DNA from: a virus
IMG/VR virus record: IMGVR_UViG_3300037091_000151
Coordinates: 1 to 35,267 of that record
Direction: 5' to 3' (one strand)
DNA: 35,267 nucleotides
Below are positions 1 through 35,267 of this stretch, in pieces. The stretch's first letter is position 1; each line of letters starts with the position of its first letter. Under the pieces are notes generated by a model that saw only the letters and a list, made by a program, of their open reading frames with translations, was not told the DNA's origin and searched no databases. A program made the translations under genes and the position numbers.

Positions 1-238
1 GATCCGGCTCCGGCAGGAATGATAGGAATAAATGTAAATATTTTGTCAACAGATAATCCTTTTGTTGTTAGACAAAAAGCCATATTTGCTGTTAATTCTA
101 CATATTTTGGTATACCAGATTTTAGGGGACAATTTTTAAGGGGATTGGATATACCAAACAATTATGATTTGGGAACAAGATTTAGTCTAAACAATATTCA
201 AACTGGCGGTTTAAATTTAGGCACTATGGAATTTGATG
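1..238. repeat. Terminal overlap, left copy
   Basis: Identical to 35031-35267 except for one extra G and one C/A difference in the stretch around base 126. This copy keeps the collar reading frame open, so it is the correct version. It is best read as the assembly overlap of a circular or circularly permuted genome of about 35,030 bp. A true short terminal repeat is less likely because it would cut the fibre gene. Confidence 0.9.
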
Positions 239-411
239 ATATTTTGTCACATTCACATATTTATAATATGACTGCTAACAATACAATTCCAGTAGGAGGA
301 GGTGCATCTCCAGTATTTACTCCATCATATCAACCAACCAATACAAGCTTAACGGGTGGAAGTGAATCAAGACCTATTAACTCCGTGGTAAATTATTACA
401 TAAAATATTGA
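1..411 (+). CDS. Tail fibre with tail-collar domain, C-terminal part (5' end is at 33051)
   Basis: This is the C-terminal end of the gene that starts at 33051 and crosses the circle junction. Codon 1 is in frame from base 1, so the ATG at 19 is internal. The joined protein is about 796 aa. The segment carries the second half of a phage tail-collar signature, IPDFRGQFLRG, and ends with the usual fibre tip pattern: a histidine-containing DDILSHSHIY segment and a SRPINSVVNYYIKY end. Proteins with this domain sit at the distal tail and contact the host surface. The next gene follows after 10 bases with a GAGGAT ribosome site. Collar-fold assignment is strong; the receptor is unknown. Confidence 0.85.
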   Translation, partial: DPAPAGMIGINVNILSTDNPFVVRQKAIFAVNSTYFGIPDFRGQFLRGLDIPNNYDLGTRFSLNNIQTGGLNLGTMEFDDILSHSHIYNMTANNTIPVGGGASPVFTPSYQPTNTSLTGGSESRPINSVVNYYIKY

Positions 412-421
412 GGATTAAAAA

Positions 422-781
422 ATGAGTACAGCATTGATATTTGCAAGAGATAAGAATGGATTTAATACTTTTATCGTTTCCCATTCATCACAAACTTATT
501 CCGCTTTTTTAGCAACCGGAGTTAGTCAAACTTTGACTGTTCCATCGGAATCATTAAATAATTCTAAAAGAATTGTAGCGGTTATAGCTAGCAATCAAGG
601 TGGAAATGTATGGGTTTGCATCAATGGAACTGCAACTATTCCTGCTGGTGCATTCTCACAAACTGATTCTGATTTAAATCCACCTGGACTTATCGTAAAT
701 GTTGGTGATGTTATATCATTTATAACAAATGATGCTATAGGTGCATATGTTAATGTAAAATTTTATTCGGATATAACCTAA
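422..781 (+). CDS. Small beta-rich structural protein, function unknown
   Basis: 119 aa, not recognised. The sequence is rich in Ser, Thr, Asn, Val and Ile, with no charged helices, transmembrane segment or catalytic motif, which fits an all-beta virion protein. The middle part (SKRIVAVIASNQGG, VWVCINGTATIP) and the end (VGDVISFITND, YVNVKFYSD) alternate hydrophobic and small residues as in jelly-roll or Ig-like tip domains. It lies between the collar fibre and the C1q-tipped fibre, so a fibre accessory or minor capsid-decoration role is the most natural inference. The start has GAGGAT upstream. The stop overlaps the next ATG by one base (TAATG), suggesting coupled translation. Confidence 0.7.
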   Translation: MSTALIFARDKNGFNTFIVSHSSQTYSAFLATGVSQTLTVPSESLNNSKRIVAVIASNQGGNVWVCINGTATIPAGAFSQTDSDLNPPGLIVNVGDVISFITNDAIGAYVNVKFYSDIT

Positions 782-954
782 TGCAATCCAAAAGAATACC
801 AATTGGAATAATAGATAATCCAATTGTAAAAAGTTTATATGAGCAGGGAGCAGATTTTGGATCAGCTATACCATTAGAAGACACTTTGATTATTACAGAA
901 GATGATGATTTTGTAATAACAGAAGATGATATACAAATAATAACTGAAAATTAA
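781..954 (+). CDS. 57-aa acidic small protein
   Basis: The ATG shares a base with the upstream stop (TAATG) and the frame runs 57 codons. The C-terminal third repeats an acidic unit: LIITEDDDF, VITEDDI, IITEN. It is not recognised. The overlap with its neighbour, the spacing to the next gene (9 bases) and the ordered repeat suggest a real gene. It may be a small fibre-assembly or attachment peptide, but that is inference only. Confidence 0.55.
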   Translation: MQSKRIPIGIIDNPIVKSLYEQGADFGSAIPLEDTLIITEDDDFVITEDDIQIITEN

Positions 955-963
955 GAGAAAAAA

Positions 964-3429
964 ATGGCAACTAAAAAATTTAGTCAATTTACAGATGGTG
1001 GTTCATTATTATCAACAGATACGGTTGTTGGTTTAAGATCGGGAGTGAATTATAAATTTAGTCCACAAACCGGCCAGCTACTTTCTTCAAATAATTTAAG
1101 CGATGTTGCAAATACACAAACATCAAGAAATAATTTGAGTGTTGCTAAAAGATCATCAGGCTCTGGTTCTCCACAGGGATTAGTGGCTGGTGAACTTAGT
1201 GATACATATATAGATACGACAGCCCCTACAAATAAATTCTACATATGTATAGTTGCAGGAAATTCTGTATCTACTGTGTGGCAATTACAGTCTGATGTCA
1301 ATAATGCTCTTCTAATTCCAAACAATTTATCAGATGTGGCGAATCCTGTTACATCACTTTCAAATATTGGTGGTCAACCTATAAATATTTTAGGCACGGG
1401 TAATCCCAATGGAGCACAAGCTGGAACAGCAGGTATAAATATATACTATGATTCTGCATCTCAGCAGTATTGGAATTGTACAACAACCGGCACATCTTCA
1501 ACAGCGGTATGGACTAGTTCTAGAGATATTTTCCCAGTTAATTATATTGATTTTATTGCGCCGCCCGTCCAGCTTGAAGTTAACAATATCTATCTAGCTA
1601 GAGTAACTAGTCCGTCACCTGCTAATGCAATTATGCCAGTCGCTCCCAGTTTGGGAGATTTATTGATTATCTATGCGACTGGTGCGGCTGGTGTCAACAT
1701 TACAATCGGTACTGCAAATGCTATCAGAATAAGTAACACATCGGTTTCTTCAACATTTTTCATGCCTGCCAATTCTTCGATTGTTTTAAGATGCGTCGTG
1801 GATGTGGGTGGTGGGCAATGGCGTGCAGAATCAATTGTAGGAAATTTAACTATAGACGGATCAATTCAACAAAATGCAATTGACAATGTTCAACAGCCAT
1901 TAAATTTAACAGGTGCTGTAGACCCTAATGGTAATGTCGCAGGAACTGCTGGAATAAACTTTTATTTTAATACAGTAACGCTTCAAATGTGGCGTTGCAT
2001 ATCTACTGGAAATTCTGCAACTGCTGTCTGGACTCCAATCACGCAAGAATCAAATATTTTACCTGCAAATACAGTATATTTTTCTGCATTAATTGGAAGT
2101 GACACATTAGGAAATGGTTCTGAATCATTCCCTTTTGCCACATATAACTTTGCAGCTACATATGCCGCAGGATTAGCAACATCTACCAATCAATATGCAG
2201 TATTCCCGATGGGTCAAGAAATTGTATCTGGCGATATTGTTATTTATCCATTTGTTAATTTTTCAGGATTAAATTCAGATACAAATTCATTGAGCACAAC
2301 TGGTAATTTAGTAGTTGATGCTTCATGGGGAACAACACCAAACTCATCTTTTTCATGTGTTAATGTTGGGTTAGATATACAGGCCGGGGTAAATATAATT
2401 TTGCCAGCACCACAAGGTGCGCAATTTTTATTTATAAATTCTCCATTTTCTAATTCGACACCGTCTATTACTTCCGTTGGTACAGACTCAACATCATTTG
2501 AATTAATGGTATTTATCAATGAAGTTTCTATTCAGACGAGACCCGATATAACAGCGACTAATTTTATAACAGCAGTAGATAATTCTGGCGGCGGAAATAT
2601 TACTTCAATAAACAACTCATCTAATAAGCCAAGTATTCTGGTATTTCTTGGTAACTCATTATTGACAAACTCGGGAACAACTACAATTCAAACTGTAGTG
2701 CCAGGTCAAGCATCTTTATTTTTAGCAACTGCGACACTTGTAAGTAATTTAGTTTTGGATGGCACTAATTCTATAGCTGAAGTTGATTCAGTAAGTTATC
2801 CATCATCTGTTAGTTTCTTGAATGGGGCTACATTTACAAATGTAAATTTGGTGACATTGTCAGATGGAGTATCTGCTAACGATAATTTTACTCCAGCAAA
2901 TTATACTTTACCTGTCGCAACCTTATATCCTTCTTCAAGTGTTACTAATAATTTAGTAGGTATTGATAATGAGTTGGGAATTATAAAAACTCCTTCAGTT
3001 GTGCAAGCAGATAGACATGGCGCTGCAACACCAATTTTAGTAACTGGATTTTTGATTTGCACAGATGTCAGAGAAGATACAAACAGCTTATACAATAATT
3101 CGACGGGTACATTTACTGCTGACAAAGATGGTTTGTATGAGTTTAATTATGAAGTTCATACAAGCGGTACAGGAACTTCAGTACCATTAAACACTGTATA
3201 TTATATTGATGCAGCTTTTTACAAAAATGGTGCTTTTTTAGATGTTCAATATTCATCAAATAGAAACACAGGAATATTAAATGGTGTTATTGTATCAACA
3301 AATAATCATGGACACGCAATTATAAGATTAGTTGCTGGAGATACTATAAATGTAAATGTAGTACAAAATGGAAATATACCATTAACATTATTAAGTGCAA
3401 ATTTTTCAGCGAAATATATAAGAAACTAA
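964..3429 (+). CDS. Tail fibre/spike-like protein with C1q-like C-terminal domain
   Basis: 821 aa. The N-terminal third has fibre-type motifs (NNLSDVANTQTSRNNL, NNLSDVANPVTS). It also has three diverged copies of a roughly 40-residue unit of the form G-x-PxG-x-AG....Y.C...G.S.TAVW, at about residues 66-107, 142-185 and 315-355. The middle is a long Asn/Ser/Thr-rich beta region. The last ~115 residues read as a C1q/TNF-like jelly roll: an NNSTGTFTADKDGLYEFNYEV start, then a GHAIIRLVAGDTINVNV strand pair and a final FSAKYI strand. C1q-like tips on phage fibres are trimeric binding heads. It follows the collar fibre and is probably a second receptor-binding protein. The ribosome site is weak (AAGAGA). 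Confidence 0.75.
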   Translation: MATKKFSQFTDGGSLLSTDTVVGLRSGVNYKFSPQTGQLLSSNNLSDVANTQTSRNNLSVAKRSSGSGSPQGLVAGELSDTYIDTTAPTNKFYICIVAGNSVSTVWQLQSDVNNALLIPNNLSDVANPVTSLSNIGGQPINILGTGNPNGAQAGTAGINIYYDSASQQYWNCTTTGTSSTAVWTSSRDIFPVNYIDFIAPPVQLEVNNIYLARVTSPSPANAIMPVAPSLGDLLIIYATGAAGVNITIGTANAIRISNTSVSSTFFMPANSSIVLRCVVDVGGGQWRAESIVGNLTIDGSIQQNAIDNVQQPLNLTGAVDPNGNVAGTAGINFYFNTVTLQMWRCISTGNSATAVWTPITQESNILPANTVYFSALIGSDTLGNGSESFPFATYNFAATYAAGLATSTNQYAVFPMGQEIVSGDIVIYPFVNFSGLNSDTNSLSTTGNLVVDASWGTTPNSSFSCVNVGLDIQAGVNIILPAPQGAQFLFINSPFSNSTPSITSVGTDSTSFELMVFINEVSIQTRPDITATNFITAVDNSGGGNITSINNSSNKPSILVFLGNSLLTNSGTTTIQTVVPGQASLFLATATLVSNLVLDGTNSIAEVDSVSYPSSVSFLNGATFTNVNLVTLSDGVSANDNFTPANYTLPVATLYPSSSVTNNLVGIDNELGIIKTPSVVQADRHGAATPILVTGFLICTDVREDTNSLYNNSTGTFTADKDGLYEFNYEVHTSGTGTSVPLNTVYYIDAAFYKNGAFLDVQYSSNRNTGILNGVIVSTNNHGHAIIRLVAGDTINVNVVQNGNIPLTLLSANFSAKYIRN

Positions 3430-3430
3430 T

Positions 3431-3772
3431 ATGAAAGATATTGAAGATTTTCAACATAAAGTTTATGATAAATTCACTGAACTGTTTGTATCTCAAAAAG
3501 GGATATTAGATTTATTAAATACTTTTAATTCTACGGTTGATAATATTTCTGTATCCATTTCTGAGTTTCATTTAGAAATGGATAAAATGAAAGAAAAAAT
3601 TGATAAAACAAAAGAAACAATAATTAAGCAGTCTATAATAATATCTTTTTCAGTAAAAATTGCACTAGCAATATGCATTTCTCTTAGTGCAATTTCTTGT
3701 TTTATGTTTAAGGAGGGCTGCAATGGCATTATTGAAATTCCTGTCAAAATTCTCAATAAGTTTATTTCATAA
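3431..3772 (+). CDS. Membrane-anchored coiled-coil protein, unknown
   Basis: 113 aa. Residues ~1-70 are helical and heptad-rich (DNISVSISEFHLEMDKMKEKIDK), followed by one strong transmembrane segment (IIISFSVKIALAICISLSAISCFMF) and a short basic tail. This is the shape of a spanin, an antiholin or a membrane tether, but no family is recognised. It starts one base after the upstream stop and its last 50 bases overlap the response-regulator gene, so the two are probably translated together. Its place beside the convergent lysis genes makes a lysis or envelope role plausible. Confidence 0.65.
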   Translation: MKDIEDFQHKVYDKFTELFVSQKGILDLLNTFNSTVDNISVSISEFHLEMDKMKEKIDKTKETIIKQSIIISFSVKIALAICISLSAISCFMFKEGCNGIIEIPVKILNKFIS

Positions 3773-4133
3773 AAAAACCAATAAAAAGAAAATTTTATTG
3801 GTTGATGATGATAAAATATGTTTGAAATGTACGTTATTAATTCTTAAAGAATTAGATTTTGATATTTTTATTGCAGATAATGGAACAGATGCGATAGAAA
3901 TTATAAAAAATATACATTTTGACTTTGTTTTATTAGATTTGGGATTGCCAGATATAAATGGCTTAAAGGTTCTTAAAAAAATTAATATAAAAAATAACAA
4001 TTTCACTAAAGTAATAGTTATCACTTCATATAATCAAGATTATATGAAAATTGCATGTAAAAAACTCAATGCTCATGCGTTTATTCAAAAACCAATTAAT
4101 TTTGAAAAGTTAATTAATGCTATTAATTTATAG
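3723..4133 (+). CDS. Stand-alone response regulator receiver (CheY-like)
   Basis: 136 aa from the ATG at 3723, which has a strong AAGGAGGG site; an in-frame GTG at 3687 is less likely. After a short N-terminal stretch (MALLKFLSKFSIS) that could form an amphipathic helix, residues ~22-136 are a complete receiver domain. Visible elements are the acidic pair D28/D29 in LLVDDD, the phospho-acceptor D72 in VLLDLGLPD, T101 in VIVITS and K123 in FIQKP. There is no output domain, so it should act by protein contact, as CheY or Spo0F do. Receivers are rare in phages. It overlaps the membrane coiled-coil gene and meets the holin-like gene tail to tail. Capture from a host signalling system is inferred. 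Confidence 0.88.
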   Translation: MALLKFLSKFSISLFHKKTNKKKILLVDDDKICLKCTLLILKELDFDIFIADNGTDAIEIIKNIHFDFVLLDLGLPDINGLKVLKKINIKNNNFTKVIVITSYNQDYMKIACKKLNAHAFIQKPINFEKLINAINL

Positions 4134-4338
4134 AATTAATTTTAGGATTTTTTTCGCCAAACAGTGAAGTCAATACAGTTCCAACAACAGAAATAATTGA
4201 TAAAATTGCAGATGTTTGTGGATAAAAAGTCGTCATTGAATATGCTGCCGCACTAGCAGATATTGCCAATAGTGTGTGGCCAATGACAACCATTACTTTT
4301 GGAGTCTTCTCAAATATCTGGCTTATTCCAAAGTTCAT
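4123..4338 (-). CDS. Holin-like small membrane protein
   Basis: 71 aa with two hydrophobic segments (VMVVIGHTLLAISASAAAYS and TSAILSIISVVGTVLTSLF) joined by a short turn, and a charged C-terminal tail (FGEKNPK). Two-helix proteins of this size next to an endolysin are usually holins, which open the inner membrane for the lysin. The gene lies 4 bp downstream of the endolysin and has an AAGGAA site. Its 3' end overlaps the receiver gene on the other strand by 11 bp. The sequence itself does not place it in a named holin family, so the call rests on topology and context. Confidence 0.7.
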   Translation of the reverse strand: MNFGISQIFEKTPKVMVVIGHTLLAISASAAAYSMTTFYPQTSAILSIISVVGTVLTSLFGEKNPKINSIN

Positions 4339-4342
4339 TATT

Positions 4343-4876
4343 TTAATTCCTTAATGTGCGGTTAATCCATCCCAGAAGAAATTTATTTTGACTAGGTTTA
4401 TTTTTTACTATATTAACATAGTATGATATTTGCTCAAGTTTTAGGGAATTCAATAAAATTTTGCAAATTATTGAATTAATTCCCCTTTCAAATATTCCAT
4501 TTTGAGATATAAAACTAATCAATGACTGAAGTGTTTTTGTTCCACAAATACCGTCTTCATTTAATATAGAATATTTATCTTCATTCAATATATGTTGTAA
4601 TATTTTTATAGATTCTATAGTTCCAGAATTTACACCAAACCAAAAAATATTCTCAGCGATTTTCTGGTCATTCACTTCACTTAATCTCATAACATCCCAG
4701 AAATCACGCTTGTATATAGCACAAGCATCATCCAGCGTTAGTTTCTTAATATCCAAATCAGGGTAGCTACGCTTGCTTATACCGTACTTAGTTTCACCAC
4801 CCAGATCATCATGATCCCATACATAATCACCTTCTATAGGGATTATCTGATCTTTTATTGGATCAAAATTAGCCAT
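4343..4876 (-). CDS. Endolysin, glycoside hydrolase family 108-like
   Basis: 177 aa, the usual length for GH108/N-acetylmuramidase phage lysins. The N-terminus has the family pattern: IPIEGDYVWDHDDLGGETKYGISKR, where the Glu in EGDY is the expected catalytic acid (family form EGGY), followed by the DxGGxTxYGIS block and YPDLDIKKLTLDDACAIY. The conserved FWD follows. The C-terminal half fits a PG_binding_3-type domain (NEDGICGTKTLQSLI). It cuts the glycan strand of peptidoglycan after holin opening. No signal peptide is seen, so it depends on the downstream holin. Start ATG has AGGAA upstream. Confidence 0.88.
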   Translation of the reverse strand: MANFDPIKDQIIPIEGDYVWDHDDLGGETKYGISKRSYPDLDIKKLTLDDACAIYKRDFWDVMRLSEVNDQKIAENIFWFGVNSGTIESIKILQHILNEDKYSILNEDGICGTKTLQSLISFISQNGIFERGINSIICKILLNSLKLEQISYYVNIVKNKPSQNKFLLGWINRTLRN

Positions 4877-4890
4877 TTAAAACATTCCTA

Positions 4891-5328
4891 TCAATAATGA
4901 CTTTTTTTATGCTTTTCGTGAGATTTTTTCTCGTGTTTTTCATGTCTTTCATGCTTCTCATGTTTTTTGTGACCTTCATGTTTAGCATGATGAACTTTTT
5001 TCATCTCGTGGTGTTTCTTTTCAAGATGCTTCATTTCAAGATGTTTCATTTCTTCGTGATGCTTTTTTTCTAGATGATGCCTTGCTTTATGATGTTCTTT
5101 TAAATGTTTCTTTTCAACATGATGCATTTTTGCCAAAAGACCATCCGCCTTTTCTTTGATTTTATGTGCAGATGATGCACTTAATTTTCCTTTCTTAACC
5201 ATTTGAGTAGCCCTCGCTTTCGCGTTAATTGCATGAGATCGATCAGGCATAGGGTACTTTCGTTCACCCGGCAAGCCAAAATCGGATTTAGGTAACTTAT
5301 TACGTACTGAAGTTTTTAATTTTGCCAT
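4891..5328 (-). CDS. DUF6582-like protein with long His/Lys/Glu-rich tail
   Basis: 145 aa in two parts. Residues 1-67 match a small conserved phage protein (LPKSDFGLPGERKYPMPDRS, then HAINAKARATQMVKKGKLS) that I recall as DUF6582, role unknown. Residues ~68-145 are almost only His, Lys, Glu and Met, with repeating units such as HLEKKHHEE, MKHLEKKHHE and KHEKHERHEK. This should be a very basic, possibly helical and metal-binding tail. The DNA of the tail is a low-complexity run of similar 9-15 base units, so slippage expansion is likely. It lies 14 bp upstream of the endolysin and may be packaged or bind DNA. ATG has AGGAAA upstream. Confidence 0.75.
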   Translation of the reverse strand: MAKLKTSVRNKLPKSDFGLPGERKYPMPDRSHAINAKARATQMVKKGKLSASSAHKIKEKADGLLAKMHHVEKKHLKEHHKARHHLEKKHHEEMKHLEMKHLEKKHHEMKKVHHAKHEGHKKHEKHERHEKHEKKSHEKHKKSHY

Positions 5329-5414
5329 TATATTTTCCTAGTTGCAAGTTATTTAAAATTATGTTAATTGGTTTAAAGTATCATCTATATATTCCTTTTT
5401 TGACATGTGTAATC

Positions 5415-5624
5415 TTATGGCTTTAATTCTGGGATATCTATCCATTTATCTTCTATTTCTTCCCAAATTTCAACCCCATCCATTTCATGAGTTAAACATT
5501 TTCCATCAGACATTCTGACTATAATCCCTGATCCTGATTCTAAACAAAAGTCCCTCATGCTTTTTGTGAATACATCTGATTTATACATGCATCCATATTC
5601 GTCAAAAACTATATAGTTAGTCAT
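5415..5624 (-). CDS. Small hypothetical protein
   Basis: 69 aa, not recognised. Mixed alpha/beta composition with an acidic C-terminus (EIWEEIEDKWIDIPELKP) and no Cys cluster or membrane segment. The start overlaps the end of the upstream zinc-ribbon gene by 8 bp, typical of a tightly packed early phage operon. Confidence 0.6.
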   Translation of the reverse strand: MTNYIVFDEYGCMYKSDVFTKSMRDFCLESGSGIIVRMSDGKCLTHEMDGVEIWEEIEDKWIDIPELKP

Positions 5625-5991
5625 TTTCGCTCCACTTTATTTTTTTTCCACACATAGGACAATATTTGTATTTATCCGGCGTTATATCATGATCTTTGGG
5701 TAGTGTTTCACAATTGAACTCATAATCTGTTTCAGTTTGATTCCATTTGCAATATGGTGGGCCAATATTTCTATAATTATTAGATTTTTGATGAATTTCA
5801 ATAGTTGGAAATTCACCCACAGGATTTGCTATTTTAAAAGCAAATATATAGTTTTGAATATTCATAGGCAAATTATGAACGTAATTTATATCTAAATAAA
5901 AACTTTCTTTAGTATATCCATTTTTATTTAATGCTATGATTACTGTTCTATCATCTGGCGCAGTTTCAATAGGTAACCATTTAGTTTTCAT
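5617..5991 (-). CDS. DUF551-like protein with C-terminal zinc ribbon
   Basis: 124 aa from the ATG at 5991, which has GAGG six bases upstream; an in-frame TTG at 6003 is less likely. The N-terminus KWLPIETAPDDRTVIIAL resembles the DUF551 pattern of phage accessory proteins. The C-terminus has a CPMCGKKIKW knuckle, and further Cys residues around position 85-95 could complete a zinc site. The function of such proteins is unknown; related short zinc-ribbon proteins are common in phage early regions. It overlaps the upstream gene by 11 bp. Confidence 0.65.
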   Translation of the reverse strand: MKTKWLPIETAPDDRTVIIALNKNGYTKESFYLDINYVHNLPMNIQNYIFAFKIANPVGEFPTIEIHQKSNNYRNIGPPYCKWNQTETDYEFNCETLPKDHDITPDKYKYCPMCGKKIKWSEND

Positions 5992-6187
5992 CTTTAACCT
6001 CAACTATATGACCGCCGCAATATGGGCAGAATTTAAAATTGTTTTCTTCAATATTTTCTCCATTTTCAGCAACAAATAAGTTATCACAAAATGTTTCATA
6101 ATAAACATGGTCTATTTCAAAAGTACTACCGGAGTATTCTACAAATTTATTCCAAATACACGGATAACTATTTTCTTTGTTTTTCAT
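5981..6187 (-). CDS. Small zinc-ribbon protein
   Basis: 68 aa with a C-terminal FCPYCGGHIVEV knuckle and two Cys residues earlier (YPCIW, TFCDN), enough for one structural zinc. It resembles the many short Lar-like or zinc-ribbon proteins of phage early operons, but no specific family can be assigned. The 3' end overlaps the next gene's start by 11 bp. Confidence 0.6.
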   Translation of the reverse strand: MKNKENSYPCIWNKFVEYSGSTFEIDHVYYETFCDNLFVAENGENIEENNFKFCPYCGGHIVEVKDEN

Positions 6188-6198
6188 GATTTTATTTT

Positions 6199-6435
6199 TT
6201 AATTAAATGGTGATTCTGGAAGAGGTATCCAGCAAATTACTTTCCCCCCCAATTTTGATGGTGGCTGGTTATCCCATGAAGTTACATAAAATGTTTCTTT
6301 TCTATATATCGCACACCATGTGATCAAATTTTCCTCGTCATGATCAGCAATCAATATAACCTCTTGACCTTCACTTGGTTGTTTTGTTTCTATATAATTC
6401 CACAGAAACACTGAAAGTCTGCTAATCTTAGTCAT
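6199..6435 (-). CDS. DUF551-like small protein
   Basis: 78 aa. The pattern W-x-Y-x-ETKQPSEGQEVILI ... ITWCAIY ... VICWIPLPESPF matches the general DUF551 form, in which a short beta protein ends in WxPLP. Role unknown. The AGGTGAT ribosome site lies over the stop of the upstream 47-aa gene, so the two are coupled. It is probably a diverged relative of the N-terminus of the gene at 5617-5991. Confidence 0.62.
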   Translation of the reverse strand: MTKISRLSVFLWNYIETKQPSEGQEVILIADHDEENLITWCAIYRKETFYVTSWDNQPPSKLGGKVICWIPLPESPFN

Positions 6436-6442
6436 ATATCAC

Positions 6443-6586
6443 CTAATAATTTCTAAATGCAGCGGGAAGAAGTGAATACTGATTCTCCCACTCTTCTTTT
6501 GAGTAAACTTCAGGGTTATAACTGTAATCAGTTATACATAGCCCTTCTTCTGTAACTTCATGCAAGTTTCGATCAATCCATATCAT
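6443..6586 (-). CDS. 47-aa hypothetical protein
   Basis: This ORF is short but well supported. A near-perfect AGGAGGT lies five bases before the ATG at 6586, the frame stays open for 47 codons, and its stop falls in the ribosome site of the next gene. The protein is acidic (MIWIDRNLHEVTEEGL ... YSKEEWENQYSLLP) with no known motif. Confidence 0.6.
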   Translation of the reverse strand: MIWIDRNLHEVTEEGLCITDYSYNPEVYSKEEWENQYSLLPAAFRNY

Positions 6587-6595
6587 ATAAACCTC

Positions 6596-6844
6596 CTATA
6601 ATATTTCTAAATAACATTTTATTTTAAACGATTGTATTATTTTTTTACAAGAACCTGAAAAAATATAACAGGACCCTGAGTTTTCTATAAAAATCATTTT
6701 CCCAGATTTAATAACTCTTTCATATTTTTTAATAGGAGTAAAATCAAAACATATTGTTCTTTTTTCCTCATGGCTATAAGTTAACAATTCACAATAACCT
6801 ATAAGCTTTCCGAGTATTTTTATTGGAATCTTAGACTTAGACAT
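6596..6844 (-). CDS. Small hypothetical protein
   Basis: 82 aa, basic, rich in Ile and Lys, with Cys at several places (GYCELL, TICFDF, GSCYIFSGSCKK, IKCYLE). No spacing pattern of a known zinc fold is clear. It sits in the Gp157-led early cluster with 3 bp to the upstream gene. Function unknown. Confidence 0.55.
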   Translation of the reverse strand: MSKSKIPIKILGKLIGYCELLTYSHEEKRTICFDFTPIKKYERVIKSGKMIFIENSGSCYIFSGSCKKIIQSFKIKCYLEIL

Positions 6845-6847
6845 TCT

Positions 6848-7336
6848 CTAATCCTTCTTCAAATAGTAATTTTCAACAAGTTCACACCCATCAACATCTT
6901 CGCCATTTTGTATGGATTTTTTTATAGCAATTTTATTTATAGATGATACTGCTTTAACATGAGTATATTCTTCTGGAACCATATACTCATCAATAATATT
7001 AACTGATACTGATTTCCTTACATTAAACTTATATATACCCGTATCAACAGTTCCAAATACCTTTATAGCTTCTACCATGTTTGATTTAAGCCTATCTATT
7101 ACTTGCTGATTGGTATATTTCTTACGCTTAAGATCGTCTATCTCTTCATCAATCCGATGATTGAAACTCTCTTTTGCAGAGATTATTTCATCATAGTTCT
7201 GCATCTTCTCTTTCAGATCATCTTGATTTATTTGTAATTGTTGAGCTTGTTCATCAGTAACTTCTCCGTAGTTGTCTTCTATTTCTGATACTAGATTTAG
7301 ATATTCTTGCTTAATATGGAATAGTGTTAGGTTCAT
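6848..7336 (-). CDS. Gp157-like (Siphovirus Gp157 family) protein
   Basis: 162 aa, close to the family length. It is coiled-coil in the first half (YLNLVSEIEDNYGEVTDEQ, then KESFNHRIDEEIDDLKRKK) followed by the typical ending with a beta core, KFNVRKSVSVNIID, VPEEYTHVKAVSSINK and IKKSIQNGEDVDGCELV. The family is often encoded with ssDNA-binding and Sak-type annealing proteins, and that partner set (DUF669, AAA_24) lies just upstream here. It has been linked to phage resistance in some hosts, but its activity is unknown. Start ATG has AAGGAGAT. Confidence 0.8.
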   Translation of the reverse strand: MNLTLFHIKQEYLNLVSEIEDNYGEVTDEQAQQLQINQDDLKEKMQNYDEIISAKESFNHRIDEEIDDLKRKKYTNQQVIDRLKSNMVEAIKVFGTVDTGIYKFNVRKSVSVNIIDEYMVPEEYTHVKAVSSINKIAIKKSIQNGEDVDGCELVENYYLKKD

Positions 7337-7363
7337 TTTTTATAATATCTCCTTATTACAAAT

Positions 7364-7450
7364 TGGTGGGGCGAGAAGGATTCGAACCTACGAAGCCGTT
7401 AAGACCACAGATTTACAGTCTGCTTCCGTTGACCGCTTGGATATCACCCC
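7364..7450 (-). tRNA. tRNA-Tyr (anticodon GTA), CCA encoded
   Basis: A full class II cloverleaf reads on the minus strand. The acceptor is GGGGTGA paired with TCGCCCC. The D-arm is TCC/GGA with AAGCGGTCAAC. The anticodon arm GCAGA-CTGTAAA-TCTGT gives GTA. There is a long variable arm as expected for bacterial Tyr. The T-arm is GTAGG-TTCGAAT-CCTTC, with one T-T mismatch, and ACCA is encoded at the end. It lies in the 120-base gap between the Gp157-like and DUF669 genes and must be cut from their transcript. Confidence 0.93.
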
Positions 7451-7457
7451 TTATTGA

Positions 7458-7916
7458 CTAAAATGGGATTTCATCTTCAATGAATGGTTCTGCTGAAACT
7501 ACTGGTGATTCAGATTGAACAGTAGACTTTGTTGCATCTGTTGAAATGTAACTTGAAATGACGTGCTTATCAGGATACCCAGCAGACTGCTCTAACCTAG
7601 TTTTACATTTTCCTTTTAACCCGATGTATTCTTTTAGTTTTGGCTTCACATCTTGAGAAAACATATCTGATCTGCCAGCACCCTTTAATAAACTTTTAAG
7701 CTTCCAGAGCGTATTTGGAACGATGTGCTCGTCTGTCATTTCAAATGCGGAGTTGATATCAGTTAATTTAATATGAAGAGTCATCATTGTTTGACCGGAC
7801 GACTTAGAATTACCTAATTTTGCTCCCGTTACTTCGAATGAACACTCGCCATCCGTAAAGTCTGGACATGAATTTGCATCGAAATCAAATACTGCATCTA
7901 GTTCAGTCTTATTCAT
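7458..7916 (-). CDS. DUF669-like ssDNA-binding protein
   Basis: 152 aa. The sequence fits the DUF669 phage family: an acidic N-terminus (FDFDANSCPDFTDGECSFEVTG), then the OB-fold-like core with MMTLHIKLTD, a WKLKSLLKGAGRSD helix, and KEYIGLKGKCKTR followed by a beta strand around VISSYIS. The last 25 residues are acidic and end in EDEIPF, the short acidic tail typical of SSBs that recruit partners. It is expected to bind single-stranded DNA during replication and to work with the adjacent Sak4-like ATPase. AGGAGAA precedes the ATG. Confidence 0.78.
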   Translation of the reverse strand: MNKTELDAVFDFDANSCPDFTDGECSFEVTGAKLGNSKSSGQTMMTLHIKLTDINSAFEMTDEHIVPNTLWKLKSLLKGAGRSDMFSQDVKPKLKEYIGLKGKCKTRLEQSAGYPDKHVISSYISTDATKSTVQSESPVVSAEPFIEDEIPF

Positions 7917-7918
7917 TT

Positions 7919-8116
7919 TTATTCTCCTGTTGTTGTTAAATCGTTTTTACTTTGAATTATTTGTGAATCAAGGTAAGAAATTATACCGAGCATTTCTAAA
8001 CACGAATCATAATCTCCAATTTTTTGAAAACCTATGGCAATTTTAAGAACTAGTGATTTCTCAAATTCGATATATTGTTTAACAGCATTAAAATATTTTT
8101 CTTGTTTTTTATTCAT
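7919..8116 (-). CDS. Small helical hypothetical protein
   Basis: 65 aa, almost all alpha-helix (KYFNAVKQYIEFEKSLVLKIAIGF, then SCLEMLGIISYLDSQIIQ). Its ATG shares a base with the stop of the ATPase gene and it ends 2 bp before the SSB-like gene, so it belongs to the recombination cluster. Function not recognised. Confidence 0.6.
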   Translation of the reverse strand: MNKKQEKYFNAVKQYIEFEKSLVLKIAIGFQKIGDYDSCLEMLGIISYLDSQIIQSKNDLTTTGE

Positions 8117-8772
8117 TATTGGTAATATTCTTTTACTTTTTCTAGAACTTCTTTTAAATCATTATTAATATGAGAATATTCAAACATTCCCTGAGGGCTT
8201 TTAGCTGTATGAAAACCGTCGTTCTGAGTAACAAATAGGTATCTTCCATCTGAAACGTGGGTATGAAATACAATCGTGAACAAACCTTCTACAACTACCT
8301 TCTCATCTAACATTTTACCAATCGTTTTGAATCTTGACTTACCGTTATCTTCATTAGAGTGTGAAATTACAATACAGGTCAAATCATCTCGACACTCGCC
8401 GAGCTTTTTAACTAAATCCCAGACGTTTTTTGCCATCATTGAAAACTTATCAAACCCCTTATTCATAGCGTTATCCATAAACTCTGAGCACATCAGATAT
8501 TGAAAATCATCTATTATCAAAGTTTTTATGGATTCTTTTTTGTTTACTACATCAATTAACCTTGAAATTATTCTATAATCGGTTGTCGCAAAATAATTAC
8601 CGTCAGGGTTTGTGTCTTTGTTTAAAGACGTGTACATGTTTTTGTAGCCCTTAAACGGCAAAGACTTACCCATAACGTTTACTATAAATGTTTCACGTGG
8701 ATCAAGATTTTTTATAGAAGTAGACTTACCACTTCCACTTTCTCCAATTATTAAGATTGTGTCATTGCTCAT
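8116..8772 (-). CDS. AAA_24 / Sak4-like P-loop ATPase
   Basis: 218 aa. Walker A is GESGSGKST at residues ~9-17 and Walker B is TLIIDDFQYLM near residue 85-95. A likely sensor follows in CIVISHSNEDNG. Length and motif order match the AAA_24 phage NTPases, which include the Sak4 single-strand annealing proteins with a RecA-like core. Next to it are DUF669 (SSB) and Gp157-like genes, the usual partners. It probably anneals or remodels ssDNA during phage recombination. AAGGAGG precedes the ATG. Confidence 0.85.
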   Translation of the reverse strand: MSNDTILIIGESGSGKSTSIKNLDPRETFIVNVMGKSLPFKGYKNMYTSLNKDTNPDGNYFATTDYRIISRLIDVVNKKESIKTLIIDDFQYLMCSEFMDNAMNKGFDKFSMMAKNVWDLVKKLGECRDDLTCIVISHSNEDNGKSRFKTIGKMLDEKVVVEGLFTIVFHTHVSDGRYLFVTQNDGFHTAKSPQGMFEYSHINNDLKEVLEKVKEYYQ

Positions 8773-8774
8773 TT

Positions 8775-9002
8775 CTAATCCTCCTTGTTGTCTTCCAAAT
8801 GATAATTTTTATTAAGATACTGTTTAATATCATTCTCATGCCATCGAAAAGTCTTTGGGCCGAACCTTACGGGTTCAGGAGCATGTCCATCCTTAATCCA
8901 TTCAAACCATGTTTTGCGACTAATAGATAACATACTCAATATGTCTGGAAGTCTAACAAATTTATTATTTTCGATTTGATCTGTATAATTTTTATTGTTC
9001 AT
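8775..9002 (-). CDS. AlpA-like MerR-type helix-turn-helix protein
   Basis: 75 aa. FVRLPDILSMLSISRKTWFEWIKDGHAPEPVRFGPKTFRWHENDIKQYL is the AlpA/excisionase pattern: a winged helix whose recognition helix is SRKTWFEWI and whose wing is VRFGPKTFRW. AlpA proteins are regulators or excisionases of mobile elements. With no integrase visible here, a transcription-control role is more likely. It is second in the leftward unit, a sensible place for an early regulator. Confidence 0.85.
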   Translation of the reverse strand: MNNKNYTDQIENNKFVRLPDILSMLSISRKTWFEWIKDGHAPEPVRFGPKTFRWHENDIKQYLNKNYHLEDNKED

Positions 9003-9204
9003 TTTCTGTTTGTTCCCATTCTTTCATATCTTGCCAAACAGGATTTTTAAAATCAAACCCTGCCATAATTTTAAGATCAGAAATCCTAAAAATTAAATTA
9101 AGACCACATTGCCACATTCCTACAGCATCACCATTTTCTAACAATGGCCCATTAATAAATTTAGGAACTCCGTCTTCGTCAATAATTATGTATTTTTCTT
9201 TCAT
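8992..9204 (-). CDS. Small hypothetical protein
   Basis: 70 aa, not recognised; beta-rich start (KYIIIDEDGVPKFINGP) and acidic end. It is the first protein gene after the tRNA-like and structured RNA, with AGGAGAA before the ATG, and overlaps the AlpA-like gene by 11 bp. Confidence 0.6.
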   Translation of the reverse strand: MKEKYIIIDEDGVPKFINGPLLENGDAVGMWQCGLNLIFRISDLKIMAGFDFKNPVWQDMKEWEQTENEQ

Positions 9205-9230
9205 CTTAATTCTCCTATTATTAATAAGAT

Positions 9231-9325
9231 GTTATGGGGTGGGATTCGAACCCACGGAATATCATTGTCTTAAGCTGATATCCGACGAACATGACGCCGA
9301 CTTAAACCACTCATCAACCCATAAC
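9231..9325 (-). tRNA. tRNA-like gene, class II, isotype uncertain
   Basis: The ends are strong. The acceptor helix GTTATGGG/CCCATAAC is 8 bp, the T-arm is perfect (GTGGG-TTCGAAT-CCCAC), and the D-arm (GAT-GAGTGGTTTAA-GTC) has the serine/leucine form. The middle is not canonical. One candidate anticodon arm is CGGCG-TCATGTT-CGTCG, giving ATG with C at position 33. The next hairpin (GGATATCA / TGATATTCC) is either a very long variable arm or carries a CTTAAGA loop that would read Leu(TAA). An extra G-1:C73 pair is a tRNA-His mark. CCA is not encoded. Real tRNA-type transcript, decoding unclear. Confidence 0.7.
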
Positions 9326-9328
9326 AAG

Positions 9329-9466
9329 TGAGGTTTCTGAGAGCCATATACTTGAGTCTATCAAACTCGAAATCCCCTCAGAACGACCCGGTTTTTACCC
9401 GGTTATGTCGATAAAACATTATCTTCTTACGCGGTGTGTTTTCATATTTGACTAACTGAAACCTCA
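9329..9466 (-). ncRNA. Structured RNA upstream of the tRNA-like gene
   Basis: The two ends pair as TGAGGTTTC / GAAACCTCA (9 bp). Inside are GATAA-TGTT-TTATC, then CGAC...CCGG-GTAAAAA-CCGG-GTCG, then TTCTGAG ... CTCAGAA enclosing GAGT-TTGATAG-ACTC. The 5' end lies where transcription from the promoter at 9472-9499 should start, and the 3' end lies 3 bases from the tRNA, where RNase P would cut. No ORF covers it. It matches no RNA family I recognise. The helices are read by eye. Confidence 0.5.
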
Positions 9467-9471
9467 TGGGC

Positions 9472-9499
9472 ATGATAACATAAAAAAACATAAGTGCAA
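9472..9499 (-). promoter_or_regulatory. Leftward promoter of the 9.4-4.1 kb unit
   Basis: On the minus strand TTGCAC, 16 bases, TATCAT. The expected start (about 9465) is the first base of the structured RNA's closing helix. The TTGCAC box with an upstream AATAAAAG-type stretch is shared with the promoters at 12416, 13889 and 17577. Confidence 0.55.
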
Positions 9500-9534
9500 T
9501 CTTTTTGTTACTTTTATTCAATTGTAGCAAAACG

Positions 9535-9563
9535 TTGATTCATATATATCAATATGGTTTAAT
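9535..9563 (+). promoter_or_regulatory. Rightward promoter of the replication unit, with dyad
   Basis: TTGATT, 17 bases, TTTAAT, about 45 bases before the replication initiator. The dyad TTGAT-N8-ATCAA (9535-9552) covers the -35 box and the start of the spacer and could be an operator. The 9205-9593 gap thus holds two divergent promoters, the structured RNA and the tRNA-like gene. Confidence 0.4.
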
Positions 9564-9608
9564 ATACATCTTCTTATTCAGATAAACAAGGGAGTGGTTA
9601 AAATCAAG

Positions 9609-10286
9609 ATGAGAACTATAAATATAGAGATTTTAAGAGATGAAATGATTTTTGAAGCAGAGATGTATTGCAAGCTACCTTTGCGATTAGCGTTTATTGG
9701 ACTTCTGCTATATGCAGATAAAGAAGGTCGATTCCTATGGAAACCTAGTCGAATTAAATTGGACGTGTTGCCGTATGATTCTGTTGATATGTTTGATGTT
9801 CTAGAAGAGTTGTTCTTTTACAAGATCATTCAGAAATATACGGACAGCACAGAAATATATGGTCACATAGTCAACTGGGAGAAATATCATATAGCAGATG
9901 ACACAGAAATAGAAAGTGAGCTGCCGTCTCCTGAGCAATGTCAATATATGGAAGAAGATGTAAAAATAAAAGAACCAAAAATTTCAGATCATGAAGAAGT
10001 ATTGCAGTATTTGATTGATAAATCTGGAACCAAGTTTCAATTTGTAGCATCAAATTTTAAGCCCATAATTTCTATACTGAAAGATAAAGGCATAACGGTT
10101 GATACATGCAAAAAAGTTATTGATCTAAAATGCGAGCAGTGGGGTGATGATGAAAATATGTGTAATTATTTGAGGCCATCAACTTTATTTAATAGGTCTA
10201 AGTTTTATGAGTATTTGGCTTTTGTGGATAAGCCGAAACAAAAAGTAAAAACTTCGAGTGATAGAATATTAGAAATGCTTAAATAA
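9609..10286 (+). CDS. Phage replication initiator/organiser with winged helix
   Basis: 225 aa from the ATG at 9609 (MRTINIEI, the usual family start); a GTG at 9594 abuts its ribosome site and is less likely. Residues ~15-95 follow the phage replisome-organiser pattern: LRLAFIGLLLYADKEGR, KPSRIKLDVLPYD, then LEELFFYKIIQKY and IYGHIVNWEKYH. This is a DnaD/lambda-O-type winged helix that binds the origin. The C-terminus (ILKDKGITVDTCKKVIDLK, then CNYLRPSTLFNRSKFYEYL) fits the conserved phage C-terminal domain seen in DnaD-like organisers. It is the first gene of the rightward unit, with a possible loader next. Confidence 0.82.
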   Translation: MRTINIEILRDEMIFEAEMYCKLPLRLAFIGLLLYADKEGRFLWKPSRIKLDVLPYDSVDMFDVLEELFFYKIIQKYTDSTEIYGHIVNWEKYHIADDTEIESELPSPEQCQYMEEDVKIKEPKISDHEEVLQYLIDKSGTKFQFVASNFKPIISILKDKGITVDTCKKVIDLKCEQWGDDENMCNYLRPSTLFNRSKFYEYLAFVDKPKQKVKTSSDRILEMLK

Positions 10287-10296
10287 AGGAGATTTT

Positions 10297-10977
10297 ATGA
10301 AATTAGGAGAAAAAGAAAGCCATATAGTTATTATTGAAAAGTATAAGATGATGATTAACAAAATCACTTCTTATTCTGTAAGTGATGAGTGGATAGCTGA
10401 TAAAATAAAAGCTTTAATTGATTTAATGCCGTCATGTAATCTCGATGTTTTTATTCAGGTTTGTGAAGATTGGGTTAAGAAAGAAGATTCAATGCCAACA
10501 CCCAAACAATTGAGTTTTAAATGTTTAAAGTTCGTTAAAGATATTGAGAAACAAGAAGCATTAAAAAATCCAAAAGTATGCTACGAAATAGAGTTCAAGA
10601 AAAAAAACGGATTAGAGTTGCTAGAATTTGAAGAAGACATTTGCAAATTGAGGGAACCTATAGATCAGCACAGTTGCAAACATAATAGTTTCGTTGCAAT
10701 ATGCAACTTCCATGTTTTGATGGACAAAGAACAAAACGGAAGAGACTGGAATGGATACAAAGGAGTTTTCACATTTTGCAAAAATAAAGTTATGTCATAT
10801 GCGCAATCAGAAATATTTATGCATAAATATTTAAGAGCAGATATGAATATAAAACGCCAGATGCTTGAGTCGCTAGATGCTGAACATCGGGCAGCAGTGA
10901 AAACATATGAGAATAATTACTATAAAGAGCATGACTTAGAATCATCTTTGGCCTCCGTTTTTAAGCAAATTGAATAG
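10297..10977 (+). CDS. Possible helicase-loader-like replication protein
   Basis: 226 aa. The N-terminal half is helical with a segment CNLDVFIQVCEDWVKKEDSMPTPKQLSF that recalls the small helical domain of lambda P-type loaders (helices followed by xPTPxQL). The middle has Cys/His residues (DQHSCKHN, VAICNFH). No Walker motif is present, so it is not a DnaC-type ATPase. It follows the initiator by 10 bp with an AAAGGAG site, the order initiator-loader seen in lambda-like phages. Function is inferred mainly from position; sequence support is weak. Confidence 0.5.
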   Translation: MKLGEKESHIVIIEKYKMMINKITSYSVSDEWIADKIKALIDLMPSCNLDVFIQVCEDWVKKEDSMPTPKQLSFKCLKFVKDIEKQEALKNPKVCYEIEFKKKNGLELLEFEEDICKLREPIDQHSCKHNSFVAICNFHVLMDKEQNGRDWNGYKGVFTFCKNKVMSYAQSEIFMHKYLRADMNIKRQMLESLDAEHRAAVKTYENNYYKEHDLESSLASVFKQIE

Positions 10978-11035
10978 TATTGCTTAATTATTTTGGTTAC
11001 AGAATTTAATGATTATAGCATAATATACATAATAT

Positions 11036-11062
11036 CAGTATTTTCCATTATGGAAATATCTG
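11036..11062 (+). other. Hairpin ahead of the tRNA-like RNA
   Basis: CAG-TATTT(T)CCA-TTA-TGGAAATA-TCTG folds into a stem with one bulge. It lies 12 bases before the tRNA-like element in the 254-base gap between the loader-like gene and the next gene, and may be part of the same RNA. Confidence 0.4.
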
Positions 11063-11073
11063 ATTATAAATAT

Positions 11074-11210
11074 GAATACTATAGTTTAAAGCGTGAAGAT
11101 GCCGGGCCTATTCATATAGTTGACGTCAATTATATGCCATGCTTACTCGGGTCGAGGGCAAAAACACTTTCTAGAGAGAGATGTAGGGTCGAGCCTACTG
11201 GTATTCACCA
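11074..11210 (+). ncRNA. tRNA-like structured RNA ending in ACCA
   Basis: The ends form a 7-bp acceptor-like helix (GAATACT with GGTATTC) followed by an encoded ACCA. A T-arm-like hairpin sits just inside it (GTAGG-GTCGAG-CCTAC). The interior is too long (137 bases in all) for a tRNA. It has AAGCGTG paired with CATGCTT enclosing a 12-bp palindrome (11113-11136), then CTCG-GGT-CGAG, then CTTTC-TAGA-GAGAG. GGGTCGAG occurs twice. The locus is richer in G+C than its surroundings, and the only ORF across it has no family features. Possible tRNA mimic; function unknown. Confidence 0.5.
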
Positions 11211-11231
11211 ATTTAAAAAGACAAATAAAAT

Positions 11232-11489
11232 ATGAAAACTGAATTTGAGCAATTACAAGAACTTGCAGATAAAATTGAATCCGGATATTACTTGATGCCT
11301 GGTAGTAAAGAATTGTTGATTGCGGATTTAGAATATCTATGCAAAGTTTATAAGAAATCAGGATATGTTGACGGTTCTGATTTTATGTTCAAAAATTATA
11401 GATCAATGTTTATGTCACATAATGAATCTATAGGTTCTGAATGTAAAAAAATAATTAGCGAAAATTTGTCGGATTTATACGAAAAATGA
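11232..11489 (+). CDS. Small helical hypothetical protein
   Basis: 85 aa, acidic and helical (FEQLQELADKIESGY, ELLIADLEYLCKVYKKSGY). Not recognised. Its stop overlaps the ATG of the VRR-NUC gene (ATGA), so it is coupled to the nuclease and may serve the same replication or recombination step. No strong ribosome site is visible; translation may depend on the RNA structure just upstream. Confidence 0.6.
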   Translation: MKTEFEQLQELADKIESGYYLMPGSKELLIADLEYLCKVYKKSGYVDGSDFMFKNYRSMFMSHNESIGSECKKIISENLSDLYEK

Positions 11490-11872
11490 AATCATTAAAA
11501 TTACCATGCGCTACAGAAGCGCAAGAAGGAAAACTATTAAAAAGTTGGGCTGACTATCATCCGATTTGCAAGAACCACTTAATACATATCGCTAATGAGT
11601 CCAAGACGTCATGGCAGAATGGTAAGAGCCTAAAGGATCAAGGTAAAAAAAAAGGGGTGAGCGATTACTTTCTAGCATATCCTGCTGGTGGAAAAAGTGG
11701 ATTATGGATTGAGCTTAAGCGGTCTAACAAATCGCTGTCTAGATTAAGCGCAGAGCAGGCAGAATGGCTAGCTACGTGCGAGAGGGTAGGATATAGCACA
11801 TCTGTGGCTTACGGTGCAGATGAGGCCATTCAGAAGATAAATGAATACTTATCTGTTAAATGCTGTAAGTGA
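11486..11872 (+). CDS. VRR-NUC domain nuclease
   Basis: 128 aa, a single-domain phage VRR-NUC protein. Landmarks in order: the early Glu in ATEAQEGKLL, the IANESK/WQNGKSLKDQGKKKGVSD block with the catalytic Asp, the WIELKRSNK motif (ExK of the PD-(D/E)XK core), and LSAEQAEWLATCERVGYSTSVAYGADEAIQKINEYL. Such enzymes are structure-specific nucleases, thought to resolve Holliday junctions or clear branched DNA before packaging. It is last in the replication unit, followed by a terminator 12 bases on. Confidence 0.88.
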   Translation: MKSLKLPCATEAQEGKLLKSWADYHPICKNHLIHIANESKTSWQNGKSLKDQGKKKGVSDYFLAYPAGGKSGLWIELKRSNKSLSRLSAEQAEWLATCERVGYSTSVAYGADEAIQKINEYLSVKCCK

Positions 11873-11883
11873 GATATGTACAC

Positions 11884-11918
11884 AAAATCGACATAGTTTG
11901 ACGATATGTCGATTTTTT
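11884..11918 (+). terminator. Rho-independent terminator
   Basis: A 12-bp stem (AAAATCGACATA with TATGTCGATTTT), 9-base loop, then the U-run TTTTTT. It closes the 9609-11872 unit and, having A-rich bases on the other side, may work on both strands. Confidence 0.85.
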
Positions 11919-11945
11919 CTTGTTTTTTAGACATACTTTTTATAT

Positions 11946-12200
11946 ATGTTAAAAATTATTAAAAACCTATTCATAGCAAGCGCTATAGTTCAATCCTCAG
12001 CTACTGAATCAGAACCCCCAGCTCATGTACCTCGCATGCTAACTACTTCCGAATTTGAAGAGTTTCACCGATCATCTCATCAAATAGTATTAAAAAATAA
12101 GGGAAGTATTCTTGATGGATTTGAACTCTTTAGACCATATCGATCAGTTAAAAAATATGAAGATGACGATAAAGAAACGCGTACTTTTTCAATGAAATAG
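11946..12200 (+). CDS. Possible small secreted or lipid-free periplasmic protein
   Basis: 84 aa. The first ~20 residues (MLKIIKNLFIASAIVQSSA) look like a short Sec signal peptide with a possible cut after SSA. The rest is polar and charged (EFEEFHRSSHQIVLKNKGS). No family is recognised. It lies after the terminator, has no ribosome site before its ATG, and a TATATAT stretch touches the start codon. It may therefore be leaderless, or not translated from this codon. Its last 12 bases overlap a small gene on the other strand. Confidence 0.4.
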   Translation: MLKIIKNLFIASAIVQSSATESEPPAHVPRMLTTSEFEEFHRSSHQIVLKNKGSILDGFELFRPYRSVKKYEDDDKETRTFSMK

Positions 12201-12347
12201 TCTGTAATAGATAATTATAAAAAGACCTACTGCCCACGCTGCTAATATATGAAGATAGATGGCATATATTAGCATGTGTGTTTTTCTGGTATTTCCTTCG
12301 ATTTTACTTAACAAACAAACAATTTGTTTGATATCTTCGTTATCCAT
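12189..12347 (-). CDS. 52-aa small membrane protein
   Basis: Open frame from the ATG at 12347. The N-terminal half is polar (MDNEDIKQIVCLLSKIEGN) and the C-terminal half is one transmembrane segment (MLIYAIYLHILAAWAVGLFI) ending in YYRLFH. A weak GAGAAAG lies upstream. This is the topology of small phage membrane peptides such as superinfection-exclusion proteins or antiholins, but no family match can be made. It overlaps the upstream + strand ORF tail to tail. Confidence 0.45.
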   Translation of the reverse strand: MDNEDIKQIVCLLSKIEGNTRKTHMLIYAIYLHILAAWAVGLFIIIYYRLFH

Positions 12348-12415
12348 TATATACTTTCTCTGTAGATATTAGCTGCGTAGCGGACTATATCTATGACTTA
12401 CACCTAATAAAAAGC

Positions 12416-12444
12416 TTGCATATATTGATAATATTCCATATATT
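12416..12444 (+). promoter_or_regulatory. Promoter of a short RNA
   Basis: TTGCAT, 17 bases, TATATT, preceded by AATAAAAAGC, which closely matches the sequence before the leftward promoter at 13889-13917. It points towards the terminator at 12481-12520 with no gene between. Inverted GATAATA ... TATTATC (12427-12447) overlaps the -10 region and may be an operator. Confidence 0.5.
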
Positions 12445-12450
12445 ATCTAT

Positions 12451-12520
12451 ATATTCATGATTAAAGGGCAGGCAGTCTGAAACCCGGTTCTCTACTAGTT
12501 GAAGAGTTCCGGGTTTTTTT
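12451..12520 (+). ncRNA. Candidate small RNA with its own promoter and terminator
   Basis: A promoter at 12416-12444 and a strong intrinsic terminator ending at 12520 frame about 70 bases with no ORF. The free 5' part is A/U-rich followed by GGGCAGGCAGTCTG, which could be a seed for base pairing. It lies between convergent genes, where a read-through barrier would also make sense. Not matched to a known family. Confidence 0.42.
12481..12520 (+). terminator. Rho-independent terminator
   Basis: AACCCGG pairs with CCGGGTT, an inner CTCT pairs with AGAG, and seven Ts follow. On the other strand the U-run is poor, so it mainly stops rightward transcription. It overlaps the 3' end of the leftward gene at 12519. 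Confidence 0.85.
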
Positions 12521-12683
12521 ATTCATTAATTCTAGTATGTATTCTGGGATCATTACTCTTTATTTTTTCTTTGAATAGCCTAATCACCATTTCTTCAATA
12601 AATGCGTCTGTATAATATGCACTTCGATAGCAATCTAATAATTCCTGATCTTGCATTTCACGAAGTTCTTCTTTATAAGACAT
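12519..12683 (-). CDS. 54-aa hypothetical protein
   Basis: The ATG at 12683 has GGAGAG six bases upstream and is preferred over an earlier in-frame ATG that lies inside the neighbouring HTH gene. The protein is acidic and helical (YKEELREMQDQELLDCYRSA, then AFIEEMVIRLFKEKI). Function unknown. It is the last gene of the 13.85-12.5 kb leftward group. Confidence 0.6.
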   Translation of the reverse strand: MSYKEELREMQDQELLDCYRSAYYTDAFIEEMVIRLFKEKIKSNDPRIHTRINE

Positions 12684-12693
12684 ATTAACTCTC

Positions 12694-12900
12694 CTATTTT
12701 CTGTTTGTATGAAATTTATCATATCCACTTCTAGCATATTTCTCGTAAGCAACACTTTTAATTTCTTCTTCATCTAAAATATACGACCTATTGCAATTGC
12801 ACTTGTAGAGCGTGAAATCACCAAGATGACATTTTTTTAAAAAGTGTTGCTTAGATATTTGTAACATTTTCGCGGCCTGTGCTGCTGTTAGATAATTCAT
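12694..12900 (-). CDS. Excisionase-type helix-turn-helix protein
   Basis: 68 aa. NYLTAAQAAKMLQISKQHFLKKCHLGDF is a MerR/excisionase HTH (helix 2 AAQAAKML, recognition helix SKQHFLKK), followed by a short wing and YILDEEEIKSVAYEKY as in HTH_17 proteins. It binds DNA, most likely as a regulator of this accessory block. With AlpA it is one of two such proteins in the genome. GGGGAT precedes the ATG. Confidence 0.78.
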   Translation of the reverse strand: MNYLTAAQAAKMLQISKQHFLKKCHLGDFTLYKCNCNRSYILDEEEIKSVAYEKYARSGYDKFHTNRK

Positions 12901-12924
12901 AAAATCCCCATATTTTTTTTACTT

Positions 12925-13317
12925 TTATATTTTATTGATAGACAACATGTCAATTTCTAAATAGAAAGGCACCAAATCTATTGCATTTCTAGCGTCTGAG
13001 CAAGCATCGACTGAACCCCTGAATGCTTCTTTATGATCGTAGCATTTTGAATGTTTCAATATATCGCTGTATTTATGCTTATCAAATGCTTTTAGCATAT
13101 TTGAATAGTTAATTATTTTATTAAAAAATGAAACATCATATCGATCTAGCATTTGTTCGAAGTATCGAATAGTTACTTCATAACCAAATTTATATTGTTT
13201 GTTTCTGGTAGCATCAAAATGATTCTTCATGTAGATATTATGTAATGCTTCTCTCAACATGTTTATCTTTCTAGAATACTTGTAATTAACTGCCAGTTTT
13301 GTTATTAATTTTTTCAT
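12925..13317 (-). CDS. Hypothetical helical protein
   Basis: 130 aa from the ATG at 13317, which has AAGGAGA six bases upstream; a TTG two codons earlier touches that site. Basic and helical (KKLITKLAVNYKYSRKINML, then ACSDARNAIDLVPFYLEIDM). No family recognised. Second gene of the unit that starts at 13849. Confidence 0.6.
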   Translation of the reverse strand: MKKLITKLAVNYKYSRKINMLREALHNIYMKNHFDATRNKQYKFGYEVTIRYFEQMLDRYDVSFFNKIINYSNMLKAFDKHKYSDILKHSKCYDHKEAFRGSVDACSDARNAIDLVPFYLEIDMLSINKI

Positions 13318-13348
13318 AAACAATCTCCTTTTGTTGTGATTAAATTAG

Positions 13349-13849
13349 TTATGCTGCAAATTTTAAGAATTCTTTTTTATTCAAGTCTTTTTTGTACTCT
13401 CTAATAAGATCGCGATGAACACAGAAATATAAAGGGATATCTTCTTCATATCTTACTATCACGCCGACCTTACCGGTTTCCATTAAAAATGGAACATTAA
13501 TCTGTTTTCCATTATCGTATAGACCACATTCTTGCATTATTTTTTTAAACTTTGTCAGGGTACATAATTCAGCTTTAACAAAATATTGTAAATTTTTTAA
13601 AACATTATTCTTTCTAATAATAATGTTATCAAGTGATATTTTTATATCATATCCGGTTCCGAAAATTCCGTACATTGATAATTCTTTATGCATAGATATT
13701 CTGTACATATCATCAGAATCAAATACTTTAAAAACCTCAAGCATTATCTCTTTATTTTTATTCATTTTAATTTTTTTAAATTCAGGGCAATCTTGACAAC
13801 AAGATTGGGGATTTTCGTCACTTCCACCACAACATAAAAATTTTTTCAT
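13349..13849 (-). CDS. Hypothetical protein with Cys-rich N-terminus
   Basis: 166 aa. The first 24 residues hold six Cys (FLCCGGSDENPQSCCQDCPEF), suggesting a small metal site or disulfide knot. The rest is alpha/beta with many Lys and Ile residues. Not recognised. It is the first gene after the promoter at 13889-13917. GGAG lies 10 bases before the ATG. Confidence 0.6.
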   Translation of the reverse strand: MKKFLCCGGSDENPQSCCQDCPEFKKIKMNKNKEIMLEVFKVFDSDDMYRISMHKELSMYGIFGTGYDIKISLDNIIIRKNNVLKNLQYFVKAELCTLTKFKKIMQECGLYDNGKQINVPFLMETGKVGVIVRYEEDIPLYFCVHRDLIREYKKDLNKKEFLKFAA

Positions 13850-13888
13850 TTTATAAGGACTCCATTGTTGTTATAAGCTAGTAACTAT

Positions 13889-13917
13889 ATACTACTACAG
13901 CAATACAATACACGCAA
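13889..13917 (-). promoter_or_regulatory. Leftward promoter of the 13.85-12.5 kb unit
   Basis: TTGCGT, 17 bases, TAGTAT on the minus strand, with TTGAAATAAAAGC just upstream and ATTGCTGTAG just before the -10. The promoter at 17577-17605 has nearly the same arrangement, so both are probably read and controlled alike. Confidence 0.6.
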
Positions 13918-14031
13918 GCTTTTATTTCAACTAACATAATTTTAATTTTTTTTCACATTTCACATTTTACCCTTATTTAGTATTTATTTTTTAATTAAAT
14001 TTCCTTTATAATCAAGGACTTAACAAAGTGC

Positions 14032-14060
14032 TTGACACGTGTTTTGTCAATCATTATAAT
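14032..14060 (+). promoter_or_regulatory. Consensus sigma70 promoter with overlapping dyad
   Basis: TTGACA, 17 bases, TATAAT: a perfect match. TTGACA-N7-TGTCAA (14032-14050) forms an inverted repeat over the -35 box, a likely operator. It points right, yet every gene for 3 kb is on the other strand, so it should make a non-coding or antisense transcript. Confidence 0.75.
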
Positions 14061-14176
14061 GCATTAGAGCCAGTAGCATCCTCCCTCGATATAATCTATC
14101 TATTCTATTCATTAACATTGATATCGATATAATTAACAATAACGAATAACAGATTTGTCCGTTTGTAGAATATATC

Positions 14177-14206
14177 GTAGAGTAAATGTGTTTTCATTTA
14201 CTCTAC
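14177..14206. repeat. Perfect 12-bp inverted repeat followed by C/G tracts
   Basis: GTAGAGTAAATG, 6-base loop, CATTTACTCTAC. It is directly followed by C7-GGA-G5-AT-G6 (14208-14230), which can form a second, very stable hairpin. G/C tracts of this kind are striking in so A/T-rich a genome. There is no U-run, so this is not an ordinary terminator. Confidence 0.75.
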
Positions 14207-14237
14207 ACCCCCCCGGAGGGGGATGGGGGGAGATCAG

Positions 14238-14290
14238 TTGACTTTGACTCTTCTTTAATCTTTTGACTTTGATTTAACGGTGTTGACTTG
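14238..14290. repeat. Iteron-like direct repeats
   Basis: TTGACTTTGA at 14238-14247 and 14263-14272, and a shorter TTGACTTG at 14283-14290. The steps are 25 and 20 bases, about two helical turns, as for binding sites of one protein on the same DNA face. Confidence 0.5.
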
Positions 14291-14358
14291 GCATTTAAGC
14301 ATAGAACCGTTAACGCTAAGGTTAACTATCTGCTCACAGTCAAGAACACATCAATGCA

Positions 14359-14376
14359 ATGCCAAACCGCCTTTAA
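14359..14376. repeat. 18-bp direct repeat, left of HNH gene
   Basis: ATGCCAAACCGCCTTTAA, identical to 14821-14838. The two copies bracket only the HNH endonuclease gene, as expected for a target-site duplication or a recombination scar. Confidence 0.85.
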
Positions 14377-14386
14377 GATTTTTACC

Positions 14387-14809
14387 TTATTTGCGCCAGT
14401 CTTCATAATAGTCCCCCTTAATAACATTGCATTTTCTACATAATATCTGAAGATTTGAAAGATCATTTGTTCCAAGTTTTGAAAGAGGTCTTATGTGATC
14501 TATTGATAGATTTTCTGTAGTTTTACATTTAAAACAAGTTTTACCATCTCTTTGTATAATTATTTTTCTTAAAATGTGCCTGTTTTTTGAATAATATTCT
14601 CTGTTTTCAAGTATCTTTGAAGAATCATTATAAATTTTTCTCTTGCATAAATTACATGAACCACGAAAACCAGATTTCATTTTATAAAATGTTTGGATTA
14701 AACGTTTTCTTAATTTTGTTTCAGAGTTACGAGTTCTGTAATTTACACTTTGATTATACTTTTTAAGTAGCAAAATCATTTCGTTTATTCGTTCTTTCCT
14801 TGTTTTCAA
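14387..14809 (-). CDS. HNH homing-type endonuclease
   Basis: 140 aa. The C-terminal half is a clear HNH domain: CFKCKTTENLSIDHIRPLSKLG with the DH pair, then NDLSNLQILCRKCNVIKGD with N and the second CxxC knuckle, which hold the catalytic metal and a structural zinc. An extra CNLCKRK lies before it. The N-terminus is basic and helical and could read DNA. The start is a TTG at 14809 with a strong GGAGGTGAT, which begins 1 base from the flanking repeat. Gene plus site are bracketed by an 18-bp direct repeat, so it probably arrived as a free-standing mobile endonuclease. Confidence 0.88.
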   Translation of the reverse strand: MKTRKERINEMILLLKKYNQSVNYRTRNSETKLRKRLIQTFYKMKSGFRGSCNLCKRKIYNDSSKILENREYYSKNRHILRKIIIQRDGKTCFKCKTTENLSIDHIRPLSKLGTNDLSNLQILCRKCNVIKGDYYEDWRK

Positions 14810-14820
14810 TAATCACCTCC

Positions 14821-14838
14821 ATGCCAAACCGCCTTTAA
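14821..14838. repeat. 18-bp direct repeat, right of HNH gene
   Basis: Second copy of ATGCCAAACCGCCTTTAA. It lies between the end of the gene at 14851 and the HNH ribosome site. Removing one copy plus the HNH gene would leave a continuous intergenic sequence. Confidence 0.85.
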
Positions 14839-14850
14839 TCTTTTAATCTG

Positions 14851-15096
14851 TTATTGCGTCGGCGTCGTAATATTATGCAGTTCATCCAACGTTATTGCTG
14901 GAACTTCTCCATATCTACCTTCCTCTGTATATATATACCCAGACTTAATCCATTCTACTATTCCTGAAACTTTAATTTTTACGTACAGATTACCGTCGTA
15001 ATCAATAATTTTTATTGATCGAACAGGCGCTTCTTGATTTTCGGTATCACCCAACCTTTTAAATGGATAATCAGTCCAGTATTTTTTAAGTTTCAT
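14851..15096 (-). CDS. Small hypothetical protein
   Basis: 81 aa. The middle part is beta-rich (VRSIKIIDYDGNLYVKIKVS, then GYIYTEEGRYGEVPAITL). No family recognised. It overlaps the end of the ankyrin gene by 4 bases and has GAGGA before its ATG. It begins with MKLKK, as does the ankyrin protein, so the two starts may share ancestry. Confidence 0.58.
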   Translation of the reverse strand: MKLKKYWTDYPFKRLGDTENQEAPVRSIKIIDYDGNLYVKIKVSGIVEWIKSGYIYTEEGRYGEVPAITLDELHNITTPTQ

Positions 15097-15494
15097 TTTG
15101 TTAATCCTCTTAAATATTTTGCAATCGATTTAAATCCGTATTCTTCTGCATAATCTAGAGCTGTTCTTTTCGTATAATCTTTTATAGAAATATCTGCACC
15201 ATGATCGCATAACTCTCTAACAATTTTTAAGTGTCCTTTCATTGCTGCAAAAATTAATGCGGTTCTATCTTCTGCGGTAATAGAATCAATTTTTGGATTG
15301 AAAGACAGTATTATATTTAAAAGTTTTATATTTCCAATTTCAGACGCAATAATTAATGGAGTAGTGCCAAATAATATTTTTTTATCATAATTTGCGCCAT
15401 TTTTTAAAAGTAAATATATGCAAGATAAGTTAAGCTTGTTTTCATAAAGCATCAACTCTAATGCTTCACTTAATTCTGATTTTTTTAGTTTCAT
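15093..15494 (-). CDS. Ankyrin-repeat protein
   Basis: 133 aa. Residues ~25-130 hold three to four ankyrin repeats: FGTTPLIIASEIGNIKLLNIIL, then DRTALIFAAMKGHLKIVRELCDHGADI, then KRTALDYAEEYGFKSIAKYL. Conserved TPL/TAL turns and GA-D-type hairpins are plain. Ankyrin repeats bind other proteins and have no catalysis. They are uncommon in phages and frequent in bacteria that live with eukaryotes. Here it may block or redirect a host protein. It sits among other tiny leftward genes and is probably early. Confidence 0.88.
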   Translation of the reverse strand: MKLKKSELSEALELMLYENKLNLSCIYLLLKNGANYDKKILFGTTPLIIASEIGNIKLLNIILSFNPKIDSITAEDRTALIFAAMKGHLKIVRELCDHGADISIKDYTKRTALDYAEEYGFKSIAKYLRGLTK

Positions 15495-15495
15495 T

Positions 15496-15768
15496 TTAGT
15501 AATCGTCCCAGTTATATTTTTCTGTTTGTTTAAATGTTAGTTGTTCTACTAGTTCAAAACTTTCAGTATGTTTAATCCATGAATTTCGGCAATTAGATTC
15601 TAGATGCCCATTTTTATCTAAATAGAAATGTAAGTTTTTTCTTATCAATGAATAATTGTCTATTATAGTCATTTCTGTAGAACCAAAACTGTACTCAAAT
15701 GAACATACGCAAATTATTCCAATTTTTGTTTTATAAGCGCAATGTAATTCTGGGATTAGTATTGTCAT
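15496..15768 (-). CDS. Hypothetical beta-rich protein
   Basis: 90 aa; strands such as KIGIICVCSFEYSFGSTEMT suggest a small beta fold. Ends in an acidic YNWDDY. No match. Its start overlaps the stop of the gene upstream by 4 bases. Confidence 0.58.
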   Translation of the reverse strand: MTILIPELHCAYKTKIGIICVCSFEYSFGSTEMTIIDNYSLIRKNLHFYLDKNGHLESNCRNSWIKHTESFELVEQLTFKQTEKYNWDDY

Positions 15769-15983
15769 AAATCAATTCCGTATAATATTCTACGCGCACC
15801 TTCCGCTGCATTGTGTGCTGCAAATTCAATATCCCGACACCAATTTATATAGTTTGGATCCTTACTTTCACGAAGTGCCTGTCTTAAAATATGTCTAGCC
15901 ATTCTTTTTCTCCGCATGAGATAAAATACAATTTGACGCTCTAAACTCATGGGATTTTTAATACCAGTAGTATCGTAGTTCAT
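15765..15983 (-). CDS. Small basic helical protein
   Basis: 72 aa. It is Arg-rich (SLERQIVFYLMRRKRMARHILRQALRES) with a second helix ending in AAEGARRILYG. It could bind nucleic acid, but no family is evident. GGAGACT before the ATG; overlaps its neighbours by 4 bases on each side. Confidence 0.58.
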   Translation of the reverse strand: MNYDTTGIKNPMSLERQIVFYLMRRKRMARHILRQALRESKDPNYINWCRDIEFAAHNAAEGARRILYGIDL

Positions 15984-16180
15984 CGTCTAGTCTCCAGTTC
16001 AATTTCATCTACTACTATTTCCAGTGCATCACATAGACCATTGTATATCCCCTCTCTTAAACCGTCTAAATAAGCGCGACTTACTTCTGATTTAGCGTCA
16101 TTATCATTTTGTGCATCTTTTATTTCTTTTTGTGCATCTTTTATTTCTTTTTTGAGTTTTCTTTCTATATTTTTTATCAT
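15980..16180 (-). CDS. Small coiled-coil protein with internal repeat
   Basis: 66 aa. KKEIKDAQKEIKDAQ is a perfect tandem heptad, mirrored in the DNA by a repeated 21-base unit near 16115-16155. The rest is helical (AYLDGLREGIYNGLCDALEI). Likely a small oligomeric adaptor; function unknown. Confidence 0.58.
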   Translation of the reverse strand: MIKNIERKLKKEIKDAQKEIKDAQNDNDAKSEVSRAYLDGLREGIYNGLCDALEIVVDEIELETRR

Positions 16181-16191
16181 GATTAATTTTC

Positions 16192-16398
16192 CTAATAATT
16201 TCTAGCTGATTTTCTGTATCTGCTAACGATTTCATCTAAGAACTCAGATTCATGATCGTAGTCAGCGCTGTATAATACATCTGCCCAGTTTTTTAGATTC
16301 ATGTAGAGATACATGTCCCTGTCTAAAAACTCCCTTCTCAGGAAATTGAATGCTTTAACTGCGTAGATAGTTAGTGTTGTGTTTCGTGAGTATGTCAT
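16192..16398 (-). CDS. Small hypothetical protein
   Basis: 68 aa, rich in Arg and Tyr (AVKAFNFLRREFLDRDMYLY, then DEIVSRYRKSARNY). AGGAGAA site. Nothing recognised. Confidence 0.57.
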   Translation of the reverse strand: MTYSRNTTLTIYAVKAFNFLRREFLDRDMYLYMNLKNWADVLYSADYDHESEFLDEIVSRYRKSARNY

Positions 16399-16399
16399 T

Positions 16400-16615
16400 T
16401 TAGTTCTCCTGTTTTAAACTTTTGTATTCAACACCAAAAATAAATGAATCAATAAGCATGTCTGAAATATCATTTACAAGTCTAGAGTATACGTTATTAT
16501 ATTCACCCCTCCCGTTTAGATGATTTGCAAATTCTTTGGCTTTCTCAAAAATCTTTAATTGAGTTCCGTCTTGACAAATTTCTGTTATCAAATTCTCTCT
16601 ATCTACATAATTCAT
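16400..16615 (-). CDS. Small hypothetical protein
   Basis: 71 aa, helical and acidic (LKIFEKAKEFANHLNGRGEY, SDMLIDSFIFGVEYKSL). One base separates it from the downstream gene; AGGAAAAA site. Not recognised. Confidence 0.57.
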   Translation of the reverse strand: MNYVDRENLITEICQDGTQLKIFEKAKEFANHLNGRGEYNNVYSRLVNDISDMLIDSFIFGVEYKSLKQEN

Positions 16616-16617
16616 TT

Positions 16618-16842
16618 TTATTTTTCCTTAGAATTCAACAGTTTTTTAATTTCAGGAGCCATAACCTGAGTTACCCATTCCGAATGTTTTCTGATAAGCT
16701 CCATTTCAATATACTTTCCAGAGTCCCGTCTAAAGCAAGACTCTACGAACAGTGACTCAACATTAGCGAATGAAGGGCCTGCTAATAGATTAGCGAACAT
16801 TTCTTTTACTTTCTGAGCGTGTGTTTTTTCTGATTCTCTCAT
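16618..16842 (-). CDS. Small hypothetical protein
   Basis: 74 aa, helical (HAQKVKEMFANLLAGPSF, then ELIRKHSEWVTQVMAPEIKK). The GGAGAAAT site lies over the upstream stop codon, so the pair is coupled. Function unknown. Confidence 0.57.
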   Translation of the reverse strand: MRESEKTHAQKVKEMFANLLAGPSFANVESLFVESCFRRDSGKYIEMELIRKHSEWVTQVMAPEIKKLLNSKEK

Positions 16843-16843
16843 T

Positions 16844-17005
16844 TTATTTCTCCTGGTCTAAGAAACCGTGACTTTCATATATAATCTGAATGGCTCTATT
16901 CAAACCTTTCATTTCTCCTGCTTTTATATAGTAGAAAGCATCAGTTAAACATTCTCGTTTATCTATTTTATCAATCTCTTCTTGTAATAATTTAATAATA
17001 TCCAT
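16844..17005 (-). CDS. 53-aa hypothetical protein
   Basis: The ATG at 17005 has GGAGAA six bases upstream, the frame is open for 53 codons, and the stop overlaps the next ribosome site. It is helical and charged (IIKLLQEEIDKIDKRECLTD). It fills what would otherwise be a 160-base gap in a tightly packed operon. Confidence 0.6.
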   Translation of the reverse strand: MDIIKLLQEEIDKIDKRECLTDAFYYIKAGEMKGLNRAIQIIYESHGFLDQEK

Positions 17006-17221
17006 TTATTTCTCCGTAACCGTAGTTGTTAAAATTCTAAGAAAGTCAAATCCACTTTCAATTTGATCTTGTATATATCTGCGCGCACATGTCCATGAAC
17101 CACACTTCTTGTACACCCTGATATCGTTAGATATTACAAAGTTATCAGCGTCTTTGTGTGTATTGAAGATTGAGTGCATGTTCTCTTTGATGCCTGCACA
17201 GATTAAGTACGAATTTTTCAT
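17006..17221 (-). CDS. Small hypothetical protein
   Basis: 71 aa from the ATG at 17221, chosen for its AAGGAGCT site; a longer frame from 17281 would overlap the upstream gene. Beta/alpha with three Cys (YLICAGI, YKKCGSWTCARRY). Not recognised. Confidence 0.57.
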   Translation of the reverse strand: MKNSYLICAGIKENMHSIFNTHKDADNFVISNDIRVYKKCGSWTCARRYIQDQIESGFDFLRILTTTVTEK

Positions 17222-17261
17222 GATTGATTTAGCTCCTTGTGATGTGTGTGTTGATATTTTT

Positions 17262-17525
17262 TTAAATATCTGTGTGGTCACGATTTAGTTCGCTAAAGTA
17301 AAAACTAAATGCTTTGCGAATATCTTCTTGAGTTTCGTAATAAACTTCTTCATTACTTTCCTCTTTTAAATCTTTAATGAAAATTGATTTATCTCCTAGT
17401 CTGAATTCCCAATTTTCTTTTTCTTGTTTTGCTTGTATAAATTCTTGAATATCTTTATCTAAAGTTAAAAAATTTGAGTAATACTCTAAAGCTGCTGGCT
17501 CATAGTTAAATCGTCGAGTTGTCAT
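17262..17525 (-). CDS. Small acidic hypothetical protein
   Basis: 87 aa from the ATG at 17525 with GAGGAT upstream. It is acidic and rich in Glu, Lys and Tyr (FIQAKQEKENWEFRLGDKSI, then EVYYETQEDIRKAFSFYF). It is the first gene after the promoter at 17577-17605, a position often used for the strongest early host-takeover protein. No family recognised. Confidence 0.58.
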   Translation of the reverse strand: MTTRRFNYEPAALEYYSNFLTLDKDIQEFIQAKQEKENWEFRLGDKSIFIKDLKEESNEEVYYETQEDIRKAFSFYFSELNRDHTDI

Positions 17526-17550
17526 TTTTAAATCCTCTTTTGTTATCTGA

Positions 17551-17565
17551 ATCACACAATGTGAT
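17551..17565. promoter_or_regulatory. Operator-like palindrome
   Basis: ATCACA-CAA-TGTGAT is a perfect dyad, placed just after the expected start of the leftward promoter. The half-site TGTGAT recurs in the direct repeats at 18446-18481. Confidence 0.5.
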
Positions 17566-17576
17566 ACAGTGAGTAC

Positions 17577-17605
17577 ATATTACTATAGCAATGCATTCAG
17601 TGCAA
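17577..17605 (-). promoter_or_regulatory. Leftward promoter of the 17.5-14.4 kb unit
   Basis: TTGCAC, 17 bases, TAATAT on the minus strand, with TTGAAATAAAGTG upstream and ATTGCTATAG before the -10. It shares most of these with the promoter at 13889-13917. Confidence 0.65.
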
Positions 17606-17662
17606 CACTTTATTTCAATTATTTTGTAAGAGTATATTAAATAATGATGTTGACAATAATTA

Positions 17663-17671
17663 TGGTATAAT
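17663..17671 (+). promoter_or_regulatory. Extended -10 promoter for the rightward unit
   Basis: TGGTATAAT is an extended -10 element, 28 bases before the ATG at 17700. A TTGACA lies only 10 bases upstream, too close to be its -35, and may be decoy or operator. Confidence 0.5.
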
Positions 17672-17699
17672 GTATGGGTGTTAAATTTTGGAGAAAACA

Positions 17700-17963
17700 A
17701 TGCGAGAAATTCAGCTATACTGTAATACGTGCAAGGGAAAGCGTAAAATCAACAAAGATTTCTCTAACAGCAAGGTGTCTATGAACAGTATTAAATGTCC
17801 GTCATGCGAGGGAAAAGGGTTTTTAACCACTAATTCTTCAAGTCTACAAAAAGATACTATGTTTAATGGTAAGCCGATCACTAAAAAAGTGCCCAAAACT
17901 GTTTCAATACCATCAGTTGAGGTTAAAAAAGGAAGGGGAAGACCTAAAAAGGAGAAATATTAG
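17700..17963 (+). CDS. Zinc-finger protein with C-terminal AT-hook
   Basis: 87 aa from the ATG at 17700, which has GGAGA seven bases upstream; a TTG at 17688 overlaps that site. Two knuckles, YCNTCKGKRKI and KCPSCEGKGF, have the CxxCxGxG form of DnaJ-type zinc fingers. The C-terminus KKGRGRPKKEK is a textbook AT-hook (GRP core between basic residues), which binds the minor groove of A/T-rich DNA. The protein may be a small regulator of this A/T-rich genome. It is first in the rightward unit and ends over the next gene's ribosome site. Confidence 0.72.
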   Translation: MREIQLYCNTCKGKRKINKDFSNSKVSMNSIKCPSCEGKGFLTTNSSSLQKDTMFNGKPITKKVPKTVSIPSVEVKKGRGRPKKEKY

Positions 17964-18242
17964 ATGAAAAATGATAAAAGTTGGGAAGATTTGTCGCAAT
18001 CAGAAAAAAGTAAAATAATTTTTGATGGTATTAGATTATTTCAAGCAAATGAATATTCTGAAAAGTTAGCTTCTTCATCTAACGGCAGAGTAATTCTTCC
18101 AAAATTTGAAACTGTTGAAGCGCTGGATAAGTTGAATAAAATTGTAGAAGAATTTTTGGGTGCTGAGGCTAAAAAACCCTTTAAAAAATTTAAAGATGGT
18201 GAAAAACCCAATATAGTTTTTGACTTGCCGGATCGTCATTGA
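17964..18242 (+). CDS. Hypothetical protein
   Basis: 92 aa, helical and charged (SEKSKIIFDGIRLFQANEYSE, ALDKLNKIVEEFLGAEAKK) with a basic linker. GGAG overlaps the preceding stop. No family recognised. Confidence 0.58.
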   Translation: MKNDKSWEDLSQSEKSKIIFDGIRLFQANEYSEKLASSSNGRVILPKFETVEALDKLNKIVEEFLGAEAKKPFKKFKDGEKPNIVFDLPDRH

Positions 18243-18243
18243 A

Positions 18244-18450
18244 ATGAATAAACTCATACTTATTGGTTTTAATGGTATAAAATCTTGCTACCTTAATATT
18301 TCTTTAGAAGACGCTATAAATAGATATTGTAAAAAAGAGCGTGTTTCAAAAGAGTATGTGATAGAAAATGACTTGGTAAGCGAAATTACGTTTAAAGATG
18401 AGTTTGGTGCTTATGATGTTTATGATGAATGTGATGAAATTGATCCATAA
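18244..18450 (+). CDS. Small acidic hypothetical protein
   Basis: 68 aa from the ATG at 18244, one base after the previous stop; an in-frame ATG at 18220 overlaps that gene. It ends in a strongly acidic run (DVYDECDEIDP). The middle segment SLEDAINRYCKKERVSKEYVI is helical. Unknown. Confidence 0.55.
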   Translation: MNKLILIGFNGIKSCYLNISLEDAINRYCKKERVSKEYVIENDLVSEITFKDEFGAYDVYDECDEIDP

Positions 18451-18481
18451 GTGTGATAACTACACTCATAAGTGTGATAAC
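18446..18481. repeat. Two direct repeats spaced 21 bp
   Basis: CATAAGTGTGATAAC at 18446-18460 and 18467-18481. The step is two helical turns, and TACACT between them can pair with either AGTGT. They lie directly before the ribosome site of the next gene and contain the TGTGAT half-site found in the palindrome at 17551. Confidence 0.7.
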
Positions 18482-18497
18482 AATTAAAGGTGAATTT

Positions 18498-18734
18498 ATG
18501 GAATTGAGAAAATTTATTTCAGATAGTTTGAGACAAATCGGGGAGGGGACTAACAATTTTTTTAAAGATAGCGAAAATCCGACTGTTCAAAGCATTGAAA
18601 CTATATTTTTTGATATCGGTGTTGAAATTGTTGAAGAAAGTTTTTTTAACGACAATATTAATAGTTTTGATTCAAGATTTGTTATAAAAGTCGACGGAAC
18701 TTCTTCAAGAATAAAGTTTTCGTTGACAATTTAG
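18498..18734 (+). CDS. Small hypothetical protein
   Basis: 78 aa from the ATG at 18498, which has AAAGGTGA upstream; the longer frame from 18453 would start inside the direct repeats. Mixed alpha/beta (LRKFISDSLRQIGEG, then TIFFDIGVEIVEESF). It precedes the terminase genes by 10 bases. Not recognised. Confidence 0.57.
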   Translation: MELRKFISDSLRQIGEGTNNFFKDSENPTVQSIETIFFDIGVEIVEESFFNDNINSFDSRFVIKVDGTSSRIKFSLTI

Positions 18735-18744
18735 AAGATATATC

Positions 18745-19077
18745 ATGGAAACTAGAGAAAAAGGAAAATTTGTGAAAGGAGTTCCTCGTGCTGCTGGTGC
18801 GGGCAGAAAAAAGGGGGGGCCAGATATTCGTCGCGAGTTCAAAAACCTTCGTGATTTGCTGATCGAAATGAATTTTGATCCACGTGAAGCTATTATTGAG
18901 CTTGCTAAGCATGATGATGAGAAGATAAGGTTGAAAGCACTGGATATAATTATGCAGCGTCTGGAGCCGTCTCTTAAGTCAATAGAGCACACTGGTGATG
19001 TTAAGGTTAATCACGATGTCGTGTTTCTTAAAGAGAGAATGACTGCGCTTCTAGATAAGAATAAGAAAGAGATATGA
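18745..19077 (+). CDS. Terminase small subunit-like protein
   Basis: 110 aa. It has a basic N-terminus (REKGKFVKGVPRAAGAGRKK), a helical core (DIRREFKNLRDLLIEMNFDP, EKIRLKALDIIMQRLEP) and a basic tail, a layout seen in small phage terminase subunits that recognise the packaging site and activate the motor. The stop overlaps the ATG of the large subunit (ATGA), the classical arrangement. The specific family is not certain. A P22-like pac site would lie in or near this gene. Confidence 0.72.
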   Translation: METREKGKFVKGVPRAAGAGRKKGGPDIRREFKNLRDLLIEMNFDPREAIIELAKHDDEKIRLKALDIIMQRLEPSLKSIEHTGDVKVNHDVVFLKERMTALLDKNKKEI

Positions 19078-20627
19078 TAATAACGGGGATTGAAGAAGAC
19101 CAAGAGCTAGCTGAATTTAAAGCAAAACTACTTGGGTCTTTTTTATTCTTTTTGGAAGTATTCTTCAAACTAAGAACTGGGCGCGACTTCTTTCTAAGCA
19201 ATCCTGTCCGTAGAGAATGTCATCAAATAACCATTGCTAGAGAACTCGTAAAAGTATTTGAATTGAAAGTACTTCGAGAATGGATGAGCTTGCCGCCTGG
19301 CCATGGGAAATCAACTTTTATTTGTTATTTTATTGCATGGGCTTTTGCTCATTACCCAGATTGTCGTTTTATATATATCACTTATAGTGCTGAATTAGCA
19401 TCTGAGCATACCTCTAATATAAAAGGAATTATGGATATGCTTGAATATAGAAAAATGTTCGGCGTTAAAATAAGTTCTGATTCTTCAGCAAAAGATAATT
19501 TTAAAACTATACAAGGAGGTGGGGTAAAAGCATTTGGTAGTTTGGGTAGTATTACTGGACAAGATGCAGGACTGCCGAATTGCGATAGATTCAGTGGTGG
19601 TGTGTTTATGGATGACATGCATAAACCTTCTGAAGTATTCTCAGATACTATCCGTCGTTCTGTAATTGATAACTATAACCAAACTATAAAACCAAGACCT
19701 CGTGGCCCTAAGGTTTGTATGATCGGAATTGGTCATGCGCTACACGAAGATGATCTGAGAAACTTTCTTGTAACTGGTCAAGACGGGTATAAATGGGAGC
19801 ATTTGAAACTAGCAGCAGAGGATAAGGCAGGGAACATATTAGCGCCAAATTTGACTACTCGAGAGATGTTGAATGCTGAGAAGAATTTTAACGAATATGT
19901 ATTCTGGTCTCAATATCAGCAAGAGCCTCAGCCAGCCGGTGGTGGTATATTTAAGACAGAATGGATTGAATTATTAGAGCAATATCCAGAAATGTTATGT
20001 ACATTTTTGACAGTCGATACTGCTGAAAGTACTAAAAACTATGCGGATTATACGGTATTTAGCTTTTGGGGATTCTATGAGATAAGGTTCAAGGATAGAA
20101 AGACAGGAGAATATGGGCTTCATTGGATTGATTGTGTAAGAGAGAGAATAGAGCCAGCAGATTTGGAAGATGAATTCTTAAACTTCTATAGAAAGTGCCT
20201 AGACTTTAAGTGTTCTCCTAATTTCACAGCTATAGAGAAAAAATCAACTGGTGTGACTCTTTCATCTATATTGAAGAAAGCGCGTGGTATGGATATAAGG
20301 AACATTGAAAGGACATCAGCAAGTGGTAGCAAAACAGCTAGATTTATTGAAATGCAGCCCTACATTGCAAAACGATTGGTATCATTACCAAAATACGGAA
20401 AACATACTACTGTTTGTATGGATGAACTTCGGAAAATAACCGCAAATAATACGCATCAGCATGATGATATGATTGATACATTGTACGACGCTTGTAAGAT
20501 AGCTTTTATAGATAAATCTCTGCAATACAGCGTTAAAAATACAGAAAAAGAAACATTATCAGAGTTTGTTAATTACAATAATAAGATAAACAAATTAAGA
20601 GGCGGCGCATGGTCAAGGACTCATTAG
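19074..20627 (+). CDS. terL: Terminase large subunit (packaging ATPase/nuclease)
   Basis: 517 aa, typical length. The ATPase domain shows Walker A SLPPGHGKST at residues ~72-81 and Walker B GGVFMDDMH near 175-183, with the catalytic acid after the hydrophobic strand. The nuclease domain has FLTVDTAESTKNYADYT near 310-325 (first metal Asp), AIEKKSTG near 385 and HDDMIDTLYDA near 461-471 (last Asp pair). It pumps DNA into the prohead through the portal and cuts it at the end of packaging. It overlaps the portal gene by 19 bp. Identity is secure. Confidence 0.95.
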   Translation: MIITGIEEDQELAEFKAKLLGSFLFFLEVFFKLRTGRDFFLSNPVRRECHQITIARELVKVFELKVLREWMSLPPGHGKSTFICYFIAWAFAHYPDCRFIYITYSAELASEHTSNIKGIMDMLEYRKMFGVKISSDSSAKDNFKTIQGGGVKAFGSLGSITGQDAGLPNCDRFSGGVFMDDMHKPSEVFSDTIRRSVIDNYNQTIKPRPRGPKVCMIGIGHALHEDDLRNFLVTGQDGYKWEHLKLAAEDKAGNILAPNLTTREMLNAEKNFNEYVFWSQYQQEPQPAGGGIFKTEWIELLEQYPEMLCTFLTVDTAESTKNYADYTVFSFWGFYEIRFKDRKTGEYGLHWIDCVRERIEPADLEDEFLNFYRKCLDFKCSPNFTAIEKKSTGVTLSSILKKARGMDIRNIERTSASGSKTARFIEMQPYIAKRLVSLPKYGKHTTVCMDELRKITANNTHQHDDMIDTLYDACKIAFIDKSLQYSVKNTEKETLSEFVNYNNKINKLRGGAWSRTH

Positions 20628-22753
20628 AAAATAAAACAGAATCTATAAAAACAAATATAAGAGACTGGCATCAATATTTTAATAATAATTTCAAACGCTT
20701 TGATTATTGGAGAAGGTTTATATTCGAGACAACATTATCTGATGAATTTATCTCTATGATGCAAGAGCTTGGAAGACCTCAGCTCGAATTTAATATTCTA
20801 GAAGCTTACATCAATAGATTGCTGGGAGAGTTTTCTAAACAAGAACCATCATTTAAAGTAAGTCAATCTGACATACCGCCATTTGCTCCAGCACAATTGA
20901 TACAAATAATCGAAGGATACATGCGATATATATTATCTGAATCTAATAGAGATAATATGCAATATCAGGTTTACAAGGATATTGTTAGTGGTGGATTTAG
21001 CTGTGTGAAGGTTTACACAGATTATGCTAATGAAATGTCGCTTGACCAAAATATATTTATCAAAAGAGTATACGATCCTACTTTGATTATATTTGACAAA
21101 TACGCGCGCGATTCTCATAAAGGTGACGGTCAATATTCTGGAGAGCTATATCCTCTTTCTCGAGAAGATTTCGAAGAAAAATGGGGAAAAGAAAAAACAT
21201 CGAAGATGAAATTTTCACGGAATATACAGCCCACTGGAAGTGGATCATTTGATTTTCAATGGTCATTTGTAAATGCTAACACACAAAGAGAAGTAGTTTT
21301 ATTGGGAGATTATTACGAAAAAGTTTACAAGAAAGAGAAACTTGTCAGGGTAAGAGATCATGGAGTAATGACGGAAAAGAAATACGAAGAATTTGCATTC
21401 AAATGGATTGAGAATGGGAATATGGGACAAATTCCTGCTGTTATTGGTAAACCGGTTACAAAAGAAATAGTACACATAGATCATTATCAGATTTGCGAGA
21501 ATGAAATTCTAGATAAAGAAGAAACTGATCTAAAATTTCTGCCACATGTTTTTGTTGATGGTAATTCTGAAATGATAAAAAATAGAAATGATGGATCATC
21601 ATATCAGTTTACAAAGCCGCTTGTTTATCATGCTGAAAGTATTCAGAAATTGAAAAACTTTGCTGGAATCAGTTTGGCAAATGAGCTTGAAAATTCTATG
21701 CAGCATAAGTTAATGGCGGCAAAAGAAGGTATACCTGCTGAATACAAAGATGCTTATATAAACTTCCAGAAACCATCTACGATCATATATAACGCATATA
21801 AAGATAATGATCCTAATGTTCCGTTACCTCCTCCCCAAACAATTCCTAGACAACCTACACCACCCGAAATCATGCAGACTTTCAGTGTTTCTGATGAGAT
21901 GACGAAAGCAATTTTAGGTAGTTATGATGCTTCTCTCGGGATACAAAATAATAGTTTGAGTGGTGTGGCTATACAGAATGGCGCAACTAATTCAAATGCG
22001 AGCAGCCAGCCGTGGAATGTGGGATATTTAAGGATGATGAATCGCGTTGCTGAAATTGTTTTACATCTAATACCAAAAATACATTCAGAAAGAGAATATC
22101 TTCCCGCAAAAATGATCGATGGTAAATCTAATAATGTTAAAATAAATTCCGACAAAAATAATTCTATGGATTTTGATCCTTTAAGTATGATTGTAAAAGT
22201 TGAAGCCGGAGTAAATTTTGAAATACAACGCCAAATAGCAATTGATAATTTAACATCACTGATGAAAGTAAGCCCTCCACTTGCTCAATTTATAAGTACA
22301 ACTCCAGAAGGTCTTACCATGCTGCTTAAGAATGTAGACATGCGTGGAATAGATGCTCTTGAAGAAGGATTAATGCAATATATTCAACAACAGCAACAAC
22401 AAATGCAACAGCAGCAACAACAGCAATCTCAAAATAGTCCTGCTGCTATTAAGATGCAGGAAATACAACAAAGAAAAGAACAATCACAAATGGATTACCA
22501 AATTGACATTGCAAAAGTTAATGTTGACGAAATGAAAGCAGATACTGATAGGATGTTAGCAGAACAAAATATAGGAATAGCAATGGATAAAAATGAGATT
22601 CTTAGAAATAAAGTTCAGGCTGAAAATACGAGAACTGCTGTAGATGCAGCAACGAAACTTGCGGGCCATCATCATACTAGAGCGATGGATTTATTGCGTC
22701 ATAATCACATTACTCAAATGAAAAAACCAAAGGAGATAAACAATGTCAGTTAG
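20609..22753 (+). CDS. Portal protein, P22-like, with polyglutamine segment
   Basis: 714 aa, close to the 725 of P22 portal and much longer than siphophage portals. It follows terL directly and begins with the usual DNA-head order. The N-terminal wing (RDWHQYFNNNFKRFDYWRRFI, then EAYINRLLGEFSKQEPSF) and the SGVAIQNGATNSNASSQPWN segment near residue 450 match P22-type portals. Residues ~591-613 are almost all Gln, followed by a long helix that should form the barrel. It makes the 12-fold ring through which DNA passes. The last codons hold the ribosome site of the next gene. Confidence 0.9.
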   Translation: MVKDSLENKTESIKTNIRDWHQYFNNNFKRFDYWRRFIFETTLSDEFISMMQELGRPQLEFNILEAYINRLLGEFSKQEPSFKVSQSDIPPFAPAQLIQIIEGYMRYILSESNRDNMQYQVYKDIVSGGFSCVKVYTDYANEMSLDQNIFIKRVYDPTLIIFDKYARDSHKGDGQYSGELYPLSREDFEEKWGKEKTSKMKFSRNIQPTGSGSFDFQWSFVNANTQREVVLLGDYYEKVYKKEKLVRVRDHGVMTEKKYEEFAFKWIENGNMGQIPAVIGKPVTKEIVHIDHYQICENEILDKEETDLKFLPHVFVDGNSEMIKNRNDGSSYQFTKPLVYHAESIQKLKNFAGISLANELENSMQHKLMAAKEGIPAEYKDAYINFQKPSTIIYNAYKDNDPNVPLPPPQTIPRQPTPPEIMQTFSVSDEMTKAILGSYDASLGIQNNSLSGVAIQNGATNSNASSQPWNVGYLRMMNRVAEIVLHLIPKIHSEREYLPAKMIDGKSNNVKINSDKNNSMDFDPLSMIVKVEAGVNFEIQRQIAIDNLTSLMKVSPPLAQFISTTPEGLTMLLKNVDMRGIDALEEGLMQYIQQQQQQMQQQQQQQSQNSPAAIKMQEIQQRKEQSQMDYQIDIAKVNVDEMKADTDRMLAEQNIGIAMDKNEILRNKVQAENTRTAVDAATKLAGHHHTRAMDLLRHNHITQMKKPKEINNVS

Positions 22754-22943
22754 GAAAAAAATCATTGAAGTACAGAATAAAATTATAGATGATTTAAAAA
22801 ATGGAAAAGGTTATATTCCTCTTAAAGCTGATCAGGTTGGTGATATGTTTGTTTTCAAAAATAAAAAAGGTATATTAAAAACAAGAATGAAACTAATTAA
22901 TGACTTTTTAAACGAAATAGATAGATGTATTAAAAATATATAG
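22743..22943 (+). CDS. Small hypothetical protein
   Basis: 66 aa, basic (RKKIIEVQNKIIDDLKNGKG, then FKNKKGILKTRMKLINDFLN). It overlaps the portal end by 11 bases and uses GGAGAT inside it. It may be a head-assembly factor. Not recognised. Confidence 0.6.
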   Translation: MSVRKKIIEVQNKIIDDLKNGKGYIPLKADQVGDMFVFKNKKGILKTRMKLINDFLNEIDRCIKNI

Positions 22944-22952
22944 GAAAATAAA

Positions 22953-23093
22953 ATGCCACTTAAAAAAGGTAAATCAAAGAAAGTTATATCTGAAAATATC
23001 AGGATTGAGATGGGGGTAGGAAAGCCTCAGAAACAAGCGGTAGCTATTGCTCTATCCAAGGCTAACTACAAAAAGAAAAAGAAAAGGAAATGA
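22953..23093 (+). CDS. 46-aa DUF6496-like basic protein
   Basis: Starts MPLKKGKSKKVISENIRI, then GKPQKQAVAIALSKA and a poly-Lys end. This matches the short phage/bacterial proteins I recall as DUF6496 (KxGxSxxxIxxNIxxE ... GxPxxQAVAIAL). Function unknown; the charge suggests DNA or RNA contact. AGGAAA lies upstream. Confidence 0.7.
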   Translation: MPLKKGKSKKVISENIRIEMGVGKPQKQAVAIALSKANYKKKKKRK

Positions 23094-23165
23094 TTAATGT
23101 TTATAAAAAGTCCAGTAAACCATAAGTGAAAAGATTGCTACTAATATATAATCTGAAAATGACAT
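23094..23165 (-). CDS. Possible 23-aa membrane peptide
   Basis: ATG at 23165 with AGGAT eight bases upstream encodes MSFSDYILVAIFSLMVYW and a short basic tail, one transmembrane helix. It lies on the strand opposite its neighbours in an otherwise gene-free gap, and its stop touches the stop of the gene before. Weak call. Confidence 0.25.
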   Translation of the reverse strand: MSFSDYILVAIFSLMVYWTFYKH

Positions 23166-23287
23166 ATTTTTATCCTGATTTATTGTAAAAGGGATGATGA
23201 TTATATTACTTGTATTACTATCGTCAACCATTTAATGCAATTATTTCAAATTCCAAGATTGATTAATTTACAAAATATTTAAAGTAT

Positions 23288-23316
23288 ATTGACATTACAT
23301 TTAATATGTATTATTT
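23288..23316 (+). promoter_or_regulatory. Possible promoter for head genes
   Basis: TTGACA, 17 bases, TATTTT, about 140 bases before the scaffold gene. It would start a transcript carrying the structured leader that follows. Confidence 0.4.
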
Positions 23317-23325
23317 TATGTTCAA

Positions 23326-23457
23326 ATAAAGTGGATAAGGCCACTTTCGTTCAACTGTAACGTAAACAGGTAAAACCATATTGGGAAGAAGTGCCGCTTT
23401 AATCTGAGCGTTAAATCAGATGACAAACCGTGATGGGGTAAAAATCGGAGGTTTTAA
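23326..23457 (+). promoter_or_regulatory. Structured leader of the scaffold-capsid genes
   Basis: The 364-base gap 23094-23457 has no rightward gene. Its second half contains AAAGTGG-ATAAGG-CCACTTT and ATCTGA-GCGTTAAA-TCAGAT hairpins. AAACC (about 23425) can pair with GGTTT (23450-23455) and so cover the GGAGGT ribosome site. It is richer in G+C than the gene-free DNA before it. No riboswitch class is recognised. Confidence 0.45.
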
Positions 23458-24180
23458 GTGACTCAAGAATCGCAAATTTTGGATACGCAAATACCTGTTG
23501 TTGAAAATATTGATACATCAACTGCCGCTCAATCTGCGGCAATGGTCAATATTCCACAAGAACAGATGGATAAAATAGTAAAAGCTGCAAAGCATTCTGC
23601 GTATGAAAAAGGGAAGAATGAAGCTTTAAGGACTGTTCAGCCGACTTCTGGTAATGGGCAAAATGTTCAATACGCGCCTGCACAACCTGATATTAGTGCA
23701 TTAGTTGCAATGGAGACTCAGAAACATATAGAGGCTCTCAAGCATCAATATGAACAAGCTCAGATTGATAATGCAGGAAAACAAGCAGCGGATACTTTTT
23801 TCTCCAAAATAGATTCTTCCAAAGAAGAACATCCCGAATTAGCAGAATTCGCGAGAAGTGGTGCTTTAGCCGGTTTTCCCAATACGGTTTTTTTGTCATT
23901 AGAATTTGAGAATACTCCTGATATTATAGCGGAGTTTAAAGCGCACCCATCAAAAATGGATCGTATCGAATCTTTGATGCAAAGAGACAGAAGTGGAGTT
24001 TTAGCAAGACAGGAAATGAAAAATATTTCAGATTCTATTAAGCTAAACAAGAACGCCAAGCAAAAGCAATCACCTTCTCAACCATTGAGCCAAATCAAAC
24101 CTTCTAACATAGGTGTAGATAATGGTTCAATGTCAAATTTTACTGTTTCTGATTTTTCAAAAATGTTCAGAAATAAGTAA
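23458..24180 (+). CDS. Scaffolding protein
   Basis: 240 aa starting with GTG at 23458, which has CGGAGGT at ideal distance. Polar and helical, without Cys, as for internal scaffolds: a Gln/Ala-rich start (AAQSAAMVNIPQEQMDKIVK), coiled-coil middle (METQKHIEALKHQYEQAQID) and a basic, Gln/Ser-rich C-terminus (LNKNAKQKQSPSQPLSQ) of the kind that binds coat subunits. It lies just before the major capsid gene. Call based on position and composition. Confidence 0.75.
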   Translation: MTQESQILDTQIPVVENIDTSTAAQSAAMVNIPQEQMDKIVKAAKHSAYEKGKNEALRTVQPTSGNGQNVQYAPAQPDISALVAMETQKHIEALKHQYEQAQIDNAGKQAADTFFSKIDSSKEEHPELAEFARSGALAGFPNTVFLSLEFENTPDIIAEFKAHPSKMDRIESLMQRDRSGVLARQEMKNISDSIKLNKNAKQKQSPSQPLSQIKPSNIGVDNGSMSNFTVSDFSKMFRNK

Positions 24181-24185
24181 TACAT

Positions 24186-24239
24186 CCAATTAAAATATTG
24201 GGTAGGGCCATTATCTCCAAATTTACTAATTCATTGGAG
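24186..24239 (+). promoter_or_regulatory. Leader hairpins of the capsid gene
   Basis: CCAAT-TAAAAT-ATTGG (24186-24201) and TCTCCAA-N13-TTGGAGA (24214-24240). The second stem contains the GGAG ribosome site of the capsid ATG at 24248, so folding would hide it. Confidence 0.6.
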
Positions 24240-24247
24240 AATTTAAA

Positions 24248-25585
24248 ATGGCATCTTTGCTACCCAGTAATATTTTAGTCAACGTACAAACTTATCAAAA
24301 AGCTGAACTAGCTTGGCTTATGAATACGTTTGTCGGTATTAAAATCGCTAACAAGAAATTTCAAAACTTTCAGGATAAAGAAGCTCAATTGGGTGACACG
24401 GTCACTTTCGATTTAGCTCCTCGTTCGTCAACGATGAATGGTCTTGTTATCGATATCCAAGCATCTGAACAGCGCTTTCAATCACTCGTATGTTCCCAAG
24501 CAACCAACAGTTCATATGGATTTAGTAATCAACAGTTATTGTTTAATGTTGAGGACTACATGGAACGTTTTGGTAAATCCAGAATTCTAGAAATTGGGAC
24601 AAAAATTGAAGCTGATATTTTAAGAAACTATGCTGGTGAAGTTCGAGTCAATAACCCACAAGACCCTCGTTTTGGTCAAGTTTTAGACCCAGCATCAGGC
24701 CCATATAGATTTTTTGGTAGTTCTACTAATGGCACTATTAATCCAATCGATAGTTCTACACAATTAGCGAGCGCTATTGCTGGATTTATGGACTTTGGTT
24801 ATAACCCAGTTAATCTCTGTGGTATTTTACCTTCGGTTAATATCCCTGCAATCATCAGCACTAATGCTAATCAATTTACACCTGCTCGAGCTAATCAAGA
24901 AGTTTATGATTGGATGCTAGGTGAGTTTGCTGACTGTGATTGGTATAGATCGAATCTTTTGCCGATTCATACATCTGGTAACGTTGGTAATGCATCCGGC
25001 ACAGGAAATCAGTTAACTCTTGTAAGTACAAATGATCCTTCCGGTGCGAATATTACACAATTAACATTTAGTGGATGGAGTGCAAGTGATCCTAACGCTA
25101 TGTTCGTTGGTGATCGCGGTCAATTTATCTTTGGTGTCGGTGGTCAACCAGATTTATATTTCCGTCAGTTCATTGGTCATGAAGTAAGTAGCCAGCCTGT
25201 TCAATTCAGAGTGACAGCAGATGCTTCATCAGATATTTCTGGAAATGTAACAGTTAGCATCTATCCAGCACTTTCTTCTACTCCGGGGATTAATCAGAAT
25301 TTAAGTACGGCATTACAACCTGGAATGATCGCTGCATTTATGCCAAACCATAAGGTCGGTGTTATTCAGTCAGGCAATCCTTTGTATCTTGCAATGCCTA
25401 GACTGCCTGATCAACCTCCATTTCCTACTGTTCAAACTACTGACCCTGAATCTGGTGCTTCTATCCGTCACTATTGGGGTACTCAATTTGGTCAGAACGT
25501 TATGGCTTATGTATATGATCAAATCTGGGGTTCAACGGTAGTAGCTGAAAATTCAATGGCGCTATTATTCCCAGTTCGCGCTTAA
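24248..25585 (+). CDS. Major capsid protein
   Basis: 445 aa, near the 430 of P22 coat. It follows the scaffold and is the first well-expressed gene of the head block, with codon use less A/T-biased than most neighbours. The N-terminus MASLLPSNILVNVQTYQKAEL and AQLGDTVTFDLAPRSS, later VFLGDRGQFIFG-like segments and a beta-rich end fit a P22-type HK97-fold coat. No catalytic motif or protease site is seen. Position, length and neighbours make the call likely. Confidence 0.82.
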   Translation: MASLLPSNILVNVQTYQKAELAWLMNTFVGIKIANKKFQNFQDKEAQLGDTVTFDLAPRSSTMNGLVIDIQASEQRFQSLVCSQATNSSYGFSNQQLLFNVEDYMERFGKSRILEIGTKIEADILRNYAGEVRVNNPQDPRFGQVLDPASGPYRFFGSSTNGTINPIDSSTQLASAIAGFMDFGYNPVNLCGILPSVNIPAIISTNANQFTPARANQEVYDWMLGEFADCDWYRSNLLPIHTSGNVGNASGTGNQLTLVSTNDPSGANITQLTFSGWSASDPNAMFVGDRGQFIFGVGGQPDLYFRQFIGHEVSSQPVQFRVTADASSDISGNVTVSIYPALSSTPGINQNLSTALQPGMIAAFMPNHKVGVIQSGNPLYLAMPRLPDQPPFPTVQTTDPESGASIRHYWGTQFGQNVMAYVYDQIWGSTVVAENSMALLFPVRA

Positions 25586-25605
25586 AATAATAAGGAGATA
25601 AAAAA

Positions 25606-26373
25606 ATGTCGTCATTATCTATACCTATCGTCAATCTTTCAGATTTATATGTTGATAATTTGCAGCTTTCTGTTGGTACTAACACGCTGTTGAATGTTGC
25701 GGCTGGTCAGGCAAGAGATTCTACAAATACATATGACATCGTATCTAATACGGTTCTTCAGTTGAATACTGCTGCTAAAGGAGCTGGTGGATTGGATACT
25801 GGAACACTGACAGCAAGTACTTTATATGCTGTATTTTTAATATTTGATCCAACATTAAATGTTCCAGTAAATGTACTTTTTTCCTTGTCAGCCAATAATC
25901 CTGTAATGCCTGCTACACGTGGAACAACTTATGGCGCATTTAGGAGAATCGGTTGGATTCTTATTGATGCTTCTAGCAATATAGCAAATTTTTATATGGC
26001 TGGTTCTGGTAAAGAAAGAATCGTTAACTATAATTTGTCTATAACCGATTCTATAGTCTTATCTGCGGGCGCAAGCACAACATTTGCACCAATTGTTGAA
26101 ATGGTTGGATTTGTTCCAACAACAGCATCTTTAGTGACATTCACTTATCAGTTTAACAATAATCTTGCTGGTGCGACTGCTGGATTTAGAGCAAGTAACT
26201 CTACTGTTACAGAACTAACTACAACGAATTTTGTTGATGGTGCATCTGCTGCAACATCTAGCGTTTCTGGTCAATTTCAATTGCCAGCAATCGCTCAGAC
26301 TGTAGATTATTATGTTCAAACTGCTTCAGATTCAATGAATGTGTATGTTTCTGGGTATGTTGATTTTCTTTAA
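25606..26373 (+). CDS. Capsid decoration or head-fibre-like protein
   Basis: 255 aa, rich in Ser, Thr, Ala and Val, all-beta in character (PIVNLSDLYVDNLQLSVG, ASTLYAVFLIFDPTLNV, TVDYYVQTASDSMNVYVSGY). It directly follows the capsid gene, with AAGGAGAT 6-7 bases before the ATG. Similar proteins next to coat genes in uncultured podophages are usually unannotated; decoration of the outer capsid is my inference. Confidence 0.6.
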   Translation: MSSLSIPIVNLSDLYVDNLQLSVGTNTLLNVAAGQARDSTNTYDIVSNTVLQLNTAAKGAGGLDTGTLTASTLYAVFLIFDPTLNVPVNVLFSLSANNPVMPATRGTTYGAFRRIGWILIDASSNIANFYMAGSGKERIVNYNLSITDSIVLSAGASTTFAPIVEMVGFVPTTASLVTFTYQFNNNLAGATAGFRASNSTVTELTTTNFVDGASAATSSVSGQFQLPAIAQTVDYYVQTASDSMNVYVSGYVDFL

Positions 26374-26386
26374 TAAATAAAATAGG

Positions 26387-26420
26387 AACTTCCTTTACTA
26401 AGGAAGTTTACTAGTAAAGG
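26387..26420 (+). promoter_or_regulatory. Two alternative hairpins before the gp4-like gene
   Basis: AACTTCCTT-TACT-AAGGAAGTT (26387-26408) competes with CCTTTACT ... AGTAAAGG (26392-26420). The second covers AAAGG of the next ribosome site and the first frees it. The first may also act as a weak terminator or RNA-processing site between head and tail genes. Confidence 0.6.
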
Positions 26421-26433
26421 ATATTTATTAAAC

Positions 26434-27150
26434 ATGGCTTATACGACAACAGAACTTGTAACAAGATCGTGGTATTTATCATCGATTGTCGCCAGAGACG
26501 AAGAAACTGTATCTGGCGATCAGTTGAATGATGGATTAACGATGTTAAATACTTTGTTGTCGTTTAAGACAGCAGATCAAAGGATGATCCCATACTATGG
26601 ATTTTATAATTTTAACGGAGTTGTTGGTCAGGAAGAATATACAATACCTGGATTAGTGCTTCCAGAATCTTTAACTTTTACCATTCCAGATGGTGGAGAT
26701 GTTAGATATTCAACGATGCAATTGGTATCTAGAGTTCAGTATTTTGGTTCACCTAGAGCAAATAAAGTTAACTCATTGCCTTTTATATACCATGTCGAAA
26801 GGGAATTGGGCGGATCAAAGTTATACATGTATTTTAGACCAGATAAAGAATATCCATTCGCTCTCTTTGGTAAATTTTCTTTAAATAGTGTTGTTTTAGG
26901 TCAAGATTTATCATTGACGCTTGATAATTTTTACATAGATTATTTGAGATATGCTTTAGCAGAATACATGTGTCAAGAATACAACATTACATTTCAGCCA
27001 CAAGCTCAAGCAAAACTTAGACAATATGAATCAACTATTTTTGACTTGAGTCCTATTGATTTTGCAACTCAAAAGATTTCTTGTTTACAAAGGCGATCTG
27101 GATTGAATTATGCGCAAATAAATATTGGTCAAGCATATACTTCTCCATGA
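26434..27150 (+). CDS. P22 gp4-like head-tail adaptor
   Basis: 238 aa. TTTELVTRSWYLSSIVARDEE, GDQLNDGLTMLNTLLSFKTA and YGFYNFNGVVGQEEYTIPGL are the conserved N-terminal blocks of P22 tail accessory factor gp4 relatives. The C-terminal FYIDYLRYALAEYMCQEYNI helix fits the same family. It binds below the portal ring and starts tail assembly, keeping DNA in the head. It overlaps the gp10-like gene by 4 bases (ATGA). Confidence 0.85.
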   Translation: MAYTTTELVTRSWYLSSIVARDEETVSGDQLNDGLTMLNTLLSFKTADQRMIPYYGFYNFNGVVGQEEYTIPGLVLPESLTFTIPDGGDVRYSTMQLVSRVQYFGSPRANKVNSLPFIYHVERELGGSKLYMYFRPDKEYPFALFGKFSLNSVVLGQDLSLTLDNFYIDYLRYALAEYMCQEYNITFQPQAQAKLRQYESTIFDLSPIDFATQKISCLQRRSGLNYAQINIGQAYTSP

Positions 27151-28664
27151 CGAAAAAAAATTCAGCTAATTCAGAAGAATTAAAACTAGATATTGTTGGT
27201 TCTTCAAATTTTGGAAGAAATCCAAAAATAATGGCTAGTAGAACTTTTAATATGATTATAGCTGATGATTTTTTGGTTGAGCTATATGGTTATTCTAAAA
27301 TTATTGATTTTTCAAATAGTTATAAAGGAAGGGGAACATTCGGCAGTGTAAAAGGAAATATTTTTATTTTTGTTACTGGTAATCAAGTTTATTCAATAAC
27401 AATATATAGAAATCCTGTAACTGGTAAAAAACAATATTCCAAAACAATTGTAGGAACAATAGATACTTATTCTGGATCAGTTTTTATTGATGAGAATAAT
27501 GTTGGACAAATAGGGATATGTGATCAGCATGATGTATGGATATATACATATTCTACAGGAGCATTTGTAAAAGCTACGCTGCCCGCAGGATTTAAGCCTG
27601 GTTATATAACATACCAGAATGGTCGTTTTGTAGTTCCAGATACATTGACTTCTGTTTGGGCATTATCGGCTGCTGGTAATGGTTTAAATTGGTTCTGGGG
27701 TGCTTCTGGAGAACCTGTTCTTGGTGCAATACAAAGCAAGCCAGATAATGCAGTAGCAACTTTAAGATTTCCTGGAAGAGGAAATTTATTGTTAGTTTTT
27801 GGGAAAACAGTAACTGAATTATGGGTAGATGTTGGCGCATCTGGATTCCCGTATCAAAAAACGAGTAGTGTAAATATAGATTATGGCGTTGTTAATTCTG
27901 CAACAATAGCGGCATCAACAAATATTGTTTGCTGGCTTGGCGCAAACGAAAAGTCAGGCCCTGTTATTATGTATTCTACTGGTTCTGATATTCAAAAAAT
28001 ATCTACAGACGGAATAAATTTCAAAATAGATAACTTGATAAATCCAGAAATGAGTTCCGCTTTTTTCTTTAAAAGAAATGGACACTTGATTTATCAATTA
28101 ACTTTTTATGACCCAAGAGATAATTTTACAATTATCTATGATTTTACAACTCAAAAGTTTTTTGATGCGACTGATGAGAATATGGATTTTCACATAGCAA
28201 ATCAATTGTCATTTTTTGATAATTCATATTATTTTGCAAGCTTGAGAGATGGAAGTTTATATGAATTGAACGACGGACAATATTATTACGATTATGGAAA
28301 GTTCAAGGATGGAAGTCCTAAAATATTTGAAATACCTAGAGTTAGAGTTTGTTCAAATATCAGAGCTGAAAACAGTTCTAGGTTCGCAATAAATAATTGT
28401 ACATTCATATTAGAGCAAGGAAATGATGAGTTAAACACCGGAAATAATTCAAATTATATTCCTAGGATTGCTAGAAGTTTATCAAAAGATGGCGGTATAA
28501 GTTTTGGACAATATATCGATAGACCTGTTTATAAAGTTGGTAACAGAATAAATAGATTAAATTGGTGGGGTGGTGGAGTAGCAAATGATCTTGTCCCTCA
28601 ATTTAGATTTTATGGACAAGGCCCGTGGAGATGCACAAGCGGAATTGTGAGTGTATATCAATGA
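27147..28664 (+). CDS. P22 gp10-like tail hub / DNA stabilisation protein
   Basis: 505 aa from the ATG overlapping the upstream stop; earlier in-frame codons lie inside the gp4-like gene. P22 gp10 is 472 aa. Blocks typical of the family: ASRTFNMIIADDFLVELYGY near the start, GTIDTYSGSVFIDENNVGQI, RLPGRGNLLLVFG-like (FPGRGNLLLVFGKTVTELWV), VGASGFPYQKTSSVN and the C-terminal GNRINRLNWWGGG. It plugs the portal beneath gp4 and anchors the spikes and needle. Confidence 0.87.
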   Translation: MTKKNSANSEELKLDIVGSSNFGRNPKIMASRTFNMIIADDFLVELYGYSKIIDFSNSYKGRGTFGSVKGNIFIFVTGNQVYSITIYRNPVTGKKQYSKTIVGTIDTYSGSVFIDENNVGQIGICDQHDVWIYTYSTGAFVKATLPAGFKPGYITYQNGRFVVPDTLTSVWALSAAGNGLNWFWGASGEPVLGAIQSKPDNAVATLRFPGRGNLLLVFGKTVTELWVDVGASGFPYQKTSSVNIDYGVVNSATIAASTNIVCWLGANEKSGPVIMYSTGSDIQKISTDGINFKIDNLINPEMSSAFFFKRNGHLIYQLTFYDPRDNFTIIYDFTTQKFFDATDENMDFHIANQLSFFDNSYYFASLRDGSLYELNDGQYYYDYGKFKDGSPKIFEIPRVRVCSNIRAENSSRFAINNCTFILEQGNDELNTGNNSNYIPRIARSLSKDGGISFGQYIDRPVYKVGNRINRLNWWGGGVANDLVPQFRFYGQGPWRCTSGIVSVYQ

Positions 28665-28939
28665 AAATACCTAATTTTATAAAAACGATATGGACTGATA
28701 AGGAAGGAAGTTTAACTGCTGAAGGAAATTTATATCACGATCAATTATCTCAGTATTTGAAAACAACAATATCAGAAGAAGGGTTTGAGATTCCTCAAAA
28801 TACAACTTCTGATATAACAAGATTTTCTGATCCTACAAATCCAAATTTTAAACCTGATGGAACAATTTGGTATGACAGTGATACAAAGCAATTTAAAGGA
28901 AAAATAAATGGCGTTGTTAAAGTATTTACTTTAGTTTAG
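28661..28939 (+). CDS. Small conserved podophage tail-region protein
   Basis: 92 aa from the ATG that overlaps the previous stop (ATGA). The protein ends with a small beta unit (PDGTIWYDSDTKQFKGKINGVVKVF) of the kind found at fibre attachment or trimer-tip sequences. It may be a minor tail or fibre-connector protein. Exact role unknown. Confidence 0.62.
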   Translation: MKIPNFIKTIWTDKEGSLTAEGNLYHDQLSQYLKTTISEEGFEIPQNTTSDITRFSDPTNPNFKPDGTIWYDSDTKQFKGKINGVVKVFTLV

Positions 28940-28950
28940 GGGAAAAATAT

Positions 28951-29568
28951 ATGAGCTGGTTAAGTAATATTTTTGGTGGTGGCGACGGGGGAAATGGTGG
29001 CGGAATGACAAATCCCGCTGATTCTGCTATGGGTTATTTTAATCAAGTTCCTGGTACTATAAAGCCATATTATGACCCATATATAAATGCCGGACAAAAT
29101 GCCTTAGGTAACCTTCAGGGTCAATATAACACACTAGTAAATGATCCTAATGCCATTATCAACAAATTTGGTAGCCAATTTCAACAATCACCTGGATATC
29201 AATTTCAAACAAATCAAGCTATGAATGCTGCAAATAATGCGGCCGCCTCTGGTGGAATGCTTGGTACTCCTTATCATCAACAAAATGCTGCTTCTATGGT
29301 TAATAATCTTGCAAATCAGGATTATTACAACTTCCTTAATAATTCACTTGGAATGTATAATCATGGACTTCAAGGTTATCAAGGATTGAATGAAATGGGA
29401 TATCGTGCGTCAGACTCATTAGCTTCATCGTTAGGTGCTAGTTTAATGAATCAAGGACAATTGGCATATCAGGGACAGCAAGCTCAAAATCAAGCTCAAC
29501 AAGGACAACAAAGAAATCAAACTGGATTTCTTGGTAGTTTATTAGGTGGTGTTCTTTCTTTTCTCTAA
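28951..29568 (+). CDS. Ejection-type internal protein
   Basis: 205 aa. It begins with a hydrophobic/glycine-rich stretch (WLSNIFGGGDGGNGGGMTNP), then ADSAMGYFNQVPGTIKPYYD, SQFQQSPGYQFQTNQAMNAA, then GMLGTPYHQQNAASMVNNL and a Gln-rich end with a final FLGSLLGGVLSFL. This set of blocks is common in podophages next to the ejection genes and is usually assigned to DNA injection. It would leave the head and help form the trans-envelope channel. Confidence 0.68.
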   Translation: MSWLSNIFGGGDGGNGGGMTNPADSAMGYFNQVPGTIKPYYDPYINAGQNALGNLQGQYNTLVNDPNAIINKFGSQFQQSPGYQFQTNQAMNAANNAAASGGMLGTPYHQQNAASMVNNLANQDYYNFLNNSLGMYNHGLQGYQGLNEMGYRASDSLASSLGASLMNQGQLAYQGQQAQNQAQQGQQRNQTGFLGSLLGGVLSFL

Positions 29569-29577
29569 AGGTCAAAA

Positions 29578-30999
29578 ATGGCTATACCTGTCATAAATTT
29601 TTCTCAATATAGAACTGATAGCATGGTTCCTCCTGATTTCATGGAGGCGCTACAACAAGGCATAAAAACTGGATTCACGCCTCGTCAAATGCAGCAAGAT
29701 TTGCAAAAACAGCAATTAGCTAATCAACTTCAAAAAATTGCTTTGCAATATGCTCCTCAAAATGCACAAGCTGAACTTGCATATAAACAGCAACAGGCGC
29801 CACATCTTCAGGCACAAACTGGTTTGTTTAATCAACAAGCTCAATATTATGGCCCAAATATTCAATCTGAAATCGGTTTAAGAAATGCTCAGGCTAATTT
29901 AGAGAATCAGAAAGCACAGTTGCCTTATGGTGGTGCTACATTGCCTGGTATTGCAGGTGAAATAATAGGCCTAGAATCTATAAAAAAAATGTACGGTGAA
30001 AATAGCCCTCAATATGAAGCAGCTAAGCGTCAATTTGACCTAGGTCAGCAAAATATGCAGGCTCGTATAGATTATCAAAACACATTGTCTAGCACTGCGC
30101 CAATTCGTTATTTAACACCAACTGGTAAAGGTATTGTAGAACAAGCAAATGTTGGACAAGGAAATGCTCCTACAGGAAGGCCATGGGAACAACAGATAAA
30201 TTCTGATCAGCAGCAGCAAATGAATCCAGCGATGATGGGTCAATTGCAAAACTCATTAGCACAACAACAGCAAATTCCGCCACAAGGTATGCAACAGCAG
30301 AGTATGCCTCAACAGCAACAAATTAATCCTATGCAGATGCAAATGCAACAAGGTGGTCAACAAATTCCCATGCAAAATATGGGTATGCAACAGCAACAAG
30401 GAATACCTCAACAAAATCAATTAGCGCCTGGAAATCCTCAAGAATTGTCAGATGCATATGGTTTAACTAGATTGAAACAAACAACAGATTCGGCTACTCG
30501 ACAAAAAAATCTATATGCTACTAATGTTGAGAAAACTATAGATAATATAAATGTAGATGATCTGACTAAATATTCTGGTGTAAAAGGAGCAACTGAATAT
30601 GCCTCTGAAAAATCAAAAGATGCGTTAGGTTTTCCAACTAGTGACGATTTCAAAAAATTTAATGAAGCAATGAATGCTTCTCAATTTTTGGCAAGTCAAG
30701 CAAGACAATTTTATGGTGAATCTATTCAACCTGGTATGCGTAAAAAATTAGAAGATTTGACAAATCCATCTAGTTGGATGAGAAGTCCTGAAACCGCAAA
30801 AACATTATTTAACAATACTAAAAAAATATTAGGCCAAGAGATGCAAACCTATAGAGATGCCATGAAATCTACCGAGGTTTACAAAGGTAAAGGTAATAAT
30901 TCTACAAATTTGAACAATCAAACATCAAATATTCAACAAACAAAAAATATAGGTGGTAACAATTATCATCTAGTAAATGGTCAATGGATGGAAGAATGA
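29578..30999 (+). CDS. Glutamine-rich ejection-type protein
   Basis: 473 aa. Residues ~50-120 are Gln/Ala-rich (QKQQLANQLQKIALQYAP, RNAQANLENQKAQLPYGG). Residues ~210-280 are almost pure Gln/Met/Pro (QQQMNPAMMGQLQNSLAQQQ), a low-complexity segment built from CAA/CAG codons. The last 150 residues are helical with a positively charged end. It resembles P22-type gp7/gp20 ejection proteins in place and composition rather than sequence. It overlaps the next gene by 16 bases. Confidence 0.65.
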   Translation: MAIPVINFSQYRTDSMVPPDFMEALQQGIKTGFTPRQMQQDLQKQQLANQLQKIALQYAPQNAQAELAYKQQQAPHLQAQTGLFNQQAQYYGPNIQSEIGLRNAQANLENQKAQLPYGGATLPGIAGEIIGLESIKKMYGENSPQYEAAKRQFDLGQQNMQARIDYQNTLSSTAPIRYLTPTGKGIVEQANVGQGNAPTGRPWEQQINSDQQQQMNPAMMGQLQNSLAQQQQIPPQGMQQQSMPQQQQINPMQMQMQQGGQQIPMQNMGMQQQQGIPQQNQLAPGNPQELSDAYGLTRLKQTTDSATRQKNLYATNVEKTIDNINVDDLTKYSGVKGATEYASEKSKDALGFPTSDDFKKFNEAMNASQFLASQARQFYGESIQPGMRKKLEDLTNPSSWMRSPETAKTLFNNTKKILGQEMQTYRDAMKSTEVYKGKGNNSTNLNNQTSNIQQTKNIGGNNYHLVNGQWMEE

Positions 31000-33041
31000 C
31001 GCCAGTAACTGATCCTGACATATTAGCTCAATTAAATTCTTCTTCTACGAAAGGATTAAAACCTGTTACTGACCCTAAGATTCTTGCACAGTTAAATGGT
31101 GAAACTGATTCTGATGATTCATATTTAAAAAATTCCCTACAAAGCGGTGAAGATTTCATAACTGGTTTAGGAAACTCTATCAATAGATTTCCTGCACAAT
31201 TGGCTAATTTATTATCACCAAAGAGTATGCAGGCCAACATACCAGAAGAAGTTCCAGGTCTTGCTGGACAATTAGGTGGATTTTCAGGAGATGTTGGTTC
31301 AATGATTAGTTTAGGTGGGCCTGCATCAGCATTATTAAAAGCGGGTGAATCAATACCGTTCGCTGGACGTGCTGCTGCTGAATTAGGAAAGGAGGGAGTT
31401 ATACCTGGCATGGCAAGATTTGGAGCAGGAGCCGGATCATATGAGGCAACTATGCATCCTGAAGATAGATTGGGTGCTGGATTAGGAGGTTTTGCTCTTG
31501 GTGCTGGTGGTTCATTAGCAGGCTCTCTATTAGGGAAACTATTAGGGTATGGAATAGGGAAAACAAATTTAAGCCCAGAACAACTCGCAGAAAATCTTAG
31601 AATAGCTGGAGACACACAAACAGGTTTAGGAGATGTGATTGGTTCACCTGAATTAAAAAAAAGATTAGAAAACGTATACGGAAGAAATCAGCATTCTGGA
31701 TATGATGAAAAAACATTTACTGTTCAACAGCATTTAAATGATAAAGGTAATGAAATTTTAGGAAAATATCTGGGAGATACTCATCCATTAGAAGTTAATG
31801 AAAAAATTAGTGAGGGTTTAAAAAATGCTCATGATGAACAGGAAATGATGAAGCGGTCTTTGTATAATAATGTTGAAGATATTGCTAACAATACAGGGTT
31901 AGAAATAAAACTACCTTCTTTTGGAGACAATATTAAAAAATATTCTGATATTATAGATAAAGAAAGTTTATTAAGGTATGAACCAGATACGCAGCAAATT
32001 TTAAAAAAATTACAAAATTATTCTAATAATGAGAAAGTTTTCCCTGACTTAACAGCAGAAGGTATTTTAAATAAATTAATGCCAAATAATAAAGGAGAAT
32101 TTCCACAATCAATGATTGACGAAGTAAAATCACAAATCCCAGAACTTTCACCACCTTCTTTGAAAGAAACGAATATATTATCTAGCAAATTAAATTCAAT
32201 GGCAAAGGAATATAGTTATTCTCCTAAACCTGAAGATAGAAACAAAGCAAGAATATTTGGAGAACTTGGTAGAAGCTTAAAAGATGATATACGTTCTTCT
32301 ATAGAAGATTCAGGAAATAAAGAGCTATCAGATGCTTTTAATAATGCTGAGAAAAACTACAAAGAAAACTTTTCACCATTTCTAGATAAAGATATATATA
32401 AATTTACCCGTGGTGAAAATAAAGATAATCCAGAAGAGATAATATCAAAATTTTTAAAAACTAGCAGAACAAAAGATCAATCTAATGATATTGAAAAATT
32501 GATGACAAAGCTAGACCCTGAAACTCAGAATTTAGTTAAATATAGCTATTTGTCTCGCGCTCTACAAGGAACAGAAAATGAAAGAACTATAAACCCAAGC
32601 AAATTGAGAACTTTATGGACAAATGAAACACTTGGTCAAAATCAGAAAAAAGCATTGATTCCAGATCAAGCAGAGAGAAAAGAATTAGATGATTATTCAA
32701 AATTAGTTGGAATGAATCCTGAGGCAGCTTATAGAATGTTTAATCCTAGGACAGGTTATAGAAATGCAGAACATTCAAATGCTTTATATCATTTGCTTGG
32801 TGGTATAACTGGTGCAGGAGTTGGAAGCAATCAGGGAGGAACTCCTGGCGCAATACTTGGTTCTGCAATCGGATTAGCTGCACCAGCAGCATATGCAAGA
32901 TATATGACACATAAATTGACTTCACCAGAATTCAGGAAAAAATTTGTAGAAAGTTTAATGAACAAAGGAAATAACACAATATCTGCATCAAATTTAGGTG
33001 GTGCATTAGCTTCATCTGCACTAACTCCTAATAATCAATAA
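30984..33041 (+). CDS. Large ejection-type protein with glycine-rich segments
   Basis: 685 aa. It starts with two near-copies of MTPVTDPDILAQLN / LKPVTDPKILAQLN. Residues ~90-200 are Gly/Ala/Leu-rich (GLGGFALGAGGSLAGSLLGK), and another such segment lies near 600 (GGITGAGVGSNQGGTPGAIL), both able to insert into a membrane. Between them is a long helical, charged region. This is what DNA ejection proteins such as P22 gp16 look like. It is the last of three such genes, before the fibre. GGAAG site. Confidence 0.7.
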   Translation: MDGRMTPVTDPDILAQLNSSSTKGLKPVTDPKILAQLNGETDSDDSYLKNSLQSGEDFITGLGNSINRFPAQLANLLSPKSMQANIPEEVPGLAGQLGGFSGDVGSMISLGGPASALLKAGESIPFAGRAAAELGKEGVIPGMARFGAGAGSYEATMHPEDRLGAGLGGFALGAGGSLAGSLLGKLLGYGIGKTNLSPEQLAENLRIAGDTQTGLGDVIGSPELKKRLENVYGRNQHSGYDEKTFTVQQHLNDKGNEILGKYLGDTHPLEVNEKISEGLKNAHDEQEMMKRSLYNNVEDIANNTGLEIKLPSFGDNIKKYSDIIDKESLLRYEPDTQQILKKLQNYSNNEKVFPDLTAEGILNKLMPNNKGEFPQSMIDEVKSQIPELSPPSLKETNILSSKLNSMAKEYSYSPKPEDRNKARIFGELGRSLKDDIRSSIEDSGNKELSDAFNNAEKNYKENFSPFLDKDIYKFTRGENKDNPEEIISKFLKTSRTKDQSNDIEKLMTKLDPETQNLVKYSYLSRALQGTENERTINPSKLRTLWTNETLGQNQKKALIPDQAERKELDDYSKLVGMNPEAAYRMFNPRTGYRNAEHSNALYHLLGGITGAGVGSNQGGTPGAILGSAIGLAAPAAYARYMTHKLTSPEFRKKFVESLMNKGNNTISASNLGGALASSALTPNNQ

Positions 33042-33050
33042 AGGAAAAAA

Positions 33051-35267
33051 ATGCTAAATTCTCGTTATGTGATAGCTCCAAGTTTAGAAGAATACTTTGT
33101 AGATAAAACAAGTGGATTGCCATTAGCTGGTGGTATGGTATTTTTCTATTCAGATATAGACCGCTCTACTTTAAAACCAATATTTAAATTAAGTGGATCA
33201 CCACCAAATTATTCTTATACTGAGCTTCCCAATCCATCGACTCTTAGCGCTGTTGGAACATTTCAAGATGAGTTGGGAAATAATGTATTACCTTATTACT
33301 ATCCATATGATGCGGACGGTAATATAGAATTATATTACATAGCAGTATTCAGTTCTACTGGTGTTCCACAATTCACTAGAGAAGCATTTCCTAATATATC
33401 AGCAGGCGGTGGTTCTGGTGGACAATCTGGACAATTAAACTTTATACCAAATGGCCAATTTTTACTTCATAACAATATAGTTGCACAACCAATAAATAAT
33501 ATATTAGCAGGACAAATAACAGGACCGTTAACAGAATTAGCGCCAGGCGGTTTTTATTTTGTAAGACCAAATACAACAACTTCAACAGATATCGTAACAT
33601 TTCCTGTATACGGTCAATTTGTTAGTAACCCCACTGCTAGTCCCAGATATTCAGCACAAATTCAATGTACGTCACCTAATTCTTCAGATAATCTTAAAGA
33701 TTTAAGAATTCGGTTTGGAGATGTAAATAAATTTGCTGCTGATATAACTATTCAAGATCAATATACATTTGGATTTTCTGGTATAACTGTTGATAGTGGA
33801 TCATTTTTTGTTGATATGGAAATTGTTAAGTTTTATGGTACTGGTGGTGCTACATCTCCAACAGAGACTATAACTATAACTAGTTTTGAGATAACAGATC
33901 AGCAGCAATTTTTTCAAGTTCCTTTTGTATTTCCTTCTAATGAAGGGAAAAATATAGGGACAAATGACGATAGTTATGTAGATATATCAATTTCATTCCC
34001 AAAAAATATAAGTTTTGGCTGCAAATTAACTAATTTCTGTATGTATCTGGGTAATGAGACAATATTGGAATTTAATCAAACTACAGATAAAGATTTTTCA
34101 GCAAGAAGTATGGTTTTAAATACACCGAATCATGATGGATATGATATAGGATTACCTGTTGTTGCCACAAGATATGGACTTTTTTCAGATAATAGTGTGG
34201 TTGGTGAAATTGTTGCTTCTGTTTCTGTAAATCCTCCAATTTATGCTCACTTATGTGATGGTTCTCAATTTTTGACTTCTGGTTATCAAGATAACGGCGT
34301 TCCAAATAAAAGATTATTTAATGCGTTGTATAATATTAATGGTACTGAAATTACAACATATGGAACGGGAAAATTTTTTGCAACATTAGCAGTATCTGCA
34401 TCAGCAATAGCAAGTCCAAGTGGAAACTCTATACTTTCTAATAATTCTGTAGGTGTAGTTAATGCTGTTGCAGATGGATTAACTCCTACCGGAATTGTAT
34501 TTACTAGAACAGCTACAGGACAAGCATCATCTTACGGTGTTACAAGTTTTTGTTTATATAATGGCCCACTTGGAGCAACTAATAATTTTATAGTATGGAA
34601 TAATTCTGCAAATTCTGGTTCAGGTGTAAGTCCTGGAACAAGTGGTTTTACTGTTACATTAATTAGAGCTGGTAATTCAGTTTTGAGAAATATAACTCAA
34701 GTAACAGTTAATGTTGCTGTTTCAACTCTTGCAGGAAAATATTTTCAATTTTCAACTCCTACTCTATATTACGTATGGTTTACTGTTGACGGTGTTGGTG
34801 TTGATCCAGCACCTGGAGGAATAGGAATAAAAATAAATTTATTAAGTACAGATGTTACGTTTGCAGGAATATCTGAAAAGATAGGTATTGCATTGAATGG
34901 TGGTGAATTAACTTCTTTCATTTTCCCAGATGGATCAACAATAATGCCTGGGTCATATTTTACATTTCAAACGGCTGGTGGCCCACAAAATCTGTATTAT
35001 GTATGGTTTACTGTTAATGGAACAGGAACTGATCCGGCTCCGGCAGGAATGATAGGAATAAATGTAAATATTTTGTCAACAGATAATCCTTTTGTTGTTA
35101 GACAAAAAGCCATATTTGCTGTTAATTCTACATATTTTGGTATACCAGATTTTAGGGAAAATTTTTAAGGGGATTGGATATACCAAACAATTATGATTTG
35201 GGAACAAGATTTAGTCTAAACAATATTCAAACTGGCGGTTTAAATTTAGGCACTATGGAATTTGATG
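33051..35267 (+). CDS. Tail fibre with interrupted tail-collar domain, N-terminal part
   Basis: Continues at base 1 (joined protein ~796 aa). The N-terminus is a podophage head-binding or neck domain (SLEEYFVDKTSGLPLAGGMV, YYYPYDADGNIELYYIAVF). Collar half one is at ~397-437 (IYAHLCDGSQFL ... GTGKFF). The second half (IPDFRGQFLRG) follows ~260 residues later. Between them lie a beta region and two copies of a ~77-aa unit beginning LYYVWFTV-(D/N)-G-x-G-x-DPAP near 571 and 648. The apparent stop at 35166-35168 is caused by one missing G in the terminal overlap. AAAGGAAA precedes the ATG. Confidence 0.8.
35031..35267. repeat. Terminal overlap, right copy with frameshift
   Basis: Repeats 1-238 with one G lost and one C replaced by A near 35157, which creates a false stop in the fibre gene. 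Contig ends are error-prone, so this copy is probably the faulty one. Confidence 0.9.

What the first reader, a model, noticed from the sequence alone, without database searches (positions are those of the whole stretch)
11074..11210. 137-nt tRNA mimic with acceptor helix, T-arm-like hairpin and ACCA
The 3' end copies a tRNA (7-bp acceptor, T-arm, ACCA) but the interior holds four other helices, one being a 12-bp palindrome. It sits in the only gap of the replication operon. Candidate roles: decoy for tRNA-cleaving defence nucleases, translation control of the next gene, or RNA-processing signal.
Basis: partly seen in the sequence, partly recalled or inferred. Interest (0 to 1): 0.66.

Follow-up and report, generated by a model that had tools for sequence, protein, structure and literature searches.

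The report
Oversized tRNA-like phage RNA
A phage carries, in a gap between replication genes, a 137-base RNA whose two ends look like a tRNA but whose middle cannot read codons; a second phage keeps the same RNA right beside a real tRNA gene, so it is probably a genuine small phage RNA made through the tRNA pathway, comparable to a T4 RNA whose job is still unknown.

Summary
Window 11074-11210 has a tRNA-type acceptor helix, a 5-bp T-arm-like hairpin (6-nt loop) and an encoded ACCA around a 106-nt interior with no anticodon arm. A strict scan for this layout over 83 phage loci (about 0.9 Mb) gave seven normal tRNAs and two oversized hits, the window and an unrelated 158-nt element in L037, against none in shuffles. 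Only one homolog was found, in another IMG/VR phage (138 nt, 83% identical), 5 nt downstream of a tRNA-Asn gene. There the neighbouring genes differ, the overlapping ORF is broken by stops, and the acceptor helix and T-arm each show a compensatory pair change. It is therefore a conserved RNA, not a protein and not a leader of the next gene. Rfam, ARAGORN, GenBank phages and plasmids give no match. The closest known thing is T4 species 1 RNA (rnaC): same size, tRNA-array setting and general layout, but no detectable homology; its function is unknown. Best reading: a non-decoding stable RNA matured like a tRNA. Decoy action against tRNA-attacking defences is possible but untested. The interior fold is only partly settled because there are just two sequences.

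The parts
11074..11210 (+). whole tRNA-like RNA (137 nt)
   Evidence: homolog L002:3454-3591, 138 nt, 83% identical
11074..11081 (+). 5' half of acceptor helix
   Evidence: pairs with 11199-11206; one compensatory pair, one half change, one break in the homolog
11084..11165 (+). long irregular arm in place of D and anticodon arms (tentative)
   Evidence: RNAalifold helices 11-14/89-92, 18-19/85-86, 25-31/75-80, 33-34/68-69; two compensatory pairs, but a rival pairing exists
11113..11136 (+).
   Evidence: two one-sided changes, both keep the RNA pair; one of them breaks the DNA palindrome
11169..11180 (+). short hairpin in the place of a variable arm (tentative)
   Evidence: TTCT/AGAG in both sequences, no variation to test it
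11183..11198 (+). T-arm-like hairpin, 5 bp, loop GTCGAG
   Evidence: compensatory G-C to A-T in the homolog
11199..11206 (+). 3' half of acceptor helix
   Evidence: sequence
11207..11210 (+). encoded ACCA 3' end
   Evidence: identical in the homolog, followed by ATTT in both
10993..11235 (+). overlapping 80-aa ORF, not a gene
   Evidence: same frame holds several stops in L002; no Pfam or PHROG match
9594..10977 (+). upstream genes: replication initiator (Phg_2220_C) and a 226-aa unknown protein
   Evidence: both present in L002
11232..11872 (+). downstream genes: 85-aa unknown ORF (not shared with L002) and VRR-NUC nuclease (shared)

Best explanation
A small, stable, non-coding phage RNA that is made and matured like a tRNA but does not decode. 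It would be transcribed with the early replication genes (and, in the sister phage, with tRNA-Asn), cut at its 5' end by RNase P because it offers an acceptor/T-arm coaxial stack and RCCA, and trimmed at its 3' end to the encoded CCA. The tRNA ends give processing and stability. The conserved 106-nt interior, built as a long arm plus a short hairpin where the D, anticodon and variable arms should be, would carry the function by binding a protein or RNA during infection. Shown: conservation as RNA, tRNA-type ends, tRNA-gene linkage in one phage, no decoding arm. Inferred: transcription, processing, stability. The partner of the interior is not known.
For: Homolog with the same ends and length (138 nt) 5 nt downstream of a tRNA-Asn gene on the same strand. 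Conserved although both flanks changed and the downstream ORFs are unrelated. ORF broken. In the helices named from the window alone, 5 changed pairs are kept (2 compensatory) and 1 broken, P=0.004 with substitutions relocated at random; only 3 of 500 column shuffles fold as well as the consensus. Sliding the 3' partners by 1-3 columns destroys pairing, 98.8% to 36-45%. A covariance model of the RNA run on the T4 tRNA region ranks true tRNAs first and second. T4 rnaC shows that phages do encode such RNAs, expressed in infection (PMC9697503). RNase P cleavage depending on an RCCA 3' end is reported in PMC12710915 (abstract).
Against: Only two independent sequences. Pair 5-130 of the acceptor breaks in the homolog. 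The homolog's predicted minimum-energy fold does not form the full acceptor. T-loop is 6 nt and lacks T54; no D-loop GG. Many C-to-T and G-to-A changes between the two could make chance 'compensations' in the interior; shuffling partners reaches the observed count 34 of 500 times. No expression data; no clear promoter above background.
Confidence: 0.6

Rival explanations
1. A decoy (sponge) for enzymes that grip the top half of tRNA, above all tRNA-cleaving defence nucleases: the acceptor, T-arm and CCA are kept, the anticodon arm is gone, so a tail- or top-half-reading nuclease is occupied without loss of a useful tRNA.
For: Exactly the top half and CCA are kept. [quoted passage not shown] Both phages carry tRNA-Tyr, the tRNA destroyed by retron-Eco7 and supplied by T5-like phages (PMC11555353). 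Other non-decoding tRNA-like RNAs occur in like early modules.
Against: A pure top-half decoy would not need a conserved 106-nt interior. T-loop lacks T54 and has 6 nt. No host or defence system is known for this phage. Nothing was tested.
Confidence: 0.2
2. A processing and punctuation signal: the tRNA-like fold only serves to let RNase P cut the polycistronic early transcript between the 226-aa gene and the following genes.
For: It lies in an operon between coding genes in both phages; tRNA folds do punctuate transcripts (established for mitochondrial transcripts; own knowledge).
Against: In L002 a genuine tRNA-Asn already sits 5 nt upstream and would do this. The interior is conserved although punctuation needs only the top half.
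Confidence: 0.13
3. An antisense regulator whose interior pairs with phage or host mRNAs, with tRNA ends for stability.
For: Conserved purine-rich AGAGAGAGAT and other apparently unpaired stretches.
Against: Longest complement to its own genome is 12 nt in both phages, the same as shuffled RNA (mean 11.3, up to 15). Host unknown, so host targets could not be tested.
Confidence: 0.15
4. Cis-control of the next gene (riboswitch, attenuator or translation switch).
For: Ends 21 nt before the ATG of the next ORF in the window.
Against: The next ORFs are unrelated in the two phages, and a gene-independent CCA end is kept.
Confidence: 0.04
5. A decaying tRNA or insertion-bearing tRNA without function.
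For: A 6-nt T-loop and lost D/anticodon arms look degenerate.
Against: About 83% identity over the whole length between phages whose flanks no longer align, nearly equal length, and compensatory changes at both ends.
Confidence: 0.06
6. A miniature tmRNA-like RNA with its own tag frame.
For: tRNA-like ends without an anticodon arm, as in tmRNA.
Against: ARAGORN and Rfam find no tmRNA; no reading frame is kept open in both phages.
Confidence: 0.02

Closest known systems
Bacteriophage T4 species 1 RNA (rnaC, misc_RNA T4s001, 139 nt)
   Same: Phage-encoded; nearly the same length; tRNA acceptor and T-arm ends; one long arm plus a short hairpin instead of D, anticodon and variable arms; A-rich stretch before that hairpin; sits among tRNA genes in T-even phages.
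   Different: No detectable homology: the rnaC model does not find the window RNA and the window model finds rnaC only at noise level (10.7 bits, below real tRNAs). rnaC has a canonical 7-nt TTCGAAT loop, no CCA encoded at the 3' end, a 10-bp variable hairpin with a CGUCAA loop, and belongs to very different phages. Function of rnaC is unknown (PMC9697503).
Class II tRNA
   Same: Acceptor helix, T-arm-like hairpin, encoded NCCA, tRNA-gene neighbour in one phage, extra length between the arms.
   Different: No D-loop GG, no anticodon arm, T-loop 6 nt without T54; 137 nt; missed by ARAGORN and by Rfam RF00005.
tmRNA (SsrA)
   Same: tRNA-like ends without an anticodon stem.
   Different: No tag frame, much shorter, no Rfam or ARAGORN match.
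Phage tRNAs that counter tRNA-cleaving defences (T5-like tRNA-Tyr against retron-Eco7; PMC11555353)
   Same: Phage RNA of tRNA shape; these phages also carry a tRNA-Tyr.
   Different: Those are decoding tRNAs that refill the pool; this RNA cannot decode.

Membership tests
tRNA (Rfam RF00005) | Match to the tRNA covariance model or ARAGORN | tested here: not met
   No hit at 11074-11210 at gathering score or E up to 1
tRNA (Rfam RF00005) | Anticodon arm with 7-nt loop and U33 | tested here: not met
   No such arm in the alignment or folds
tRNA (Rfam RF00005) | 7-bp acceptor helix, 5-bp T-stem, NCCA end | tested here: met
   Sequence and scan; T-loop is 6 nt, not 7
T4 species 1 RNA (rnaC) | Match to a covariance model built from T-even rnaC sequences | tested here: not met
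T4 species 1 RNA (rnaC) | About 140 nt, acceptor/T-arm ends, long arm plus short hairpin inside | tested here: inconclusive
   Length and ends met; the interior arm rests on two sequences with a rival pairing
T4 species 1 RNA (rnaC) | Encoded beside tRNA genes | tested here: met
   Met in the homolog, 5 nt after tRNA-Asn; in the window itself no tRNA adjoins
T4 species 1 RNA (rnaC) | Accumulates as a stable RNA in infection | not testable with these tools
   no expression data
tmRNA | Tag reading frame and tmRNA model match | tested here: not met
Decoy against tRNA-cleaving defence | Binds a defence nuclease or spares tRNAs from it | not testable with these tools
   needs experiment; host unknown

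The most novel reading that the evidence does not exclude
Phage early modules repeatedly carry oversized, non-decoding tRNA-like RNAs (this family; the 158-nt L037 element; the 97-nt L042/L045 family; T4 rnaC) that arose independently and act as RNA counter-defences by occupying enzymes that recognise the acceptor/T-arm/CCA top half of tRNA, while the interior tunes the target.
Probability: 0.15. Interest if true: 0.85.

Novelty: new variant of a known kind. Interest (0 to 1): 0.58.

Why it matters
The T4 stable RNAs of unknown function are an old puzzle, still listed as such in 2022 (PMC9697503). Finding unrelated RNAs of the same general build in other phages suggests a recurring kind of phage RNA rather than a T4 oddity, and gives a small set of elements to test together. 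tRNA cleavage is now known as a common antiphage strategy, including removal of the CCA tail, for which no viral escape was known to its discoverers (PMC12851939), so a tRNA mimic that keeps just the top half is a sensible candidate to test.

Tried and rejected
Protein-coding reading: rejected, stops in the homolog. Next-gene leader: disfavoured. Mini-ORFs inside the RNA: not kept. tmRNA, riboswitch or other Rfam family: none. Antisense to own genome: no excess over shuffles. Homology to T4 rnaC: not detected either way. More homologs: exact and gapped patterns in IMG/VR gave only one independent phage; L004-L007 and L016-L031 did not have the tRNA-like layout and were judged chance matches. 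Neighbour-protein searches gave the same phage and a 4.3-kb fragment that is identical where they overlap and stops short of the RNA. A search through 80 Sak4-neighbour loci found none (only a weak 13-bit hit that turned out to be a different tRNA-like RNA in L042). GenBank phages and plasmids: none. The genome collection scan found only a 28% match to the upstream protein. Relatives could not be drawn for the window because it is a virus record. Interior pairing was not resolved: structures A and B have near-equal energies in the homolog (-18.6 and -19.2).

Full report
What is there. The window is a 35,267-base virus record with a terminase, major head protein, Sak4-like annealing protein, Gp157-like protein, replication initiator and VRR-NUC nuclease, so a tailed phage. 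Its first 238 bases recur at its end at 99% identity, which suggests a complete genome. The element at 11074-11210 lies in the only gap of the rightward gene run 9594-11872. GAATACT pairs with GGTATTC, followed by ACCA; just inside is GTAGG-GTCGAG-CCTAC. A strict rule (7-bp acceptor, 5-bp T-stem, [TG]TCRA loop, NCCA) over 83 loci, about 0.9 Mb on both strands, found nine elements: seven of normal tRNA size, the window RNA, and a 158-nt element in L037. Five shuffled sets gave none. A looser rule gives 0.027 hits per random 35-kb window.

A homolog. A search with the VRR-NUC protein brought in one relative, IMGVR_UViG_3300050821_005480. It carries the same RNA at L002:3454-3591, 138 nt and 83% identical, 5 nt after a tRNA-Asn gene on the same strand. 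The window terminase finds no match in that 41-kb record, so the RNA goes with the early region rather than with one head module. Upstream the window has 96 nt of AT-rich sequence where L002 has a further ORF and tRNA-Asn. Downstream the two short ORFs show no similarity. The 80-aa ORF across the element is interrupted by several stops in L002. The conserved unit is thus the RNA.

Structure. Between the two sequences there are 23 substitutions and one indel. In the three helices named from the window alone (acceptor, T-arm, palindrome hairpin), two changes are compensatory, three are one-sided and keep the pair, and one breaks it; relocating the same substitutions at random gives as many compensatory pairs with as few breaks in 0.4% of trials. 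One of the hairpin changes breaks the DNA palindrome but keeps a G-U pair, which points to RNA rather than to a DNA-binding site. The consensus fold scores z = -2.9 against column shuffles, 3 of 500 as good. Sliding the 3' partners drops pairing from 98.8% to 36-45%. The interior is less sure: RNAalifold proposes a long arm (11084-11165) with two compensatory pairs, but a second pairing uses the same changed column 85, and both have similar energies. Many changes are C-to-T or G-to-A, which makes chance compensation easier. The interior helices are therefore tentative.

tRNA-likeness. A covariance model of the pair (R1), run over the T4 tRNA region, has true tRNA genes (Leu, Thr) as its two best matches, with T4 rnaC fifth. 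There is no anticodon arm, no D-loop GG, and the T-loop has six bases without T54, so decoding is very unlikely.

Comparison with known RNAs. T4 species 1 RNA (rnaC) is 139 nt, sits in the T4 tRNA cluster, is found in 718 phage records and in several T-even relatives lies beside tRNA-Trp, -Gly or -Met genes. Its consensus (five sequences, 14 pairs with compensatory changes) is acceptor, one long arm, A-rich linker, short hairpin, T-arm: the same general plan. A model of rnaC does not detect the window RNA, so likeness of build is claimed and not common descent. [quoted passage not shown]

A wider pattern. L037, the closest other Sak4 neighbour, carries a 158-nt tRNA-like RNA with AGGTAGG/CCTACCT, a canonical T-arm and GCCA. 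L042 and L045 share a 97-nt tRNA-like RNA, in L042 right after the SSB gene, with two compensatory pairs, one of them in the acceptor. The window and L002 also share a class II tRNA-like gene with an aberrant anticodon arm. Non-decoding tRNA-like RNAs may thus be a recurring ingredient of such early modules. This is a lead from a handful of cases, not a survey.

Mechanism. The ends, the encoded CCA and the tRNA-Asn neighbour make tRNA-type maturation the most likely route (inferred). A conserved interior argues that it is more than a punctuation mark. Decoy action against tRNA-attacking defence is plausible because the part kept is the part that Cas12a3 grips (PMC12851939), and because the phages also carry tRNA-Tyr, the target of retron-Eco7 (PMC11555353); none of this was tested. 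No antisense target in the phage's own genome stands out.

Verdict. Observation confirmed; tRNA-mimic reading supported; roles open. Confidence is limited by having two homologs and no expression data.

Noticed in passing
L037:9846-10003 (+): 158-nt oversized tRNA-like RNA: 7-bp acceptor AGGTAGG/CCTACCT, canonical T-arm GCTGG-TTCGAAT-CCAGC, GCCA end, D-loop-like TTGGTAA, about 100 nt of other helices inside. No phage record covers it as a whole; only its 3' part resembles phage tRNAs.
   Followed up: partly
L042:2967-3063 and L045:9272-9369 (+): 97-nt tRNA-like RNA shared by two phages (in L042 in the gap after the SSB gene); conserved 12-nt loop CAACATAAGAAC where the anticodon loop should be; compensatory changes in acceptor and D-arm-like stem.
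   Followed up: partly
window 9230-9325 (-); L002 1243-1343 (-): Class II tRNA-like gene with good acceptor, variable arm and T-arm but aberrant anticodon arm (window loop TCATGTT without U33; L002 a 10-bp stem with 8-nt loop). No encoded CCA.
   Followed up: partly
window 9329-9472 (-); L002 about 1350-1418 (-): Leader at the start of the leftward early operon, closed by a 9-bp helix TGAGGTTTC/GAAACCTCA; about 138 nt in the window, about 70 nt in L002, right before the class II tRNA-like gene and just after a TTGCAC...TATNAT promoter-like site.
   Followed up: no
window 7364-7450 (-): Normal tRNA-Tyr(GTA) gene with encoded CCA, shared with L002's phage.
   Followed up: no
window 1-238 and 35031-35267: Direct end repeat of about 238 bases, 99% identical, suggesting a complete genome.
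   Followed up: no
window 15093-15494 (-): Protein that looks ankyrin-repeat-like by eye (not searched); unusual for a phage and a possible hint of a host that lives with eukaryotes.
   Followed up: no
window 11025-11073 (+): 24-nt imperfect inverted repeat (71%) directly upstream of the RNA, where the sister phage has tRNA-Asn.
   Followed up: no
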